NCBI RefSeq assembly: GCF_024198235.1
Contig: NZ_JAKCFB010000002.1
Span: 496,001-560,000, forward strand
DNA from: Myxococcus dinghuensis
GTDB lineage: Bacteria; Myxococcota; Myxococcia; Myxococcales; Myxococcaceae
Length of the DNA: 64,000 bases
Direction: 5' to 3'
The position numbers and the translations under genes were made by a program. Below the pieces are notes generated by a model. That model did not search any database, was not told where the DNA came from, and saw only the letters and a program-made list of their open reading frames with translations. Position 1 is the first letter of the stretch, and the number at the start of each line of letters is the position of its first letter. Shown piece after piece: positions 1 to 64,000 of this stretch.

Positions 1-2
1 GC

Positions 3-791
3 CAGGAGGTCGTCTTCCACCTGGCGGGGGTTCGCCGCGGCGCGACACGGGACGACTTCATGCGCGTCAACGCGGAGGGCACCCGCCTGCTGTGCGACGC
101 CATGGTGGCCACCGGCCAGCGCCCGCGCCTGGTCCTGGTGGGCTCGCTGGCGGCCATGGGGCCCTCATCCCCCACCCGGCCCCACGTCGAGGAGGACGCC
201 TTCGCGCCGCACGAGTGGTACGGCGAGAGCAAGGCGGAGGCCGAGCGCATCGCCTTCTCCTACAAGGACCGGCTGCCGGTGACGGTGTCCCGCCCGCCGC
301 GCATCCTCGGCCCCGGCGACCGGGAGAACCTCACGTTCTTCAAGCTGGTCCAGAAGGGCATCCGGCTGGAGCTGGTGGGTGGCCCCCGGCCGCTCACCAT
401 GGTGGACGTGGAGGACGTGGTGGACGCGCTCATCCTCCAGGCCGAGCACCCCGCCGCGGTGGGCGAGGCCTTCTTCTGCGCCGGTCCCGGCGGCCCCCTG
501 TCGCTGGAGGCGGTGCAGGACCTGGGCGCGAAGGCCCTGGGCCTGAAGCCCCGCACGGTGCGCCTGAGCCCCCGGGTGCTCACCGCCCTGGCGTCCGCGG
601 CGGACGGCGTCTCCCGCGTGACGGGGCGCAAGCTGCCCCTGAACCGGAAGCTGGCGCGGCAGCTGCTCGCCCCGGCCTGGACGTGCTCCAGCGCCAAGGC
701 CGAGCGGCTGCTCGGGTTTCACCCCCGGAGGGATTTGGAGGACTCCATCCGGCGGAGCGCGGAGTGGTACCGCCAGCAAGGCTGGCTCTAG
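3..791 (+). CDS. NAD(P)-dependent extended SDR (epimerase/dehydratase family), 5' truncated by window edge
   Basis: The reading frame is open from the first bases of the window. It reads EVVFHLAG before the first in-frame ATG at 60, so the gene begins upstream and its Rossmann GxxGxxG loop is missing here. VFHLAG is the conserved strand-4 motif of extended short-chain dehydrogenases, and YGESKAEAE (Tyr-x3-Lys) supplies the catalytic pair. The C-terminal half has the usual substrate-domain pattern of the 3-beta-HSD/epimerase group. It is the first visible gene of a plus-strand run with the HAD, LarA-like, ElbD and second SDR genes, which suggests a lipid or alcohol redox step. The substrate cannot be read from sequence. 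Confidence 0.8.
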   Translation, partial: QEVVFHLAGVRRGATRDDFMRVNAEGTRLLCDAMVATGQRPRLVLVGSLAAMGPSSPTRPHVEEDAFAPHEWYGESKAEAERIAFSYKDRLPVTVSRPPRILGPGDRENLTFFKLVQKGIRLELVGGPRPLTMVDVEDVVDALILQAEHPAAVGEAFFCAGPGGPLSLEAVQDLGAKALGLKPRTVRLSPRVLTALASAADGVSRVTGRKLPLNRKLARQLLAPAWTCSSAKAERLLGFHPRRDLEDSIRRSAEWYRQQGWL

Positions 792-878
792 CCGTGCTAG
801 CAGGGGTGGGGGAGGTGCTCCCCCGTCCCAGTGTCGTTGACCTCACCCCCCCTGGAGTGTCAGGAAGCCCGCTGCCAC

Positions 879-1544
879 ATGCCCTCGAAAGCCGCCTTTT
901 TCGATGTCGACGGGACGCTCGTGAAGACGAACGTCGTCCACGTCTACGCGTACTACGCGATGAACCGCGGCTCCGTGCTGGGCATCGCGGGGCGCACCCT
1001 CAGCACCGCCTTGAGCGTGCCGCTCTTCGGCGCCATGGACACGTTGGACCGCAAGACCTTCAACGAGTTCTTCTACCGGTATTACGCGGGGTTGAGCGAG
1101 GACCGCCTCGTCACCATCGCGGAGGACATGTTCGAGGACGTGCTGAAGCCGGCGCTCTTCGAGCAGTCCCAGGACCTCATCGACCAGGCGCGCCGCAGCG
1201 GTTGCAAGGTGGTGCTCGTCACCGGAGCGCTGGACTTCACCATGCGCCCGCTGGCCCGCCACCTGGGCTGTGACGACCTGATCGCCAACAAGATGCAGTT
1301 CGTGGGGGGCAAGGCCACCGGCAAGGTGATTCCGCCCATCATCGAGGGCGCGAACAAGGCCAACGCCATCCGCGCCTACTGCACCAAGGAGGGGCTGACC
1401 CTGGACAAGTGCCACGGGTACTCCGACAGCGCCTCCGACTACGCCATGCTCGCGGTGGTCGGCCGACCCACCGCGGTGAACCCGGACCTGCGGCTGCGCT
1501 CCATCGCGCGCGCCTACAACTGGCCCATCCTCGACCTCAAGTAA
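879..1544 (+). CDS. HAD-superfamily hydrolase, IB (phosphoserine-phosphatase-like) type
   Basis: Predicted Mg-dependent phosphatase of 221 aa. Motif I is FFDVDGTL near the N-terminus (nucleophile Asp plus Asp+2), motif II is the VLVTGALD segment, and motif IV is GYSDSASD. The long helical insert after motif I fits the IB subfamily, which includes SerB-like enzymes and bacterial fatty-acyl or lipid phosphatases. I chose ATG 879 because the family normally begins 5-10 residues before motif I; an upstream in-frame start at 831 would add 16 unconserved residues. It sits 87 bp after the SDR and 17 bp before the LarA-like gene, so probably in the same operon, where a lipid phosphate would be a plausible substrate. 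Confidence 0.82.
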   Translation: MPSKAAFFDVDGTLVKTNVVHVYAYYAMNRGSVLGIAGRTLSTALSVPLFGAMDTLDRKTFNEFFYRYYAGLSEDRLVTIAEDMFEDVLKPALFEQSQDLIDQARRSGCKVVLVTGALDFTMRPLARHLGCDDLIANKMQFVGGKATGKVIPPIIEGANKANAIRAYCTKEGLTLDKCHGYSDSASDYAMLAVVGRPTAVNPDLRLRSIARAYNWPILDLK

Positions 1545-1561
1545 GGCAGCACCGCTCCCCC

Positions 1562-3172
1562 ATGCGCCCGTTCAAGACGCTCCAGAAGCTGTACGACGAG
1601 GAAAGCCAGGTCGTCATCACCGAGAAGGGCAGCCCGCCGCGCGCGCTGTTCTACGGTGAGGGCTTCCTGCAGGAAGACCTGCCCGTGGGTACCCGGGTCA
1701 TCTTCCCCCGCCCGCCCCTGGCGGGCGTGCCCAACGTCAAGGCCGCCATCCGCTGGGCCATCAACCACCCGGAGGGCATGGACCCGCTGCACGCGCTGCT
1801 CAAGCCGGGCATGCGCCTGACATGCGTCATCGACGACATCAGCGTGCCGCTGCCGCCCATGGTGACGCCGGACGTGCGCCAGTCCATCCTGGAGGTGGTG
1901 CTGGAGCTGGCCGCCGACAGCGGCGTGGACGACGTCCACCTGGTCATCGCCAACGCCCTGCACCGCCGCATGACGGAAGCGGAGATGCGGCGGATGGTGG
2001 GCACGAAGATCTTCGACGCGTACTACCCGGACCGCTACTACAACCACGACGCGGAGGATCCGGACGGCATCGTCGCCCTGGAGCGCACGTCCCACGGCGA
2101 GGAGGTGTCGGTCAACCGGCGCGTCGCGGAGAGCGACCTCATCATCTACGTGAACGTGAACTTCGTGCCCATGAACGGCGGGCACAAGTCCATGGGCACC
2201 GGCGTGTCCAACTACGCCTCGCTGCGGCACCACCACAATCCGAAGACCATCCGGGAATCGGACAGCTACATGGAGCCCAAGGCGAGCGCGCTCTACCGCA
2301 GCAACGAGCGCATCGGCCGCAACATCGACAAGCACCTGAAGGTCTTCCACATCGAGACCACGCTGAACAACCGCATGTTCGGCGCGCCCGTGGACTTCCT
2401 CGCCAAGAAGGAGGAGGACTACACGGAGGCGGACCGGCTGAAGTTCCAGGCCATGCGCTACGCGCTGTCGAAGATGCCGCGCGCGGCGGCGCGCAAGGTG
2501 CTCAACGCCATCCCCGCCCCGTACGACGTGACGGGCGTGTACGCCGGGGCCACGGAGCCCGCGCACCAGAAGACGCTGGAGACCAGCTGGAAGCAGTACG
2601 TGGTGCCGGTGGAGGGGCAGAGCGACATCGTCATCTTCCCCATCCCCTTCATCTCCCCGTACAGCGTCAACTCCATCCTCAACCCGCTGCTCGTGCAGGT
2701 GATGGGGCTGGGCTACTTCTTCAACCTCAACCGCGGCGTGCCGCTGGTGAAGAAGGGCGGCTGCCTCATCCTGCTGCACCCGGCCTACGACGAGTTCGAC
2801 CCGGAGCACCACCCCAGCTACATCGAGTTCTTCCACCGGCTCTTGCCGGAGACGCGCGACTCCATGAAGCTGGAGCACAAGTACGAGAAGGAGTTCGCGG
2901 AGAACCCCAGCTACGTGCACCTGTACCGCAAGGGCAACGCCTACCACGGCGTGCACCCCTTCTACATGTGGTACTGGGGCGAGAACGGCCGCCAGCACGT
3001 GGGCAAGGTCATCGTCGCGGGCGCGGAGAACAACCACGTCCCGGCGCTCCTGGGCTGGGACCGCACGGACACGCTGACGGAGGCCATCGAGGAGGCGCGC
3101 GGCTTCATGGGCCGCTCGGCGACCATCAGCCTCCTGCGCATCGCCCCCACGGTGATGGTGGACGTGAAGTGA
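1562..3172 (+). CDS. LarA-like (DUF2088) domain protein
   Basis: A 536-aa soluble protein. The central part resembles the N-terminal domain of nickel-pincer lactate racemase LarA: CVIDDISVPLP, then ANALHRRMTEAE (the His-Arg helix start), then GHKSMGTG, which resembles the LarA substrate-site loop. The C-terminal half (FPIPFISPYSVNS, then a stretch with many aromatic residues) does not look like standard LarA. It may therefore be a racemase or dehydratase-like enzyme acting on a different 2-hydroxy acid. It starts 17 bp after the HAD gene and ends 8 bp before elbD, so co-transcription is very likely and a role in the lipid pathway is inferred. Pincer-cofactor use is not established. Confidence 0.68.
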   Translation: MRPFKTLQKLYDEESQVVITEKGSPPRALFYGEGFLQEDLPVGTRVIFPRPPLAGVPNVKAAIRWAINHPEGMDPLHALLKPGMRLTCVIDDISVPLPPMVTPDVRQSILEVVLELAADSGVDDVHLVIANALHRRMTEAEMRRMVGTKIFDAYYPDRYYNHDAEDPDGIVALERTSHGEEVSVNRRVAESDLIIYVNVNFVPMNGGHKSMGTGVSNYASLRHHHNPKTIRESDSYMEPKASALYRSNERIGRNIDKHLKVFHIETTLNNRMFGAPVDFLAKKEEDYTEADRLKFQAMRYALSKMPRAAARKVLNAIPAPYDVTGVYAGATEPAHQKTLETSWKQYVVPVEGQSDIVIFPIPFISPYSVNSILNPLLVQVMGLGYFFNLNRGVPLVKKGGCLILLHPAYDEFDPEHHPSYIEFFHRLLPETRDSMKLEHKYEKEFAENPSYVHLYRKGNAYHGVHPFYMWYWGENGRQHVGKVIVAGAENNHVPALLGWDRTDTLTEAIEEARGFMGRSATISLLRIAPTVMVDVK

Positions 3173-3180
3173 GGACGCCC

Positions 3181-6100
3181 ATGGCACCCCTCCCCGAGCT
3201 GGACGTCTCCCGAGTCTTCACCGGCAAGCGCCTGTTGTTCGCCGGCGCCACGGGCTTCGTGGGCAAGGTGACGCTGTCCATGCTGCTGCACCGCTACGGG
3301 CAGGAGCTGGAGCGCGTCTACGTGCTCGTGCGCAAGGGCAGCGCGGCCTCCGCCGAGCGCCGCTTCTTCGACAAGGTGGCGACGAGCGAGCCCTTCCAGC
3401 CGCTGCGCGACACCTACGGCGACGAGGGCGCGCTGGAGTTCCTGCGCGCGAAGTGCGAGGTGCTCGACGGCGACATCACCGACCCGTGGGTGGGCCTGGA
3501 CGAGGCCCGGGTGGCGGAGCTCACCGGGAAGGTGCACGCGTTCGTCAACTGCGCGGGCCTGGTGTCCTTCAACCCGTCGCTGGAGGTGGGCCTCAACGTC
3601 AACACCCACGGCGTGAAGTACGCGGTGGAGCTGGCGCTGCGCTGGGGCGTGCCCCTCATCCACATGTCCACGTCCTTCGTGGCGGGCAACCGCAACGGGC
3701 TCGTCTTCGAGGACGAGGAGGTGCGCGGCTACTTCCCGCGCAAGGACGAGCTGGACGGGCGCGACTTCAGCCTGGAGCAGGAGCTGAAGGACGCCGAGCG
3801 CATCGTCGCGCGGCTGCGCGAGCAGGCCGACGACCGGGCCCTGACGTCCACCTTCCGCAAGAAGGCGCTGGACCGGCTGGCGGAGGAGGGCCGCGACGTC
3901 AACGACGAGAAGACGCTGCGGCTGGCGGTGGGCCGCGAGCGCAAGCTGTGGCTGAGCGGCGAGCTGGTGCGCGCGGGCATGGAGCGCGCGGCGCACTGGG
4001 GCTGGCCCAACACGTACACGTACACCAAGTCCCTGGGCGAGCAGGTCATCGCCGGCACGCCGGGGCTGCGCTACGCCATCGTGCGGCCCTCCATCGTGGA
4101 GAGCGCGAGGCACTACCCGTTCCCCGGTTGGAACGAGGGCTTCACCACCTCCGCGCCGCTGGCGTTCGCCGGCATCAAGGGCCCCGGCGGCATCCCCGCG
4201 GGCGACAGCACCATCCTGGACATCATCCCGGTGGACCAGGTGGCGGGCGCCACCATCGGCATCACCGCGCACTCCATCGACGTGGAGGAGCGGCGCGTGT
4301 ACCAGCTGGCGTCGGGTGACGTGAACCCGTTCTACGCCAGCCGCTCCGTGGAGCTGGTGGGCCTGTACCGGCGGCGCTTCTACCGGAACAAGGAGTCGGG
4401 CAACAAGCTGCTCAACTCGCTGCGCTCGCGGCTGGAGCCGCAGCCGGTCAGCAAGCGCGAGTTCGAGCTGTTCAGCGCGCCCATGCTGGTCCGGGGCGCC
4501 CGCTTCCTGAAGAAGGCCATCGACGAGGTGCGCCCCGCGTGGGGCGCGCCGTCCGTGCAGGCGATGCTGGACAAGGCCAAGGTGTCGCTCGACGAGGTCG
4601 AGGACAACAACGCCGGCCTCATCGCGATGACGGACCTGTTCCTCCCCTTCCTCTACGAGAACCGGTACGTCTTCCGCTGCGACAACACGCGCTCGGTCTA
4701 CACGCGCATGGCGCACGGGGACCGGCTGAAGATTCCGTGGGACCCGGAGCACATCGACTGGCGCGCGTACTTCATGGAGACGCACCTGCCGGGCCTGGAG
4801 AAGTGGGTGTTCCCGGGCCTGGAGGAGGAGCGCGAGAAGCGCACCGTCATCCCCGCGCACCGAGACCTGCTGGAGATGTTCGAGGCGGTGGTGCACGCAT
4901 ACCGCCACCGGGTGGCCTTCCGGATGGTGGCCGGCGAGAAGGAGGAGCGCTTCACCTTCGGCGAGGTGCACCGCTACGCGGCCCGGGTGGGCAGCTTCCT
5001 GACGCTCTCCGGCGTGAAGCCGGGGGACCGGGTGCTGCTGGTGTCGGAGAACCGGCCCGAGTGGTCCACGTCCTTCTTCGGCATCCTGCGCGCGGGCGCC
5101 ACGATGGTGCCGGTGGACCCGGGCCTCTCCGAGGCCGAGGTGCTCAACATCGCCCGGCGCTCCCAGGCGCGCGCGTGCCTGATGTCCGAGGACGCGGCCC
5201 GGGACTTCCCCGGCCTGTTCGACGCGCTGGGCGAGGGCGTGGTCATCGCCAGCCTCGCGCAGGCGATGACGGGCGACCCGGCGTACCCGGACCGCATCGG
5301 GCCGGTGCGCAAGTCCGCGTCGCCGGACGACATCGCCAGCCTCATCTTCACGTCGGGGACGACGGGCACGCCCAAGGGCGTCATGCTCACCCACCGCAAC
5401 TTCGCCTCGCTGGTGGCGAAGCTGGCCGGCGTGTTCGACGTGGGCGTGGGTGACGGCGTGCTGTCCGTGCTGCCCCTGCACCACACCTTCGAGTTCTCCG
5501 CGGGCTTCCTCACGCCGTTCTCCCGCGGCGCTGAAATCACGTACATCGACGAGCTGACGTCGGACCGGCTGGGCGAGGTGTTCGAGACGGGCCGCATCAC
5601 CGCGATGATCGGCGTGCCCGCGCTGTGGCAGCTCCTGCACCGGAAGATGACGCAGGAGTTCGCCAGCAAGCCGCCGCTGGTGGAGCAGGCCATCAAGGCG
5701 ATGATGGCCACGCACGGCGAGCTGCGCAGCCGCGCCAACGTCAACCTGGGCAAGCTCCTGTTCTGGCCGGTGCACCGCAAGTTCGGCGGTCGCATCAAGG
5801 TGCTCGTGTCGGGTGGCTCCGCGCTGCCGGAAGAGGTCCACAAGGCCTTCCACGAGCTGGGCTTCAACATCACGGAGGGCTACGGCCTGACGGAGGCCGC
5901 GCCGGTGCTGGCGGTGGCGGAGCCGGGCAACAAGCGCACGCCGGGCTCGGTGGGCAAGCCGCTGACGGGCATCGAGGTGCGCATCCTCCAGCCGGACAAC
6001 GACGGCATCGGCGAGGTGCTGGCCAAGGGCCCCAACGTCATGGCGGGCTACTTCGGGGACCGCGAGGCGACGGACGCGGTGCTCAAGGAAGGCTGGCTGT

Positions 6101-7605
6101 ACACCGGCGACCTGGGGCGTCTGGACGCGGAGGGCCGGCTGTACCTGGTGGGCCGCGCCAAGGACGTCATCATCGACCACAACGGGAAGAACATCTACCC
6201 GGACGAGCTCGAGGAGCTCTACCAGGAGCACACGCACGTCAAGGAGCTGTCCATCGTCGGCCTGCCGGACGAGGCGGGTGGCGAGAAGGTCGCGTGCCTG
6301 TGCGTGCCCGACTACGGCGACCGGCCGCGCGAGGAGGTGCGCCGCGAACTGGAGGAGCACTTCCGCAAGGTGGGCGCGGGCATGCCCTTCTACCGGCGCA
6401 TGAAGGTGCTGCGCTTCTGGGACGGCGAGCTGCCGCGGACGTCGACGCGCAAGGTGAAGCGCAAGCTGGTGGTGGAGGAGCTGCAGCGGCTGGAGCGCAT
6501 GGCCCAGAGCGCCACCAAGGCGCGCGAGAAGGTGCTCGCGCCGGGCACGGGCGGCGCGGCGGAGTGGCTCTATCCGCTCATCGCCGAGGTGTGCCACCGC
6601 TCCCTCGCGGACGTGCGGCCGGACGCGCACCTCACCGGGGACCTGGGCTTCGACTCGCTGATGCTCACGGAGCTGTCGAGCGCGCTCGAGGGCGCGGGCG
6701 TGCCGCTGCCGGCCATCGAGGACCTGACGCAGGTGCAGACGGTGGAGGACCTGCGCAAGGTGGTGGTGGCCTCCGGCCGGAGGCCCTCCGCGGAGACGCG
6801 GGCCAAGGACATCCTCAAGGAGAACGCGAAGGCGGAGGAGGTGGAGATTCCGGTGCCGGACGTCGTGGCGGACGTGGGCCGGCAGCTCATGGCCTTCGGC
6901 CAGAAGGTGCTCTACGGCGGCGTGTTCGACGTGAAGGTGACGGGCCGCAGCTTCGTGCCGCAGAACCGCAACTTCCTGGTCATCGCCAACCACGCCAGCC
7001 ACCTGGACGCGGGCCTGGTGCGCGTGGCGCTGGAGGAGCAGGGAGAGAAGATCGTCTCGCTGGCCGCGCGCGACTACTTCTTCGACACGCCGCTCAAGCG
7101 CGCGTGGTTCGAGAACTTCACCAACCTGATCCCCATCGAGCGGCACGGGTCGCTGCGCGAGTCGCTGCGGCTGGCGGGCGAGGCCCTGCGCCAGGGCTTC
7201 AACGTGCTCATCTTCCCGGAGGGCACGCGCTCGGTGACGGGGGAGCTGTTGGAGTTCAAGAACACGCTGGGCTACCTGGCGCTCACCTTCCGCGTGGACG
7301 TGCTGCCGCTGTACATCCACGGCACCTACGAGGCGCTGCCCAAGGGGAGCGTGTTCCCCAAGGCGAAGGACCTGAAGGTGAGCATCGGGCCGGCGCTGGG
7401 GCACGACGCGCTGCGCGCGCGCACGCAGGGCATGTCTCGCTCGGAGAGCTACCGCTACGCCACGCGCATCGCCGAGGACGCGGTGCGCGAGCTGCGCGAC
7501 GGCCGCGTGTTGAACCTGGACGCGCTGGCCACGACGACGGTGGACGCGAGCGCGGAGCCGGCGCCCGCGCGTGTCCGCGCCGTCACGGGAGGGAAGGACC
7601 AGTGA
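3181..7605 (+). CDS. elbD: ElbD-like multidomain ether-lipid biosynthesis enzyme (reductase, AMP-ligase, ACP, acyltransferase)
   Basis: A 1474-aa protein with four modules. (1) An NAD(P)-binding thioester/acyl reductase: GATGFVGKV near residue 20 and the catalytic YTYTKS near 280. (2) An adenylate-forming acyl ligase: LIFTSGTTGTPKG near 720-733 and YTGDLGRLD. (3) An acyl carrier domain with LGFDSL; the phosphopantetheine serine is about residue 1159. (4) A PlsC-type acyltransferase: HASHLD (H1271/D1276) and FPEGTR (1345-1350). This order matches ElbD, the enzyme needed for iso-branched ether lipids and fruiting in Myxococcus and Stigmatella. Presumably it activates, tethers and reduces an acyl chain and esterifies the lipid backbone. 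The start at 3181 lies 8 bp after the LarA-like gene, and its stop overlaps the next start (GTGA). Confidence 0.88.
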   Translation: MAPLPELDVSRVFTGKRLLFAGATGFVGKVTLSMLLHRYGQELERVYVLVRKGSAASAERRFFDKVATSEPFQPLRDTYGDEGALEFLRAKCEVLDGDITDPWVGLDEARVAELTGKVHAFVNCAGLVSFNPSLEVGLNVNTHGVKYAVELALRWGVPLIHMSTSFVAGNRNGLVFEDEEVRGYFPRKDELDGRDFSLEQELKDAERIVARLREQADDRALTSTFRKKALDRLAEEGRDVNDEKTLRLAVGRERKLWLSGELVRAGMERAAHWGWPNTYTYTKSLGEQVIAGTPGLRYAIVRPSIVESARHYPFPGWNEGFTTSAPLAFAGIKGPGGIPAGDSTILDIIPVDQVAGATIGITAHSIDVEERRVYQLASGDVNPFYASRSVELVGLYRRRFYRNKESGNKLLNSLRSRLEPQPVSKREFELFSAPMLVRGARFLKKAIDEVRPAWGAPSVQAMLDKAKVSLDEVEDNNAGLIAMTDLFLPFLYENRYVFRCDNTRSVYTRMAHGDRLKIPWDPEHIDWRAYFMETHLPGLEKWVFPGLEEEREKRTVIPAHRDLLEMFEAVVHAYRHRVAFRMVAGEKEERFTFGEVHRYAARVGSFLTLSGVKPGDRVLLVSENRPEWSTSFFGILRAGATMVPVDPGLSEAEVLNIARRSQARACLMSEDAARDFPGLFDALGEGVVIASLAQAMTGDPAYPDRIGPVRKSASPDDIASLIFTSGTTGTPKGVMLTHRNFASLVAKLAGVFDVGVGDGVLSVLPLHHTFEFSAGFLTPFSRGAEITYIDELTSDRLGEVFETGRITAMIGVPALWQLLHRKMTQEFASKPPLVEQAIKAMMATHGELRSRANVNLGKLLFWPVHRKFGGRIKVLVSGGSALPEEVHKAFHELGFNITEGYGLTEAAPVLAVAEPGNKRTPGSVGKPLTGIEVRILQPDNDGIGEVLAKGPNVMAGYFGDREATDAVLKEGWLYTGDLGRLDAEGRLYLVGRAKDVIIDHNGKNIYPDELEELYQEHTHVKELSIVGLPDEAGGEKVACLCVPDYGDRPREEVRRELEEHFRKVGAGMPFYRRMKVLRFWDGELPRTSTRKVKRKLVVEELQRLERMAQSATKAREKVLAPGTGGAAEWLYPLIAEVCHRSLADVRPDAHLTGDLGFDSLMLTELSSALEGAGVPLPAIEDLTQVQTVEDLRKVVVASGRRPSAETRAKDILKENAKAEEVEIPVPDVVADVGRQLMAFGQKVLYGGVFDVKVTGRSFVPQNRNFLVIANHASHLDAGLVRVALEEQGEKIVSLAARDYFFDTPLKRAWFENFTNLIPIERHGSLRESLRLAGEALRQGFNVLIFPEGTRSVTGELLEFKNTLGYLALTFRVDVLPLYIHGTYEALPKGSVFPKAKDLKVSIGPALGHDALRARTQGMSRSESYRYATRIAEDAVRELRDGRVLNLDALATTTVDASAEPAPARVRAVTGGKDQ

Positions 7606-8630
7606 AGCTCTTGGTGACGGGAGGGACGGGGTTCCTGGGCGCGCACCTGGTGCCCAGGCTGGTGGCGGCGGGCCACACGGTGCGGCTCATCGGCCGCTCC
7701 AAGCCCACGGGCGCCGCCTACGCGGGCACGGAGTACGTCGCGGGCGACCTGAAGGACCGGGACGCGGTGCGCCGCGCGCTGGACGGCGTGGACGGCCTCT
7801 ACCACCTCGCGGGGCTCGTCTCCTTCCAGCCGAAGGACGCGCGGAAGATGTTCGAGCTGCACGTGGACAGCACGCGGGAGCTCCTGCGCGACGTGCGCGA
7901 GGCGGGCCTCCAGCGCGTGGTGCTGGCCTCCACCTCCGGCACCATCGCGGTGTCCAAGGAGGAGGCCGTGCTCGACGAGACGGCGGACTACCCGCTGACG
8001 GTGGTGGCGCGCTGGCCGTACTACCTGTCGAAGATCTACGAGGAGAAGCTGGCGCTGGAGTACTGCCGCAAGCACGCCATCCCCCTGGTCGTGCTCAACC
8101 CCAGCCTGCTGATGGGCCCGGGCGACGACCGGCTGTCCTCCACGTGGACGGTGGTGAAGTTCCTCAACCGCGAGATTCCGGCCATGCCGGGTGGCGGCAT
8201 GTCCTTCGTCGACGTGCGCGACGCGGCGGAGGCGTTCGTCCAGGCGCTGACGCGGGGCGAGCTGTACGGCCGCCACCTGCTCGGCCTGAACATGACGATG
8301 ACGGAGTTCTTCCACCGGCTGGAGCGCCTCACCGGCGTGAGCGCGCCGAGGCTGCGCCTGCCCGCGCAGGTGAACATCCTGGGCGGCAAGCTGCTGGAGC
8401 GCTGGGCGAAGGCGCGCGGCACGCCCCCGCCGTTGGATCCGCAGGAGGTGGAGATCGGCGAGCACTACTTCTGGCTCGACGCCTCCAAGGCCGAGGCGGA
8501 GCTGGGCTTCCGCGCGCGCGACGCGCAGGAGACGCTCGCGGACACCGTGAAGCACATCTACGGGAAGCTGCCGCCGGGGAGCCTGCCGGGTACCAAGGGC
8601 CGGCTGGGCGACCTGCGCGAGGGGACCTGA
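7602..8630 (+). CDS. NAD(P)-dependent extended SDR, ether-lipid cluster
   Basis: A 342-aa protein with the N-terminal Rossmann motif VTGGTGFLG, the strand-4 motif LYHLAGLVS, and the catalytic pair in YYLSKIYEE. Its family is that of dihydroflavonol-4-reductase/3-beta-HSD-like epimerases. The GTG start is fixed by the 4-bp GTGA overlap with the elbD stop, so the two are translationally coupled and this enzyme most likely reduces or oxidises an intermediate of the same pathway. It is homologous to the partial SDR at the left edge, so the cluster carries two related reductases. Confidence 0.82.
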   Translation: MKLLVTGGTGFLGAHLVPRLVAAGHTVRLIGRSKPTGAAYAGTEYVAGDLKDRDAVRRALDGVDGLYHLAGLVSFQPKDARKMFELHVDSTRELLRDVREAGLQRVVLASTSGTIAVSKEEAVLDETADYPLTVVARWPYYLSKIYEEKLALEYCRKHAIPLVVLNPSLLMGPGDDRLSSTWTVVKFLNREIPAMPGGGMSFVDVRDAAEAFVQALTRGELYGRHLLGLNMTMTEFFHRLERLTGVSAPRLRLPAQVNILGGKLLERWAKARGTPPPLDPQEVEIGEHYFWLDASKAEAELGFRARDAQETLADTVKHIYGKLPPGSLPGTKGRLGDLREGT

Positions 8631-8682
8631 CGTCCGGCGTGGAGTCGGGCGGGAGGTCTTCTTCCTTCCGCCCCTCCGCGGA

Positions 8683-8838
8683 CTAGCGCCCCACCGTCTG
8701 ACGGGCGCGCTCCACCATCTGCCCGGCCCACGGCTCCGAGCGGTGGCCCCACACCCAGGCGGCGCCGAGGAAGCCCAGGCCGAGCAGCACGAGCACCAGC
8801 CGCGCCAGCGCCGAGGGCCCCGCTTCGGTCTGCGCCAT
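8683..8838 (-). CDS. Small single-pass membrane protein, 51 aa
   Basis: A short gene starting 2 bp after the stop of the diguanylate cyclase. The peptide begins MAQTEAGPS, has one hydrophobic segment (about residues 11-30) and ends in a basic, charged tail. No family is recognised. Tight coupling to the upstream FHA-GGDEF gene is the main support for its reality; it could be a membrane adaptor for that enzyme. Confidence 0.5.
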   Translation of the reverse strand: MAQTEAGPSALARLVLVLLGLGFLGAAWVWGHRSEPWAGQMVERARQTVGR

Positions 8839-8840
8839 GA

Positions 8841-9722
<882 letters not shown>

Positions 9723-9947
9723 CGCCCCACGAGGCTAGCACGACCCCCTTTTCGGAAGCCAAGCAACCCAAGCAGGAACGGCGCTTCCCGCTCCCCTTCC
9801 GGCCATGGAGGGAGCCGATGTCCCACATCCGACGCGCCCTGCTCCGGGAAGGGTCCTGTCGGGGCGGTTGTGCACTCAACGAAGGCGTGCGAGCAGGCAC
9901 GGGTGGGCTTGTGGTGCCCGGGTGGAGGACTAACGTCCGGCGCACCT

Positions 9948-11177
9948 ATGTCCAAAGTCCTGGCGATGATTCTGGCAGGAGGCGCGGGCACGCGCCTGGA
10001 GCCACTGACTCGCGAACGAGCCAAGCCCGCGGTGCCGTTCGGCGGGCGCTACCGCATCATCGATTTCGTCCTCTCCAACTTCGCGAACTCCGGCGTCTAC
10101 CGGATGAAGGTGCTCACCCAGTACAAGAGCGACTCGCTGAACAACCACCTGTCGCGCGCCTGGCGGATGACGGCGTTCCTGGGGCACTACGTCGAGAGCG
10201 TGCCGGCGCAGATGCGCACCGGGGTCGACTGGTACAAGGGCAGCGCGGACGCCATCTACCAGAACCTCAACATCATCACGGACGAGGAGCCGGACTTCAT
10301 CTTCGTCTTCGGCGCGGACCACGTGTACCGGATGGACACGCGGCAGATGCTGGACTTCCACGTGCAGAAGAAGGCCGCGTGCACGGTGGCCGCGATTCCG
10401 GTCCCCATCGAGCAGGGCCGTGAGTTCGGCATCATCGACGTGGGGCCGGACGGGCGGATGCGCCAGTTCCTGGAGAAGCCGCGCGACCCGCCGCCCATGC
10501 CGGGCAACCCGAAGATGTGCCTGGCCTCCATGGGCAACTACCTGTTCACCACGGAGGTGCTGGTGCAGGAGGTGGTGCGCGACGCGGCCAACGAGACGAG
10601 TGCGCACGACTTCGGCAAGTCCATCATCAGCGAGCTGTACAAGAACGCGCCCGTCTACGTTTACGACTTCGCCCAGAACGAGATCGCCGGGCAGGAGGCG
10701 AAGGAGCGCGGGTACTGGCGGGACGTGGGGAACATCGACGTCTACTACCAGTCCAACATGGAGCTGGTGGAGGTGGACCCCATCTTCAACCTCTACAACG
10801 ACCGCTGGCCCATCCACACCCAGGCCAACAACTACCCGCCGGCCAAGTTCGTCTTCGCGGACAAGGAGAACGAGCGCGTGGGGCACGCCACGGACTCGCT
10901 GGTGGCGGAGGGGTGCATCATCTCCGGAGGACACGTGAACCGCTCCGTGCTCTCCCCGAAGGTGCGGGTGAACTCCTATTCGGAGGTGGAGTCCTCCATC
11001 CTCTTCGAGAACGTCACCATCGGCAGGCGCTGCCGCATCCGCAAGGCCATCATCGACAAGAACGTGGAGATTCCGCCGGGGATGACGATTGGCTATGACT
11101 CGGTGGAGGACAAGCGGCGCTTCCACGTCACGCCCGAGGGAGTGGTGGTCATCCCCAAGGGCATGAAGGTGACCTGA
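9948..11177 (+). CDS. glgC: Glucose-1-phosphate adenylyltransferase (ADP-glucose pyrophosphorylase)
   Basis: A 409-aa enzyme making ADP-glucose from ATP and glucose-1-phosphate for glycogen synthesis. The N-terminal nucleotidyltransferase motif is [14 protein letters not shown], followed by KPAVPFGG. The glucose-phosphate segment reads FGIIDV/FLEKP, and the C-terminal left-handed beta-helix is visible as hexapeptide-type repeats ([21 protein letters not shown]). ATG 9948 gives the standard N-terminus; longer in-frame starts only add low-complexity residues. It stands alone, 7 bp before the GNAT gene, with no other glycogen genes nearby. The 225-bp upstream gap to the divergent diguanylate cyclase probably holds promoters for both. 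Confidence 0.93.
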
Positions 11178-11184
11178 GGCGGCC

Positions 11185-11715
11185 ATGAGGTTGGGGGGGC
11201 TCTACCTCAGACCGGCGCGGGACTCGGACCGGCGCGCCCTGTGGCGCATCCACACCGAGGCGGTGGGGACGCTCTGCCAGGGCGCCTACGCGCCCCACGA
11301 GCTGACGACGTGGGTGCGGCTGCTGCGCCCGGAGGGCTACCTGCAGCCGGACAAGCCTCGCACCGTGCTGGTCGCGGAGCGGGAGCGGCGGCTGGTGGGG
11401 TTCGGGCAGTTGGACTCGCGCGCCGGCGAGGTGGAGGCCCTGTACGTGTTGCCGGAGGTGGTGGGCACCGGCGTGGGCTCCCAGTTGCTGGCCGCGCTGG
11501 AGTCCGTCGCGTGGGGTGGCGCCATTCCCCTGCTCAGCCTGGACGCCAGCCTCAACGCGGAGGCCTTCTACCGGCACCGGGGCTACGTGCCGCTGCACCC
11601 CGCCCGGCGGCCGCTGACGCCGCAGGTGCAGTTGGCCTGCGTGCGGATGCAGAAGCGGCGGCCGGCCCCCACCAGTCGATGGGAGCCCGCCGCCGGCGCG
11701 GCGACGCTCAGGTGA
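11185..11715 (+). CDS. GNAT-family N-acetyltransferase
   Basis: A 176-aa protein with the GNAT core: LRPARDSDRRAL at strand 1, a central VEALYVLPEVVGTGVGSQLLAALE segment whose GTGVGS matches the acetyl-CoA pyrophosphate loop (Q/RxxGxG/A), and SLDASLNAEAFYRHRGY, the typical motif B. It should transfer an acetyl group from acetyl-CoA to an amine. It starts 7 bp after glgC and may be co-transcribed. Its last 8 bp overlap the end of the convergent membrane-protein gene. Confidence 0.8.
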   Translation: MRLGGLYLRPARDSDRRALWRIHTEAVGTLCQGAYAPHELTTWVRLLRPEGYLQPDKPRTVLVAERERRLVGFGQLDSRAGEVEALYVLPEVVGTGVGSQLLAALESVAWGGAIPLLSLDASLNAEAFYRHRGYVPLHPARRPLTPQVQLACVRMQKRRPAPTSRWEPAAGAATLR

Positions 11716-12163
11716 AGCGCGCCTTGACCTCCGGCTTGCTGAGCACCACGAGCGCCCAGATGCCCAGGGGGAGGCCCAGGCAGTAGCAGGGGCCGCAGCA
11801 CGGCACGAGCGCGGCGATGGCACCCGTCATCGCCATCCCGTAGCTCTGCAGGGACTTCATCTTCAGCGCACCCACGAAGGTGAGCGCGTTGAGGACGAGC
11901 ATCGGCGCCGCCGCCGCGAAGCGCCCCGCGCCCGAGGACAGGAACTGGAACGTCCCCTCGAACTCGCGCAACTGCGGGTTGCTCATGAACTGGTCCATCA
12001 ACGCCTGGTCCATGGGACGCAGGGTCGACACCAGCGCGTAGAGGAACGTCAGGGCGGAGGTGACCATCAGCAGGATGGCCGGAATCGACACGGCCTCCTT
12101 GGCCTGGGTTCCCGGCCCCGCGGGCTGGCCCGCTCCCGGTGGTACTCCGAAGTTGTTCTCCAT
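11708..12163 (-). CDS. Hypothetical membrane protein, 151 aa
   Basis: A protein of unknown family. A Gly/Pro-rich N-terminus is followed by hydrophobic segments around residues 27-45, 80-100 and 110-140. The second part contains a cysteine-rich PCCGPCYCLGLP stretch that could bind metal or form disulfides. ATG 12163 is chosen because a good ribosome site (gaggggaac) precedes it; an upstream in-frame start would add 32 Arg/Pro-rich residues. It is convergent with, and overlaps by 8 bp, the GNAT gene. Confidence 0.62.
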   Translation of the reverse strand: MENNFGVPPGAGQPAGPGTQAKEAVSIPAILLMVTSALTFLYALVSTLRPMDQALMDQFMSNPQLREFEGTFQFLSSGAGRFAAAAPMLVLNALTFVGALKMKSLQSYGMAMTGAIAALVPCCGPCYCLGLPLGIWALVVLSKPEVKARFT

Positions 12164-12292
12164 GTTCCCCTCTCCCGTGAAGCGTGGACGAGGACGGGAA
12201 GACCCGAGTCCCACCCGCCATCGGCGCGCATTCCACATGGAGGCCGGCCTCCACGCCAAGTGAATTGACGCGGAGACCGCCCTCCCCGGCCG

Positions 12293-13717
12293 TCACGCCT
12301 TGAAGGTGAGCAACGGCGTGAGCCGGGCGACCTCCTGGACGATGCCCGCCTCCACCTGGGAGTCCACCACGGGGCGGATGGGCTTGTACGCCGCGGGGGC
12401 CTCCTCCACGCGGCGCTCGGCCCGCAGGCTGATGCAGTCCACGCCGGTGAGCCCCAGCGCCGCCTCGCTGTGGTCCGCGCCCTCCCGCGCCAGGGAGAAG
12501 CGCGAGCGGGCCCGCCCCGCCCCGTGAGAAGCGGACTCCAGGGAGCGCGCATCCCCCATCCCCACCATGAGGAAGGACGAGGCGCCCATGGAGCCGGGGA
12601 TGATGACGGGCTGCTCCGCCGTGGCGGGGCATGCCCCCTTGCGCGCCAGCCACCCGTCCTCGTGAGGCAGCGTGAGGTTGTGGGGGACGTCGTAGACGAG
12701 CGGCGCCTCCACGTCCCCGAACAGCTCGCGCAGCGTCTGGCGCAGCAGCTCCGCCAGCAGCAGCCGGTTGAGGAACGCGTAGTTGGCCGCGGTGGCCTCC
12801 GCCTCCAGGTACCCCGCCACGAGCGCCTCGTCCGCGAGCGGGAGGATGCCGCTGTCCGGCCGCGGCACGCCCTGGGGCCAGGCGTCGCGGGTCTTCTGCT
12901 GCCACGCCACGCCCACGTGCTTGCCCACGTCGCGGCTGCCGGAGTGGACCATGAACGCGAGCTGTCCCTCGCGCACGCCCCATTGCCAGGCCCGCGCCCG
13001 GTCCTTCACCTCCTCCACGCGCAGCACCTCGACGAAGTGGTTGCCGCCGCCCACGGTGGCCAGGCCCGCGTCGCGCACCACGCCCTCGCGCACGAGCGCG
13101 TCCGGCGCCCAGCGGGGATGTCCCGCCAGCGCGCCCCCCAGGTGCACCCGGCCCAGCTCCGCGTCGAGCTGGCCCAGGTCCGCGCGGCCCGCGCAGCCCA
13201 GCGGCGCGTCCAGCGTCTCCACGAGCCACCCCGGGAGGCCGTCGCGCAGCAGCGCCTCCGAGGCACGCGAGGACATGGCCACGTCGCGCGTGCCGAAGAA
13301 GTAGTGGCCCTTCATGCGCTCGACGAAGTCGTCGCGACGGGACAGGAAGTCCCCCACCGCGAGGTCGGCGACGTGCAGGCGCATGCCACAGTTGATGTCG
13401 GTGCCCACGGCGCCGGGGACGACGAGGCCCCGCGTGTGCAGCACCGAGCCGATGGCCACACCGGAGTCACCGGGGTGGAAGTCGGGGGTGGCGCGCACGC
13501 GCAGCACCTGGCCGCCGCCCGGGTGCTTCAGGGAGGCGAGGTGGGCGAGCTGCTTGAAGGCCTTGCCCTCCACGGGCAGGTCCGGTGGGAGGAGGACCTC
13601 CGCGGGTGGCGCATTCGCGTCACCCAGGAGGCGCACGGTGTAGAGGTGACCGTCATAGGTCACCTCGAGCCCCTCGCGGACGAGTGCCCGCAGGAGCCGA
13701 TTCAGGTTCGGCTGCAT
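12293..13717 (-). CDS. rtcB: RtcB-family RNA-splicing ligase
   Basis: A 474-aa GTP- and Mn-dependent ligase joining RNA 2',3'-cyclic phosphate (or 3'-phosphate) ends to 5'-OH ends. All signature elements are present: GTDINCGMR with metal ligands Asp107 and Cys110, GGGNHF (His227), HSGSRDVG (His258), PHNL (His346), IPGSMG, and SHGAGR, where His398 is the predicted guanylated histidine. Length is normal. It is a lone rtcB without rtcA nearby. It lies 3.3 kb from the first Y-RNA-like element and 12 kb from the Ro-like gene. In Salmonella these families form one RNA-repair operon, so a functional link is plausible but not shown by co-transcription. Myxobacteria are known to carry several RtcB paralogues. 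Confidence 0.95.
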   Translation of the reverse strand: MQPNLNRLLRALVREGLEVTYDGHLYTVRLLGDANAPPAEVLLPPDLPVEGKAFKQLAHLASLKHPGGGQVLRVRATPDFHPGDSGVAIGSVLHTRGLVVPGAVGTDINCGMRLHVADLAVGDFLSRRDDFVERMKGHYFFGTRDVAMSSRASEALLRDGLPGWLVETLDAPLGCAGRADLGQLDAELGRVHLGGALAGHPRWAPDALVREGVVRDAGLATVGGGNHFVEVLRVEEVKDRARAWQWGVREGQLAFMVHSGSRDVGKHVGVAWQQKTRDAWPQGVPRPDSGILPLADEALVAGYLEAEATAANYAFLNRLLLAELLRQTLRELFGDVEAPLVYDVPHNLTLPHEDGWLARKGACPATAEQPVIIPGSMGASSFLMVGMGDARSLESASHGAGRARSRFSLAREGADHSEAALGLTGVDCISLRAERRVEEAPAAYKPIRPVVDSQVEAGIVQEVARLTPLLTFKA

Positions 13718-13887
13718 GACCCAACTCAGGAATGGCCCTGGCGCGCCCGGAGAGGGACGCGAGCCAGGGGGACGTGGCGGATTGAGATGGTGGACCTCGG
13801 GTCAGCAGCCGCGGTCGCCGGAGGGACACGGGGCCCCTCCTCATCTCGCTCCGGACGGGAGCGGGTCACCGCCCTGACAGCGGGGCA

Positions 13888-14667
13888 CTACACGGCGGCG
13901 GACAGGCCCCCGTCCACGTTGATGGCGGTCCCCGAGACATAGGCACCCCGAGGAGACACGAGGAAGGCCACCAGGTCGGCGAACTCCTCCGCCCGGCCCA
14001 CGCGCCCCAGGGGGATGCCCGCGTTGCGCGCCATCTCCGCCTGGAGCACCTCCACCGGCTTCCCCAACTCCTGGGCGCGGCGCGTCCACTGGCCGCTCTC
14101 GATGATGCCCACCAGCACCGCGTTCACGCGGATGTTCTGGGGGCCCAGCTCCTTCGACAGCGCCTTGGTGAGCGCCATGCCCGCCGCGCGCGACACCGAC
14201 GAGGGCGTGGACTGGGCCCCCGGCGTCTTCGCGCCGATGGCGAGCACGTTGACGATGGCGCCACCGCCCGCCTCACGCAGGTGGGGCAGGGCGTGCCGCG
14301 ACGCGCGCACGGCGGCGAACAGCTTGAGCTGGAGGTCGGCCTCCCACTCCGCGTCGGAGACGGACGCGAAGGGCCGGGCCGAGGCGGTGCCGGCGTTGTT
14401 CACCAGCGCGTCCACCCGCCCCCAGCGCGCGTGGGCGGCGTCCACGAAGTGCTCCACCTCCCAGGCCCTGGAGACGTCCGCTTGAACCGTGAGGACGTCG
14501 CCGCCTTCCTCCCGGAGCGCCGCCGCCGTGGCCTCCAGGCGCTCGACGCCCCGGGCGCACAAGGCCACCTTCGCCCCTTCCCGCACGAGCCGCCGCGCCA
14601 GCGCCGACCCCAGCCCGTCCGAGCCCCCTGTCACCAGCACCACCCTGCCACCCAGTTCCAGGTCCAT
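13888..14667 (-). CDS. Short-chain dehydrogenase/reductase with altered active site
   Basis: A 259-aa classical SDR fold: VTGGSDGLGSALARRL (TGxxxGxG cofactor loop), NNAG, and the C-terminal GTAINVDGG. At the position of the usual Tyr-x3-Lys dyad the sequence reads SSVSRAAGMALTKAL, i.e. Ser-x3-Arg. The normal acid/base Tyr and Lys are therefore missing. Some SDR subfamilies carry this substitution; catalysis must differ or be absent. It is 37 bp downstream of the adenosine deaminase on the same strand and may share its transcript. Confidence 0.82.
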   Translation of the reverse strand: MDLELGGRVVLVTGGSDGLGSALARRLVREGAKVALCARGVERLEATAAALREEGGDVLTVQADVSRAWEVEHFVDAAHARWGRVDALVNNAGTASARPFASVSDAEWEADLQLKLFAAVRASRHALPHLREAGGGAIVNVLAIGAKTPGAQSTPSSVSRAAGMALTKALSKELGPQNIRVNAVLVGIIESGQWTRRAQELGKPVEVLQAEMARNAGIPLGRVGRAEEFADLVAFLVSPRGAYVSGTAINVDGGLSAAV

Positions 14668-14704
14668 CCGCGTCCTCCCCGCCGCACGCGCTCCAGGCCC
14701 GAAC

Positions 14705-15871
14705 TCAGGCCGTCTGCTTCACCGCGCCGCTGCGCTTCTTGTTGTCGAAGGCGGCCAGCGTGGCGGCGATCTCCTGGTTCACCGCCCGCAGCATGTCCTG
14801 CTTCTCCCGGAACGGGAGGAAGGCGCTCTTGAAGCCGGAGACGATGATGGTGGCCAGGTCGTCCAGCGACAGCCCCAGCTCCTTGTGCGCCGTCCACAGC
14901 TCCTTCGTCACCGTGGTGTCGGTGATGAGGCGGTTGTCGGTGTTGATGGTCACCCGCAGGCCGTAGTCGAAGTAGAACTTCAGCGGGTGCGCGGCCAGGC
15001 TCGACACCGCGCCCGTCTGCACGTTGGACGTGGGGCAGACCTCCAGCGGGATGCGGTGGTCGTTGACGTAGTTGAGCAGGTCGCCGTCCTCGCGCAGCCG
15101 CGTGCCGTGGCCGATGCGGTGGGCGCCCAGGTTGTGGATGGCCTGGGAGATGGACTCGGGGCCGTACGCCTCGCCCGCGTGCGCGGTGCAGTTGACGTTG
15201 TTCTTGAGGATGAGCTGGAAGGCGTCCTTGTGGTCCTTGGCCGGGAAGCTGGCCTCGGCGCCCGCCAGGTCGAAGCCGATGACGCCGCGGTTCTTGTAGG
15301 CCACGGACAGCTCGGCCAGGCGCATGGACGTCTGCGGGTTGATGTGCCGGATGCCACAGACGATGACGCCGCACTTGATGCCCGTCTCGCGCTTGGCGAC
15401 GCGCAGGCCCTCCAGCACGGAGTCGATGACCGTGGTCATCTTCAGGCCCTTCTGCAGGTGCAGGGCGGGCGAGTAGCGCACCTCCAGCCAGCGCACGTTC
15501 TCCGCGGCGGCGTCCACCGCGAGCTCGTATGCGGCACGGTAGAGGGCGTCCGCCGTCTGGAGCACGGAGAGCGTCACGTCGAACGCGACGAGGTACTCCT
15601 CCAGGCTCTTGCAGACCTCGCCCATGTGGATGGCGCGGGCCAGGCCGTCCTCGGTGTCCGCGGGCAGCTTCACTTCCTGCTGCTCGGCCAGTTCGAGGAT
15701 GGTCTTCACCCGCATGGAGCCATCCAGGTGGCAGTGCAGGTCCGTCTTGGGGAGGGCGTGGAGCAGCTCCTCCGTCACCGTCAGTGTGGGCGGCGGCACG
15801 AAGTCCGTCCGGCGGGCGCCGGAGGGGATGCCCGTGGCGCTGGGAATCTCGTCGTCGCTAATCGTAGGCAT
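14705..15871 (-). CDS. add: Adenosine deaminase family protein
   Basis: A 388-aa zinc amidohydrolase that deaminates adenosine (or a related purine) to inosine. Zinc ligands are visible: LHCHLDGS, the AHAGE motif (third His and catalytic Glu) and the C-terminal NTDN. GHGTRL and EVCPTSNVQTG are also characteristic. The canonical NTDDP is NTDNR here, which may shift specificity, so adenine or aminofutalosine-type activity cannot be excluded. Start ATG 15871 precedes MPTISDDE; the longer upstream frame would run into the divergent lipoprotein gene. It probably forms an operon with the downstream SDR. Confidence 0.88.
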   Translation of the reverse strand: MPTISDDEIPSATGIPSGARRTDFVPPPTLTVTEELLHALPKTDLHCHLDGSMRVKTILELAEQQEVKLPADTEDGLARAIHMGEVCKSLEEYLVAFDVTLSVLQTADALYRAAYELAVDAAAENVRWLEVRYSPALHLQKGLKMTTVIDSVLEGLRVAKRETGIKCGVIVCGIRHINPQTSMRLAELSVAYKNRGVIGFDLAGAEASFPAKDHKDAFQLILKNNVNCTAHAGEAYGPESISQAIHNLGAHRIGHGTRLREDGDLLNYVNDHRIPLEVCPTSNVQTGAVSSLAAHPLKFYFDYGLRVTINTDNRLITDTTVTKELWTAHKELGLSLDDLATIIVSGFKSAFLPFREKQDMLRAVNQEIAATLAAFDNKKRSGAVKQTA

Positions 15872-15906
15872 GGTCGAATTTCCTTCCTTACGCCATCCTC
15901 CAAACC

Positions 15907-17004
15907 ATGTCGCCCCGCGCGTGTCCATGCAGGCGCTTGCTTCCCACCCTCGTGCTGACAGTGGTGGCGGCCGTGGGCTGCCGGGAGCCCGCGGAGACGG
16001 CGTTCCGGTACTCCACGGATGCATCCTCCCGCGCGGGGCTGACGGCCCTGTCGGACGGCGTCCTCACCGGTAACGAGGCCGGCGCGGTGCTGCGCGTCAA
16101 CCGGGCCGGGGACGTCGTCTGGCGGGTGGAGCTGGGCCGGGAGGTGGCGACCCGGCCGGTCGTGGCGGCGGACAGCGTCGTCGTGGGGACGGTGGCCGGA
16201 GACCTGGCCCGGCTGGCGCTCTCCGACGGGACGGAGCGCTGGCGGCTCACCGGCGAGGCCCCCGTGCTCACCCCTCCCGTCGCCGAGGAGGACGGGACGG
16301 CGGTGTACGTGGTGGCGCCGGATGGCGCGGTGCGTTCGCACGCCGTGGACACGGGCAAGGTCCGTTGGCGGACACCCGCCCCCAAGGCCGACGAGGCCCA
16401 CCTGGACCCCGCCCGAGGCCTCCCGGCGCCCGTGCTGTCGGAGGGGCTGCTGGTGGTCGCGCTGGGCGACGTGGGCCTGGTGGCGCTGTCCACGGCGGAC
16501 GGCGCCCGCGCGTGGCGTCAGGAGGTCCGCGGGGTGCTCGGCCTGGCGGCGACGAAGGACGTCGTCTTCGCCACCACCCGGGAGCACCGCGTCCGGGCGA
16601 TGCGTTTGGAGGATGGGAGCCCCTTGTGGGAGCAGTCGCCAGCGCGGGCCCTCACCAGCCCCCCGTCGCTCGCGCTGGGAACGCTGTGGGTGGGCGCGCG
16701 CGTGGACGACACGGACGTGCTGGTGGGCTTGTCGCCCTCGGAGGGGAAGGAGGTGGCCCGGCTCCCCCTGCCCGCGCCGCTCGTCACCGGCGTGGCGGAG
16801 GCCCACGGGGAGCAGCTCGTGGTGCCCACCAATGGCCGTCAGGGACGGCTCGTGGTGCTCGCGCCGCGGGACCCGGCACACGCCATCTCCCTGCGCACGG
16901 ACACGCCGCTGCGCACCCGGCCCGTGGTGCTGGGAGGGCAGGTCTTCGTGCTGGGGATGGACGGGCGCGTGCTGTCGTGGCGCCTGCGTCCCCCGAAGTC
17001 CTGA
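15907..17004 (+). CDS. PQQ-type beta-propeller lipoprotein (BamB-like)
   Basis: A 365-aa exported lipoprotein. The signal peptide ends in the lipobox AAVGC with the modified Cys at residue 25. The rest is a series of propeller blades with repeated GxVWRxxL/GxxRWR-type strands (DVVWRVELG, GTERWRLTG, GKVRWRTPA, GARAWRQEV, GSPLWEQSP). Such propellers act as protein-binding platforms; BamB in outer-membrane protein assembly is the best-known relative. No other Bam genes are nearby, so the role is open. It is divergent from add, with 35 bp between the starts. Confidence 0.8.
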   Translation: MSPRACPCRRLLPTLVLTVVAAVGCREPAETAFRYSTDASSRAGLTALSDGVLTGNEAGAVLRVNRAGDVVWRVELGREVATRPVVAADSVVVGTVAGDLARLALSDGTERWRLTGEAPVLTPPVAEEDGTAVYVVAPDGAVRSHAVDTGKVRWRTPAPKADEAHLDPARGLPAPVLSEGLLVVALGDVGLVALSTADGARAWRQEVRGVLGLAATKDVVFATTREHRVRAMRLEDGSPLWEQSPARALTSPPSLALGTLWVGARVDDTDVLVGLSPSEGKEVARLPLPAPLVTGVAEAHGEQLVVPTNGRQGRLVVLAPRDPAHAISLRTDTPLRTRPVVLGGQVFVLGMDGRVLSWRLRPPKS

Positions 17005-17047
17005 GGCCCGTCGTCAGATTCCGCGCCCACCGCGCGTCCCTTTTCGC

Positions 17048-17182
17048 GCGCCCGTCAGCCGAGGCCCGACACGCACTCATCTCGCTGGTTCGAATCCAGC
17101 TCCCTCCTCGCGGAGGGATGGCCGAGTGGTCGAAGGCACCAGACCGTTAATCTGACAGACACCGGCTCCGGCACTCGGGCGC
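17048..17182 (+). ncRNA. Y-RNA-like (YrlA-type) RNA with circularly permuted tRNA domain, copy 1
   Basis: Outer helix GCGCCCG (17048-17054) pairs with CGGGCGC (17176-17182). A second helix pairs 17058-17064 with 17166-17172 and has one A.C mismatch and one G.U. After the conserved ACACGCA come a perfect T arm (17084-17100, loop TTCGAAT), the 3' acceptor strand TCCCTCC (17101-17107), loop TCGC, and the 5' acceptor strand GGAGGGA (17112-17118), which pairs over 7 bp. Then follow a D arm with GTGGT (17121-17137) and an anticodon-like arm (17140-17154) with loop CCGTTAA. The anticodon would be GTT, but U33 is C. It ends with ACCGG. This is a tRNA cloverleaf with its 3' half placed first, as in bacterial Y RNAs. 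It lies between the convergent propeller and helicase genes. Transcription is inferred; ends are approximate. Confidence 0.82.
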
Positions 17183-17198
17183 ACCCTTCTCTCCCCCA

Positions 17199-19508
17199 CT
17201 ACCCTGGCAGCAGGAAGCGGGCGATGACGCGCTTGAGGCCCACGGCGCCCCCGAACTCCACCGTCACCTTGGCGTTGGGCCCCGTGCCATCCGTGGCGAC
17301 GATGCGGCCCACGCCGAACTGCTCGTGGCGCACGCGCATGCCGCGCACGTCCCCGCCGATGCCCTCCATGTCCGAGGCCTGCGAGTACGAGCGGTCGATG
17401 CGCGGCCCGTCGTCCTCGTCCCAGGTGCGCCTGCGCGGCGCAACCGGGGCCGCGCGCGGGGGCTCCGGTACGTCCTGCTCGCTGATGCCGAACAGGGCCG
17501 GAGGCACGTCACGCAGGAAGCGGCTGGGCGGGTTGTAGCGCAGCTCGCCGAACAGCGAGCGGCACTGCGCCAGGCTCACGAAGAGCCGCTTGCGCGCGCG
17601 GGTGAAGCCCACGTAGCAGAGCCGGCGCTCCTCGGCCATCTCCTCGCCGTCGTCCGGGTCCTCGCCCTTGAGGGCGCGCGAGTGAGGGAAGACGCCATCC
17701 TCCAGGCCGGTGAGGAACACCGCGTCGAACTCCAGGCCCTTGGCCGCGTGCAGCGTCATCAGGGCCACGCGCCCCTCGCCCACCTCGGCGTCCGCGTCAC
17801 CCACCAGGGAGATCTGCTCCAGGAACGCCTGGAGCGGCGGCGTGTCCGCGGACAGCGGCGCGGCGTCCACCTCCGGCGGCACCTCCGCGGGGGGGGTGCT
17901 GGCGGCGGCCACGGCGGCGGCGGCGCGGTTGAGGTCGAACTCCTGGGCGGCGCCCAGGAACTCGCGAAGGTTCTCCGCGCGCGTCTGGGCCTCGTCGCTG
18001 CCCTCGGCCATCAGCGTCTCGACGAGCTTCGTCTCGCGCAGCATCTCGTCCACCGCGCTCGCGGCGTCCGTCGTGCCCTGGGCGAAGCCGGTGAGCGACT
18101 CCAACAGCGCGCGGAAGGTGCGCAGCCGCTTGACGGCGGTGGCGTTGAGCGCGGGGATGCGCTCCGGCGCGGCGAGCACCTCGTAGAGGCTCTGTCCCAC
18201 GGTGTTGGCGTGGTCCATCACCCGCTCCACCGTGGTGTCGCCGATGCCGCGCGCCGGGGTGTTGATGATGCGCAGCAGGTCCGCGTCCGAGCGAGGGTTG
18301 ACCATCAGCCGCAGGTACGCGGACGCGTCGCGCACCTCCGCCCGGTCATAGAAGCTGCGCCCGCTCACCAGCGTGTACGGCACGCGCGCCAGCCGCAGCG
18401 CCTCCTCGAGCACGCGGCTCTGCGCGTTCACCCGGTAGAAGACGGCCATGCTGGAGAACTTGATGAAGCCCTCGCGCTGCAGCGCGAGAATCTGGCGCGC
18501 CACCTCCTGCGCCTCCATCCGCTCGTCGCGGTTGAGCAGCAGCGACAGCGTCTGGCCCGCCGGCCGGTCCGACCAGAGCTTCTTCTCCATCCGCCGCGTG
18601 TTCTTGCGGATGACCTCGTAGGCCGCGTCGAGGATGTTGCGGTCCGAGCGGTAGTTCTGCTCGAGCTTCACCACCCGGGCGCCGCGGTACTCGCTGGGGA
18701 ACTCGAGGATGTTGCCCACGTCCGCGCCGCGCCAGCGGTAGATGGACTGGTCGTCGTCGCCCACCACCACCAGGTTCGCGGACGGGGGCGGCGCCAGGAG
18801 CCGCAGCAGTTCGTACTGCACCGGGTTGGTGTCCTGGAACTCGTCCACCAGCACGTGGTGGAAGCGGCGCCGGTAGTTGGCGAGCACGTCCGGCTTCTTC
18901 TTGAAGAGCGACACCAGCAGCAGCAGCAGGTCGCCGAAGTCCACCGCGTTGGCCGCGCGCAGCCGGTCCTGGTAGGCGCGGTACACCTTGCGCACCAACT
19001 GACCGCGCTCGTCACCCGGCTCCACCACCATGTCCTCGGGAAGCCGCGCCGCGTTCTTCTCCTGGTCGATGCGGCTGAGGATTTCGCGCGGCTGCATGGA
19101 CTGCTCCAGCCCCGCCTCGCGCATGGCGCGCTTCACCACGTTGAGCTGATCCCCGTCGTCGTAGATGACGAACGAGCGGGTGAGCCCCACGTGCTCCGCC
19201 TCGCGGCGCAGAATCATGGCCGCCGACGAGTGGAACGTGCTCACCACCAGGTCGTTCGCCTGGGGCCCGAGCAGTTGCACCAGGCGCTCGCGCATCTCCC
19301 GCGCCGCCTTGTTGGTGAAGGTGACCGCCAGGATGCGCCACGGGAAGACCCCCCGGACCTTCACCAGATGCGCCACGCGGCGGGTGATGACGCGCGTCTT
19401 GCCACTGCCGGCGCCCGACAGGACGAGCAGCGGGCCCTCGCCGTGCAACACGGCCTCGCGTTGCGGGGGATTCAGGTCTTCGAGGAGTGCGGATTCGTGG
19501 GCGTTCAC
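17199..19508 (-). CDS. UvrD/PcrA-type superfamily 1 DNA helicase
   Basis: A 769-aa ATP-dependent 3'-5' helicase for repair and replication. Motif Ia-type N-terminus LNPPQREAV, Walker A SGAGSGKTR (31-39), TFTNKAAREM, motif II VDEFQDTN, motif III GDDDQSIYRWRGA, motif IV EQNYRS, motif V LMTLHAAKGLEFD and motif VI EERRLCYVGFTRAR are all present. The C-terminus (about 700-769) has the Tudor-like RVRHEQFGVGRI segment found in PcrA/UvrD, which binds RNA polymerase. Length and motifs fit UvrD/PcrA better than Rep. Its 3' end lies 16 bp from the first Y-RNA-like element. Confidence 0.92.
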   Translation of the reverse strand: MNAHESALLEDLNPPQREAVLHGEGPLLVLSGAGSGKTRVITRRVAHLVKVRGVFPWRILAVTFTNKAAREMRERLVQLLGPQANDLVVSTFHSSAAMILRREAEHVGLTRSFVIYDDGDQLNVVKRAMREAGLEQSMQPREILSRIDQEKNAARLPEDMVVEPGDERGQLVRKVYRAYQDRLRAANAVDFGDLLLLLVSLFKKKPDVLANYRRRFHHVLVDEFQDTNPVQYELLRLLAPPPSANLVVVGDDDQSIYRWRGADVGNILEFPSEYRGARVVKLEQNYRSDRNILDAAYEVIRKNTRRMEKKLWSDRPAGQTLSLLLNRDERMEAQEVARQILALQREGFIKFSSMAVFYRVNAQSRVLEEALRLARVPYTLVSGRSFYDRAEVRDASAYLRLMVNPRSDADLLRIINTPARGIGDTTVERVMDHANTVGQSLYEVLAAPERIPALNATAVKRLRTFRALLESLTGFAQGTTDAASAVDEMLRETKLVETLMAEGSDEAQTRAENLREFLGAAQEFDLNRAAAAVAAASTPPAEVPPEVDAAPLSADTPPLQAFLEQISLVGDADAEVGEGRVALMTLHAAKGLEFDAVFLTGLEDGVFPHSRALKGEDPDDGEEMAEERRLCYVGFTRARKRLFVSLAQCRSLFGELRYNPPSRFLRDVPPALFGISEQDVPEPPRAAPVAPRRRTWDEDDGPRIDRSYSQASDMEGIGGDVRGMRVRHEQFGVGRIVATDGTGPNAKVTVEFGGAVGLKRVIARFLLPG

Positions 19509-19633
19509 GGGTGACTCAGGAGGAAACGCCTGCTTCTAACGTCTTTCTCCGTCGAGTGGGGACCCTTCCACCACCCCGGCCCGCCCGCCCGTCCCCTGGC
19601 CCCGCCCCGCTCGGATATAAAGGGAGCCATCCC

Positions 19634-20119
19634 ATGTCCGACTCCCCGTCCGGCCCCCCCTCACGGCCGTCCCAGGCCGACCTGGACCGCTACGCCACGC
19701 TCTTCAACCAGAGCCTCACCCTGCGTCACTTCGGCGCGCACCTGTCGTTCCCGGAGGGACGCAAGGTGGTCATCTCCCTGCCGGAGGTCCGTCCGGAGCA
19801 CCGGGGCGGGGTGGGCAGCGCCGCGGCCGTCAACGGCGGCATCCTCGCCGCCCTCTTCGACCTCGCCATCGGCACCAGCGGCGCGCTCGTGGACCCCAGC
19901 CGCCGCTGCGCCACCGTGCAGCTCTCCATGAGCTTCGAGCGTCCCGTCACCGGCGACCACCTGCGGGTGGAGGCCGAAATCGACAGCCAGGGCCTCACCC
20001 TGCTCTTCGCCACCGCCCGCGTGTACGACGCGCAGGGCCGCATGTGCGCCCGCTGCCAGGGCGTCGTCCGCCTCTCCAACCTCCCTTGGGCCTCGGGGGA
20101 AAGCCCCGCCGTCAACTGA
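19634..20119 (+). CDS. PaaI-type hotdog-fold thioesterase
   Basis: A 161-aa protein of the acyl-CoA thioesterase hotdog family. The active-site segment reads HRGGVGSAAAVNGGILAALFDLAIG, matching the N/D-G-G-x2-x-A-L-x-D pattern of PaaI enzymes, followed by VQLSMSFERPV. It should hydrolyse aryl- or acyl-CoA thioesters. ATG 19634 has a ribosome site (aaaggga) 8 bases upstream. It is divergent from the helicase and has no linked pathway genes. Confidence 0.85.
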   Translation: MSDSPSGPPSRPSQADLDRYATLFNQSLTLRHFGAHLSFPEGRKVVISLPEVRPEHRGGVGSAAAVNGGILAALFDLAIGTSGALVDPSRRCATVQLSMSFERPVTGDHLRVEAEIDSQGLTLLFATARVYDAQGRMCARCQGVVRLSNLPWASGESPAVN

Positions 20120-20242
20120 CCCTTGACCACCCGCACCCACACATTCCCCACCGACGACGATATGTCCGCCTCGGACACACGTTACTCGGGCACCGGGGAG
20201 CGGCCGCATCCCGGCCACGCCACGGAGCGACGGGAAGACGGC

Positions 20243-20890
20243 ATGGGTGCAGCCGTGCAGGGCCTGCGGATGACGACGGTTCGACTGTCGAGGGAAGCCG
20301 AGGAGCCGATGGAGGAGCCGGCGCGCGCGGGGGACGAGGAAGCCCTGGCGCGCCGGGCCCTGACCGGCGACCGCGCGGCCTGGGACGCGTTGGTTGCGCG
20401 CCACCACCGCCGCGTCGTGGTATCGCTCCTCGCCCGAGGCGTCCGGGTGGACCGGGCGCATGAGCTGGCCCAGGAGACCTGGGCGCGGCTCATCCAACAA
20501 CAGCAGCGTGGGCTGCTGACGGAGCTGCGCCTGCCCAACCTCGCCCTCACCCAGGCGGCCTTCCTGGCCGCGGACGATGCCCGTCGCGCCCGGCGCGAAT
20601 CCATCTCCGGGGCGGTGGAGGAGCTTCCCGAGCGCCAGCACCCGGTGGACCCTTCGGTCTCCGCCGAGCGCCGCCTCCTGTCGGAAGAGCAGCTTTCCCG
20701 CGCCCACGCCGCGCTCGCCCAGGTGTCGCCGAGCGCGCGGAGCGTTTTCCTCCTGGCCTGTGACGGCCAGGAACTCCCCCATGCCGAAGTCGCCGCGCGC
20801 GTCGGCCTGTCCGTGCAGCGCGTACGACAGATCCTGTGCGAGGTCCGCAAGAAGCTGCGGACCGCGCTCGAGGAGGAAACCCATGCTTAA
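20243..20890 (+). CDS. ECF-like RNA polymerase sigma factor 1
   Basis: A protein of about 215 aa with a region-2-like helix pair (WDALVARHHRRVVVSLLARG, AHELAQETWARLIQ) and a C-terminal region 4 (LAQVSPSARSVFLLACDG, then a helix-turn-helix ending VQRVRQILCEVRKKL). No sigma region 1 or 3 is evident, so it is ECF-type. The start is uncertain: ATGs at 20243, 20270 and 20309 are in frame, and the last has the best ribosome site (gaggag). The gene overlaps the anti-sigma gene by 8 bp, the usual layout for a sigma/anti-sigma pair. Confidence 0.75.
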   Translation: MGAAVQGLRMTTVRLSREAEEPMEEPARAGDEEALARRALTGDRAAWDALVARHHRRVVVSLLARGVRVDRAHELAQETWARLIQQQQRGLLTELRLPNLALTQAAFLAADDARRARRESISGAVEELPERQHPVDPSVSAERRLLSEEQLSRAHAALAQVSPSARSVFLLACDGQELPHAEVAARVGLSVQRVRQILCEVRKKLRTALEEETHA

Positions 20891-21434
20891 GCCCCACCTG
20901 ACCCGCGACTCCGCGGAGCAATACATCCTGGGCGCGCTCGCCCCGGAGCGGGCGGCGGCGCTGGAGGCCCACACACTGGAGTGTGAGCCATGCGCCCGGC
21001 TGCTTCAGGAAGAGGCCCTCCTGTCCGAACAGCTCCACGAGGTCGCCCAGGCCCTCCCCGGCGAGGAGCGCGTCGTGCGCCCCGCCCGCTGGAGCGCGCG
21101 CTACAGGGCGGCGGGCACGGCCGTGGCCGCCATCGCCGCGGCGGCCGCGCTGGCCCTGGTCGTGGCGCGCGTGCAGCAACCGGCACGCGGCGGCGCGTCC
21201 GTGCCGCGCGTGCTGGACGCCCAGCCCCCCACGGTGGCACTGGGTGAGGAGGAGCCTCCCACCAACATGGTGGCCTGTCCGGACCTGGCCACGCAGGAAG
21301 CCTGCACGCGCAAAGCCGCGGAGCGGGGCCTGCTGGTCATGAACCCCTGGGGCACCGCCGAGGTGCCTCGCTACGAGGCCCGCACGGGCCTCCCCGAGGG
21401 CGCGCTCAGCGCGCGCCAGCCCGTGTCGCTGTGA
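20883..21434 (+). CDS. Zinc-finger anti-sigma factor, membrane-anchored, partner of sigma 1
   Basis: A 183-aa protein. The N-terminus carries HTLECEPC (His-x3-Cys-x2-Cys), the ZAS/zf-HC2 motif that holds ECF sigma factors inactive. One transmembrane helix follows (about residues 78-98, very Ala/Val rich). The remainder, about 85 residues containing two cysteines, would be periplasmic. The ATG overlaps the sigma-factor stop (ATGCTTAA), so translation is coupled. The exported protein encoded next is a candidate sensor input or target. Confidence 0.8.
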   Translation: MLKPHLTRDSAEQYILGALAPERAAALEAHTLECEPCARLLQEEALLSEQLHEVAQALPGEERVVRPARWSARYRAAGTAVAAIAAAAALALVVARVQQPARGGASVPRVLDAQPPTVALGEEEPPTNMVACPDLATQEACTRKAAERGLLVMNPWGTAEVPRYEARTGLPEGALSARQPVSL

Positions 21435-21445
21435 GGACGGCCACC

Positions 21446-22621
21446 ATGGACTTCCGGAAGAAGCTCGTTGCCCTGCTGCTCGCGCTGGCCGCTCCCATGG
21501 CCCACGCGGGAGCGTCGGGCAGCGCCCAGAAGCTGCCGGTGGGCTGGTACGTCACGGAGAGCGCGCCCAAGCGCTACGAGGCGGGTGTGGACACCAGGTC
21601 CCCTTGCGAGGGCACCCGCAGCGCCTTCCTGCGCTCGCTCTCCACCGACGAGAACGGCTACGGCACCTTCATGCAGGCCTTCGGCGCACAGGACTTCCGC
21701 GGCAAGCGGCTGCGCTTCTCCGCCGCCGCGCGCGTGAAGGACGTGGAGGGCTGGGCAGGCCTGTGGATGCGCGTGGAGGGCCCGGACCCGAAGCAGCCGC
21801 TCGCCTTCGACAACATGCAGTCGCGCGCCCTGGTCGGCACGCGGGGCTGCAAGCGCTACGAGGTGGTGCTCGACGTGCCCCCCGAGGCAACCACCATCAT
21901 GGCCGGCCTCATCATGAGCGGCACCGGCCAGGCCTGGCTGGATGGGGTCCGCTTCGATGTGGTGGATGGTTCGGTGGCGGTGACGGATCTGCTCGCCTCG
22001 CGGCAGTTGGTGGCCTCCACCGGCCCCGCCAGCCTCGACGACGCCGAGCCCGTCGTCTCGAGGAACGACCAGGTCCCCATCGGGCGCGTGGGCGACGTGT
22101 GGTTCAACCACGGGCGCGTCGCGGCGGACAAGCCGTACACCCGCCGCACGGACGGCGTCTGGGTGAGCATCCTCGGAGAGGAGCTCTACGAGCACGGCAT
22201 CGAGGTGACGGGGACGTTCGGCCAGCGTCAGGTCGATCTCAAGGTGAAGGCAGGCGGGCCCCGCACCACCATCGAGGGGACCTGGGGCGGCGAGCCGGTG
22301 CTCATCCAAGTCAACGCGGACGCGCTCACCATGAAGTGGGGACGGCTGACGCGGGAGATGCTGCGAGAGAAGACCGCGCAGGTGGAAGCGTCCTGCAACC
22401 GCTACCAGCGCACGGATGGCCCCCGGGTGATGGACCAGCTCGACGTGTGCGGCGCGGCGCTGGGCACGCGGCCTCCGGCGACCCAGTTGGTCATGGCATT
22501 CCTGGCCACTGGCTTCCGCAACACGCTCCCGCCGCGGAGCTTCCCCATCCCGCAGCCGCCCATCCGCAGCCGCCAGGCGCTCGACACGGCGGAGCGCGGA
22601 GGCGGCCCCGAGATCCAGTGA
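21446..22621 (+). CDS. Exported protein of unknown family, likely regulated by sigma 1
   Basis: A 391-aa protein with a Sec signal peptide (MDFRKK, then a Leu/Ala core, cleavage after AHA). Residues about 30-180 look like a carbohydrate-binding-type beta sandwich: GWYVTESAPKRYEAG, then LRFSAAARVKDVEGWAGLWMRV, ending AWLDGVRFDVVD. Such modules occur as ligand-binding add-ons in bacterial regulators. The rest is beta-rich with no catalytic motif seen. It begins 11 bp after the anti-sigma gene, so the three form one operon, probably for envelope stress or nutrient sensing. Function unknown. Confidence 0.65.
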   Translation: MDFRKKLVALLLALAAPMAHAGASGSAQKLPVGWYVTESAPKRYEAGVDTRSPCEGTRSAFLRSLSTDENGYGTFMQAFGAQDFRGKRLRFSAAARVKDVEGWAGLWMRVEGPDPKQPLAFDNMQSRALVGTRGCKRYEVVLDVPPEATTIMAGLIMSGTGQAWLDGVRFDVVDGSVAVTDLLASRQLVASTGPASLDDAEPVVSRNDQVPIGRVGDVWFNHGRVAADKPYTRRTDGVWVSILGEELYEHGIEVTGTFGQRQVDLKVKAGGPRTTIEGTWGGEPVLIQVNADALTMKWGRLTREMLREKTAQVEASCNRYQRTDGPRVMDQLDVCGAALGTRPPATQLVMAFLATGFRNTLPPRSFPIPQPPIRSRQALDTAERGGGPEIQ

Positions 22622-22675
22622 CGACGCGCGGGGGCCGCGCCTCGACGCGGGTCCCCCGTCCAACGTCCGCCTCCG

Positions 22676-23863
22676 TCAGAAGGCGAAGTCCTTCTCCATC
22701 GTCTCGTTGCCCGCCTGCACCGACAGGTGGGCGGAGCGCGCGCCGGTGGAGGACGCGGTCGTCAGGTCGAAGGACAGGCCCTCCGGACCGTTGGACGGCT
22801 TGAGCGAGGGACGTCCCGGACTGAGGAACACCGCCGCCGTCACCGTGCGCCCCGCCAGGGGCTGCACCAGCAGACGGACGCGCTGACGCTCCCGCACCAG
22901 CACCACGCGGAACTCCCGCCGCTCCTCCAGCACCTCGCGGTGCTCCGGGTGGCGCGCCGCCAGGGGGCGCTGCGACACCGGGGCACGGGACGTACGCGCG
23001 GCGGGGGACAGGCCCGCGTCGCCCTCCTCCATCTCCAGGGCATCCTCGATGGCGTCGTCACCCTCGCCGAGCGCCAGCACCGCCTGGGCGCACTCGCCAC
23101 AGCGTGCGGTGTGCGCGTCGACGCGGGAGCGCTCGTCCTCGCTCATCAGCCCCATGTCGAAGCGCCAGAGGTCGTCCTCCGTCAGGTGGCGGCGCGGGGG
23201 CGAATCCACGGGCGCCGCGTCCGCGATGTCCGCGCGGCAGTCCGCACAGCCCTGGAGGTGGGGGGTCGACGACTGGGCTCCACCCGTCCAGGTGGCCACC
23301 AGGTCATCGCAGCCGGCCCGGGCGGAGAACCACCAGGCCTTGTCCTGCTCGGCGGGCTCGAGGAGGTCGCGCTCCTGCCGGCGCTGCGGATTGAGTGGGA
23401 TGAACCAACGGGCCCTGGGGCGGAGTGCCGAATCCAGTTTCCCCAGGCCCTCGACAAAGCGCTCCAGGTTTCGCGCCGCCTCGCCGTCGAGAGGACCGTG
23501 GAGCGCTTCCCAGGCCACCAGCGCCACCACCGCGGAGGCCGCCCTGTCGCGAGCGGCCAGGCCCTCCATCGCCGACAGGCGCCACATCTCCGCTTCCTCG
23601 CCCCCGTCCAACACCACCTCCACCGCTTCTTCCGCCGCCCTCAACAACACGGGTTGGAGTGCTTGCGGTTTCTGCGCCTGGAGCCATGTCTCCACTTCCC
23701 GCCGACCGAGGCCCCGGAGGGCATCCTCCACACCTTCGGTCCCCACCTGCCTCGAGCGTCTCAGCAGATCCCCGGCGACTTCCAGGACGACACCAGGAGA
23801 AGAGGACCCGGCGGTGAGCTGCTGACGGCGGGCGGTATAGCGGGACATGGCTGCGGTGTTCAT
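22676..23863 (-). CDS. Double zinc-finger anti-sigma-like protein, partner of sigma 2
   Basis: A 395-aa soluble protein with two His-x3-Cys-x2-Cys motifs: HLQGCADC (about residue 204) and HTARCGEC (about 251). Each is of the ZAS type that binds ECF sigma factors. The N-terminal 190 residues are helical without a recognisable fold. The C-terminal 110 residues are beta-rich (FRVVLVRERQRVRLLV). No transmembrane helix is evident, so it would act in the cytoplasm. It follows the ECF sigma gene by 46 bp on the same strand, and the pair faces the first sigma operon. Confidence 0.7.
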   Translation of the reverse strand: MNTAAMSRYTARRQQLTAGSSSPGVVLEVAGDLLRRSRQVGTEGVEDALRGLGRREVETWLQAQKPQALQPVLLRAAEEAVEVVLDGGEEAEMWRLSAMEGLAARDRAASAVVALVAWEALHGPLDGEAARNLERFVEGLGKLDSALRPRARWFIPLNPQRRQERDLLEPAEQDKAWWFSARAGCDDLVATWTGGAQSSTPHLQGCADCRADIADAAPVDSPPRRHLTEDDLWRFDMGLMSEDERSRVDAHTARCGECAQAVLALGEGDDAIEDALEMEEGDAGLSPAARTSRAPVSQRPLAARHPEHREVLEERREFRVVLVRERQRVRLLVQPLAGRTVTAAVFLSPGRPSLKPSNGPEGLSFDLTTASSTGARSAHLSVQAGNETMEKDFAF

Positions 23864-23909
23864 GAATTCATTCCTCCTGAATACCCCGGGATATGACCGG
23901 ACAGGAGGC

Positions 23910-24578
23910 TCACGCTTCCTCCCCGGGTGACTCGCGCTGGAGATCCAGCAGGTAGAGCTTCAAGTAGGCCTGGGCGCGGCTGACGCGCTTGTAGGAATTG
24001 ACGACGCTGATGTTCAGACGACGGGCGCATTCCTCGTGATCCTCCACGTCCTCGTGGTGGTACAGCTCCCACGCCGAGGCTTCCTTGGGGTGCTCCTGCT
24101 GGAGTCGGGCGAAGGCCGCCCAGTACAGCTCCTGGGCCTCGGCGCGCTCCTCGCGACGCCGGCCCAGCTCCACCGCGCGGGCCGTCTCGGAAGGCGGCTC
24201 CTCCATGGCGTCATCGGGGTCTGACGGAGGGGCCGCGAGCTCCTCGCGGTGCCGCCGGTAGAAGTCGATGGCCACGTGCTTGACGATGCGCAGGAAGAAC
24301 GTCTTGGGAGACGCGCTCCGGCCGGGCATCTGCTGCGAGACGCCCCGGAACTGGTCCAGGCCGCGGTCGAGGAACTTCCCCACCGCGTCCTGGAAGAGCT
24401 CGTCCGCGTCCGCTGGGGACCCGCGACCGTAGCTCGCCTGGATCTTGCTGATGACGTAACGGGCAGGCCGGTTCCACCGCTGCACCAACGTCCCGAGCGG
24501 CCCTCCAAAGGGCTCGTCAGTGGCGCGGCGGCGGACCACCTCCGCGAACAATTCGTCATCCGAGAGCTGCTCGTACAC
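23910..24578 (-). CDS. ECF-type RNA polymerase sigma factor 2
   Basis: A 222-aa protein. Region 2 is visible as DADELFQDAVGKFLDRGLDQFRG followed by FFLRIVKHVAIDFYRRHREE. Region 4 lies at the C-terminus (ALQQEHPKEASAWELYHHEDVEDHEECARRL then SVVNSYKRVSRAQAYLKLYL), where the last part is the DNA-recognition helix. It starts 280 bp from the second Y-RNA-like element, in the opposite direction, and is followed by its probable anti-sigma factor. The regulon is unknown. Confidence 0.78.
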   Translation of the reverse strand: MYEQLSDDELFAEVVRRRATDEPFGGPLGTLVQRWNRPARYVISKIQASYGRGSPADADELFQDAVGKFLDRGLDQFRGVSQQMPGRSASPKTFFLRIVKHVAIDFYRRHREELAAPPSDPDDAMEEPPSETARAVELGRRREERAEAQELYWAAFARLQQEHPKEASAWELYHHEDVEDHEECARRLNISVVNSYKRVSRAQAYLKLYLLDLQRESPGEEA

Positions 24579-24758
24579 CGGAAGGACCTGGGGGCTGTGC
24601 CCGGAGAACCGCCCCGGGAGATGGGATTACGGGGATGTGGCGCGGCAAAGTACCACGTTGGCATCCGCAGGCAGCCTCCGAGTGGAGCAGGGGGCCCTCC
24701 CCCCGGTGGTACCGGGCGGGTGGGACACCTTGGAAGGCCCGACGCCGGCGGCGCCGGC

Positions 24759-24820
24759 TTCCTGACAATTCACCCCCGAGGGCGGACCGGGCTCCCCACC
24801 GGGCGCCCCGCTGTCAGGAA
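24759..24820. promoter_or_regulatory. Interrupted inverted repeat TTCCTGACA / TGTCAGGAA
   Basis: A perfect 9-bp inverted repeat (24759-24767 and 24812-24820) separated by 44 bp of GC-rich sequence, in the 280-bp gap between the sigma-2 start and the second Y-RNA-like element. It could be a binding site for a dimeric regulator acting on either transcript, or a hairpin. There is no other support. Confidence 0.3.
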
Positions 24821-24858
24821 TCCAGGTTTGGCCGAGTCCCTGGCCGCATCGCTTTCGA

Positions 24859-24984
24859 GCGCCCGGCAGGAGAGGCCCCACAAGCAGTGGTTCGACTCCA
24901 CCCAGCTACCCCTCGGGGCAGATGGTCGCCGGCGGTCCGGCACTGAAATCGGGATTCAGCCTTCCGGCCTTCCCACTCGGGCGC
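24859..24984 (+). ncRNA. Y-RNA-like (YrlA-type) RNA with circularly permuted tRNA domain, copy 2
   Basis: Outer helix GCGCCCG (24859-24865) pairs with CGGGCGC (24978-24984). The second helix pairs 24869-24875 with 24968-24974 and again has one A.C mismatch next to a G.U. The conserved ACAAGCA is followed directly by a T arm with a 4-bp stem (24887-24901, loop TTCGACT). The acceptor-like helix is longer than in copies 1 and 3: 24902-24912 faces 24915-24925, 11 positions with two mismatches, closed by CTCG. A D arm (24928-24941, GGCGG in the loop) and a perfect anticodon arm follow (5-bp stem 24943-24947/24955-24959, loop ATCGGGA; anticodon CGG with U33, as in proline tRNA). CCGG closes the module. 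It ends 28 bp before the metallophosphatase start. Confidence 0.78.
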
Positions 24985-25012
24985 TCAATCTTCATTCAAG
25001 GAACCCCTGGTC

Positions 25013-25720
25013 ATGTCGCCCCGTACCATCGTCATCGGAGATCTCCACGGCTGCTACGACGAGGCCCTGGAGCTGCTCGACAAGGTCGGGGCTACTTCCA
25101 GCGACCGCGTCATCTTCGCGGGCGACCTGGTGGACCGGGGCCCCCGCCGCCGGGAGTGCGTGGAGCTGGCCATGCGGCACGAGGCCGTCCTGGGCAACCA
25201 CGAGGAGGCGCATCTCCAACAGCGGCGCCGCCCGGACGAGCGCCTGCTCCCGGACCACCTGGAGACGCGGCGAGCCCTGGAGCCGGAGCACTACGACTGG
25301 ATGGCCCGGCTGCCCCACTACCTGCGGCTGCCAGAGCACGACGCCGTCGTCGTGCACGCCGGCATGCTCCCCGACCTGCCCGTCGAGGCGCAGAATCCGT
25401 ACCACCTGCTGCATGCCCAATGCATCCAGCCACCAGCGACCAAGAGCTACTGGCCCTCCAAGGCCCCGGAAGGCTTCACCTTCTGGACGCACCACTGGAA
25501 GGGACCCGAGCGCGTCATCTTCGGACACACCGTCTTCGACCGACCGCTCGTCACCGAGCACGCGGTGGGCATCGACACCGGGTGCGTCTACGGCCGGTCG
25601 CTGACAGCGGTGGTGCTCCCGTCGTGGGAGCTCGTCTCGGTGCCGGCCCGGAAGACCTACCGGGGTGGCAAAGAGGTGGCGCGATTCCCGGTGCATGGCG
25701 ACGTGTGCGTCTATTCGTGA
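25013..25720 (+). CDS. Calcineurin-like metallophosphatase (PrpE/ApaH/Pnkp-phosphatase group)
   Basis: A 235-aa binuclear metallophosphoesterase. The metal-binding blocks are in order: GDLHGCYDE, GDLVDRGP, GNHEE, VVHAG, and a C-terminal GHT. The HGCYDE/DRGP spelling is shared by diadenosine-tetraphosphatases (PrpE), protein phosphatases and the phosphatase domain of the bacterial RNA-repair enzyme Pnkp. It lies between two Y-RNA-like elements (28 bp after copy 2, 39 bp before copy 3) and upstream of the Ro-like gene. That context makes an RNA-end or nucleotide-cleaning role attractive, but this is inference; family motifs alone do not fix the substrate. Confidence 0.85.
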   Translation: MSPRTIVIGDLHGCYDEALELLDKVGATSSDRVIFAGDLVDRGPRRRECVELAMRHEAVLGNHEEAHLQQRRRPDERLLPDHLETRRALEPEHYDWMARLPHYLRLPEHDAVVVHAGMLPDLPVEAQNPYHLLHAQCIQPPATKSYWPSKAPEGFTFWTHHWKGPERVIFGHTVFDRPLVTEHAVGIDTGCVYGRSLTAVVLPSWELVSVPARKTYRGGKEVARFPVHGDVCVYS

Positions 25721-25759
25721 GCCCCCGTCGCTGACCGCACCTCCCGGTTCTTCGCTTTC

Positions 25760-25893
25760 GCGCCCGGCCGCCGGGGTCCTACACGCACACGTGAGATGCG
25801 GGTTCGAGTCCCGCCGGGGCTACATGGCCCCGTAGATCAATCGGTAGATCACTGGACCTGACTCCAGACGCACCGGCCTCGGCACTCGGGCGC
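25760..25893 (+). ncRNA. Y-RNA-like (YrlA-type) RNA with circularly permuted tRNA domain, copy 3
   Basis: Outer helix GCGCCCG (25760-25766) pairs with CGGGCGC (25887-25893). The second helix (25770-25776 with 25877-25883) is fully paired with one G.U. After the conserved ACACGCA come a perfect T arm (25798-25814, loop TTCGAGT), the 3' acceptor strand CGGGGCT (25815-25821), loop ACAT, and the 5' acceptor strand GGCCCCG (25826-25832). A textbook D arm follows (GATC, loop AATCGGTA, GATC; 25835-25850), then an anticodon arm with stem CTGGA/TCCAG (25852-25867). Its loop is only 6 nt: it reads like glutamine CTG but lacks U33. ACCGG precedes the closing helix. It lies 159 bp upstream of the Ro-like gene, the usual place for a bacterial Y RNA. 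Confidence 0.85.
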
Positions 25894-26052
25894 ACCCTTT
25901 CCCTCCATCCCAGCTTCGCGTGGACCCGCCCGTGACTCCTCCAGGAGGCCCGGGAGGGGTCCACGCGTTCCCACGCGCGGCGCACTCCTCTCGCCATGAC
26001 GCGAGAGGTCCGCGCCACGCCTGACCCGCGGCACGTCCCGAAGGGGGACTTC

Positions 26053-27816
26053 ATGACCACGCCCCAGAACCCGTCCCTGCTGCCCGAGGCCCAGCTCGGC
26101 CCGGCCGAGCGCCTGCTGGACCTGGTGCTCAGCGGCTCCGCCCACCTGTGGCACAACCGCCCCGGACTCGACGTGGACGGCGTATGGCACGCCGCCGCGC
26201 ACGCCCTGCCCCAGCTCAAGGCCCGTGGCCGTCCGGTGAAGCCCGGCCTGTTCGTGCCCGCGGCGGTGAAGCTCTACCGGCAGTTGCTCGACATCTACCG
26301 GCTCAACTCGGAGCTGATGGCGCACTTCGCGTCGTACGCGCTGACGCAGACGGACTGGCGTGACCTCAAGGTGGCCACGTGCGCGCTGATGCTCGTGCAG
26401 GGTCACGCGGGTCAGCCCGTGCGGGGCGACGACGGCGCGGTGGCGTTCCACGACGACGACTGGCGGGCCATCGGCGAGGCCATGGTGCTGCACTACGAGC
26501 GCAAGTCCACGCGCATGCTCACGCCCAAGGCGGTGCTGCGGGTGGCGGAGCTGCTCGAGCAGCCGGACATCGCGCGCCTCAACCGTGAGGCGGGCTTCGG
26601 CGACCCGGCGTCCCGCAAGGCGCCGCTGGGCCGCTGGAAGCGCGTGGCGACGCGGTGGCTGGCGGCGCGTGAGGCCAACCCGACCATGCTCCAGGGACTG
26701 GTGAAGGCCGGCTACAAGGAGACGCTGAAGAGGCTGGCGCGCAAGGCGGGGTACAAGCCGCGCGCGCAGGGCTTCTTCGAGGTGCTCGGCTGGAAGCAGA
26801 AGCAGGCTGAGGGCGGGCACCGCACGGTGGGACTGGACGGGCTGACGCTGGTCAAGCGCGAGCGCTTCGACGGGCTGTCGGAGGCGGAGATCTGCGAGTG
26901 GGTCGAGCTGGAGCGCCTCTCCTACAAGGAGGTGGTGGGCCGGCTGCCGAAGGACGTGGGCCTGACGCCGGCCATCATGGCGGCCCTCCTGCCCTCGTTG
27001 TCGGACCGCGACCTGCGGCTGATGACGCCGACCCTCGAGGAGCTGGGGCTCCTGGCGGAGCCGTCCGTGCGCGCGCGCTGGGAGAAGGCGGTGCAGACCG
27101 CCACCGACCAGCGGGCGCTGAACATCGCGAAGAACGTGCGCAGCCAGGCGCTGCGCCAGAAGCTGGAGGAGGCGAGCGACAACGCCGCGCGACACGCGGT
27201 GGCGGAGGCGACGGCGGAGACCGACGTGCGGGTGATGTTCCTCATCGACAAGTCGGGCTCCATGGAGGGCGCCATCGAGAACTCGAAGGAGGCGCTGGCG
27301 CGCATCCTCGCCGGGTTCCCGGAGGAGAAGCTGCACATCGCGGCGTTCGACACGATGGGCACCGTCCTCAAGCCGAAGGCGTCCAACCGCGCGGCGGTGC
27401 AGCACATGCTCGCGAACCTGAAGGCTTCGGGTGGCACCGCCCACATGGCGGGCGTCCACGCGTTGAATCGAGCGGGGGTGCGGGTGCCGGAGGGGGCGAA
27501 GCTGGTGGTCATCGTGGTGGGCGACGAGGCGGGTGAGGCGGGTGACCAGTTCGCCCGCGCCTTCCGTGACTGCGGCTACACGGTGGCGGCGCTGGCGTTG
27601 TTGGTGAGCGTGGCGGGGGCCCGTGGCAACACGGTCCGCACGTGCGCGAGCCAGCTGAAGGTCCCCTTCAGCGAGGTGAACGTGGACCAGTTCTCCGACC
27701 CGTACCAGGTCCCCCGGGTGCTCAAGGCGCTGCTGGATGCGCCGACGGCCCCCGGCGCCAGCCAGTCCGGCTGGGTGGAGCGGGTGATGCGCACGCCGCT
27801 CTTGAAGGTGGCGTGA
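26053..27816 (+). CDS. Ro60/Rsr-like protein: helical repeat region plus von Willebrand A domain
   Basis: A 587-aa protein. Residues 1-390 are predicted to be almost entirely helical, in HEAT-like pairs (for example YRQLLDIYRLNSELMAHFASYAL and RVATRWLAAREANP). Residues about 390-560 form a vWA domain with the MIDAS motif DKSGSM (399-404) and the Thr of GGTAHM (462). Ro60/Rsr proteins have this size and order: a helical ring binding Y RNA and misfolded RNA ends, closed by vWA. I do not see the usual TROVE N-terminal signature, so it would be a divergent member. Two Y-RNA-like genes directly upstream strongly support the assignment. ATG 26053 has the site aaggggga. Likely co-transcribed with the next two genes. 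Confidence 0.62.
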   Translation: MTTPQNPSLLPEAQLGPAERLLDLVLSGSAHLWHNRPGLDVDGVWHAAAHALPQLKARGRPVKPGLFVPAAVKLYRQLLDIYRLNSELMAHFASYALTQTDWRDLKVATCALMLVQGHAGQPVRGDDGAVAFHDDDWRAIGEAMVLHYERKSTRMLTPKAVLRVAELLEQPDIARLNREAGFGDPASRKAPLGRWKRVATRWLAAREANPTMLQGLVKAGYKETLKRLARKAGYKPRAQGFFEVLGWKQKQAEGGHRTVGLDGLTLVKRERFDGLSEAEICEWVELERLSYKEVVGRLPKDVGLTPAIMAALLPSLSDRDLRLMTPTLEELGLLAEPSVRARWEKAVQTATDQRALNIAKNVRSQALRQKLEEASDNAARHAVAEATAETDVRVMFLIDKSGSMEGAIENSKEALARILAGFPEEKLHIAAFDTMGTVLKPKASNRAAVQHMLANLKASGGTAHMAGVHALNRAGVRVPEGAKLVVIVVGDEAGEAGDQFARAFRDCGYTVAALALLVSVAGARGNTVRTCASQLKVPFSEVNVDQFSDPYQVPRVLKALLDAPTAPGASQSGWVERVMRTPLLKVA

Positions 27817-27850
27817 GGTCGCGGTCGCGACAGGAAGGAAGGAGGCGGTC

Positions 27851-28870
27851 GTGGACTACCGGAAGTTCCTCGGGAAGGTGGAGTCGGTGGTGCTGCCGTA
27901 TCTGGGCGGCGGCACCGTGGACGCCGCCTCGCGCCGCCTCCGTGTCACCACCCCGGTCGCGCCGGGGTGGTGGCGCTTCGAGATGAAGGGGCGGGACGCC
28001 ACGGCCCGTGAGCAAGCCGCCCCAGAGGGGATGGACGCCCTGCCCCGCGTGCGGGGCCACGTCTGGGGGACGCGGCTGGTGCGCGAGGGCGCGGTGGCCG
28101 AGCCCCTGGACCTGATGCCGGAGGAGGAGCCGCCACGGCTGGCGCCCATCTCCGCGCGACGTTGGCATGATGGCTCGCTGCTGTTCGACAGCGTCGACTT
28201 CGAGAGCGAGGCCGAGGACACGGCGCGGCGCGCGCTCGAGGAGGGTCGCTCGCTCGCGGAGGTCCGCGGCGTGGCGTCCTCGCTGCGCGCGGCGTTCGGC
28301 TACACGCTGTTGGAGCAGACCTCGCGGGCGCTGGACATCCGCTTCACGCCCGCCGAGGCGCGGGGACGCGTGCTGTCCGTGGCAGAGGGAGGCCGGCCCG
28401 AGGCCGAGTCCTGCCTGCGCCACCTGAGCGCGGAGCGCGAAGCCCACCAGCGCGCCCGGACCGCACGCGCGGCCCTGGCCCAGGTCCGGGACCAGGAGGC
28501 GCGTGACGCGGAGCGAGCCCGGCAGTTGGCGAGCGTTTGGGCGGAGCAGGCGCGGCGACAGACGGCACGGAGCGGTCGCTCCGCGGGAAGGTCGTCGCCC
28601 GCGAATGACTGGTCGCGCGCGGAGGCAGCCCTGGCAGGTTCAGGCGCGCGATTGGCGGCCCAGCGCCGCCTCACCGGCAACGCGATGGAGGTGACGTACG
28701 TCTTCATGGGGGAGCGCTTCATCTCCGTCGTGGATGCGGACTCGCTCCAGGTCGTGGACGCCGGCATCTGCCTGGCGGGCGCGGACAGCGAGGTGACGTT
28801 GGAGAGCCTGCCGTCCGTCATCCGAGAGGCCATCGAAACCGACGTGCTGGTGATGACCCGACACGTCTGA
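27851..28870 (+). CDS. Conserved-context hypothetical protein, 339 aa, in Ro-like operon
   Basis: No family recognised. Three parts are visible. The N-terminus is beta-rich (about 1-140) and begins MDYRKFLGKVESVVLPYLGGG. The middle is helical and Arg/Ala/Glu-rich (about 185-240, AEREAHQRARTARAALAQVRDQEARDAE), likely a coiled coil. The C-terminus is a compact domain (about 270-339: EVTYVFMGERFISVVDADSLQVVDAG). GTG 27851 has a strong site (ggaaggaggc) 7 bases upstream. It sits 34 bp after the Ro-like gene and 19 bp before the JAMM gene. It could be an adaptor or conjugation partner in that system; there is no direct evidence. Confidence 0.6.
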   Translation: MDYRKFLGKVESVVLPYLGGGTVDAASRRLRVTTPVAPGWWRFEMKGRDATAREQAAPEGMDALPRVRGHVWGTRLVREGAVAEPLDLMPEEEPPRLAPISARRWHDGSLLFDSVDFESEAEDTARRALEEGRSLAEVRGVASSLRAAFGYTLLEQTSRALDIRFTPAEARGRVLSVAEGGRPEAESCLRHLSAEREAHQRARTARAALAQVRDQEARDAERARQLASVWAEQARRQTARSGRSAGRSSPANDWSRAEAALAGSGARLAAQRRLTGNAMEVTYVFMGERFISVVDADSLQVVDAGICLAGADSEVTLESLPSVIREAIETDVLVMTRHV

Positions 28871-28889
28871 GGAACGGGGAGGAACCGCC

Positions 28890-29261
28890 ATGTCGACGCG
28901 CGAGGTGTGTCTGCTCATTGGCCAGCAGGGCGAGGTGCTGTGGTGCGACGTGTCCGACAACCCCGCCCTCCTCCCGGACTCGCGCGAGCGCTGGGAGGCC
29001 ATCTGGCGGTTGAGGGCCGAGCTGACCGAGGTGGCCCACAGCCACCCGGACGGGCCGCTCGGATTCTCCAGCGAGGATGAGACGACGATGGAGGCCTTGA
29101 CCACCGCGTTGGGGCGCGCCCCGCGCTTCTCGGTCGTCGCTCCCGGCGGCATGGTGGCCCGCGTGGATGGACGCGACGTCCTCGTCATGTCGGAGCCCTG
29201 GTGGGCGGAGCCGCTTCGCGAGGCCTCGGGCATGCACGCGAGGCCCCTGGCGCTGGCCTGA
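28890..29261 (+). CDS. JAMM/Mov34-type metalloprotease
   Basis: A 123-aa protein with the exact JAMM zinc signature: His50-x-His52 followed by ten residues and Asp63 (HSHPDGPLGFSSED), in a small alpha/beta domain. JAMM enzymes cut isopeptide or C-terminal bonds of ubiquitin-like proteins, or process sulfur-carrier proteins in bacteria. This is a minimal stand-alone version. It is the last gene of the Ro-like operon (19 bp after the 339-aa protein). A ubiquitin-like protein gene and an E1-like gene lie 6.9 kb downstream and are natural partners, though now separated. Confidence 0.8.
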   Translation: MSTREVCLLIGQQGEVLWCDVSDNPALLPDSRERWEAIWRLRAELTEVAHSHPDGPLGFSSEDETTMEALTTALGRAPRFSVVAPGGMVARVDGRDVLVMSEPWWAEPLREASGMHARPLALA

Positions 29262-29294
29262 GGTCCCGGCCCCTGGGAAGCGACACGAGTGACC

Positions 29295-29777
29295 TCATAC
29301 CGGGTGGCGCCACAGCTCTCGCAAATCCTCGGGGAGCTGCGACATGACGTCCTCGGCCTCTCCTTCGCTGATGAGGTCCCGGATGGAGTTGAGCACCGCG
29401 CGTACCACGGGCTCCACCGCGTCCGGGTTGAGCGCCAGGTCTTCGCCCACGCGCCGCAACAGGTCCTCGCGGCCGAACTTGCCCGGGAGTTCGTCCTCGT
29501 GCCGCTCACAGCGGTGGAGCAGGTCCGCCAACTTGTTCGGCAACTGGGCCTCCAGGTCCCGCGTCTCGTCGCTGTTGATGCGCTGCTCCACCGCGCAGAG
29601 CACCGACACCGCGGCCTGCTGCGCCACCGCGGGGGACATGCCCCCTCTGTCACACAGGCGCTTGATGAAGGCCGCATACGTCTGACTCGCGTGCGCGGCG
29701 CGACGCCGGGCCCTGCGCTCCTCGATGGAGCCCTCCTGGTGGCTGTGGGTTCCCTGCGGCTCGCGTTGGTCGGCCAT
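29295..29777 (-). CDS. DUF2267-type protein
   Basis: A 160-aa cytoplasmic protein. After a charged N-terminus it has the DUF2267 pattern: an N-terminal helix pair (AAFIKRLCDRGGMSPAVAQQAAVSVLCAVEQR), LEAQLPNKLADLL, and a C-terminal EAEDVMSQLPEDLRELW. The biochemical role of the family is unknown. ATG 29777 is preferred over 29798 because a perfect ribosome site (gggagga) stands 7 bases upstream. It is convergent with the JAMM gene (33 bp between ends). Confidence 0.78.
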   Translation of the reverse strand: MADQREPQGTHSHQEGSIEERRARRRAAHASQTYAAFIKRLCDRGGMSPAVAQQAAVSVLCAVEQRINSDETRDLEAQLPNKLADLLHRCERHEDELPGKFGREDLLRRVGEDLALNPDAVEPVVRAVLNSIRDLISEGEAEDVMSQLPEDLRELWRHPV

Positions 29778-29880
29778 GGCATGTCCTCCCTGTTGCATCC
29801 GTGGGCATCAAGGTTGCCCATGCGCTCCGGGGACCGCACCGCCGGGCAGTGTGGGAGCCAGGCCATCGGCCTCTCGCCCG

Positions 29881-30588
29881 TCACTCCAACTCGAGCTCCG
29901 CGGCCTCGCCATCCGCGCGCCGGAGCGCGTTGACCAACCGGTGTGCGTGACGCGTGGTCTCCGGCTCGCGGAAGCGAGGGCTCGCCTTCAACACCAGCTC
30001 CACGGCCGTGGGCAGGTCCATCAGGTGACCAGGGGACACGTAGACGGGCTGGACGGCCCGCCGCGTGCGCACCGCCATGCCCACCACCTCGCCCTTGTGT
30101 ACGAGGGGTGCCGTTGACCCGCGAGCCTCGCCCAACCTCTCGTACGAGCCCACCAGCAGCGACTTCGCGCAACCGATGGAGGGGATTCCGAACAGCAGGC
30201 CGCCGTGGCTGGCGATTCCCAGCCGTCGCGGGTGCGCGATGCCGTGGCCATCGAAGACGAGCACGTCCGGACGGACCTTCAACCGCCCCCAGGCCGCGGC
30301 CACCACCGGCAGTTCGCGGAAGGACAACAGGCCTGGCACGTAGGGGAACGTCAGCTCGACCGCCGAGCCCGCTTGCGCCACGGGCGTCAACCTCTCCGCA
30401 TCCAGGACCACGATGCCGCCGAACCCGGTGGGGCGCCCCTTCTCCGTGGAGACGTCCGCGCCCGCGATGCGCTCGACACGCAACCCGGGAGGGGGCTGCA
30501 ACACCACCTGCTCCCGCAGCTCGCGCTGGAGCGCCACGGCCTCCCTGGGTGAGACGTCCCAGCGCCGCACCGAAGACCCACCCGCCAT
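29881..30588 (-). CDS. nfi: Endonuclease V
   Basis: A 235-aa nuclease that cuts next to deaminated purines (inosine) in nucleic acids. Family signatures are present: IAGADVS (first catalytic Asp), FPYVPGLLSFRELPV (the PYIPG wedge and catalytic Glu), DVLVFDGHGIAHPRRLGIASH and GCAKS. ATG 30588 has the site gggaggagg. Endonuclease V acts on DNA in bacteria and on RNA in some organisms. It is placed among RNA-maintenance genes, but it is a separate transcription unit, so no link is claimed. Confidence 0.93.
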   Translation of the reverse strand: MAGGSSVRRWDVSPREAVALQRELREQVVLQPPPGLRVERIAGADVSTEKGRPTGFGGIVVLDAERLTPVAQAGSAVELTFPYVPGLLSFRELPVVAAAWGRLKVRPDVLVFDGHGIAHPRRLGIASHGGLLFGIPSIGCAKSLLVGSYERLGEARGSTAPLVHKGEVVGMAVRTRRAVQPVYVSPGHLMDLPTAVELVLKASPRFREPETTRHAHRLVNALRRADGEAAELELE

Positions 30589-30891
30589 GCACGACCTCCT
30601 CCCTCGACACCGCGAAGTCTGGTGAGCCGCCCCACCGTGGCAACCACTCCCTGGGTCCACGTGTCGGGCCAACGTGGCCCAGCCAACGCACCCACAACCC
30701 TCCGGGGTCGAATCACGAAGGCCGATCGCACTGCCCTTCAGGGACGGCATGGAATGCCAAGGCACAGTGCATACCCTGATGCCCCCAGGCACGGGTGAAC
30801 CGCTCCCACGGCCCCTCACACCCATGCCTCGCCTGGGACACCCTCCATCCTCGCGCCGGGCCGGGGAGCGCCGCATGTCCAGGGGTATCCA
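30589..30891. other. 303-bp intergenic region between nfi and an exported-protein gene
   Basis: This is the divergent promoter region of nfi (minus) and the gene at 30892 (plus). It contains a short hairpin at 30666-30680 (GGGCCA/TGGCCC) and a three-way-junction-like fold at 30728-30770: an outer 6-bp helix GCACTG/CAGTGC enclosing CCC-TTCA-GGG and GGCAT-GGA-ATGCC. No coding signal is seen. A ribosome site (agggg) lies just before 30892. Confidence 0.4.
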
Positions 30892-31923
30892 ATGCATCGA
30901 ATCCTCGCAGCCTGTGTCGTGGCCACCACGCTCATGGCCACCCTTCCCGCCACGGCATCCGAGTGTGGCTACACCACCGCAGGATGGAACGCGCCCAATG
31001 GCGCGGTCGTGTTCAGCCGCGGCGACGAGGGTCCCATCCGCAACGTGATTGATGCGATTGGAGAGTTCCGGACGCATTCCATGCTCTCACACGGCGCGGC
31101 GGGCGGCGTCACCCACGCCACCATGCGGGACCCCGACACGAGCAGTTGGCCCACCGTCTGCGGAACGCCGCTCAAGGTGGACCAACTGCGCAATGGCTAT
31201 CCCGGCCTGGAGCAGATCAACCAGGGTGGCATCTATCACTATCTCTACGACGTGGATGGCCACGGTCCGGACTGGACGGCCTGGCAACTGGGTGACGCGG
31301 CGGGGGCCGCCCAGGTGGCGGACAACATCTGGTTCAATCACGCCTATGTGACGGATGCCTCCAGGGTCGACTCGAGCCAGCCCATCGACCGGCTCTTGTG
31401 GAACGGCGCACGGGTGCCCTACTCCCTCTTCCAGTACCGCGACCTGGAGTCGTCCCACACCATCCCCGGCAGCGCCGCCAACAACGGCATGGTGTGCTCG
31501 ACCTTCCTCGCCTACGCGCACAACTACGCGGGGCGCGGCGCCGTGAGCGCGTACCGATATCCGCACGAGCTCATCGCCAACGCCTCCAACACCCTCCACG
31601 CGGGTGTCCAGGCACAGTGCAAGTCGTCGCTCGGCTGGTTCAAGAACGCCGCGCTGACGGTCATCTGTCCCATCTTCTGGAACGTCTGCTCCAACGCCGG
31701 CAACCAGGTCGCCAACTGCATGTCCGCCAACCGGTGCGACACCAGCACCAGTGTCATCTGGCGCGGGGTCCGGGACGACCCGAACTCCACCGCGACCTCC
31801 ATCAGCCCCGACCGCATCGGTGGCTGGAGCGTCCACCCCGTCTCCTCCACCCTCTGGGCCAGCGACTACTCGCACCAGCTCCAGTGGAACTCCGGTGGCA
31901 ACGTCTACGGCTGCTGGCAGTGA
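30892..31923 (+). CDS. Exported protein, possible papain-fold (NlpC/P60-like) enzyme
   Basis: A 343-aa protein with a clear signal peptide (cleavage near TASECG). The segment FRTHSMLSHG (candidate His) and NNGMVCSTFLAYAHNY (candidate Cys in a helix start) recall permuted papain-fold peptidases or lipases of the YiiX/NlpC group, where His precedes Cys. Several extra cysteines in the C-terminal third (CPIFWNVCSNAGNQVANC) suggest disulfides. Substrate unknown. It heads a plus-strand run of four exported proteins. Confidence 0.5.
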   Translation: MHRILAACVVATTLMATLPATASECGYTTAGWNAPNGAVVFSRGDEGPIRNVIDAIGEFRTHSMLSHGAAGGVTHATMRDPDTSSWPTVCGTPLKVDQLRNGYPGLEQINQGGIYHYLYDVDGHGPDWTAWQLGDAAGAAQVADNIWFNHAYVTDASRVDSSQPIDRLLWNGARVPYSLFQYRDLESSHTIPGSAANNGMVCSTFLAYAHNYAGRGAVSAYRYPHELIANASNTLHAGVQAQCKSSLGWFKNAALTVICPIFWNVCSNAGNQVANCMSANRCDTSTSVIWRGVRDDPNSTATSISPDRIGGWSVHPVSSTLWASDYSHQLQWNSGGNVYGCWQ

Positions 31924-31953
31924 CGCCGCGCGCGACGTGAGAGGACCGCGTCC

Positions 31954-33306
31954 ATGATGCGTCAAGACTCCCCTGGAAGGCGTCAACGACGGGCCGTTCT
32001 CTGCGGCCTCGGCATCGCCGTCGTCGCGAGTTGGTGGCTGTCGCGTGAGGCCCCCGCACCGACTGCCCCCCCTACACAGACGACCGATACGGGACGTCTG
32101 CCCTCACCGACCCTCGCGGCCTCGCCGCCAACGCCCGCGCGGCCACCCTCCGCGACCGAGCAGCCCCCCTCGAAGCCAGCGCCACCGCCCATCATCGACG
32201 AGGTGACCGTGGAGAAGTCCGAGGTGTGCTCGGGCGAGGACAACCTCATCACGGTCCGGGCCCACTCGCCGGATGGAAACGACGCCTATCTGCACTCGAC
32301 CATCGGATCCGGTGTCGGCACGCGCGTCCCCCTGCGCGTATGGCTGGAGGCGGATGGAACCCATGAACAGCCTCGGGTGACGGTGTTCGGAAAGGACAAT
32401 GTGAGCGCCTCCGTCCCAGTTCCCGCCTACCGGGTGAAGGACTGCGAGCCCGAGCGGCTCGTCGACGTCTACTCCCGGCGTGTCCCCAACACGGAGGAGG
32501 ACTTCGAGTTCCTCGTGCGCATCATCGAGCTGCCACGGCGAGACGAGCGCTCTCGCAAGCCCTTCGTCCCCGTGAAGTTCACCTGGACGTTCGACGACGC
32601 GCCGCCGGTGGTGACGAGCGCGCCCACCGTGACCCGCACCTTGAGCCCAGGGGGACCCGGGCCCGCCGCCATGTACCGACAACACCTGGTGCGCGTGGAG
32701 GCCATCGACACCACGGGACGCAAGGCCTCGGGACGTTCGTCGGTCCAGCTCCTCGACCCGACGTTCGAGAACTTCGACAAGAAGGGCATCGTCACGGTGC
32801 TGGCCCTGGGCACGCCCCGTTTCCCGACGGAGGGCGAGGACGGCAGGGTGCAACAGACCTTCCGCTTGTTCCACCGTTGGAAAGGCGCGGTGCGGCTGGA
32901 GCGTGTGACGGCGCTGCGCGCGCGCAGGCCCGAGCCCCACGCACCGCCACTTCCCGAAGAGGCCTCCGAGACCTCGCTCGGCGTGGAGACCCTCCCCGAG
33001 GGCCGGGGCGTCGACGTGAGTGTCTCGTTCGACGTGAAGGCCGAGCCGGACCTGGGCATGGTCACCTATGTGCTCGAGGGGAGGACGGAGGACGGCTACC
33101 CGGCCCGGGGGACATTCTCCCTCATGCGCCCACCCGCGCGTCCCACGCGAGACAACAGCGTGCCCGTGACGGACCCGCTGCTGCTGGCGAAGGTGAAGCG
33201 GGCCCGGGAGCTGCTGGGGCAGCCCTACGTCACGGACGAGGACCTGTGGCGGCTCGAACGCGAGGGCCGATTCCAGGACCTGAAGGTCCAGCGCGACACG
33301 CCCTGA
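31954..33306 (+). CDS. Exported, Pro-rich-linker protein of unknown function
   Basis: A 450-aa protein. It has an N-terminal membrane anchor or signal (residues about 13-32), then a Pro/Thr/Ala-rich linker (about 34-80), then beta-sandwich-like regions (VEKSEVCSGEDNLITVRAHS, then VKFTWTFDDAPPVVTSAPTV, which resembles Ig/PKD-type repeats). No catalytic motif is seen. It follows the putative papain-fold gene by 30 bp and is followed by another exported protein, so it is probably part of a surface or secretion unit. Confidence 0.55.
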   Translation: MMRQDSPGRRQRRAVLCGLGIAVVASWWLSREAPAPTAPPTQTTDTGRLPSPTLAASPPTPARPPSATEQPPSKPAPPPIIDEVTVEKSEVCSGEDNLITVRAHSPDGNDAYLHSTIGSGVGTRVPLRVWLEADGTHEQPRVTVFGKDNVSASVPVPAYRVKDCEPERLVDVYSRRVPNTEEDFEFLVRIIELPRRDERSRKPFVPVKFTWTFDDAPPVVTSAPTVTRTLSPGGPGPAAMYRQHLVRVEAIDTTGRKASGRSSVQLLDPTFENFDKKGIVTVLALGTPRFPTEGEDGRVQQTFRLFHRWKGAVRLERVTALRARRPEPHAPPLPEEASETSLGVETLPEGRGVDVSVSFDVKAEPDLGMVTYVLEGRTEDGYPARGTFSLMRPPARPTRDNSVPVTDPLLLAKVKRARELLGQPYVTDEDLWRLEREGRFQDLKVQRDTP

Positions 33307-33407
33307 GGGGCCGTCCAGCCAACGGGAGCGACCGCTCCCACCCGCGCCGCGACCGGAGGGCCCTGCGCGGCGTCCACCCGCCCCCGGGACATGCTGACGT
33401 GCGCGCC

Positions 33408-34532
33408 ATGTCCCGCGCCTCGCGTCTTCCGCCGATGCTCCCGCTGGTGCTGTGCTGCGTGGCCATGGTCACCCGGGCAGAGGAGGCTCCGGCGCCGTGG
33501 CGAGACGTCCTGGATGCCCCCACGCCCCAGGGGCTCGAGACCCTCGAGCGTCGCGTCCTCGGTCCGGGTTGCGAGCCCCTGCTCCTGGGAGACGCGAGGC
33601 GACGCTTCGTCGAGGCACAGTTGCTGTGCGATGCACACCTCACGTTCATCCTCGTGCAGGCCACCCTGGACGGAAGTCCGCTCCCCGACACACCTCGACG
33701 CGTGAAGGCGCTGCTGGCGGATGCGCTCGGTCGCGCACGCACGCCCTTCCTGCGCGACGGGACCACACGCGTGGAAGGCCAGGTGCTCCCAGTCAGCATC
33801 CTCTACCGCGGGCAGCTCCTGCTGATGCTCGCGGGCATGAGCCGGGCGGGGCTCGCCGACGCACGCGACACCGCGCTCTTCGATGCGCTGGCGGCCCAGC
33901 TCGCGGAGTCCCTCTCGCGACAACTCCTGCTCCCCACCTTCGGACGCACCATCTGGCCATGCGACAGCGCCCCCGCCGCAGCGGGACTGCTGTTGCATGG
34001 TCGACTGCGCGACAACGACACGTCGAGGGACCTGGGCGAGAAGCTCGCCGCACGACTCGTCGAGCTGGCGTCCCTCCCTACCGGTTTCCCGACCAAGGTC
34101 GATGCGCGAGGGCGCCCCCTGGAGTCCACGCCCCGAGGGACCGCACTGGCATGGACGGGAGCCTTCCTCGGACTCGCCGCGCACCCGGCGGCGGCCACCT
34201 TCACGCGCGCCCTGGTGAAGACCCACTGCGACCGCCCCGCCGGCGACTTGCTCCCTCTCGCCGCGTGTCGAGAATGGCCGCGTGGCGTCCACGGACGCGA
34301 GGACGCCGCCAGCGGCCCGCTCCACCCGGGCGGCTACTCCGTGGGTGCCAGCGCACTGGCCATCGCCGCCACCCACCTCTCGGCTGAACACACCACGTGG
34401 CATCGACAACTGCTCAACACCGCACGTGAGATGGGCATCCAACCCATGCTCCAAAAGCCAGACAAACACCCACTCGAAGCGACACTGTTCTGGTGGGGCC
34501 TCACCACCCGGGAATGGTCCTCCGTTCAGTGA
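33408..34532 (+). CDS. Exported helical protein of unknown function
   Basis: A 374-aa protein. The N-terminal hydrophobic stretch (LPPMLPLVLCCVAMV) ends near TRAEEAPAP, a plausible signal-peptidase I site. The mature part is alpha-rich with conserved-looking cysteines (GPGCEPL, AQLLCDAH, WPCDSAP, CREWPRG). The repeated helical hairpins recall an alpha/alpha toroid, but no active site is identified. It is 101 bp after the preceding gene. It is not similar to anything I can name. Confidence 0.5.
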   Translation: MSRASRLPPMLPLVLCCVAMVTRAEEAPAPWRDVLDAPTPQGLETLERRVLGPGCEPLLLGDARRRFVEAQLLCDAHLTFILVQATLDGSPLPDTPRRVKALLADALGRARTPFLRDGTTRVEGQVLPVSILYRGQLLLMLAGMSRAGLADARDTALFDALAAQLAESLSRQLLLPTFGRTIWPCDSAPAAAGLLLHGRLRDNDTSRDLGEKLAARLVELASLPTGFPTKVDARGRPLESTPRGTALAWTGAFLGLAAHPAAATFTRALVKTHCDRPAGDLLPLAACREWPRGVHGREDAASGPLHPGGYSVGASALAIAATHLSAEHTTWHRQLLNTAREMGIQPMLQKPDKHPLEATLFWWGLTTREWSSVQ

Positions 34533-34629
34533 CCAACCCATCCCCCGTCCCTCCGGACGAAATCAGGATTAGACCGACAAGGCTGTCGATTCGTATCATT
34601 GCGTGTCATCAGTCGTGGGGGCGTGAGAC

Positions 34630-35934
34630 ATGAATCGACGGTTGTTGAAGCGTTCGCTGGCGGTGGGCGGCCTGATGTTGCTGGGGGCGTGTTCGAGCCG
34701 GACCACTTGCAAGGACCCATCGACCCTCGCGGCGCTGCGCACGCCGCCCGTCGGGAAATTCCTCACCGTTCACCAGAAGGTTCCAGGCGAGTACGTCGTG
34801 GTGCTCAGGCCCCCTGCGCCCGGCATGCAACCAGTCGCCGTGGAAGCCGCGTCTCGTACCCTCCTGACCAAGTATGGCGGCAGCGCGTTCCTCACGTACG
34901 AGCACGCGCTGCGCGGCTTCGCCACCCGGATGACCGAGGCCCAGGCCCGCGCGCTGGCCGAGGACCCCTCGGTGGAGTACGTGCAGGAGAGCGGCGTGGT
35001 CTCCATCGTGGAGAGCCACACCCAGGAGAAACCCACCTGGGGCATCGACCGGGTGGACCAGCGCAGCCTCCCGCTCGACAAGCTCTATCTCTACAACGCC
35101 ACCGGCCTGGGCGTTCACATCTACATCCTCGACACCGGCGTGCGCTTCTCCCACCGCGAGTTCGGAGGCCGGGCATCCGTCGGCTACGACTCGGTAGGAG
35201 ACGGCATGAAGGGCAATGACTGTCATGGACACGGCACCCACGTGGCGGGCACGGCGGCGGGCAGCACCTACGGACTGGCCAAGAACGCCTCGGTGCACTC
35301 CGTCCGGGTGCTCGGCTGCAACGGCTCCGGCTCCACCACCGGCGTCATCGCGGGCATCGACTGGGTGACGAAGAACCACCAGGCCCCCGCCGTCGCCAAC
35401 ATGAGCCTGGGCGGCGACGAGGACCGCGCCATCGACGACGCAGTCCGGCGCTCCATCGCCTCCGGTGTGACGTACGTGCTGGCGGCGGGCAACGAGGACA
35501 ACGACGCGTGCAAGCACTCGCCGGCGCGGACCCTGGAGGGCATCACCGTCGCCGCGACGGACAGCGCCGACAAGCGCGCGGCCTTCTCCAATTTCGGCGA
35601 TTGCGTGGACGTCTTCGCCCCCGGCAACCGCATCACCTCCGCCTGGCACTACGGCGACCGGGAGACGCGCGTACTCAGCGGGACCTCCATGGCCGCGCCG
35701 CATGTCACGGGCGTGGTGGCGCTCTACCTGGAGCTCGCCCCAGACTCGGACCCCGAGGGCGTCGCCACCGCGCTGTACACGCACGCCACGCCTGACAAGG
35801 TCCGGAGCCCCGGCGACTGCTCGCCCAACCGCATGGCGTACTCGGGCTTCATCGGCGCGATGCCCGTGCTGCCCACCGCCGGCAAGAAGCCCGAGCCCTC
35901 GCCCGGCGCCGTGAGCGGAGAGCCCACGAAATAG
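34630..35934 (+). CDS. Subtilisin-family (S8) serine protease lipoprotein
   Basis: A 434-aa exported protease. The lipobox is LLGAC (Cys21), so the protein is membrane-anchored rather than free. A propeptide/inhibitor I9 domain spans about 45-125 (YVVVLRPP to EYVQESG). The catalytic triad is complete: Asp168 (ILDTG), His201 (HGHGTH) and Ser353 (GTSMA), with the oxyanion Asn in AAGNED. The C-terminal 30 residues are Pro/Lys-rich. It resembles proteinase-K-like myxobacterial enzymes used in predation or development. Two strong hairpins immediately follow the stop. Confidence 0.92.
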
Positions 35935-35939
35935 GTGTC

Positions 35940-35969
35940 TGTCCGCGAAGCCCCTCCCCTTCGCGGACA
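35940..35969 (+). terminator. Hairpin directly after the subtilase stop
   Basis: An 11-bp perfect stem (TGTCCGCGAAG / CTTCGCGGACA) with an 8-nt pyrimidine loop, 5 bp after the stop codon. It has no T-run of its own but stands immediately before a second, T-tailed hairpin, so it likely contributes to transcript stability or termination. Confidence 0.55.
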
Positions 35970-35970
35970 C

Positions 35971-36016
35971 CGAGGGCCGGACCTCGTCTCCATGACGGGT
36001 CCGGCCCTCGTCTTTT
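35971..36016 (+). terminator. Rho-independent terminator after subtilase
   Basis: A perfect 13-bp stem (35971-35983 with 35998-36010, beginning CGAGGGCC) and a 14-nt loop, followed by TCTTTT. It separates the subtilase unit from the ubiquitin-like/E1-like pair, so those genes should have their own promoter in the 120 bp that follow. Confidence 0.75.
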
Positions 36017-36138
36017 CCGCGCCCAGGCGTCGCTCGCCCCCGTCAGGAAGCCGCGAACGCCCGCGTCCCGCGAGGTGCCCGGCGACCGCACCACCTCGCG
36101 GCCTCATCCCGGGCCGCGCAAGGAGGCGCGAGACGACC

Positions 36139-36387
36139 ATGGCCACTCTCAACATCACCTATGACGGGATGTCCGCGGACGTGCCGGTGGAGCTGGACCG
36201 GCCGGTGTCGGACACCGACGTGCGCCGCATCGCCGTGGAGCTCATCCGTTCCGGCGGCGTGCCCGGCATGCACCTGTCCCAGCTCCGCGACGAGACCTTC
36301 CAGCACTACGCCGTAGACAGGTTCCGGGGGGCGCGGGGCGAGGAGCGCATCTACCTGCGCCCCAAGGTCCCGTTCGGCGCCCGGTGA
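36139..36387 (+). CDS. Small ubiquitin-like (beta-grasp) protein candidate, 82 aa
   Basis: A short protein. The N-terminal hairpin (ATLNITYDGMSADVPVEL) is followed by a helix (DTDVRRIAVELIRSG) and C-terminal strands ending RIYLRPKVPFGAR. This strand-strand-helix-strand order suits the beta-grasp fold. The pairing with an E1-like gene 8 bp downstream strengthens the reading. There is no C-terminal Gly-Gly; it ends Gly-Ala-Arg, so it would need trimming or would not be conjugated in the classical way. ATG 36139 has an aggagg site. Fold assignment is by eye. Confidence 0.5.
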   Translation: MATLNITYDGMSADVPVELDRPVSDTDVRRIAVELIRSGGVPGMHLSQLRDETFQHYAVDRFRGARGEERIYLRPKVPFGAR

Positions 36388-36395
36388 GGTGGACC

Positions 36396-36977
36396 ATGCG
36401 CATCGCCTTCTGTGGCGTGGGCGCCATCGGCTCCCACGCGGCCGTGCTGTGCCGGAACCTCGAGGCCACGTTGGTCTTCATCGACTTCGACCGGGTCGAG
36501 GCCAAGAACCTGCTCGCCCAGGCCTACGTGAAGCCCTCCGTCGGTCGGAACAAGGCGGAGGCACTCAAGCTCCAGTTCCTCAATCTCCACGGCCTGAAGA
36601 CGGAGGCCATGGGGGTGCGCGTCACCCGCGACAACGTGGCCACGCTGTGTGGTGGCGCGGACCTGCTCGTGGACTGCTTCGACAACCGCGACGGGCGCCA
36701 GGTGCTCAGCGACTTCGCGCGCGCCCACGGCAAGCCCCTGGTGCACGGCGCGGTGAGCGGTGACGGTACGTTCGGGCTCGTGCGGTGGGAGGAGCACTTC
36801 GTGCCGGACGCGGAGGACACCGCAGGACAAGCCACCTGCGAGGGCGGCGCCCACCTGCCCCTGCTCGGCCTGCTGTCCGCCACCCTGGCCCGCGTCATCC
36901 AGGACTTCGCCAAGGAGGGCCTGAGGCGCAACGCCCTGGTGAACCTGTCCTCCGTCACCCCGACACCTGGCGCTTGA
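36396..36977 (+). CDS. ThiF/E1-like adenylyltransferase
   Basis: A 193-aa Rossmann protein of the E1/ThiF/MoeB group, shorter than typical (about 250). The ATP loop is GVGAIGSH (7-14). FIDFDRVEAKNLLAQ carries the Asp30/Asp32 and Asn38 of the family, but the conserved Arg of the usual NxxRQ is Ala41. VDCFDNRDGR and KPLVHGAVSG match the metal/substrate site. There are no zinc CxxC pairs. It should adenylate the C-terminus of a ubiquitin-like or sulfur-carrier protein, most simply the adjacent 82-aa protein. ATG 36396 has the site gaggtgg. The Arg loss makes activity uncertain. Confidence 0.8.
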   Translation: MRIAFCGVGAIGSHAAVLCRNLEATLVFIDFDRVEAKNLLAQAYVKPSVGRNKAEALKLQFLNLHGLKTEAMGVRVTRDNVATLCGGADLLVDCFDNRDGRQVLSDFARAHGKPLVHGAVSGDGTFGLVRWEEHFVPDAEDTAGQATCEGGAHLPLLGLLSATLARVIQDFAKEGLRRNALVNLSSVTPTPGA

Positions 36978-37063
36978 CGTCCCGGGAGCTGAAGAACGAC
37001 TGGCCATCCGCCCGTACCCTGCTGACGCTTCCGTGCTCGCATCTCGAGCGCCAATCCACTCCG

Positions 37064-37155
37064 GAGGCCGGGCTCCCACGCTGGGGACCCGGCCTCTCGG
37101 CCTTCCGGGCCCCCATCGCCAGGGGACGCAGGGCGTTGGTCCTACAGCTGTAGGA
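37064..37155. terminator. Hairpins between convergent E1-like and 5'-nucleotidase genes
   Basis: Two elements lie in the 178-bp convergent gap. The first is a 9-bp stem GAGGCCGGG/CCCGGCCTC (37064-37072 with 37088-37096). The second is a perfect 16-nt palindrome TCCTACAGCTGTAGGA (37140-37155) abutting the stop codon of the minus-strand gene. Both are without clear T-runs; they are plausible bidirectional termination or protection structures. Confidence 0.45.
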
Positions 37156-39120
37156 TTAGGGCAGCATGGTGATGCGATTGAGCGCGGGGGAGGACAAGGG
37201 GCTCGCCTGGCTGCTGTGCGCCTTCAGGTATGCCTCCAGCGCGTCGATGTCCACGGCGCCACCCAGCCGGTTCTTCCCCTCGATGAATACCGAGAAGCCA
37301 TCACCCCCACTCGCGAGGTAGTTGTTCGCGGTGACGCGGTACTCCGCCGTCAGGCTCACTGGCACGCCGTTGAGCCGGATGGACGCCGGGTCGACGCGGC
37401 TTCCGATGGGCGCCGACGCGCTGAACGCATAGGTGAAGCCCGCCGACGGAAGCAGCATGAGGGTGGCTCCCGACGGCCGCCACTGCCACTCCAGCAGTTG
37501 CTCGATTTGCGCGCCCGTCAGCGTCATGGTGACCAGGCTGTTGCCGAACGGCTGCGTGGTGAAGGCCTCGCCGTAGGTGACCTCGCCCTGGGCGATGTCC
37601 GCGCGCACGCCGCCCGGGTTCATGAAGGCCACCTGCGCCCCACCCAGGTTCGCGGGCTTCGTCGCCTCCAGCTGCGAGTCCGCGATGACGAAGCCCAGGG
37701 AGGACTGGCCCAGGGAGTCCCCCTGTGTCCTGAGCGTCTGAGACACCCAGCCGATGACCCGGTTGGCCCTCGGAGTGACGAGCTCCTGGTACTTCGTCAC
37801 AAGCTCCTTCACCGCGCCGACCTCCTGCACGTCGCGAGTGACGATGACGTTGTTCGCTCGCGCCTCCACGACGTCGCCCGTCGCCTTGCTCAACGTCAGG
37901 TCGATGTCCGTGACGAGCTGCCCCATCGACGAGGCGCTCGTGACCACCTTGCCATCGATGACGCAGTTGTAGGCCTGATGCGTGTGGCCGCTGACGATGA
38001 CGTCCACCGCGTCATCGAGGCCCTTGACCACGCCCACGATGGCACCTGAGATGAGGCCGTCCGCACCCGCGCCCTTGCATTCGTTCACCAGCGAGCCCGC
38101 GGTCGGAATTCCGCCCTGGTGCACCACCACGATGATGGCTTCGATGCCCTGCCGCCGCAGCTCCGGCACCAGCGCGTTCACCGTCTGCACTTCGTCCTTG
38201 AAGGTGAGCCCCGCCACGCCCGTGGGCGTGACGATTTCCGGCGTGTCCTCCAACGTCATGCCGATGAAGGCCACCTTCACGCCCTCGAACTCGCGCACGT
38301 CGTAGCGGGGGAACAGCGTGCGGTCCTCGCCCGTGGCCACGTTGGCCGCCAGGAACTTGAACTTCGCGCCCGGGAAGCCATCTCCGTCCAGGCAGCCATC
38401 GACCGGGTGGCAGCCGCCCGACTGCATGCGCAACAGCTCCGTGCTCCCCTCGTCGAACTCGTGGTTACCCACCGCGACCAGGTCCAGGCCGATCAGGTTC
38501 ATCGCCTCGACGGTGGGCTCGTCGTGGAAGAGCGCCGACAGCAGCGGCGAGGCGCCGATGAGGTCTCCCGCCGCCACCACCACCGTGTTCGGATTGGTGG
38601 CCCGCAGGGCCGCGATGTGCCGGGCGAAGTACGTCACGCCGCCCGCGTTCACCCGCACCGGCCCACCGTTGGGGTCCACGCCCGTCAGAATCTGGGCCGC
38701 GGGGGCCTCGAGCTGTCCGTGGAAGTCATTGAACGCCAGCACCTGCACGCTCACCGTGGTGGGACCCGCGTCGGGCGTCCCCGAGTCGCGCGTCCCCGAG
38801 TCGGGCGTCCCCGAGTCGGACGTCCCCGAGTCGGACGTCCCCGAGTCGGGCGTCCCCGAGTCGGACGACCCCGCGTCCGTGCCGGAATCTGGGGGCGGCA
38901 CCTGGACGGAATGCTGCTCACAGCGCTTGTCCTCGCAGACCCACTCCGTGTTCGAAGCCGGCGGTCCCTTGTCTTCACGGCAGTCGGCGGCGTTCTGGCA
39001 CTCGTCACCTCCGCAGCCGACATGGGCGAAGAGGAACATGCCGGTGACGAACGCTCCGGCGAGCAGGAAGACGCTGGGACGCGCTCCCAGAAGTGACGAG
39101 CGCGGTGTGGCTTGTGGCAT
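37156..39120 (-). CDS. 5'-nucleotidase / 2',3'-cyclic-nucleotide phosphodiesterase family lipoprotein
   Basis: A 654-aa exported enzyme. The N-terminus is a signal peptide with a lipobox-like HVGC (Cys36), then a cysteine-rich segment (CQNAADC, VCEDKRC), then a Ser-Asp-Gly-Thr-Pro repeat linker. The metallophosphoesterase domain has AFNDFHGQL, AGDLIGASPL, GNHEFDEG and VSGHTHQAY. The C-terminal UshA-like domain has NPGGVRAD and the substrate-stacking region ASGGDGFS. It should dephosphorylate nucleotides outside the inner membrane. It stands alone, convergent with the E1-like gene. Confidence 0.9.
   Translation of the reverse strand: MPQATPRSSLLGARPSVFLLAGAFVTGMFLFAHVGCGGDECQNAADCREDKGPPASNTEWVCEDKRCEQHSVQVPPPDSGTDAGSSDSGTPDSGTSDSGTSDSGTPDSGTRDSGTPDAGPTTVSVQVLAFNDFHGQLEAPAAQILTGVDPNGGPVRVNAGGVTYFARHIAALRATNPNTVVVAAGDLIGASPLLSALFHDEPTVEAMNLIGLDLVAVGNHEFDEGSTELLRMQSGGCHPVDGCLDGDGFPGAKFKFLAANVATGEDRTLFPRYDVREFEGVKVAFIGMTLEDTPEIVTPTGVAGLTFKDEVQTVNALVPELRRQGIEAIIVVVHQGGIPTAGSLVNECKGAGADGLISGAIVGVVKGLDDAVDVIVSGHTHQAYNCVIDGKVVTSASSMGQLVTDIDLTLSKATGDVVEARANNVIVTRDVQEVGAVKELVTKYQELVTPRANRVIGWVSQTLRTQGDSLGQSSLGFVIADSQLEATKPANLGGAQVAFMNPGGVRADIAQGEVTYGEAFTTQPFGNSLVTMTLTGAQIEQLLEWQWRPSGATLMLLPSAGFTYAFSASAPIGSRVDPASIRLNGVPVSLTAEYRVTANNYLASGGDGFSVFIEGKNRLGGAVDIDALEAYLKAHSSQASPLSSPALNRITMLP
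38776..38865. repeat. Six tandem 15-bp units encoding an S/T-P-D-S-G linker
   Basis: Six near-identical copies of CGTCCCCGAGTCGGN, in frame within the 5'-nucleotidase gene (minus strand). They encode repeats of Asp-Ser-Gly-Thr-Pro/Ser between the lipid anchor and the catalytic domain. Only the third codon position and one residue vary, so copy number is likely to differ between strains. This is the usual flexible linker of myxobacterial surface lipoproteins. Confidence 0.85.
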
Positions 39121-39250
39121 CGACGGGACTCCAACGAACAGAGAGGGAGAACCTACCCTGGTTCGTGGACGATGGCGCGACTTCATGGCGGCACGGTGAA
39201 GCTCGCGCCCCGACTTCGTCTCGACACGGGTCTGCGGCTGTCGCCCATAC

Positions 39251-39685
39251 TCACGGTGCGGATAGCGGCGCGTCGTTGCCGCACAGCAGCAACTCCACGG
39301 GACCTCCGGTGCGATCCACCAGGACGGCCACCTGACCCGTGCTCGCGACCGAAGCGCTCGGCCTCCGAGAGTGGAGTATCTGCACGTGGCCCACTGGAGC
39401 GGGCAGGGGAAGGTCGTCAGCGTGCTGTGGTCGCCGCGGGCGGAGTAGGTCAGCAGTGCTTCGGCGAGGGCGCGCGGGGCGGTTCCAGGAGCCAGGCGCA
39501 CCAGCTCGCGAGGTCCTCGCCGAAGTCCTTCTCCGACAAGGTCCGCGGGATGTCGAGCGAGGGCGTGCGGTCGTGGGCAATTGGACACGCGCCGTCCCGG
39601 GGCTGACGTCCACCAACTCGATGCCCAGCTCCCGTGCGAAGAGGTCCTTCTCGAAATCGTCCCGGCCGTTTGCGTTTGTGGCCAT
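39251..39685 (-). pseudogene. Frameshifted remnant, N-terminus resembling a PaaI-type thioesterase
   Basis: From 39685 the minus strand reads MATNANGRDDF then FARELGIELVDVSPGTARVQLP, which is how many hotdog thioesterases begin. The frame then degenerates into Arg/Pro-rich sequence. Downstream coherent pieces appear in other frames: EKDFGEDLASWCAWLLEPPRA, SARGDHSTLTTFP, then GQVAVLVDRTGGPVELLLCGNDAPL in the first frame. At least two frameshifts would be needed to join them. Whether all pieces came from one gene is unclear. Confidence 0.4.
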
Positions 39686-39754
39686 GCGCCCGAGGATGGA
39701 GTGCACCCGGTGACTTTCCCAGGGGCCCGGCGGACAAAGACCCTGGCGCACCGA

Positions 39755-39814
39755 AACCTTGTAGAGCCAGTACTGCAGCGTGCCCAAGGACAGGTCGTGC
39801 CTGGACACCAACTT
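39755..39814 (-). mobile_element. Possible IS66-type accessory (TnpA-like) remnant
   Basis: A short minus-strand stretch reads KLVSRHDLSLGTLQYWLYKV. It resembles the helix-turn-helix of IS66-family TnpA-like proteins, where a Leu-Ser-x-x-Thr-Leu-x-x-Trp-Leu-Tyr pattern is typical. No ends, target duplications or other transposase parts are visible, so it is at best a fragment. Confidence 0.3.
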
Positions 39815-40050
39815 CGGCCTCTCATCGAAATTCAGTCGTCGCATGCCTCGAGAACCAGCAAGGCCTGCTCGACTCATGATGCCCGCCGTCGGTCGGTTAC
39901 GCCCCAACTCCTCAGCCAGTGATACCAGCAAAGCGGATGGGCAATCTCTTTCAGAAGCCGTTAGCGACACATCGCCGCGCTCGCGCACCCGCTCTACAGG
40001 CGCGCGGTGAGGTGGCCCCTCCAGGCCGTTCCTCCATTCACGAGAGGCCC

Positions 40051-41013
40051 CTACTTCGTCGACTCGGTCGCACCTGCCTCCAGCAGCCGGCCCCACAGGG
40101 ACGAGTCGTCGACGACCAGTCTTCCCGAAGACAACTGCACGCGCCGGTCGACCTGCGCCTTGCGGAACTGCCTCGGAGGGATGCTGGGCTGCTTGGGGTC
40201 CATGTCATTGACTATCATCTGCTCCTGCAACCGGATGCCATCCGTCGCGAAGCTCAGCGCCGCTGTGTAGTCGTAGCGACGCAGCCACCGGCTCGGCAAC
40301 GAGCGCGACGCGGTCCGGTTCAACTGGAAGAGCGCCGGGCTCGCGCACGCCCCCTCCGCCGTCAACACCGGCTCGTTGATGAAGCGGTTGCCCCGCTGCA
40401 GCAACACCCGCACCGCTCGCTGGCACGCCGTCCCCATCGGCCCCGCGCACCGCTCCCCTTCCGCCACCAGCATGTCCACGCCCATCATCCGCTCCAACCT
40501 CAGCTTCGCGTTCTTCGTCCTCGAACGCAGCACCCCCAACGCCCGCACCGCCAGGCCTCTCGGCGTGGACTCCACCAAGGCCACCGGGCCCAGGCCCTCT
40601 CCGTCCGCGAAGTGACGCGCCACCGCCCACACCAGCCGCAACTCCGGCCGGATCTCACTCACCACCACGTCCCCCGCCGTCAACGTCGTCGGGGGCAACA
40701 TCGCGGCCGTGGAGCCCGCCTCCACACACTCCCCTGGTGCCGGGTCCTGCCAGAGCACCGGTGTCCCCATGCAATCCGTCACGGGCGTGGCCACCTGCCA
40801 CGTCCGCGTGTCGTAACCACTCAACATCAACGGATAGAGCACCTCCGCCCGCCACTGGTCCGGCGACAGCGCATGCACCCCCGTGGGCCGCTCCGAGAAG
40901 CACAACGCCGCCACCGCCGGCGCCGCGCGCACCGGCGCGGTGCTCTTGCACCCCGCCAAGGCCACCGCGAACCCCAACACCACACCCCACTCCAACGACC
41001 TTGTCGTCCTCAT
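40051..41013 (-). CDS. T6SS-locus lipoprotein of unknown function
   Basis: A 320-aa protein with signal peptide and lipobox ALAGC (Cys22). The mature region contains several cysteines (CFSERP, TDCMGTP, PGECVEAG, EGERCAGPMGTACQRA, EGACASP) and no known domain. Its start codon overlaps the stop of the FHA gene (ATGA), so it is translationally coupled to the T6SS operon as its last gene. It is distinct from TssJ, which is encoded at the other end. It may be an envelope accessory factor; function is inferred from position only. Confidence 0.65.
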   Translation of the reverse strand: MRTTRSLEWGVVLGFAVALAGCKSTAPVRAAPAVAALCFSERPTGVHALSPDQWRAEVLYPLMLSGYDTRTWQVATPVTDCMGTPVLWQDPAPGECVEAGSTAAMLPPTTLTAGDVVVSEIRPELRLVWAVARHFADGEGLGPVALVESTPRGLAVRALGVLRSRTKNAKLRLERMMGVDMLVAEGERCAGPMGTACQRAVRVLLQRGNRFINEPVLTAEGACASPALFQLNRTASRSLPSRWLRRYDYTAALSFATDGIRLQEQMIVNDMDPKQPSIPPRQFRKAQVDRRVQLSSGRLVVDDSSLWGRLLEAGATESTK

Positions 41014-42626
41014 GTCCCTGATGACTCCCGAGCCCGGCGCTTGGACACCACTGGGACCTCTCCATCCTCACTCTTGTTCGCCGCGTCGCCCACGATGGCA
41101 TGGTATGCCTTCGCGAACTCCGGACCGAACAACACCGCGCTCAGCTCGCGCTCCTCCTCCATCAACGTCTTGACCCGCTCCTCCAGTCGCGTGAGCTTGC
41201 GCGACGCCTGGAATGGCCACAGTCGCGAGAAGAAAGAGCCGCCCTTGCTCCCCTCCAACTCGCCCGGCAACAGGCGCTGGAGCAAGTCCTTCACGCCCTC
41301 GCGCATGCCGTTGAGCAAGGCAATCTGGTGGATCATCACGTCCACGAACCCGCCCCTCAGCTCCTGCACCCGCTCCGCGCTGTCCGGCGCCTTCCAGTCC
41401 AACAGGTAGCGCAACACCTCGCGCGTGTTGCGATTGTTGGCGAGCGGCGTCACGTCGCGCGGCAGCATCACCGCCATCTCCTGACCGAACTGGTCATGTC
41501 CCTGCCGCAGCTCCACGAAGGCGCGGCCGAACGTCTCCAGCACGTCCGCCAACCGGTCCAGGAAGCGGTCGATGTCCAGCCCCGAATCCAATCCCTTGCT
41601 CCCCGGCAGGTACGACCGCACGAACTGCCCCAACAGCTCCCGCGCCATCCCATCCAGCCGGCTGCCGCCCCCGGGCGCCGCCGGCACCGGCGTCACCTGC
41701 GAGTTGCCCCCGGACGACTGCGGCAGCGCAACACCCAACGAGCGTGCGAACCGTCCGAACTGCGGCTCGTGCGCCACCCCGGGCAGGTGCCGCTGCAGTT
41801 GCGCGACGAACGACGCGCGGTCCGCCTCCGGCAGCGTCCCCGCCTGACGGACCATGGACTCATGCAACGTCTGCCACGCGTTGCGATACGCGGTGTAGAG
41901 CGGCACGAGCTGCTGGATGGGGCTCTGCAAGCCGCTCGAGGACGCAGCGGGCGGCGGCGCCACGACGCGCACGCTGTCGCTCGTGTTCGCGCGGCGGCCA
42001 GCCGGAGCCGTCACCGGCTCGGCATCCGGGATGGGGATGCCGGAGATGATGGTGCGCTGCCCCGGGTCCTGCCGCTCCAGCTCCTCGTCGAGCGCCGGCA
42101 CCAGCACCGTGCGGGGGCTCCCCTCCTCCTGACGGCGGGACTGCGCAATCGCCGCGTCGCTCAGGGCCGGCAACATGGTGGTGGCCACCACCTGCTCGCG
42201 CCCCTGCACCGGCGTCGGCTTGAAGCTCATCGGCGTCCCGTCATCGGGGGCCTGCAACGTGGCCAGCGCGCGGAACTGCGTCATGCGCGACTGACCGTCT
42301 CCCACCGACGCCGCGGCCTCCCGCGACAAGCGCAGCTCGATGGTGCCGATGGTGACCCGCGTCTCCTCGTCTACCCGCACCGGGACGTTCTTGTCGATGC
42401 GCCGCCCGTCGATGCTCAGCCCGTTCGTCGAGTCCAGGTCCACCACGTGGATGGACTTCTGGTTGAACCGGACGAGCGCATGGAACAGCGACACGAACGA
42501 CTTGGGGATGGAGATGTCGTTGAGCTGATTGCGACCGATACGGACGGGAGAGTGCGTGAAGACATACTGCCGCTCCTTCGGCGGCTGCATCTCCAGGTCC
42601 TTGATTCGGATGACGAGGGGCAGCAC
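41010..42626 (-). CDS. T6SS FHA-domain protein (Fha/TagH type)
   Basis: A 538-aa protein. The N-terminal FHA domain (about 20-105) has RIGRNQLNDISIP, SLFHA and DSTNGLSIDGRRI. A long Pro/Ala linker follows. The C-terminal region (about 330-460, LLGQFVRSYLPGSKGLDSGLDIDRFLDRLADVLETFGRAFVELRQG) is the domain typical of T6SS FHA proteins. Such proteins bind phosphothreonine partners and control sheath assembly post-translationally. Myxobacteria have many Ser/Thr kinases, but no PpkA/PppA genes are seen here. It lies 121 bp downstream of clpV. Confidence 0.85.
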   Translation of the reverse strand: MLPLVIRIKDLEMQPPKERQYVFTHSPVRIGRNQLNDISIPKSFVSLFHALVRFNQKSIHVVDLDSTNGLSIDGRRIDKNVPVRVDEETRVTIGTIELRLSREAAASVGDGQSRMTQFRALATLQAPDDGTPMSFKPTPVQGREQVVATTMLPALSDAAIAQSRRQEEGSPRTVLVPALDEELERQDPGQRTIISGIPIPDAEPVTAPAGRRANTSDSVRVVAPPPAASSSGLQSPIQQLVPLYTAYRNAWQTLHESMVRQAGTLPEADRASFVAQLQRHLPGVAHEPQFGRFARSLGVALPQSSGGNSQVTPVPAAPGGGSRLDGMARELLGQFVRSYLPGSKGLDSGLDIDRFLDRLADVLETFGRAFVELRQGHDQFGQEMAVMLPRDVTPLANNRNTREVLRYLLDWKAPDSAERVQELRGGFVDVMIHQIALLNGMREGVKDLLQRLLPGELEGSKGGSFFSRLWPFQASRKLTRLEERVKTLMEEERELSAVLFGPEFAKAYHAIVGDAANKSEDGEVPVVSKRRARESSGT

Positions 42627-42747
42627 GGCTCACTCCTATCCCGAAGCGATGGGGGCAGCCCCCCGGGGAGGTACCTCGCGAGAGTTCGTCACGGCCCAGC
42701 GGGAGGCATCATCCCTCCCCCAGGTCCGAGATGCACCCCCACGACAA

Positions 42748-45369
42748 TCATCTGTCTGAGAATGCGAGGTCCCACTCGCCCCCAGCCCCCAGCCCCACCC
42801 TCAGGCGACCTGGGACGCCTCCGGCGGCGAGCCGCTCCAGGACCTCCAACGACAGCCGGGGCATCAGCGAGGCACGCAGCAGATGGTCCACATTGCGCGC
42901 CCCCGAGTCGTTGTCCTGACAGCGCCGGGCGAACTCCTCATACACCTCCGGGGCGAACTCCGTCTTGACCCGGTGCGACGTATGCAGCCGCTCCGCCAGG
43001 GCCGAAAGTTTCATCTCGGCAATCTGTTTGAGCACGTCCCGGGCGATGGGCAGGAACGGCACCACCGACATGCGCGCCAGGAGCGCCGGCTTGAAGTGCC
43101 GGCTGAGGATGGGGCGGATGGTCTCGCTCACCGTGTCCGTGCTCGGCGCCTCCGGGCCCGAATACAATTGCATCAGCGCGTCCGTGGCCAGGTTGCTGGT
43201 GAGGATGACCACCGTGTTGCGGAAGTCGATGAGCCGCCCCTCGCCGTCGGACAACATGCCCTTGTCGAACACCTGGTAGAAGAGGTTCATCACCTCCAGG
43301 TCCGCCTTCTCGCACTCGTCCAGCAGGACGACGGAGTACGGCCGCTGGCGTACCGCCTCCGTCAGCACGCCACCCTCGCCGTAGCCAACGTAGCCGGGCG
43401 GCGAGCCGATGAGCCTCGAGACGGTGTGCTTCTCCTGGAACTCCGACATGTTGATGGTGGTGAGGAAGCGGTCGCCCCCGTAGAGCGAGTCCGCCAGCGC
43501 CAGGGCCGTCTCCGTCTTGCCCACGCCGCTGGGCCCCACGAAGAGCAGCACGCCGATGGGCGTGTTGGGGTTGCGGATGCCCGCGTGCGACATGCGCAGG
43601 GTCTCCGCCACCGCCCGCAGCGCCGCGTCCTGGCCCCGCACCCGGGAGCGCAAGGTCTGCTCCAACGAGAGCACCGCCCCCACGGAGCTGCTGCGAAGCT
43701 TCCCCACCGGCACTCCCGTCCAACCCGCCACCACCCGCGCCACCACGTCCGGGTCCACCTCCACGTGAATCAGCGGCGACTCGCCCTGAAGCGTCTCCAG
43801 CTTCGCGCGCGCCTGGGCCACGTCCGCCTTCAGCTTCGCGGTGTCCGCGCCGGCCTCCGCCGCCTCCAGCGCCGCGCGGGCCTTGCGCACCTCGGCCACC
43901 GCCGCCCGCTCCTGCTCCCAGCGGACCTTCACCGTGGCCACCTGGTCACGCGTGGCGGAGAGCTTCTCCTCCAGCGTCGGGCCCTCGTCCTCGTCCTTCC
44001 GCACGTGCCCCGCGGCGCGCTCCCGCTCGCGCACCGCCAGCTCCCGCTCGAGCGCCGCCAGCCGCGACTCCGCCTCCACCAGCTCGTCAGGCTGGGCGCT
44101 CTGCTCGATCTTCACACGGGCCGCCGCGGTGTCGAGCAGGTCCACCGCCTTGTCCGGCAACTGCCGCCCGGAGATGTAGCGATGAGACAGCTCCACCGCG
44201 GCCACCACCGCCTCGTCGCGGATGGTGATGCCGTGGGACTGCGCATACGTGGGCGCCAGGCCGCGCAGCATCAGCACCGCGTCCGCCTCCGACGGCTCGT
44301 CCACCTTGATGGGCTGGAAGCGCCGCTCCAGCGCGGCGTCCTTCTCGAAGTACTTCTTGTACTCGCCCCACGTGGTGGCCGCGATGGTGCGCAGCTCGCC
44401 GCGCGCCAGCTCCGGCTTGAGCAGGTTCGCTGCGTCGCCGCCGCCCTGCTGGCCTCCCGCGCCGATGAGCGTGTGCGCTTCGTCGATGAAGAGGATGATG
44501 GGCTTGGGCGAGCCCTTCACCTCGGAGATGACCGCCTTGAGCCGGTTCTCGAACTCACCGCGCACCCCCGCGCCCGCCTGCAGCGCGCCCAGGTCCAACC
44601 CGAGCACCTCCAGGTTGCGCATGGACTCCGGCACGTCGCCCGCGACGATGGCGCGCGCCAGCCCCTCCACCAGCGCCGTCTTCCCCACGCCCGGCTCGCC
44701 CACGATGATGGGGTTGTTCTTGCGCCGCCGCGCCAGCACGTCGATGACCTGACGAATCTCGCGGTCGCGCCCGAAGATGGGGTCGATCTTCCCGTCGCGC
44801 GCCTTCTGCGTGAAGGAGTTGGTGAAGCGCGTGAGCGCCTCCTCGCCCCGACCTCCTCCCGTCGCGGGCGCCGCCGAGGCCGCGCTGCCCACCTCCGCCG
44901 CCTCCTTCGAGCCACCCACCACCTCGTCGAAGACCTTCTTGAGCGCCTCCACGGAGAGGGCGTCCAGCGCCGGGTAGGACTCCGCGGAGTAGCGCGAGGA
45001 GCGCGCGATCCACTGCCACATCAGCGTTCCCGAGCGCAGCCGCGCCGCCCCGTGCTCCAGCGAGGCCACCAGCCACGCGTCCTCGAACCACTGGAACAGG
45101 CTCTCGGAGAACACGGGCCGTCCCGCGTTGCCCGTGCGCAGCTCCCGCAGCGCGTCCTCGATGGAGCCGATGACCTTCGCGCGGTCCACCTGGAAGTGGC
45201 GCAACAGCCGGGAGGCCTCGCCGTCCTCGTCCTCCAGCAGTTGGCGCAGCAGGTGCTCGGGGATGATTTCGTAGCAACGCGCGGTGCTCGCCCGCGACAC
45301 GGCGGCCTCCAGCATCCGCGTGGCCGAGGGCGTCAGGCGCCGCACGAGGGTCTTGGGTTCAACGCGCAT
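42748..45369 (-). CDS. clpV: T6SS sheath-recycling AAA+ ATPase ClpV
   Basis: An 873-aa ClpB-like disaggregase that removes contracted TssB/TssC sheaths. It has an N-terminal Clp repeat domain (1-150). AAA-1 has Walker A GEPGVGKT (224-231) and DEAHTL. A helical middle region contains ARVKIEQSAQP and the Glu/Arg-rich coil. AAA-2 has GPSGVGKTE, LDECEKAD and SPPGYVGYGEGG. It lacks the ClpA/X tripeptide loop for ClpP. Its position between tssG and the FHA gene in the T6SS operon confirms ClpV rather than ClpB. Confidence 0.95.
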   Translation of the reverse strand: MRVEPKTLVRRLTPSATRMLEAAVSRASTARCYEIIPEHLLRQLLEDEDGEASRLLRHFQVDRAKVIGSIEDALRELRTGNAGRPVFSESLFQWFEDAWLVASLEHGAARLRSGTLMWQWIARSSRYSAESYPALDALSVEALKKVFDEVVGGSKEAAEVGSAASAAPATGGGRGEEALTRFTNSFTQKARDGKIDPIFGRDREIRQVIDVLARRRKNNPIIVGEPGVGKTALVEGLARAIVAGDVPESMRNLEVLGLDLGALQAGAGVRGEFENRLKAVISEVKGSPKPIILFIDEAHTLIGAGGQQGGGDAANLLKPELARGELRTIAATTWGEYKKYFEKDAALERRFQPIKVDEPSEADAVLMLRGLAPTYAQSHGITIRDEAVVAAVELSHRYISGRQLPDKAVDLLDTAAARVKIEQSAQPDELVEAESRLAALERELAVRERERAAGHVRKDEDEGPTLEEKLSATRDQVATVKVRWEQERAAVAEVRKARAALEAAEAGADTAKLKADVAQARAKLETLQGESPLIHVEVDPDVVARVVAGWTGVPVGKLRSSSVGAVLSLEQTLRSRVRGQDAALRAVAETLRMSHAGIRNPNTPIGVLLFVGPSGVGKTETALALADSLYGGDRFLTTINMSEFQEKHTVSRLIGSPPGYVGYGEGGVLTEAVRQRPYSVVLLDECEKADLEVMNLFYQVFDKGMLSDGEGRLIDFRNTVVILTSNLATDALMQLYSGPEAPSTDTVSETIRPILSRHFKPALLARMSVVPFLPIARDVLKQIAEMKLSALAERLHTSHRVKTEFAPEVYEEFARRCQDNDSGARNVDHLLRASLMPRLSLEVLERLAAGGVPGRLRVGLGAGGEWDLAFSDR

Positions 45370-45423
45370 GATTTCGCTCCAGGGGTTCGGCTGGCGGCGG
45401 GTGGGAACACCGAAAGGACGGCG

Positions 45424-46509
45424 TCATGGCGGCGAAGGCGGCGCGGCGCGGCGGGTGGCGTCCGGAAGCGGCACGGTGCGCAGGCGCAGGCGCGTGTCGC
45501 TCCTGCGCTGCCCCAGGTAGCAGTCCTGGCCCAGCCTCGAGGTGGATTGTGTCGAGAGGCGGAAGCGCGGCAGCTCCGCCTCGCGCACGCCCAGCACCAA
45601 CGAGCAGTCGAGCGGATCCCTCACGACCAGGTCCACCACCTCGCGCACCACCGGGGACAGGTCTCCCTCGGGCATCAGCCGCCGGTAGACATCCCCCTCC
45701 AGGGGCGCGATGTGGATGTCGAAGCTGCCCGAGCGGTCGAACATCCTGGAGCCCAGCAGCGCGGTGCGGCTCAGGTTCGTGTTCGTCCGCCCCAGGCGCA
45801 TCCGGTTGTCCGCCTCGATGTCCACCCAGTGGCCGGAGAACTGGCGCAGCGACACCTTCGCCTCGCCCAGCACGGGCGCCAGCACGTCCGTCAGCGCCAA
45901 CTCCAGCGTGCCCGCCGTGCGCGCGCGCGCGGCGAGCAGCGGCGCCAATCGCAAGAGCTGCGCGGAGGACAGCAGGCCCGGGTACGGGCGTTCGTAGATG
46001 TCGAGCCCGGCGAGCGACAACAGCCGCTGGGACCAGACATCGTTTCCCTCCCGCGTCGCCTCCGCCTGCAGCGAGTAGCGCGACAGCGCCCGGAACAAGA
46101 GCGAGAGAAGCCGGTGATGGAACAGGTCCAGGAAGTCGCGCCGCCGCGCGGAGTCCGGGTCCTCCTGGGCAATCTCCTCCGGGATGTAGTCCGGCAGCGG
46201 CGACACGGCGCCGGTGACCCCCAGGAACGTGGTCATCACCTCCACCACGCGGGCGGAGCCGCCCAGCTCGTCCGACTGGGTCACGACGCGGATGTGGCTG
46301 ACGTCCCCCGAGCTGAAGGTGAGCGAAGGATCATGCCGGAAGCGGATGGCCTCCTCGACGACGGGCCCCGTGCCGCCCACGGGCACCGCCTCCGACGTCA
46401 GCCGCTCGAGCAGCGCCACCAGCGGCCTGAAGGCCCACTGCCCGGGGCGTTCGCTCAGCGTCTGGACGGCCCTCAGCAGATCGTCTGTCGGCCGTTCCGG
46501 GGAAGCCAC
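45424..46509 (-). CDS. tssG: T6SS baseplate protein TssG
   Basis: A 361-aa TssG/VasB/ImpH-family wedge component. Typical features are IRFRHDPSLTFSSGDV near the N-terminus, FLGVTGAVSPLPDYIPEEI, and FLDLFHHRLLSLLFRA in the centre. No suitable ATG exists upstream of these blocks, so GTG 46509 is chosen. It overlaps the end of tssF by 37 bp, a common tssF-tssG arrangement indicating coupled translation. The protein ends in an Arg/Pro-rich tail. Confidence 0.88.
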   Translation of the reverse strand: MASPERPTDDLLRAVQTLSERPGQWAFRPLVALLERLTSEAVPVGGTGPVVEEAIRFRHDPSLTFSSGDVSHIRVVTQSDELGGSARVVEVMTTFLGVTGAVSPLPDYIPEEIAQEDPDSARRRDFLDLFHHRLLSLLFRALSRYSLQAEATREGNDVWSQRLLSLAGLDIYERPYPGLLSSAQLLRLAPLLAARARTAGTLELALTDVLAPVLGEAKVSLRQFSGHWVDIEADNRMRLGRTNTNLSRTALLGSRMFDRSGSFDIHIAPLEGDVYRRLMPEGDLSPVVREVVDLVVRDPLDCSLVLGVREAELPRFRLSTQSTSRLGQDCYLGQRRSDTRLRLRTVPLPDATRRAAPPSPP

Positions 46510-48215
46510 CGGTACTCCAGTCGAGAGGGTTGGAGGCGCAGCACGAGCTCGCTGAAGGAGTTGAGGCTCACGTGCGAGGCGAACAGCTCGTCGAGGACGC
46601 ATCCGAAGAGGAACGCGTCCCCTGTGCCGGTGAAGCCCGCCTCGTCCAGCTCCACCGTCACCTGGACGCCCCGGACGGGAGCCCCTTGCAGGAAGCGGGT
46701 GATGGGCTGCCCCTTCACCTCCCGCAGCGCGCCCACGCGCAGCTCGTTGGCGCGCGCGGTGGACTGGTCCGCCGTCGCCTGGAAGTTGTAGAGCGCCAAC
46801 ATCGACTGCAGCGCGCCGGGCTCCAGCAGCGAGCGCTGGTTGAGGCTCAAGTGGGAGAGCAGCCGCCAGTGCAGCTCCGACCCCATGGGCGGCCTGGACG
46901 GCCGCGTCACCGCGACGATGTTGCGGAAGCGCGCCGTGGTGGGCGACGCCGCGGTGGGCACGCTCAAGTCGCCCACCTGGAGCCGCGCGGGCAGCGAGCG
47001 GTTGGTGCACGTCAGCTCGATGGACAGCGTCTCATCCGTCAGCGATGGCGCCACGTCGCGCGGGCTCCCCAACGACAGCGAGACGTCCATCGCGTCATCC
47101 AGCGGCGACAGCCCGCGGTGCAGCCGATAGAACCGCGAGGCGTCGCCCGCGGCGTGCGCGAAGTCGAAGTATGGCCGGTACTGCTGGCGCTCGGTGCGGC
47201 CCTGCGGCAGCCCCGTGACGGAGTCTACCGAGTAGACCTCCATGTGCGCCGGCTCCATGCCCGAGGCGCGCACCAGGTGCTCGTGTCCCAACGAGCCGGT
47301 GCGCACCGGGTCCGCGGACGCGGCGAAGAGGTTGACCACCGGCGCGCAGTGCAGCCGGAAGACGTCCTTGGGCAGCCGCCCGGGCAGCGTGGGCGGACGC
47401 TCGAACTCGAAGAGCAGCTCCAGCTTCTGGCCGGCGAGCTCGCTGGCAGCCTGCAGCCCCTTCACGTCGATGAAGAGGAACTTCTGCGGCAGCGTGAAAT
47501 ACTCCTGCAGGAGCCGGTAGCCCTCCGGCACCGTGGCCGGCCACGGCCACAGCGTGTTGCCCGCCTCCAGGCCCGAGGCGCGGATGCACTCGGGCCCCAG
47601 CCGCAAGGATGGCCCGCCCGCGGGGCCGCGCAGCACCACACCCTTGCAATGGCGCAAGAGCCACACCAGCAACATGGACGCCACCGGCAGCTCCGCGTGG
47701 AGGAACAGCGACAGGCCCTCCTCCGTGAAGATCTCCGCCCGCCCCTGCTCCACCAGTTGGAGCTGCAGGCGCAGCACCGGCGCCGCGGGCGAGGATTGGT
47801 CCAGCGTCGTCTCCGTCAGCGTCAGCGGCAGCAGGTCCACCGCGCGCGTCGTGCGGAAGGTGCAGACGGTGCCGTCCACGGGCTTGGCGCCCACCTCCGT
47901 CCCCGCCGGAATCCGGGAGCGGCCGCGCAAGAGGCGCGCATGGGGCGTAAACTCCACCACCGAGCACGCGGGCACCACCCGCAGGTAGTGCGGCAGCAAG
48001 AGCTCCGTCAGCCCGTGCACCACCTCCGGCACCGCGTCATCGATGCGCTCGCGCACTCGCGCCGTCAGGAACGCGAACCCCTCCAGGAGCCGCTCCACGT
48101 CCGGGTCGCCACCGCGCTCCACCAGGAGCCCGGCGAGCGCCGGGTTGACGGTGCCGAACGCGCGGCCCATCTCCCGCAGATATGTGAGCTCGCTCTGGTA
48201 GTACTTGCTGAACAC
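46473..48215 (-). CDS. tssF: T6SS baseplate protein TssF
   Basis: A 580-aa protein of the TssF/VasA/ImpG family. The N-terminus YYQSELTYLREMGRAFGTVNPALAGLL and DPDVERLLEGFAFLTARVRERIDD are diagnostic. The centre carries the usual CAPVVNLF and a PYFDFAHA block, and the C-terminus ends SRLEYRWLP. With TssG, TssE and TssK it forms the baseplate wedge. It is 27 bp downstream of tssE. Confidence 0.93.
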   Translation of the reverse strand: MFSKYYQSELTYLREMGRAFGTVNPALAGLLVERGGDPDVERLLEGFAFLTARVRERIDDAVPEVVHGLTELLLPHYLRVVPACSVVEFTPHARLLRGRSRIPAGTEVGAKPVDGTVCTFRTTRAVDLLPLTLTETTLDQSSPAAPVLRLQLQLVEQGRAEIFTEEGLSLFLHAELPVASMLLVWLLRHCKGVVLRGPAGGPSLRLGPECIRASGLEAGNTLWPWPATVPEGYRLLQEYFTLPQKFLFIDVKGLQAASELAGQKLELLFEFERPPTLPGRLPKDVFRLHCAPVVNLFAASADPVRTGSLGHEHLVRASGMEPAHMEVYSVDSVTGLPQGRTERQQYRPYFDFAHAAGDASRFYRLHRGLSPLDDAMDVSLSLGSPRDVAPSLTDETLSIELTCTNRSLPARLQVGDLSVPTAASPTTARFRNIVAVTRPSRPPMGSELHWRLLSHLSLNQRSLLEPGALQSMLALYNFQATADQSTARANELRVGALREVKGQPITRFLQGAPVRGVQVTVELDEAGFTGTGDAFLFGCVLDELFASHVSLNSFSELVLRLQPSRLEYRWLPRNGRQTIC

Positions 48216-48242
48216 CGCGACTCCCCCGCCGTACCGGTTCGC

Positions 48243-48632
48243 TTACCAGACCTCGACCTTGCCTCCCGGAGACATCTCGGTCCGGAAGCGGAGCATCCCC
48301 CGCGCGCCCCTGCCCGTGGGCTGCGCGGTGATTTCGAAGCGCAGCACCAGCGGGTCCACGTCCGGGACGTGGCGCACGCTCACGTGCTGGATGCGCGGCT
48401 CGAACTCCAACACCGTCGCGCGGATGGCCGACTGGAGCGTCTGGATGGCCGTGGGGAAGGTGTGCACCAGGTCGGTGAAGTCCATGACTCCAAAGCCCGG
48501 TACCGTGGCCGAGCCGCCCTTGCGCGCGTTGAGCAGCACGCGCAGGTGTTGGGCAATGGATTCAGTCATGTCCTGTGCACGCTCGGCCGAGCCCGTCCCC
48601 ACCTCGATTCGCGACAACAACCCGCGTCCCAT
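48243..48632 (-). CDS. tssE: T6SS baseplate protein TssE (gp25-like)
   Basis: A 129-aa protein homologous to phage T4 gp25. It begins MGRGLLSRIE and has the conserved SIAQHLRVLLNARKG followed by GFGVMDFTDL, then IQTLQSAIRATVLEFEPRI, including the Glu-Pro-Arg (EPR) of the gp25 core. It nucleates sheath polymerisation on the baseplate. It lies between hcp and tssF. Confidence 0.9.
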   Translation of the reverse strand: MGRGLLSRIEVGTGSAERAQDMTESIAQHLRVLLNARKGGSATVPGFGVMDFTDLVHTFPTAIQTLQSAIRATVLEFEPRIQHVSVRHVPDVDPLVLRFEITAQPTGRGARGMLRFRTEMSPGGKVEVW

Positions 48633-48700
48633 CCCGTCGCTCCCTCCTCCCTCGACGCCCCGGTCCCCCTCCCTCGAGGGGGAACGCGCATTGGCTCCCC

Positions 48701-49192
48701 TTACCGCTGGGCGCTCCAGGAGTCCTCGTGCGTGACGCCACCTTCGCTGACCGTCCAGCTGATGGTGTGGAACACGAACGTCACCTCCTCGAGCGGCGGG
48801 TTGGTCGCCGTCGCGGGGATGATGGTGTCCTGCACCACTTGCTTGATGCTGGCCACCCGACCCTGCTTGATGGTCACGGTATAGAACTGGTCCGTGGTGC
48901 CGTCGCCGGCGGGGCTGGGACGGAAGAACTTGAAGGTGGCCTCGATGGCCTCGTTCTCCGTCAGCGCCTTCATGAGCAAGGGCGACGCCTTGTCGATGCG
49001 CTTGCGGATGAGCAGCGGCTGGTACTGGCGGCGCCCCGTGGCGAGGCCGGAGCCGGCCTCGCGCGCGGTGATGACCCCCTGCTCGTAGTAGACGCACTCG
49101 ATGGAGTCCTCGCGACCGAGGCTCGTCTGCGTGCTCTCTCCCTTGATGTCCTTCCCGTTCGCCGCCAGATACAGATGTACGGTCTCGGCCAT
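48701..49192 (-). CDS. hcp: T6SS inner-tube protein Hcp (TssD)
   Basis: A 163-aa Hcp-family protein forming the hexameric rings of the T6SS tube. It starts AETVHLYLAANGKDIKGES and contains ATGRRQYQPLLIRKRIDKASPLL, the hallmark Hcp block, and ends with beta strands including EEVTFVFHTISWTV. ATG 49192 has a gggga-type site upstream. It is the only hcp in the window, between tssC and tssE. Confidence 0.93.
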   Translation of the reverse strand: MAETVHLYLAANGKDIKGESTQTSLGREDSIECVYYEQGVITAREAGSGLATGRRQYQPLLIRKRIDKASPLLMKALTENEAIEATFKFFRPSPAGDGTTDQFYTVTIKQGRVASIKQVVQDTIIPATATNPPLEEVTFVFHTISWTVSEGGVTHEDSWSAQR

Positions 49193-49344
49193 GTGGCTCT
49201 CCCCCAGCTTGTTGTTGGTGTGACGCCTGCGACGTGGAACGGAGCCCTCGTGCGGCAGGGCTCCGGACTGCGTGTGGGCCGCCGTCCACGAACAGCACGG
49301 CGACCTGAAGGACCCGCCTGCTCCGGGTCTCACGCCCGCTCAGC

Positions 49345-50826
49345 TCACTCCTTGTCCAGCTTGCCGACGAGCGAGAGCGTGAAGGATGCGCCCATGTACT
49401 TGAAGTGCGGGCGGACCTGGAGGTTGCAGCGGTACCAGCCCGGCTGCCCCTCCACGTCCTCCACCTTGATGCGGGCGGTGCGCAGCGGACGGCGCGAGCG
49501 CACGGCGGGCGCCGGGTCGTCCATGTCCGCGACGTACTGGTTGATCCACTGGTTGAGTTCGCGCTCCAGGTCCGAGCGCTCCTTCCAGCTACCGATCTGC
49601 TCGCGCTGGAGCACTTTCACGTAGTGCGCCAGGCGGGACATGATGAACATGTAGGGCAACTGGGTGCCCAGCCGGTAGTTCGTCTCCGCGACCTTGCCCT
49701 CGGGGCTGTTGCCGAAGAACTTGGGCTTCTGCACGGAGTTGGCGGAGAAGAACGCCGCGTTGTCCGTGTCCTTGCGGAACACCAAGCCGATGAAGCCCTC
49801 CTCGGACAGCTCGTACTCGCGCCGCTCGGTGAGCAGCACCTCGGTGGGGATCTTGGTCTGGATCTCCCCCATGGCCTCGTACTGGTGCAGGGGCAGGTTC
49901 TCCACCGCGCCACCCGCTTGCGGGCCGATGATGTTCGGGCACCAGCGGAACTTGGCGAACGAGTCCGTCACGCGCGTGGCGAACGCCGTGGAGGCATAGC
50001 CCCACAGGTAGCGCTCGTGCGAGCCGACCACGTCCTCGGTGAAGTTGAACGACTTCACCGGCACCGTCTTCTCGCTGTAGGGCAGCCGCAACAGGAAGCG
50101 CGGCATGCACAGGCCCACGTAGCGCGCGTCCTCGCTCTCGCGGAACGAGTGCCAGCGCGCGTACTGCGGTCCCTCGAACAGGGACTTCAGGTCCTTGAGC
50201 GCAGGAAGCCCCAGGAACGACGACTGGCCGAAGAACTCCGGCGAGGCGTTGGCCACGAAGGGCGTATGGGACATGGCCGCCACGGAGGCGATCTTGCTCA
50301 ACAGCGTCAGGTCCTCCGCGCCCGGGCCGATGTCGAAGTTGCCCACGACGAGGCCGTACGGCTTGCCACCGAAGACGCCGTACTCGTTGGAGTAGATGGT
50401 GCGGTACAGGCCGGACTTCACCACCTCGGGCGCGTCCTCGAAGTCGGTGAGCAGGTCCTGCTTGGAGGCGTTGAGCACCTCCACCCGGACGTTCTCCCGG
50501 AAGTCGGTGCGCTCGATCATGAACTTGAGCGAGCGCCACGCGGACTCCAGCGACTGGAGCTGCGGGTGGTGGAGGATTTCGTTGACCTGCGCGCTCAGCC
50601 GCTGGTCCACCTCGGCAATCATCGCGTCCACCAGCGCCTTGTCCACGCGCTCGGTCGACCGGCCCGGGGCCAGCATCTCCGCGATGAAGGCCTGCACGCC
50701 CCGACGGGCCACGTCGTAGCCGTCATCGTTGGGCTTCATCTTCGTCTCGGACAGGATTTCGTCCAGGAGCGACGGGGCGGCATCGGCGGTCTCGACCTGG
50801 GCCAACGCCTTGGCTTCAGTGCTCAT
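49345..50826 (-). CDS. tssC: T6SS contractile sheath large subunit TssC
   Basis: A 493-aa TssC/VipB protein. Diagnostic stretches are EILHHPQLQSLESAWRSLKFMIERTDF, EYGVFGGKPYGLVVGNFDI, HTPFVANASPEFFG, and SRLAHYVKVLQREQIGSW near the C-terminus. It assembles with TssB into the contractile sheath. ATG 50826 is preferred to a GTG 9 bp upstream because of spacing to the ribosome site (aaaagg). It follows tssB by 40 bp. Confidence 0.95.
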   Translation of the reverse strand: MSTEAKALAQVETADAAPSLLDEILSETKMKPNDDGYDVARRGVQAFIAEMLAPGRSTERVDKALVDAMIAEVDQRLSAQVNEILHHPQLQSLESAWRSLKFMIERTDFRENVRVEVLNASKQDLLTDFEDAPEVVKSGLYRTIYSNEYGVFGGKPYGLVVGNFDIGPGAEDLTLLSKIASVAAMSHTPFVANASPEFFGQSSFLGLPALKDLKSLFEGPQYARWHSFRESEDARYVGLCMPRFLLRLPYSEKTVPVKSFNFTEDVVGSHERYLWGYASTAFATRVTDSFAKFRWCPNIIGPQAGGAVENLPLHQYEAMGEIQTKIPTEVLLTERREYELSEEGFIGLVFRKDTDNAAFFSANSVQKPKFFGNSPEGKVAETNYRLGTQLPYMFIMSRLAHYVKVLQREQIGSWKERSDLERELNQWINQYVADMDDPAPAVRSRRPLRTARIKVEDVEGQPGWYRCNLQVRPHFKYMGASFTLSLVGKLDKE

Positions 50827-50866
50827 CTGTGTCACGCCTTTTCTGAGTGCGTTTGCGAATGCCGCC

Positions 50867-51361
50867 CTACTCCGACTTCTTGTCCAACCCCAGCTCCGCC
50901 ATCAATCGCTGACGTCCCTCGGTGTCCCCGAGCAGCGCTTGGATCTTCTTGCGGAAGGCGGGCACGTTGCCCAGGGGACCCTTCAGCGCGTTGAGCGCCG
51001 CGCGCAGTTGCAGGAGCTGGTGCAGCTCCGGCACCTGATTGACGATTCCCTCCGGGGTGAAGTCCGCGAGCGTCTGGAACTTCAACGAGACAGCCATGGA
51101 GGCGTCTGGCTCGTTGGAGAGCTTGTTGGGAACACTCACATCCACGGAAAGCCCTTGTTTGGCCATCACCTCGTTGAAGTTGCTCTTGTCGATGTTGATG
51201 GGCGCGCGCTCCTCCACGGGGCGCTCGTCCTGACGACCGGTGTAATCACCCACCACGAGGACCTTGAGCGGCAGCTCGACCTCCGACTGCGCATTCCCGG
51301 TCTCCGACTTGTAGACGATGTTGACGCGCTCCTTCGGAGCGACAGACCCTTCCTTGCTCAC
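50867..51361 (-). CDS. tssB: T6SS contractile sheath small subunit TssB
   Basis: A 164-aa TssB/VipA protein: PKERVNIVYKSETG, ELPLKVLVVGDYTGR, NFNEVMAKQGLSVDVSVPN, and LQLRAALNALKGPLGNVPAFRKKIQALL at the C-terminus, all family hallmarks. It pairs with TssC as a heterodimer. It lies immediately upstream of tssC, 41 bp after tssA. Confidence 0.95.
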   Translation of the reverse strand: MSKEGSVAPKERVNIVYKSETGNAQSEVELPLKVLVVGDYTGRQDERPVEERAPINIDKSNFNEVMAKQGLSVDVSVPNKLSNEPDASMAVSLKFQTLADFTPEGIVNQVPELHQLLQLRAALNALKGPLGNVPAFRKKIQALLGDTEGRQRLMAELGLDKKSE

Positions 51362-51402
51362 CGCACGACCTCCTGGTTGGGGATGGCTTTGCTACCCCCC
51401 CG

Positions 51403-53031
51403 TCACAGAGACACCTTCAGCGCGGCACCGGGATCAAGCAGACAAAGCCGACAATAACGGACAGTGAAGTCAGACACCAGCGCCTCCGGCGACTTTGGAG
51501 GAGGCCGCGAGAGCGCAAGCCATCCTTCCAGACACTCCGCCGCGAGCGCCGGCTCCCAGACATCCAGCCCGTGCGTCACCGACTCCCGGTCCAAAGACTC
51601 ATAGAGGGCCCGCGCCACGGGGGCCTGCCCCGCCGCCGCGCACAGCCGCGCGAGGGAGAGCCGGGCCTGGAATCGCTTGCGGCCCGTGCCCGCAGCGCCC
51701 ACCTGGGTCTGGAGCAGTCCCACGGCGCCCGCGGGATTCCCACCCGCCAATAGCTTGCGTGCCTCGGCCAGCACCTCCGCGCCGCCGTCGTCCTTCTCGC
51801 TCCCGGCGCTCGAGGCGGGTGTCGCCGACGGCGCCACGGGTGTGGCGAGCACGGTGTCCAGCCAGGCCCGCGTCTCGCCGGAGGCCACGGGCGTGCCATC
51901 GCCGAAGAGCAGGCCGGGGACGGTGGGCATGCGCTTGAGCCACGCGGCCAGCTCGCCCACCAACGCCTGGCGCGCGGCGCCGTGTCCCAGCTCGCCCAGC
52001 GCTCGCGCGCTGAGGAAGTGCGGGTCCAGGAAGAAGCGGTGCTGGACGAGCGCCGACTCGGACTCCTCGAGCAACTCCACCCAGCGCGCGTTCGCCGCCA
52101 TGCGCTCCAGGTTGGCCCGCAACGCGGCGGGTGGCGCGGGGATGCTCGTCTTGCCGCCGGCGTCCCCCGGAGGCGGCTGGGCCAGGTGCAAATAGAGCCC
52201 CACCCGCAGCAGCCGGTAGGGCATGGGCTCCGCGGGCGACGCGCGCCGCACGAGCCCCGCCGCGCTGGCCAACGCCGTGCCCGTCTGGCGCAGGAAGTCC
52301 ACCGCGCCCTCCGCGCTCGCCAACGAGCCCACCGCGGGCATCGCCGCCGCGGGCGCGACCGCCGGCGCGACCTTCGGCGGAGGCGGAGGCGGCGTGGCCG
52401 GAGCGGTCGGCGTGCGCGGCGCGGGTGCGGGCTTGTACGTCACTGGAGCGACGGGCGGCGCGGCCTCGGGCAACGACGCGAGCAGGCGCTGGACGCTCTC
52501 CAGCAGCGGGCGCATCGCGGGCCCGTTGGCCTCGAACTTCTGGCGCGCCACCTCCGCCAGACGTTTGGCCGCGACGTCGAGCGCCTCCACGCGCTCGCGG
52601 TCCGACACGCTCACCTCCAGCGACGGCAGTTGATTGGACGCGCGCTCCACCAGCCACGTCACCGCGTTGGAGCGGCCGCGCATGCGCGTCAGCTCCGGGA
52701 AGAGCTCCGGCCAGTAGCGGTCCATCAGCTCGGAGACGACGACGAGGCCCGTGGCGAGCCCGTCCAGCCCCTGCGTCTGGTACAGCCCCTGGGCCAGGTA
52801 TGTGGCGATGCGCAGGTCCTTCGAGCTCGTCCGGAGCACCTTGCCGCTGGAGTCCAGGACGAGCGCCCAGTCGACGGCGCCGCCGGTGACGGACTCCAGC
52901 TTGGCCACCTCCGCGAGCACGGCCAGGTAGCCCGGTTCCGACTTGGCCGCCTTGCCCGCGGGCGACGCCGCCGACACCGGCTCCAACCAGTCGTTCGCGC
53001 GCTGCTTGAGCTGCTCCAACGTCATCGCCAT
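51403..53031 (-). CDS. tssA: T6SS cap/assembly protein TssA
   Basis: A 542-aa ImpA-type TssA. The N-terminal domain (AAKSEPGYLAVLAEVAKLES, DLRIATYLAQGLYQTQGLDGLATGLVVVSELMDRYWPELFPE) is conserved; an Ala/Pro linker follows near 215-240. The C-terminal part (residues 300-540) is helical and carries the TssA-specific region. It coordinates tube and sheath polymerisation. The start is ATG 53031 or ATG 53025; the ribosome site aggagggg fits either. Confidence 0.9.
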   Translation of the reverse strand: MAMTLEQLKQRANDWLEPVSAASPAGKAAKSEPGYLAVLAEVAKLESVTGGAVDWALVLDSSGKVLRTSSKDLRIATYLAQGLYQTQGLDGLATGLVVVSELMDRYWPELFPELTRMRGRSNAVTWLVERASNQLPSLEVSVSDRERVEALDVAAKRLAEVARQKFEANGPAMRPLLESVQRLLASLPEAAPPVAPVTYKPAPAPRTPTAPATPPPPPPKVAPAVAPAAAMPAVGSLASAEGAVDFLRQTGTALASAAGLVRRASPAEPMPYRLLRVGLYLHLAQPPPGDAGGKTSIPAPPAALRANLERMAANARWVELLEESESALVQHRFFLDPHFLSARALGELGHGAARQALVGELAAWLKRMPTVPGLLFGDGTPVASGETRAWLDTVLATPVAPSATPASSAGSEKDDGGAEVLAEARKLLAGGNPAGAVGLLQTQVGAAGTGRKRFQARLSLARLCAAAGQAPVARALYESLDRESVTHGLDVWEPALAAECLEGWLALSRPPPKSPEALVSDFTVRYCRLCLLDPGAALKVSL

Positions 53032-53062
53032 CTCCCCTCCTTTCGCCGGACGGCCCTGGTGC

Positions 53063-54001
53063 TCAGCTCCCGAACGCGGCGAGCAGCGACTCCACCGTGG
53101 TGGTGGGGTCCTCGAGCGCCTGCCGTCTCGCGAGGGTGAGCGCCTTCTGCGCGCTGTCGATGGCGGACTGCTGCCGGGTGAGCAGCGGCCACACCTTCAT
53201 GCTGGAGTACTCGGGCTTCGCCAGGTGCATCAGCAGCGCGACGCCCGGCGTGCCGATGGACAAGAGCAGCCGGGGCGAGGACCCCAGGTGCCAGAACATC
53301 GCCGGGGGCATCGAGCGCCAGCCCAACTGCCGCCTCGCCAGCTCCGCCCAGCAGAAGGGGCCGAGCGACTCCGGGAACGGACACTCCAGCGTCACGCCTG
53401 GCTTCGTGGGCTCCTTGCCGCGCTCGGCCTGACAGGCCTTCAGGAAGGTATTGAACGCGTAGTAGGCCACGCCGGGCGCGGCCCCCTCGCCCTGGAGCCG
53501 CTCGACGAGCGGCACGGCGGGGCCCGCCTCCAGTCGTCGGCGCTGCGCGCTCGCGCCCATGGCGTCCGCGGAGGACACCGCCGAGAGCGCCTCCACCCGC
53601 GACTCCAGCTCGCTGGCCGACAGCGTCGCGGCGTCCGCGAGCAGGCGTGCGCCGGCGGCGAAGAAGGCCCGGAAGCCGTCGGGAATCGAGGGGAACTGCT
53701 CCGCCGCGCCGCCCGCGTCGACGGCCACGTACACGGCGAGCGGGAAGACGCGCCCCACCTTGTCCGTGCTCGTCGCCAGCGTGCCCACCAGCGCCTGGCG
53801 TCCGCCGGGCATGGTGAAGACGAAGCACGTGGGCTCCGAGGACAACCGGGTGTTGGCGCGCCGCACCGCCTCGTGCGACTCCTCCAGCCACCGGTGGAAG
53901 GCCTGCGACACCCCATCCGCCGCGTTCCAGCGGACGAAGTCTCCCTGACACGGCACCTTGCCCAGGAGCGCCACCTGGTTGCGGCCCGCTACCCCGAGCA
54001 T
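53063..54001 (-). CDS. tagF: T6SS-associated protein TagF/ImpM
   Basis: A 312-aa protein beginning LLGKVPCQGDFVRWNA after a short leader; GKxPxxGDF is the TagF signature. PGGRQALVGTLATSTDKVGRVFPLAVYV follows. TagF negatively regulates T6SS assembly, acting together with or instead of the Fha/PpkA phosphorylation route in other bacteria. ATG 54001 overlaps the tssM stop by 13 bp. Confidence 0.88.
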   Translation of the reverse strand: MLGVAGRNQVALLGKVPCQGDFVRWNAADGVSQAFHRWLEESHEAVRRANTRLSSEPTCFVFTMPGGRQALVGTLATSTDKVGRVFPLAVYVAVDAGGAAEQFPSIPDGFRAFFAAGARLLADAATLSASELESRVEALSAVSSADAMGASAQRRRLEAGPAVPLVERLQGEGAAPGVAYYAFNTFLKACQAERGKEPTKPGVTLECPFPESLGPFCWAELARRQLGWRSMPPAMFWHLGSSPRLLLSIGTPGVALLMHLAKPEYSSMKVWPLLTRQQSAIDSAQKALTLARRQALEDPTTTVESLLAAFGS

Positions 54002-57000
54002 CCCGTGCCTCCCTTCGCGATGACACGTGGAGGCTGCACCCCCTGCATGCGGAACGGCTGCATCAGCCTGGGGGTGCCGCCCGCGGACACGCCGAAGAAC
54101 GGCGAGGCGCTGCGCGTCGGCCGGAAGTCGATGACCACCTCGGTGTCCAGCGAGGGCATCGACCACGTCACCGAGAACGACCGGGCACCGCCCGAGACGC
54201 TCGGTGTGCCCTCCTCCATCAGCCGGAACAGGCCCCACTCGCCCTCCTGCTCGAGCGTCTCCGTCTTGCCCTGGTTGTTGCGCACGCGGATGGTGGCCCC
54301 CAGCGACTTGCCGCCCTTCCCCGGCCACTCGTAGTTGTGCCACTCCTCGGGGCCGTTGTTGTACTCGACCGTCTGCCCGTCCACCGTGAAGCGGATGGAG
54401 GACAGCTTCGGCGAGGGGCGGATGTGGAAGGCGAACTTCACGCCCGGCTCGGCGTCCCGCGGGCTGAAGAGCGACTCGGAGATCTCCCGCGAGCGCGCGA
54501 GGAACGAGAGCACGGAGCCGAAGTACATGTTGCCGCCCGCGCGTCCCGCGCGCGTGACGAACTTGAAGCGCGTCCCCGACTGCTCGACGTGGTTCTTGAG
54601 GACGCCGCCGTAGAAGCCCCACAGCGTGCCGGACTCGAAGCGATAGAAGTCCCCCACGTCCGCCACCGCCGCGTCCTGCCCGTTGCGGTTGAAGGGGTAG
54701 TGCCCCGCCAGCTTCTGCTTGAAGGCGTTGGCCACCTCGCTGCACCACTGGTCGCTCGCCTTGCCGCCCTGCTCCTTGATGGTCAATTCGGAGATCTTCT
54801 CGATGGGTGGCCACAGCAGCGAATGGATGGGCGGACGCCACCCCACCTCCTGCGCCTGGATGAGCGACTGGATGATCACGCGCGCCGTCTGCACCCGCGT
54901 CATCATCGCCCCCGCCTGCGACGGGTCATCCATGGCGGTGCGCTGCTCGTCGCGCAGGAACTTCAGCTGCTCCTGGTAGATGTCCAGGGGGATGGACTCC
55001 GGAGGAGGCGCGTCGGGGCCCTTGGCCTGCGGCGGCGCGGCGCCGAACTTCAAGAGCCCCGCGAAGCTCGGCTCCACGTCCTCCGCGGTGAAGTCGCCCT
55101 CCTCCTCGCTCGGCTCCGCGTCTTTCGAGAGCTTCCCGTTGGCGAAGCGCACCGCCGAATCGATGGCCTTCCCCTTGGGCCCCAGCTTCTGCTTGAGCTT
55201 GTCGAGCATACCTTCGTCGTCGGACTTGCCCTCCGCCGGGTCTCCGCCCAGCCGCACGTTGTAGGCCACCGCGCGGAAGAGCTTGCCCAGCGGAGGCGGC
55301 TCGCCACGGGTGAGGTCCTCCAGCATGGCCAGCGCATCCGTCACGTCATTGGGCTCCCTCGTGCTCAGGGTGCCGATGAACTCCTGCCACTCCTCGATGT
55401 ACTGCTTGTAGTAGGCGGAGCGCAGCGCCCGCTCCTGGCGCGCCAGCTCGATTTCGTTGGTGGAGTCGGTGTCCTTGTCCAGCACCCAGATGTCCGCCCC
55501 CTGCAGCGGGTGCTCCAGCTTGGGCGCCACCACCTTCTCCCAGCCCTTGCGCGTGAAGGCGGCCCGCACGCGCCCCTTGCCCTTGATGTGCTGGGCGGTG
55601 CTGCCCAGGACGGAGGAGAGGGTGACGTCGTACTGGTCCTTCTTGCGCGACACCTCCGAGACGATCTGCGCCAGCGCGAGCGTGGAGAACGGCAGCCGGT
55701 CCAGCACCACGCGCACGTCACGCACCACCTGGTCGTTGCGCACGAAGGCGAGCGCCGGGTCCTGCGCCAGCAGCTTCACGTACAGGTCGATGTGGTTCGC
55801 CATCTGCGTCGTTCGCTGGGCGCTGTCGGCGAAGCCCGCCTTGCGGCCCCACCGCTCCCGGAGGCTGGTGACGATCCACTCGCGCTCCGCCTCGCCGAGC
55901 TCCGGCTCGCGGGGCGTGCGGGGCCCGGAGAGCAGCAGATGCAGCTTCAGCCGGTCGAAGTAGAGCGCATACGCGCCTTCCGAGGGCTTCTCCTCCCGGT
56001 CGCGCGCCTTCTCCACCCAGGCCTTCGCGTCCTTGAGGTCCCCCGCGAGCACCGGGTCCACCAGCACGCGGCGCACGGTGGCGCCGTAGAACGCGCCGAG
56101 TGGCCCCAGGAGGTCATCGCCTCGGTACATGCCGAAGCGCATCCCGGTGGGCGGGCCCTCCTCCTTCCACTGGAGCAACTGGTCGAGCCGCTGCCGCATG
56201 GGCATCATCGCGTCGACCATCTTCCCGGCGCCGCCGTCCTTGTTGGCCGCCTCCAGCTTGAGCGCCTGCGCCATCCCCCGCGTCGTCTGGATGAACTTGC
56301 GGTTCTCGAAGAAGGAGATGGCCGGGAAGAGCAGGATGAGCAGGGCCACCGCGAGGCAGCCTCCGGCGTACGCCAGTTGCATGCGCTTCTGGCGCTGCTC
56401 CTCCGCGGAGCTGCGCATCGCCAGGTTCTGGTCCGGGAACACCACGTCCGCGAACATGTCGCGCAGGAAGTAGGAGCGGGACTCCACCGCGGGGCGGCTG
56501 CCCGGAGGCGTGGAGGTGCGGCGGATGCCGAAGGCCTCCGCCATCTTGTTCATCACCCGGTCGATGGGGCTGCCTTCCTGCGTGCCGCTGGTGAAGTACA
56601 CCCCGCGCATCACTGGCGTGTCCGCGTAGACGTTCTCCGCGAACAGGGCCTGCACGAACTCGATGAGGTTGCCGCGAAGCCCCTCGAACTGCTGGGGGAA
56701 GCGGAAGATGCGCTCGCGCGTCTCCGGGTGCCGCTCCGAGCCCAGGCGAACGATGGAGCGCTGCTCCACCACCTCCGCCAGCTCGTCGAAGCGCGCCGCG
56801 AACGTCTCGCCGATGGCCTCGCGCGCGTCCTCGGGGCGCAGCGTGAAGCCCCAGATCTGCCCGCGCTCCGTCTTCGCCAGGTCCCCGAAGAGGTCCACGA
56901 AGCCCGCGAGCAGGTCGCACTTGGTGAACATCACGTAGACGGGGACGATCATCTTCAACCGTTCCATCACCTCGTCCACGCGCTCGCGGATGGTCTGCGC

Positions 57001-57666
57001 GAGCTGCACCGTCTGTTCCTCGTCGATGCCGATGAGCTCGCCCACGCTCACCGCCACCACCAGCCCGTTGACGGGCTTGCGCGGGCGGTTGCGCTTGAGC
57101 ATGTCGAGGAAGCTCAGCCACTCCTCGCGGTCATCGTCCTCCGTGGTGTAGCGGCCGGCCGTATCGAGGATGACGCCCTCGTTCGTGAGCCACCACTCGC
57201 AGTTGCGCGTACCGCCCACGCCCTTCACGCCACCGCCGCGCGCCGACAGGTAGGGGAACTGGATGCCCGAGTTGCGCAACGCGGTGCTCTTCCCGGAGCC
57301 CGGCGGGCCGATGATCATGTACCAGGGCAGGACCGACAGCGCGTCCTTGCCCTGCCTGGCTCGCGCCAGCTTGGAGGACTTGAGCGACTGGAGCGCCTTG
57401 GAGAACTCGGCCTGCATGGCCTGGATCTCCTCCTGCTGATCCGGCCGCACGTTCTGCAACTGGGCGTCCGCCTGCACGCCCAGCTCCCGCTCGATGTCGC
57501 GCGCGGCCTTGGACGCCAGGTGGCGCTGGTACAGGTACGCGCCGATGACGATGGCCACCAGCAGCACGGTGGGGACGATGGCGCCCCACAGCGGCAGGCT
57601 GAACAGGATGGCGACGGTCCACACCATGATGATGAAGACCGCGATGAACAGGGTGAGCAGCAGCAT
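53989..57666 (-). CDS. tssM: T6SS membrane-complex protein TssM (IcmF)
   Basis: A 1225-aa inner-membrane protein. There are two N-terminal transmembrane helices (residues about 2-45), then a cytoplasmic NTPase-like domain with an intact Walker A GPPGSGKST (about 120). DTAGRYTTEDDDREEW and FTKCDLLAGFVDLFGDL show the GTPase-like block. A third membrane helix is near 440 (LAVALLILLFPAISFF), followed by a large periplasmic domain that contacts TssJ. ATG 57666 is 10 bp after tssL. Some T6SS TssM proteins lack Walker A; this one keeps it. Confidence 0.95.
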   Translation of the reverse strand: MLLLTLFIAVFIIMVWTVAILFSLPLWGAIVPTVLLVAIVIGAYLYQRHLASKAARDIERELGVQADAQLQNVRPDQQEEIQAMQAEFSKALQSLKSSKLARARQGKDALSVLPWYMIIGPPGSGKSTALRNSGIQFPYLSARGGGVKGVGGTRNCEWWLTNEGVILDTAGRYTTEDDDREEWLSFLDMLKRNRPRKPVNGLVVAVSVGELIGIDEEQTVQLAQTIRERVDEVMERLKMIVPVYVMFTKCDLLAGFVDLFGDLAKTERGQIWGFTLRPEDAREAIGETFAARFDELAEVVEQRSIVRLGSERHPETRERIFRFPQQFEGLRGNLIEFVQALFAENVYADTPVMRGVYFTSGTQEGSPIDRVMNKMAEAFGIRRTSTPPGSRPAVESRSYFLRDMFADVVFPDQNLAMRSSAEEQRQKRMQLAYAGGCLAVALLILLFPAISFFENRKFIQTTRGMAQALKLEAANKDGGAGKMVDAMMPMRQRLDQLLQWKEEGPPTGMRFGMYRGDDLLGPLGAFYGATVRRVLVDPVLAGDLKDAKAWVEKARDREEKPSEGAYALYFDRLKLHLLLSGPRTPREPELGEAEREWIVTSLRERWGRKAGFADSAQRTTQMANHIDLYVKLLAQDPALAFVRNDQVVRDVRVVLDRLPFSTLALAQIVSEVSRKKDQYDVTLSSVLGSTAQHIKGKGRVRAAFTRKGWEKVVAPKLEHPLQGADIWVLDKDTDSTNEIELARQERALRSAYYKQYIEEWQEFIGTLSTREPNDVTDALAMLEDLTRGEPPPLGKLFRAVAYNVRLGGDPAEGKSDDEGMLDKLKQKLGPKGKAIDSAVRFANGKLSKDAEPSEEEGDFTAEDVEPSFAGLLKFGAAPPQAKGPDAPPPESIPLDIYQEQLKFLRDEQRTAMDDPSQAGAMMTRVQTARVIIQSLIQAQEVGWRPPIHSLLWPPIEKISELTIKEQGGKASDQWCSEVANAFKQKLAGHYPFNRNGQDAAVADVGDFYRFESGTLWGFYGGVLKNHVEQSGTRFKFVTRAGRAGGNMYFGSVLSFLARSREISESLFSPRDAEPGVKFAFHIRPSPKLSSIRFTVDGQTVEYNNGPEEWHNYEWPGKGGKSLGATIRVRNNQGKTETLEQEGEWGLFRLMEEGTPSVSGGARSFSVTWSMPSLDTEVVIDFRPTRSASPFFGVSAGGTPRLMQPFRMQGVQPPRVIAKGGTGCSG

Positions 57667-57676
57667 CGCGAGCGTC

Positions 57677-58357
57677 CTAGGGCTGCTGGGGAGAGGAGGC
57701 CGCGACCTCCTCGAAGAGGGAGGACACACTGCTGGACAGGCCGATGCGCAGGCCGGTGTAGACCAGCAGCGCGAAGACCACCGCGGCGGCGGAGATGGCC
57801 AAGAGGGGCAACGTGCGCTTGGCGCTCACGGCGCTGTCGGGCGGACGGTCTCCATGCGGCGAGAGCATCTCCGTGTCGAACCTGTGCGTGCGGGCCAGCT
57901 CCCGCTGGAGTGTCTCGGTGAGCTGCATCAACTCCAGCTCGCCGCCCCGCACCCGGAAGCGGCCCTTGAAGCCGAAGATGAGGCACAGGTAGTAGACGCG
58001 GAGGATTTCGGTGCGCTGGGCGTCCTTGCGCACCTCCTCCAACCGCGTGAAGAACCCGTCACCGGCGCGGTTCTCCCGGAAGTAGTGGAACTGGAGCAGG
58101 TTCGCGAGCCAGTACTCCCGGAAGGTGTCGGCGCGCCCCAGGGCCAGCTCGTCGGCGAGCGCGACGATGGGATAGGCAATCTCCTGCGCGTCCTGCTGGT
58201 TGAAGCCCAGCTCTCCGGCGCGCTTGAGCAGCCGGTCGAAGAACGTGCGCAGTTGCCGGTGCACGAGCTCCGCCGAGGGGAGCGCATGGTCCCCGAACTG
58301 CCGCAACTGCAGCAGGGCCCCGAAGCACTCCTGCGTGATGGAATTGATCCGGTCCAT
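57677..58357 (-). CDS. tssL: T6SS membrane-complex protein TssL (DotU)
   Basis: A 226-aa C-tail-anchored protein. The cytoplasmic DotU domain contains EIAYPIVALADELAL, FREYWLANLLQFHYFRENRAGDGFF and YYLCLIFGFKGRFRV. One transmembrane helix lies near 182-202. No periplasmic peptidoglycan-binding extension is present, so anchoring to the wall must come from another protein. It lies between tssK and tssM. Confidence 0.93.
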   Translation of the reverse strand: MDRINSITQECFGALLQLRQFGDHALPSAELVHRQLRTFFDRLLKRAGELGFNQQDAQEIAYPIVALADELALGRADTFREYWLANLLQFHYFRENRAGDGFFTRLEEVRKDAQRTEILRVYYLCLIFGFKGRFRVRGGELELMQLTETLQRELARTHRFDTEMLSPHGDRPPDSAVSAKRTLPLLAISAAAVVFALLVYTGLRIGLSSSVSSLFEEVAASSPQQP

Positions 58358-58448
58358 CCTGTCGATGCCTCCACCCCATGCAGGCAGGGCGCCTCACCGC
58401 GTACCGCCACTCACCGGTGTTTGGACGGCCCCCCGCCACGACCTTGTT

Positions 58449-59852
58449 TCAACGACTGACGGCGTTCTTCTTCAGCGGAGGCCCCCCGCTTCCTCCCTTG
58501 GGGACCGCGAGCAGCTCCAGTCTGGTCTTCGACGGCTCGAACGGACGCGGCAGGTACACGGCCACGTTCTGCTCGCTCATCACGTTCTTCCAGTAGGGGT
58601 CGCCGCTCTCGAGCGAGAAGTACACGACGCCTGGCTTCACCGGCACCGCGGCGGGCGGGCGGAAGGTGACCTCCACCGGCACGCCTGGGGCGGCGGCCTT
58701 GATGAGGTCGCGTATCTCCGCGAAGTTGGCGATCTTCGACAGCACGGGCAGGCTCTTGGCGACGTCCGCCTCGGACAGCTCGCTGCGCACCGCGAGGATG
58801 AACTGCGAGCACTTCAGGAAGCGCTCGTCCTCGATGCGCCCCAGGTGCATGCCGTCCTTGCGCGGCTCCAGCGACACGGTGATGCACTGCTCGATGGCGA
58901 CCACGTCCAGCAGCTTCTGGAGCACATGGAACAGGCCCTCGAAGGTAGCCCGCAGGTTCGTGTACTGGAACCTGGGCAGGTCTCCCGGGTCCGCCTCCGC
59001 GGAGAACGTGGAGAGCTGGCCCGCCGCCTGGCACAGGAGCAGGTACACCATCTGCGGGTTGAGGTCCGCGACCTCCACCACGTGCGCCACCTGGGGGATG
59101 AGCCCGTTGAGCGCGCTCAACTGCAGGTACTTCGTCACGTCCCCGGCGGTGAACTCGAGCGCGGTGGCGTCACGGTGCCGGCGTCCGTCCGCGAGCTCAC
59201 GCTGCTTGCCCTGCATCGCCTTGAGGATGCTGCGCATGCGCTCGAGGATGAAGGGCGAGGCGGACACGCGCAGGCACGGGGGGATGTAGTTGCTCGCGAG
59301 CGCGACGCCGCCCGTCTTGTCGCGCACGAGCTCCGCGATCTTGATGACGTCGTAGTCCTCGCGCGGCTCGGTGCCGAAGAGCAGCCGGAGGTTTCTCTGC
59401 GCGAAGGCCACAGGCACCACGGACTCGGCCGCCGCCAGGTCCGGCACCGTGCGGTTGACCAGCGAGAAGCGCGGCGACGTGGTGGATTCATCTGGAGCGC
59501 CGTAGCTGGCGATGCCCTCGCGCTCGCGCGCCACACCCAGGTACACGTCCAGCGAGCGCTTGTTGGCGCTGAAGTGCTCCTCGATGGGCCGCGTCTGCGG
59601 GGCCTCGGGCTGGCCGCGCTCGAAGGACAGCGGCAGGCCATCCGGGAGGATGCCGGAGAAGCGCAACAGTTGGAGCTGGCCAGCGGAGAGCGCCTTCTCG
59701 TCCACCTCCTGCTCCACCACGCCCCAGTCATAGGGCGTCAGCGCGCCGAGCCGGGCCGCCAGCAGGGCCTCGTGATAGAGGTCCGACTGCTGCAGGTGCT
59801 GGGGATTCATGAACATCCCCTCGGACCAGACGACCCGCTGCGGCGTCTTCAT
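58449..59852 (-). CDS. tssK: T6SS baseplate adaptor TssK
   Basis: A 467-aa TssK/VasE/ImpJ protein linking baseplate and membrane complex. The N-terminus VVWSEGMFMNPQHLQQSDLYHEALL is diagnostic. The middle has YDVIKIAELVRDK and NYIPPCLRVSASPFI. The C-terminal head domain includes VYFSLESGDPYWKNVMSEQNVAVYLP. ATG 59852 is chosen; the longer frame only adds Arg/Gly-rich residues. Its start overlaps the tssJ stop (ATGA, 4 bp). Confidence 0.94.
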   Translation of the reverse strand: MKTPQRVVWSEGMFMNPQHLQQSDLYHEALLAARLGALTPYDWGVVEQEVDEKALSAGQLQLLRFSGILPDGLPLSFERGQPEAPQTRPIEEHFSANKRSLDVYLGVAREREGIASYGAPDESTTSPRFSLVNRTVPDLAAAESVVPVAFAQRNLRLLFGTEPREDYDVIKIAELVRDKTGGVALASNYIPPCLRVSASPFILERMRSILKAMQGKQRELADGRRHRDATALEFTAGDVTKYLQLSALNGLIPQVAHVVEVADLNPQMVYLLLCQAAGQLSTFSAEADPGDLPRFQYTNLRATFEGLFHVLQKLLDVVAIEQCITVSLEPRKDGMHLGRIEDERFLKCSQFILAVRSELSEADVAKSLPVLSKIANFAEIRDLIKAAAPGVPVEVTFRPPAAVPVKPGVVYFSLESGDPYWKNVMSEQNVAVYLPRPFEPSKTRLELLAVPKGGSGGPPLKKNAVSR

Positions 59853-60409
59853 CTGCGGACCTCGCCGGCCCGGGCCTCGACGCGGTAGTCCTCGACGAGG
59901 AAGCGCAGCGACGTCTCTCGCGGCGCGCCAGGGCGACAGTCCTCCGGCCTCACCGCGGGCAGCCGCTCCACGTCGCGCCACACCACGCCCGCGGGGCGCC
60001 GGAACACGCCCACCACCGCGAGGTACTCCGCCTTGGGGGTCCGGTTCACCTCGCGCGAGAGGCGCTGGCCCGGCTCCAGGGTGAGCTCGTCGACGGCGAG
60101 CAGGTCCTCCTCCAACACCTCCTTGGGGTGCTGCCAGAGGTCCTCGAACTCCGCGACCTCGAAGCGGCGTGAGTCCTTGAGCTGGTAGACCTGGACGTTC
60201 GTCGGAAGCGAGCGGCCCTGGTCATCCGGATTCAGTCGCGTGCCGGCTTCCAGTTGGATGAGGAATGGGGGTGGCTGCTCACACGCCGCCGGGGGCGGCG
60301 GGTTGTGGGCACAAGCACCCGAGAGCAGCCCCGAGAGCAGCGTCACTCCCGGGAAGAACCAGACGCAAACCCGCGCCCGTGGGCCGAAGCCCCCCCCACT
60401 AACCGGCAT
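59849..60409 (-). CDS. tssJ: T6SS outer-membrane lipoprotein TssJ
   Basis: A 186-aa lipoprotein: signal peptide with lipobox LSGAC (Cys33), then a beta-sandwich with FLIQLEAGTRLNPDDQGRS, PTNVQVYQLKDSRRF and YLAVVGVFRRP, the standard TssJ pattern. It anchors TssM at the outer membrane. It is the promoter-proximal gene of the minus-strand T6SS operon, with a candidate sigma-54 promoter 27-50 bp upstream. Confidence 0.9.
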   Translation of the reverse strand: MPVSGGGFGPRARVCVWFFPGVTLLSGLLSGACAHNPPPPAACEQPPPFLIQLEAGTRLNPDDQGRSLPTNVQVYQLKDSRRFEVAEFEDLWQHPKEVLEEDLLAVDELTLEPGQRLSREVNRTPKAEYLAVVGVFRRPAGVVWRDVERLPAVRPEDCRPGAPRETSLRFLVEDYRVEARAGEVRR

Positions 60410-60445
60410 GGCATCCTCTCTGAAGTTTGCGACGCGCCAGCAGAA

Positions 60446-60462
60446 TCGCTCACAACGTGCCA
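60446..60462 (-). promoter_or_regulatory. Candidate sigma-54 (-24/-12) promoter of the T6SS operon
   Basis: The minus strand reads TGGCACG, four bases, then GAGCG, giving the invariant GG-N10-GC spacing of sigma-54 promoters. The -24 half is perfect; the -12 half has GC but not the full TTGCW. Predicted initiation near 60436 would leave a 27-nt leader with a gagagga ribosome site before tssJ. Myxobacteria use many sigma-54 enhancer-binding proteins, so this is plausible. Confidence 0.45.
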
Positions 60463-60990
60463 CAGCCTCCCCTTTCAGTTCAAGACAGGGCACATCCAGG
60501 CGCAGGGATGTCATTGACACGACACGGCGCAACTCCCGCCCAGGAATAATCAAGCACCACCGCCCACGAGAAGTGCACAACCCCACACTTCACCACGAGT
60601 CCGACAGTCATTGCGCATGTGCGTCGGAGTGTGTCGGCAACCGCGGACTCGTTTGCGTCCGGATCCGTCTGGGAAAGCAACGGCGCGCCGCGTGCGGGCC
60701 ATACCGAGCTGCCCGCACAAAGACAGTTGCGGGCCCCGGAGACGCCTCTCACGAAAGCCTGCGATGTGATGCTGGCGGCGGTGGGCAACAGGGCGACGCC
60801 CAGGTCACCGAAGCGCAACGGGAGGAAACGGAGCCCGAGGGAGGCCTGACGTATCACCTGGGCCAACCCCTGGCCGGTGCACGGAGCCTCCTCGAACATC
60901 GCGCCGGTCTCCGACCCCGTGGGCCGCTGCAGCGCGTCCGCCGGGGTCGCCTAGCTTTGAAAAGGACACATTACAAGGCTTCCACGCCCA

Positions 60991-61018
60991 TTGAATTGTC
61001 AAGTCAACGTAGTACCAT
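60991..61018 (+). promoter_or_regulatory. Candidate sigma-70-type promoter of vgrG
   Basis: TTGAAT (60991-60996), a 16-bp spacer and TACCAT (61013-61018) resemble -35 and -10 boxes, ending 24 bp before the vgrG ATG. The surrounding stretch is AT-rich for this genome and contains the small inverted repeat TTGA-N4-TCAA. Initiation would fall very close to the start codon, so the leader would be short. Confidence 0.33.
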
Positions 61019-61042
61019 GATGTTCACCGGGGGTATGGTCGT

Positions 61043-63253
61043 ATGCGCTTGAGGTCGACGATTTCCCATACCTCCCTTCCTTCGGAACTCGGCGTGTCGC
61101 GCCTCGAGATCGATGAAGGTCTCTCCAAGCTATTCGTGGCGGACATCGAGTGTGTCAGCGCGGACCCTGATTGGGAACTGATGCCCTTGCTAGGCACGAG
61201 CGCCTCCGTGACGGTGGAGGCAGACGACGGCTCATCGCGTCACCTGCATGGCGTTGTCGAGGCAGCCGGGTTCGTGGGGAATCGCGGCGACCTGTTTGCC
61301 TATCGCCTGCGACTGATGCCACGGCTGAGGGGTCTCGCGCACCGCGTGCGCACACGCATCTTCCAGGACAAGAGCCTCGAGGCTGTCATCCGGGAGGTCT
61401 TCTCCGGAGCCGGCATTCCAGCCGAGGCTACGAAGTGGAGCGTGGCGGAGGGCCCTGTTCGGGAGTACTGCGCCCAGTGGAAGGAGAGCGAGCTGACGTT
61501 CGTGCTCCGCCTGTTGGAGGACGCGGGCATCTTCTTCTGGTTCGATCACTCCGCCGAGGACCATGTGATGTACTTGGCGGACTCTCCCGCGGCACATGTG
61601 CCCATCGAGGGCGCCGCCGGACTCTCCTTCCGCACCTGGGAGGGGCGCGACGCCCTTCGCGACATCGTCACGCGCCTCACCTATTCGGCGCGCCTGGTGC
61701 CGGACGCGGTGATGCTGCGTGACTGGAACTGGCAGACTCCGATGACGCTACCCGAGGCGAAGCTCTCGGCGTCGGGCGGAGGCGGCCTGGAGCTCTACGA
61801 GTTTCCCGCAGGGTTCGTCAGCGCAGCCGCGGGCAAGCGCCTGGCCGCGGATCGCCTGAGCGCGGCACGGGTACGACAGCGGGTGCTGCGCGGGACGACG
61901 CCGTCCCTGCGACTGTCTCCAGGGCGCCTCTTCCAGGTCGTCGATGCCGAGCCCGCACCGCTCAACGGCGAATACCTCCTGCTGGAGACTCGCCAGGTCT
62001 ACGAGGACCCGACCGCGGGGACACTGGCGGATGGGGATGGTCGCTACCGCTCCGAGTTCACCGCCATTCCGAGCGCTGTGGAGTTCCGACCTCCCCGCGT
62101 GACTCCGCGCCCGCGTGTCATGGGCAAGGAACTGGGGGTGGTGACGGGCCCCGTGGGCGAGGAGATCCACGTCGACAAGTTCGGTCGGGTGAAGGTGCAC
62201 TTCTACTGGGACCGGGAGGGCGCCGTGGACGACACCTCCTCCTGCTGGATGCGCGTGCAACAGCAGAACACCGCCGGCAGTCAGATCCTCCCTCGTGTGG
62301 GTTGGGAGGTCGAGGTGGGATTCCTCCATGGCGACCCTGACAGGCCCCTGGTGCTCCAGAAGGTCTACAACGCCGAGACGCTGCCGCCCTATGCCCTGCC
62401 AGACAACCTGATGCAGAGCTCGTTGCAGTCCTCGACGACGCCGGGGGGAGGAGGCACCAACGAGGTGCGCCTCAACGATGGAATGGGCGGCATGGAGTTC
62501 TTCGTCCACTCACAGAAGGACCTCTCGCTCCAAGCCGGGCACAACCTCACGGAGCAGATCGCCGTCGACGAGGCCGTGCAGATTGCCTCGGACAGCACGA
62601 GCAGCATCGGCGCCACGGAGGACGTCTCCGTGGGGGGCGACCAGAGCGCCAGCATCACCGGGATGATGGTCGAGGACACCGCGGGCAAGAAGAAGGTGGT
62701 GGTGGGCGCCGTGGACCAATGGGGTGTGGGCGCCATGCATGCCATCACCGTGAAGGGCGCGCGCACGGAGAACGTGGGCGGCTTGAGGAACGTGCTGGCG
62801 CAGAAGGTGACGGAGACCTTCAACGCGGACCTCTCCACGAGCGTGGGTGGAGTGCTGAGCATCAACGCGGTCAGGGCCATCACCGAGGCCGTGGCGGGCA
62901 AGAAGACCGAGCTGGTGGCCGGCGCGAAGCTGGAGCTCATCAAGGAGTCGAAGGCGGAGAACATCGGTGCGGCCAAGGTGATGACGGCGGGGCTGGTGAA
63001 CATCAAGACAGGGAAGGACCTCACGCTGGCCTCGGGCGCCGCCATGGCCATCACCACCGGCGGCCCCATGGTCATCAAATGCGGCAAGGACTTCAACCTG
63101 TCGGGCTCGTCCGTCACCATCACCGTGGCCAAGGCCAGTGTGACGGCCGGCGCGAAGCTGGAGGCCACGCCTGCGTCCGTGCAGCTCAAGGGCGACACGG
63201 TGGGGGGAGACGGCACCGAGGTGCAGCTCAAGGGCACCATTGAATACAAGTAG
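61043..63253 (+). CDS. vgrG: T6SS spike protein VgrG (TssI), first copy
   Basis: A 736-aa VgrG. The gp27-like part has QWKESELTFVLRLLEDAGIFFWFDH (the diagnostic Q-x-x-E-S-x-x-x-F-x-x-R-L-L-E-x-x-G block) and RTRIFQDKSLEAVIREVF. The gp5-like OB fold has VHFYWDREG and CWMRVQQQNTAGSQILPRVGWEVEVGFLHGDPDRPLV. A long C-terminal beta-helix of repeats follows (AGHNLTEQIAVDEAVQI, then alternating Thr/Val/Ala strands to residue 735). No extra effector domain is fused. It is divergent from the T6SS operon. Confidence 0.95.
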   Translation: MRLRSTISHTSLPSELGVSRLEIDEGLSKLFVADIECVSADPDWELMPLLGTSASVTVEADDGSSRHLHGVVEAAGFVGNRGDLFAYRLRLMPRLRGLAHRVRTRIFQDKSLEAVIREVFSGAGIPAEATKWSVAEGPVREYCAQWKESELTFVLRLLEDAGIFFWFDHSAEDHVMYLADSPAAHVPIEGAAGLSFRTWEGRDALRDIVTRLTYSARLVPDAVMLRDWNWQTPMTLPEAKLSASGGGGLELYEFPAGFVSAAAGKRLAADRLSAARVRQRVLRGTTPSLRLSPGRLFQVVDAEPAPLNGEYLLLETRQVYEDPTAGTLADGDGRYRSEFTAIPSAVEFRPPRVTPRPRVMGKELGVVTGPVGEEIHVDKFGRVKVHFYWDREGAVDDTSSCWMRVQQQNTAGSQILPRVGWEVEVGFLHGDPDRPLVLQKVYNAETLPPYALPDNLMQSSLQSSTTPGGGGTNEVRLNDGMGGMEFFVHSQKDLSLQAGHNLTEQIAVDEAVQIASDSTSSIGATEDVSVGGDQSASITGMMVEDTAGKKKVVVGAVDQWGVGAMHAITVKGARTENVGGLRNVLAQKVTETFNADLSTSVGGVLSINAVRAITEAVAGKKTELVAGAKLELIKESKAENIGAAKVMTAGLVNIKTGKDLTLASGAAMAITTGGPMVIKCGKDFNLSGSSVTITVAKASVTAGAKLEATPASVQLKGDTVGGDGTEVQLKGTIEYK

Positions 63254-63266
63254 GGCCGGAGGAGAG

Positions 63267-64000
63267 ATGAGCAACGGTCGCGTCTTGCAGTACGCGCTGT
63301 CCCTCGACGACGGAGACGAGACCCTCTTGCGCGTCGTTCGCTTCGAGGTCGAGGAGGCGCTCTGCGAGGGGAGCCGCGGCTGGGTGGAGGTGGAGACGAC
63401 CGAGGTGATCGATGCCGCCTCCCTGCCCGGCAAGAGGTACCGATTGCGCATCCTCCAGGGCGATGGTCGCCCTGCTCGGTGCTTCCATGGGCTTGTCTAC
63501 GCGGCGACCTCGGAGGCCTTCCAGCCCGAGCACTTCCGGCTGCGATTCGAGGTGGGCTCGCGACTGCATCTGCTGGAGCTGGGGCAGGAGGTGCGGCTTC
63601 ATCAGGAGCAGTCCGTTCCCGACGTGGTGAAGGCCGTACTCGAGGAGGCCGGCATCTCCGAGGACTCGCAGTCCTGGACGCTCGCGGAGTCCCCCCCCGT
63701 GCGCCCGGCGGTGACCCAGTACAACGAATGCGACCACACCTTCGTGCGACGCCTGCTGGCCGAGGAGGGAATCGTCTTCGCGGTGCGCAACGACGACGAA
63801 GGGGAGTCGCTGGCGTTCTTCGACGGCCCGGATGGACTGGTGCCCCTGGCTGGCGAGGGGGCACTGCGGGTCCGTACGCAAACGCACACCGATGAGGACA
63901 CCGTCCTCTCCTTGAGCGAACGTCACGCGGCGGGTTCGGACGCGGTGATGGTTCGGGACCATGATCCCAAGCAGCCCACTGTCGACCTGAGCCACCGCGA
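63267..64000 (+). CDS. T6SS spike protein VgrG, second tandem copy, 3' truncated by window edge
   Basis: The ATG at 63267 has a strong site (ggaggag) and starts 13 bp after the first vgrG stop. The 244 visible residues contain the VgrG gp27-like block QYNECDHTFVRRLLAEEGIVF preceded by HQEQSVPDVVKAVLEEAGI. The frame stays open to the end of the window. Sequence divergence from the first copy in the same block suggests an old duplication or a separate origin; two VgrGs may form heterotrimers or serve different effectors. Cargo genes would lie beyond the window. Confidence 0.88.
   Translation, partial: MSNGRVLQYALSLDDGDETLLRVVRFEVEEALCEGSRGWVEVETTEVIDAASLPGKRYRLRILQGDGRPARCFHGLVYAATSEAFQPEHFRLRFEVGSRLHLLELGQEVRLHQEQSVPDVVKAVLEEAGISEDSQSWTLAESPPVRPAVTQYNECDHTFVRRLLAEEGIVFAVRNDDEGESLAFFDGPDGLVPLAGEGALRVRTQTHTDEDTVLSLSERHAAGSDAVMVRDHDPKQPTVDLSHR

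Follow-up and report, generated by a model that had tools for sequence, protein, structure and literature searches.

The window, a stretch of 64,000 nucleotides from the soil bacterium Myxococcus dinghuensis, contains three predicted RNA elements on the plus strand, E1 (17048-17182), E2 (24859-24984), and E3 (25760-25893). As the first-pass annotation had proposed, all of them lie between likely genes; the genes flanking E1 are convergent. The coordinates given there were exact, and each element starts with GCGCCCG and ends with CGGGCGC. In E3, the outer helix (25760-25766/25887-25893) is followed by a second one at approximately 25770-25776/25877-25883; this second 7-bp helix is shared by the three elements, but is imperfect in E1 (A-C mismatch). 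The ACT preceding the closing strand and the ACAmGC preceding the T arm were also present in all three. The downstream CCGG was found for each element, but beyond near relatives only GGC is conserved, and the T loop given as TTCGANT reads TTCRANT in the wider family. A calcineurin-type phosphoesterase gene (25013-25720, plus strand) is located between E2 and E3; in NCBIfam its product partially matched ApaH, PrpE, and Pnkp, in each case below cut-off, and it is not regarded as a core part because it occurs in only 14 of 78 bacterial loci. The gene at 26053-27816 (plus strand, a further in-frame ATG at 25996) starts 159 bases downstream of the E3 end and encodes a 587-amino-acid protein with a predicted Ro60 fold, followed by a conserved partner gene (27851-28870, plus strand, 339 amino acids). 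E2 and E3 adjoin the Ro60-like gene, and E1 is approximately 9 kb away from it. PADLOC identified no defence system with the two neighbouring proteins.

Inside the closing stem, T arm, acceptor hairpin, D arm, and anticodon arm follow each other. They were located at 17084-17100, 17101-17118, 17121-17137, and 17140-17154 in E1 (anticodon loop CCGTTAA), at 24887-24901, 24902-24925, 24928-24941, and 24943-24959 in E2 (anticodon loop ATCGGGA), and at 25798-25814, 25815-25832, 25835-25850, and 25852-25867 in E3, which has an anticodon loop of 6 nt. The long acceptor-like stem of E2 contains mismatches and exceeds the length of a tRNA acceptor stem. ARAGORN detected no tRNA in the linear window or in the three linear inner sequences, which confirms for this program that a standard tRNA finder misses the elements. 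After doubling of the inner sequences, it found one tRNA in each, Asn(gtt) in E1, Pro(cgg) in E2, and one with a 6-nt loop in E3. A circular scan run blind on the two strands of the window gave support values of 82 for E1, 21 for E2, and 72 for E3; the next two clusters had values of 7 (inside E2) and 3, and the maximum in ten first-order Markov sequences of the window's length was 10. A coarser circular scan using one window length found E1 and E3 and missed E2. Circular closure and blind scan bear out the initial reading of a tRNA with its 3′ half first, and each element is a complete circularly permuted cloverleaf. The minimum-energy fold of E3 contained this cloverleaf on the two closing helices, together with an additional small hairpin; for E1 and E2, the agreement was only partial.

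A covariance model, R1, was built from sequences including E1, E2, and E3 themselves, which it scored at 113.4 bits (E = 7.5e-23), 92 bits (E = 7.7e-18), and 111.3 bits, respectively. Base pairing was evaluated in alignment A3, comprising 34 of 54 collected elements, some with trimmed starts. We picked rows that show the variable-loop-opened form cleanly, to the exclusion of phage members, members presumed to be opened at the anticodon, one element carrying a long insert, and near duplicates. With pair counts biased by this choice towards the variable-loop-opened form, covarying helices among relatives, on which the first-pass annotation had made its reading depend, were present: 93.5% of the pair cells were formed, and double changes occurred in 25 of 32 pairs. 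The covariation value was 0.623 versus 0.193 in shuffled alignments, with none of 500 shuffles reaching the observed value. Pairing was weakest in the D arm (75% of cells); the anticodon arm was paired in 95.6% of cells, with double changes in all four pairs. Alignment, covariation, and the E3 fold all revealed T, acceptor, and D arms on the closing stem in permuted order. The TTC.A of the T loop and the GG of the D loop were invariant, which, judged from sequence, would be compatible with pseudouridine and dihydrouridine formation by tRNA-modifying enzymes. Acceptor loops were short, and most rows lacked CCA. In some lineages, a tRNA in normal order occupies the same frame; a frame bearing modules that are opened at differing points would represent a naturally occurring experiment in RNA permutation. 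An opening at the anticodon loop as in YrlA, seen by eye at L135:2753, L126:4978, and L127:9414, did not come out clearly in the minimum-energy folds and is not put forward as a finding. For want of the motif, 13 circular hits were left unframed, four of which are two phage elements counted twice. A first frame finder that mixed real and chance hits, the source of small-hairpin frames, was excluded from the counts. In the window's genome, low R1 matches coincided with ARAGORN tRNA genes in six of the seven loci L195-L201; the remaining one, L198, holds a tRNA-like sequence in permuted order that lacks the frame (circular support 93).

The absence of Pfam TROVE matches in the window's genome was first counted against a Y RNA; this assessment was reversed by fold comparison. 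Above cut-off, Pfam assigned VWA alone to the 587-residue protein. Its AlphaFold2 model (pLDDT 86.4) comprises a helical N-terminal part and a VWA domain, in which the residues of the metal-binding DxSxS motif (D399, S401, S403) were invariant in 64 sequences. Foldseek returned Ro60/TROVE structures at ranks 1-11 (best E 3.4e-10) with moderate TM-scores of 0.39-0.52 by query length. VIA-align gave Z 15.2 over 423 residues for 9kop, 14.8 over 428 for 9nen, and 14.4 over 424 for 2nvo; single VWA domains equalled or outranked Ro60, with Z up to 16.1 over approximately 160-175 residues. The predicted model has the Ro60 fold over both domains, and on this basis the gene is assigned to a divergent Ro60 lineage invisible to the Pfam TROVE model, which across the phylum gave matches in 5 of 195 genomes (four over cut-off). 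The protein resembles Ro60/Rsr (TROVE plus VWA) in its predicted fold, aligned over 423-442 residues, and in the DxSxS of the VWA domain, but differs in being missed by Pfam TROVE and in having a conserved downstream partner. PHROGs matched weakly and in the VWA part only, e.g. phrog_850 'RNA-binding protein' with E 0.017 for the window's protein. The partner gene was located within 500 nt downstream in 57 of the 68 bacterial loci reaching far enough. No Pfam family was assigned to its product above cut-off, and for its model (pLDDT 91.1) Foldseek returned nothing at E ≤ 0.001, with a best VIA-align Z of 5.5; given these values, the weak OB-like matches are at most a hint of RNA binding.

Among the 195 genomes of the phylum, strong R1 matches were found in 75 of 77 protein-positive versus 0 of 118 protein-negative genomes, using Infernal's stricter filters and a threshold (E < 1e-10) chosen after the gap between ≤8.1e-13 and ≥1.1e-7 had been seen. 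Orthologous loci keep the elements at the same position. Functionless dispersed tRNA-derived repeats would account for tRNA-derived bodies, several copies, and the one unframed permuted sequence in the window's genome; this explanation is contradicted by the covariation with its compensatory changes, and the tight co-occurrence with one protein and the retained positions further render it barely credible. The location of E3 directly ahead of the Ro60-like gene might indicate a cis-acting leader of this operon (T-box-like or an attenuator). Against such a role stand the distance of E1 and its place between convergent genes, two further copies on contig C43, and strong copies on contigs other than that of the protein gene in other genomes, e.g. 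G099, G100, and G157; we consider it highly improbable. Scanning of at most 2.5 kb ahead of the Ro60-like gene yielded no framed permuted tRNA for 43 of 77 bacterial loci.

The match to YrlA-type Y RNAs, as initially proposed, stood in part: the permuted tRNA and the relation to Y RNAs were supported, the latter because of the Ro60-fold gene following E3 and the co-occurrence of RNA and protein, whereas the anticodon arm is kept and the Rfam score is below threshold. Rfam YrlA (RF02553) scored 44.1 bits on E3 (gathering score 69 bits) and was not listed for E1 and E2 at E ≤ 10. The low score leaves kinship possible, because YrlA matches near a Pfam-detectable Ro60 in two genomes of the phylum also reached only 42.9 and 43.2 bits. 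The present RNAs share with YrlA (RF02553; Salmonella) the two-helix closing stem, a conserved CUAC-type junction, the permuted T arm, acceptor hairpin, and D arm, and a gene near Ro60. YrlA as described in PMC8394870 and in the Rfam consensus consists of D, T, and acceptor arms; the present RNAs differ in retaining a whole anticodon arm, in being opened at the variable loop, and in occurring in multiple copies with fast-changing anticodons. A permuted tRNA-like domain is also found in permuted (two-piece) tmRNA, the Rfam model of which (tmRNA_permuted) gave a sub-threshold score of 30.8 bits in a YrlA-bearing relative; the present RNAs differ from it by their anticodon arm, and no coding part was found. 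Taken together, the elements are very probably Y-RNA-class non-coding RNAs partnering the adjoining divergent Ro60-fold protein; their transcription and Ro60 binding are what we infer from these data. Such Ro60-partnered tRNA mimics would bear the anticodon, the sole tRNA part that YrlA is described as lacking, and we found no account of an anticodon-bearing variant in the literature on bacterial Y RNA, YrlA, and Ro60, although one may already have been published.

The 34 aligned anticodon loops contained U33 in 28 and a purine 37 in 30 cases, with 26 distinct anticodons; the E3-type loops in the window's genus are mostly without U33. The comparison of orthologues omitted two sequences whose type was unclear and reassigned two others from E3 to E2; with n = 2 each, groups E1 and E4 were too small for analysis; 27/30 loci supplied each element in the rate test. 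The anticodon triplet underwent 6.33 changes per site versus 1.94-2.24 at fourfold sites and approximately 3.0 in the flanks (P ~0.002, six sites, multi-base replacements inflating the count), corresponding to about twice the rate of flanking intergenic DNA and three times that of fourfold sites. Single columns elsewhere in the RNAs showed up to 10 and 11 changes.

Circularly permuted tRNA genes, in which the 3′ half is encoded ahead of the 5′ half, occur in algae and archaea. Functional tRNAs of this kind would be cut in the acceptor loop and closing stem and re-joined into decoding tRNAs, in line with the full cloverleaf, the order of the halves, and the predominance of U33 and purine 37 among the aligned members. 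The stem frame and the tie to a conserved Ro60-like partner would be unexpected for a tRNA gene, and the short, mostly CCA-less acceptor loops, the 6-nt anticodon loop of E3, its mostly U33-lacking orthologues, and the continuing anticodon change among orthologues make this origin very unlikely. Alternatively, the RNAs could act as a classical Y-RNA tether, with the tRNA module bringing a nuclease (e.g. PNPase) to the Ro60 ring and the anticodon arm as a weakly constrained passenger. According to PMC8394870 and PMC7790460, Deinococcus Rsr and Y RNA degrade structured RNA with PNPase; the closing stem and the T, acceptor, and D arms are identical in plan, and loops tend to be the least constrained regions of RNAs. 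The near-complete pairing and double changes of the anticodon arm and the mostly retained U33 do not fit a passenger, and the triplet outpaces flanking DNA and fourfold sites beyond what loss of constraint would yield; we therefore regard the tether as unlikely.

Y-RNA-class tRNA mimics of a Ro60 particle that display an anticodon to an anticodon-reading ligand are, in the wide sense, a fairly probable account of the RNAs. The two helices of the closing stem with the conserved internal-loop and junction motifs would form a putative Ro60 handle, on which a whole cloverleaf would be displayed, opened at the variable loop with the 3′ half first and the acceptor strands bridged by a short loop. 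Owing to this opening and the joined acceptor strands, the RNA as such would have no free CCA end and undergo no usual charging. The displayed L-shape would attract tRNA-reading proteins, and given the unusually rapid turnover of the triplet alongside persistence of the arm and, mostly, of U33, the anticodon is most likely what the ligand recognises. As decoys or baits that the Ro60 ring holds or delivers, the RNAs might then engage anticodon nucleases or comparable enzymes that target tRNAs; anticodon nucleases in particular as the target are conceivable, at somewhat less than even chance. Counted against this explanation were the E3-type loops without U33, fast single columns outside the triplet, the 43 of 77 loci negative upstream, the frameless L198 sequence, the moderate Foldseek TM-scores, the six-site basis of the rate test with its count inflated by multi-base replacements, and the finding of no anticodon nuclease linked to the loci, with PADLOC run on the two neighbouring proteins. 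Anticodon change beyond the flank rate would offer a handle on the purpose of bacterial Ro60 and Y RNAs, and would tie them to the conflict of bacteria and phages over tRNAs.

Large viral contigs carry both the RNA and the Ro60-like protein. Of 25 protein-bearing viral sources, 13 yielded full-length R1 matches at E < 1e-8; R1 contains no viral sequence, and its weaker phage matches are partly ordinary tRNAs. The phage count relies on R1, and circular hits in dense phage tRNA arrays, often chimaeras of adjacent tRNAs, were not counted. By sequence, the predicted RNAs are common to many myxobacteria and giant phages. A Ro60-based tRNA-decoy system of bacteria and giant phages, in which a shared Y-RNA frame carries sets of permuted or normal-order mimics, each with its own rapidly replaced anticodon, for trapping or sensing anticodon-reading toxins and defence nucleases, and the partner protein acts as effector or loader, is a tentative and rather doubtful extension. 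At least 10 ordinary tRNA/tmRNA genes were present in 15 of 24 viral loci (12.6-18 kb fetched).

The first-pass annotation had placed three elements (E1, 17048–17182; E2, 24859–24984; E3, 25760–25893; all plus strand) at positions that matched the sequence exactly. In each, a 7-bp outer helix (GCGCCCG/CGGGCGC) encloses a second helix. Read 5′ to 3′, an ACAmGC junction leads into a T arm with a TTCGANT loop; next come the two acceptor strands, the 3′ one first and joined to the 5′ one by a short loop, then a D arm and an anticodon-like arm. ACT stands between the returning strand of the second helix and that of the outer helix. The prediction that standard tRNA finders would miss such elements held for ARAGORN, which detected no tRNA in the linear 64-kb window; nor was any detected in the linear inner sequences of E1–E3. 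Once each inner sequence was joined to itself, a complete tRNA was found in all three (Asn(gtt) in E1, Pro(cgg) in E2, and a form with a 6-nt loop in E3), confirming the proposed tRNA with its 3′ half first. In a blind scan of doubled stretches that covered the window on both strands, E1, E2, and E3 received support values of 82, 21, and 72; the next-best clusters scored 7 (within E2) and 3, and the maximum in ten Markov sequences of the window's size was 10. Each element was immediately preceded by a run rich in T that includes TTTCG or TTTTCG (17040–17047, 24851–24858, and 25752–25759), possibly part of a promoter. Adjoining E2 on the minus strand (22676–24578) were a gene for an ECF-type sigma factor and then one with a zf-HC2 (anti-sigma-like) domain. 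A gene for an ApaH/PrpE/Pnkp-like phosphoesterase lay between E2 and E3 (25013–25720) and was present in only 14 of 78 bacterial loci.

A search with the outer-helix pattern identified homologues within the genus and further afield, together with many chance matches, as a reversed control indicated. From 54 collected elements, 34 were aligned. The 32-pair structure was formed in 93.5% of the alignment cells, with both-side changes in 25 pairs and a covariation of 0.623, compared with 0.193 in shuffles and ≤0.124 when partners were slid. RNAalifold, unaided, recovered the two helices of the closing stem along with the T, acceptor, and anticodon arms; the D arm, the weakest helix (75% of cells), was not recovered in this fold. 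The D-loop GG and the T-loop TTC.A were invariant across the 34 aligned sequences. The genome search with a covariance model suggested in the first-pass annotation was carried out, and the resulting model (R1) matched E1–E3. It also picked up two more copies in the window's genome, adjacent on contig C43: the fourth scored 77.7 bits and the fifth, which is shorter, 39.7 bits. The next seven matches fetched from this genome (L195–L201) fell on ordinary tRNA genes in six loci; the seventh, L198 on contig C44, had no ordinary tRNA gene and contained a permuted tRNA-like sequence that lacks the frame of closing stem and junction motifs (L198 1476–1638, minus strand; C44 ~104.2–104.5 kb; circular support 93). 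A second, weaker one lay beside it.

The end of E3 is separated by 159 bases from a gene encoding a 587-aa protein (26053–27816), with an in-frame ATG further upstream at 25996. The only Pfam domain above cut-off in this protein was VWA, and TROVE was not found in the window's genome. In a Foldseek search with its AlphaFold2 model (pLDDT 86.4), the first 11 ranks were all Ro60/TROVE structures (best E 3.4e-10; 0.39–0.52 in TM-score by query length). VIA-align placed a TROVE structure at Z 15.2 (423 residues) and Deinococcus Rsr at Z 14.4 (424 residues); single VWA domains reached equal or higher Z values (maximum 16.1) at a coverage of just ~160–175 residues. On the basis of the predicted structure, we read the gene product as a Ro60-fold protein overlooked by the sequence model. 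In two genomes (G129 and G132), the gene was present a second time, and permuted RNAs again accompanied this extra copy as a tandem pair (L062 3805–4096, L064 11077–11368). The protein encoded on a contig titled Comamonas sp. KCTC 72670 (L148) shares 87% identity with the Myxococcus protein, and the contig probably stems from a mislabelled myxobacterium.

The Ro60-like protein was found in 77 of 195 genomes of the phylum, taken to be Myxococcota because the named relatives closest to the window's genome are Myxococcus and Pyxidicoccus. Strong RNA matches (E < 1e-10) occurred in 75 of the 195, every one of them protein-positive, and in none of the 118 protein-negative genomes (Fisher 1.9e-52, uncorrected for kinship). 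The two protein-positive genomes without a strong RNA match were one with a weak, VWA-only protein match (G043) and one that is 85% complete (G158). Three genera (g18, g22, and g40) comprised members with both RNA and protein alongside members without either. Similarity-based retrieval gave 78 bacterial loci, of which 77 were scannable. In 34 of these, a framed permuted tRNA lay no more than 2.5 kb upstream of the Ro60-like gene, with tandem runs of up to six (L132); this count leaves out two further loci with frameless matches. None was found in this stretch in the other 43 (upstream sequence being short in some), and some of these genomes had the RNAs on other contigs. The elements are very likely Y-RNA-class partners of the Ro60-fold protein.

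In PMC8394870, YrlA is described as a Ro60-binding stem bearing a D, a T, and an acceptor arm, and Rsr and PNPase as forming a degradation particle. In contrast to that description, which has no anticodon arm, E1–E3 carry one. Rfam gave no match at gathering scores in the 64-kb window, and E3 reached 44.1 bits with the YrlA model (threshold 69). Because of the anticodon arm and the sub-threshold score, the elements were placed outside YrlA as defined; of the initial assignment to YrlA-type Y RNAs, the Y-RNA kind was retained in view of the adjacent Ro60-fold gene, and membership in YrlA proper was given up. In two genomes of the phylum with a Pfam-detectable Ro60, the YrlA model matched nearby at 42.9 and 43.2 bits; low YrlA scores therefore occur with such Ro60 proteins, too. 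One Pfam-detectable Ro60 locus (L206 186–2287, genome G051) had a YrlA match and a tRNA array, again combining Ro60 with such an array.

In 57 of the 68 bacterial loci extending at least 700 nt past the Ro60-like gene, a homologue of the partner gene (27851–28870, 339 aa) followed it at a distance of ≤500 nt; the partner was farther away in six and absent despite room in five. The partner protein had no Pfam family above cut-off, and its confident model (pLDDT 91.1) gave weak fold matches.

A further 26 loci encoding the Ro60-like protein were viral; their contigs ranged from 70 to 619 kb in length, exceeded 200 kb in 16 cases, and, judging from size and collection, appear to be phages. A review reports a ROT/TROVE protein in a small subset of jumbo phages (PMC7824862). 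At least ten tRNA/tmRNA genes were present within the 12.6–18 kb fetched in 15 of 24 viral loci (two duplicates omitted), and 13 of 25 viral sources gave full-length R1 matches at E < 1e-8. In Virus Rctr197k (Caudoviricetes), the Ro60-like protein is encoded immediately 3′ of a 30-gene tRNA array; no full-length R1 match at this threshold was found within its 11.8 kb. Only the C-terminal part of the partner was found in nine of the 24 non-duplicate viral loci; in six of these, it was read as a separate protein of 68–109 aa (e.g. L161 11450–11719, L183 10516–10719, and L184 12858–13184).

The 34 aligned anticodon loops, counting that of E3, whose 6-nt loop was read with one stem base, comprised 26 distinct triplets, with U33 in 28 and a purine at 37 in 30. 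Among orthologues from the window's genus (for E2, plus two sister-genus genomes), 12 distinct loops occurred in 25 distinct E3 sequences and 18 in 25 E2 sequences. On the Ro60-like gene tree (27 loci per element), the triplets of both E2 and E3 showed 6.33 changes per site; fourfold sites had 1.94 and 2.24, and the stem of the anticodon arm 0 and 0.9. Pooled flanking intergenic sites showed ~3.0 changes, and random six-site sets reached the observed sum at P 0.0018, in a test that is small (six sites) and counts a block replacement as several changes. Elsewhere in the RNAs, single columns reached 10 and 11 changes. The likeliest account is a Ro60-type particle displaying uncharged tRNA shapes. 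As the triplet changes fast within an otherwise conserved arm, a ligand may read the three decoding letters, and a particle with such an anticodon-reading ligand is, in this wide sense, rather probable. The fast triplets, the several copies with differing anticodons, and the occurrence in tRNA-rich viral genomes would all follow from an arms race against nucleases that target anticodons; that the elements are specifically nuclease decoys is proposed tentatively, as somewhat less than an even chance.

The frame also enclosed other cargo. In five bacterial loci (L128, L129, L130, L132, and L136), a normal-order tRNA was flanked by the junction motif of the permuted forms on one side and by the closing CTCGG on the other. 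These account for 5 of the 116 plus-strand ARAGORN tRNAs in bacterial loci; among the 267 in viral loci, none was framed. The five have similar bodies and may therefore share a single origin, but differ in their anticodons. Together with the permuted forms, they indicate that the frame can hold a tRNA opened at either the acceptor end or the variable loop. Small hairpins alone filled the frame in four loci, two each from Archangium and Virgisporangium (including L091 9885–9979, L146 9870–9958, and L151 9872–9960) and in the fifth copy of the window's genome (C43:65378–65493). In one permuted element (L140 6171–6346), the acceptor loop was lengthened by a long additional hairpin.
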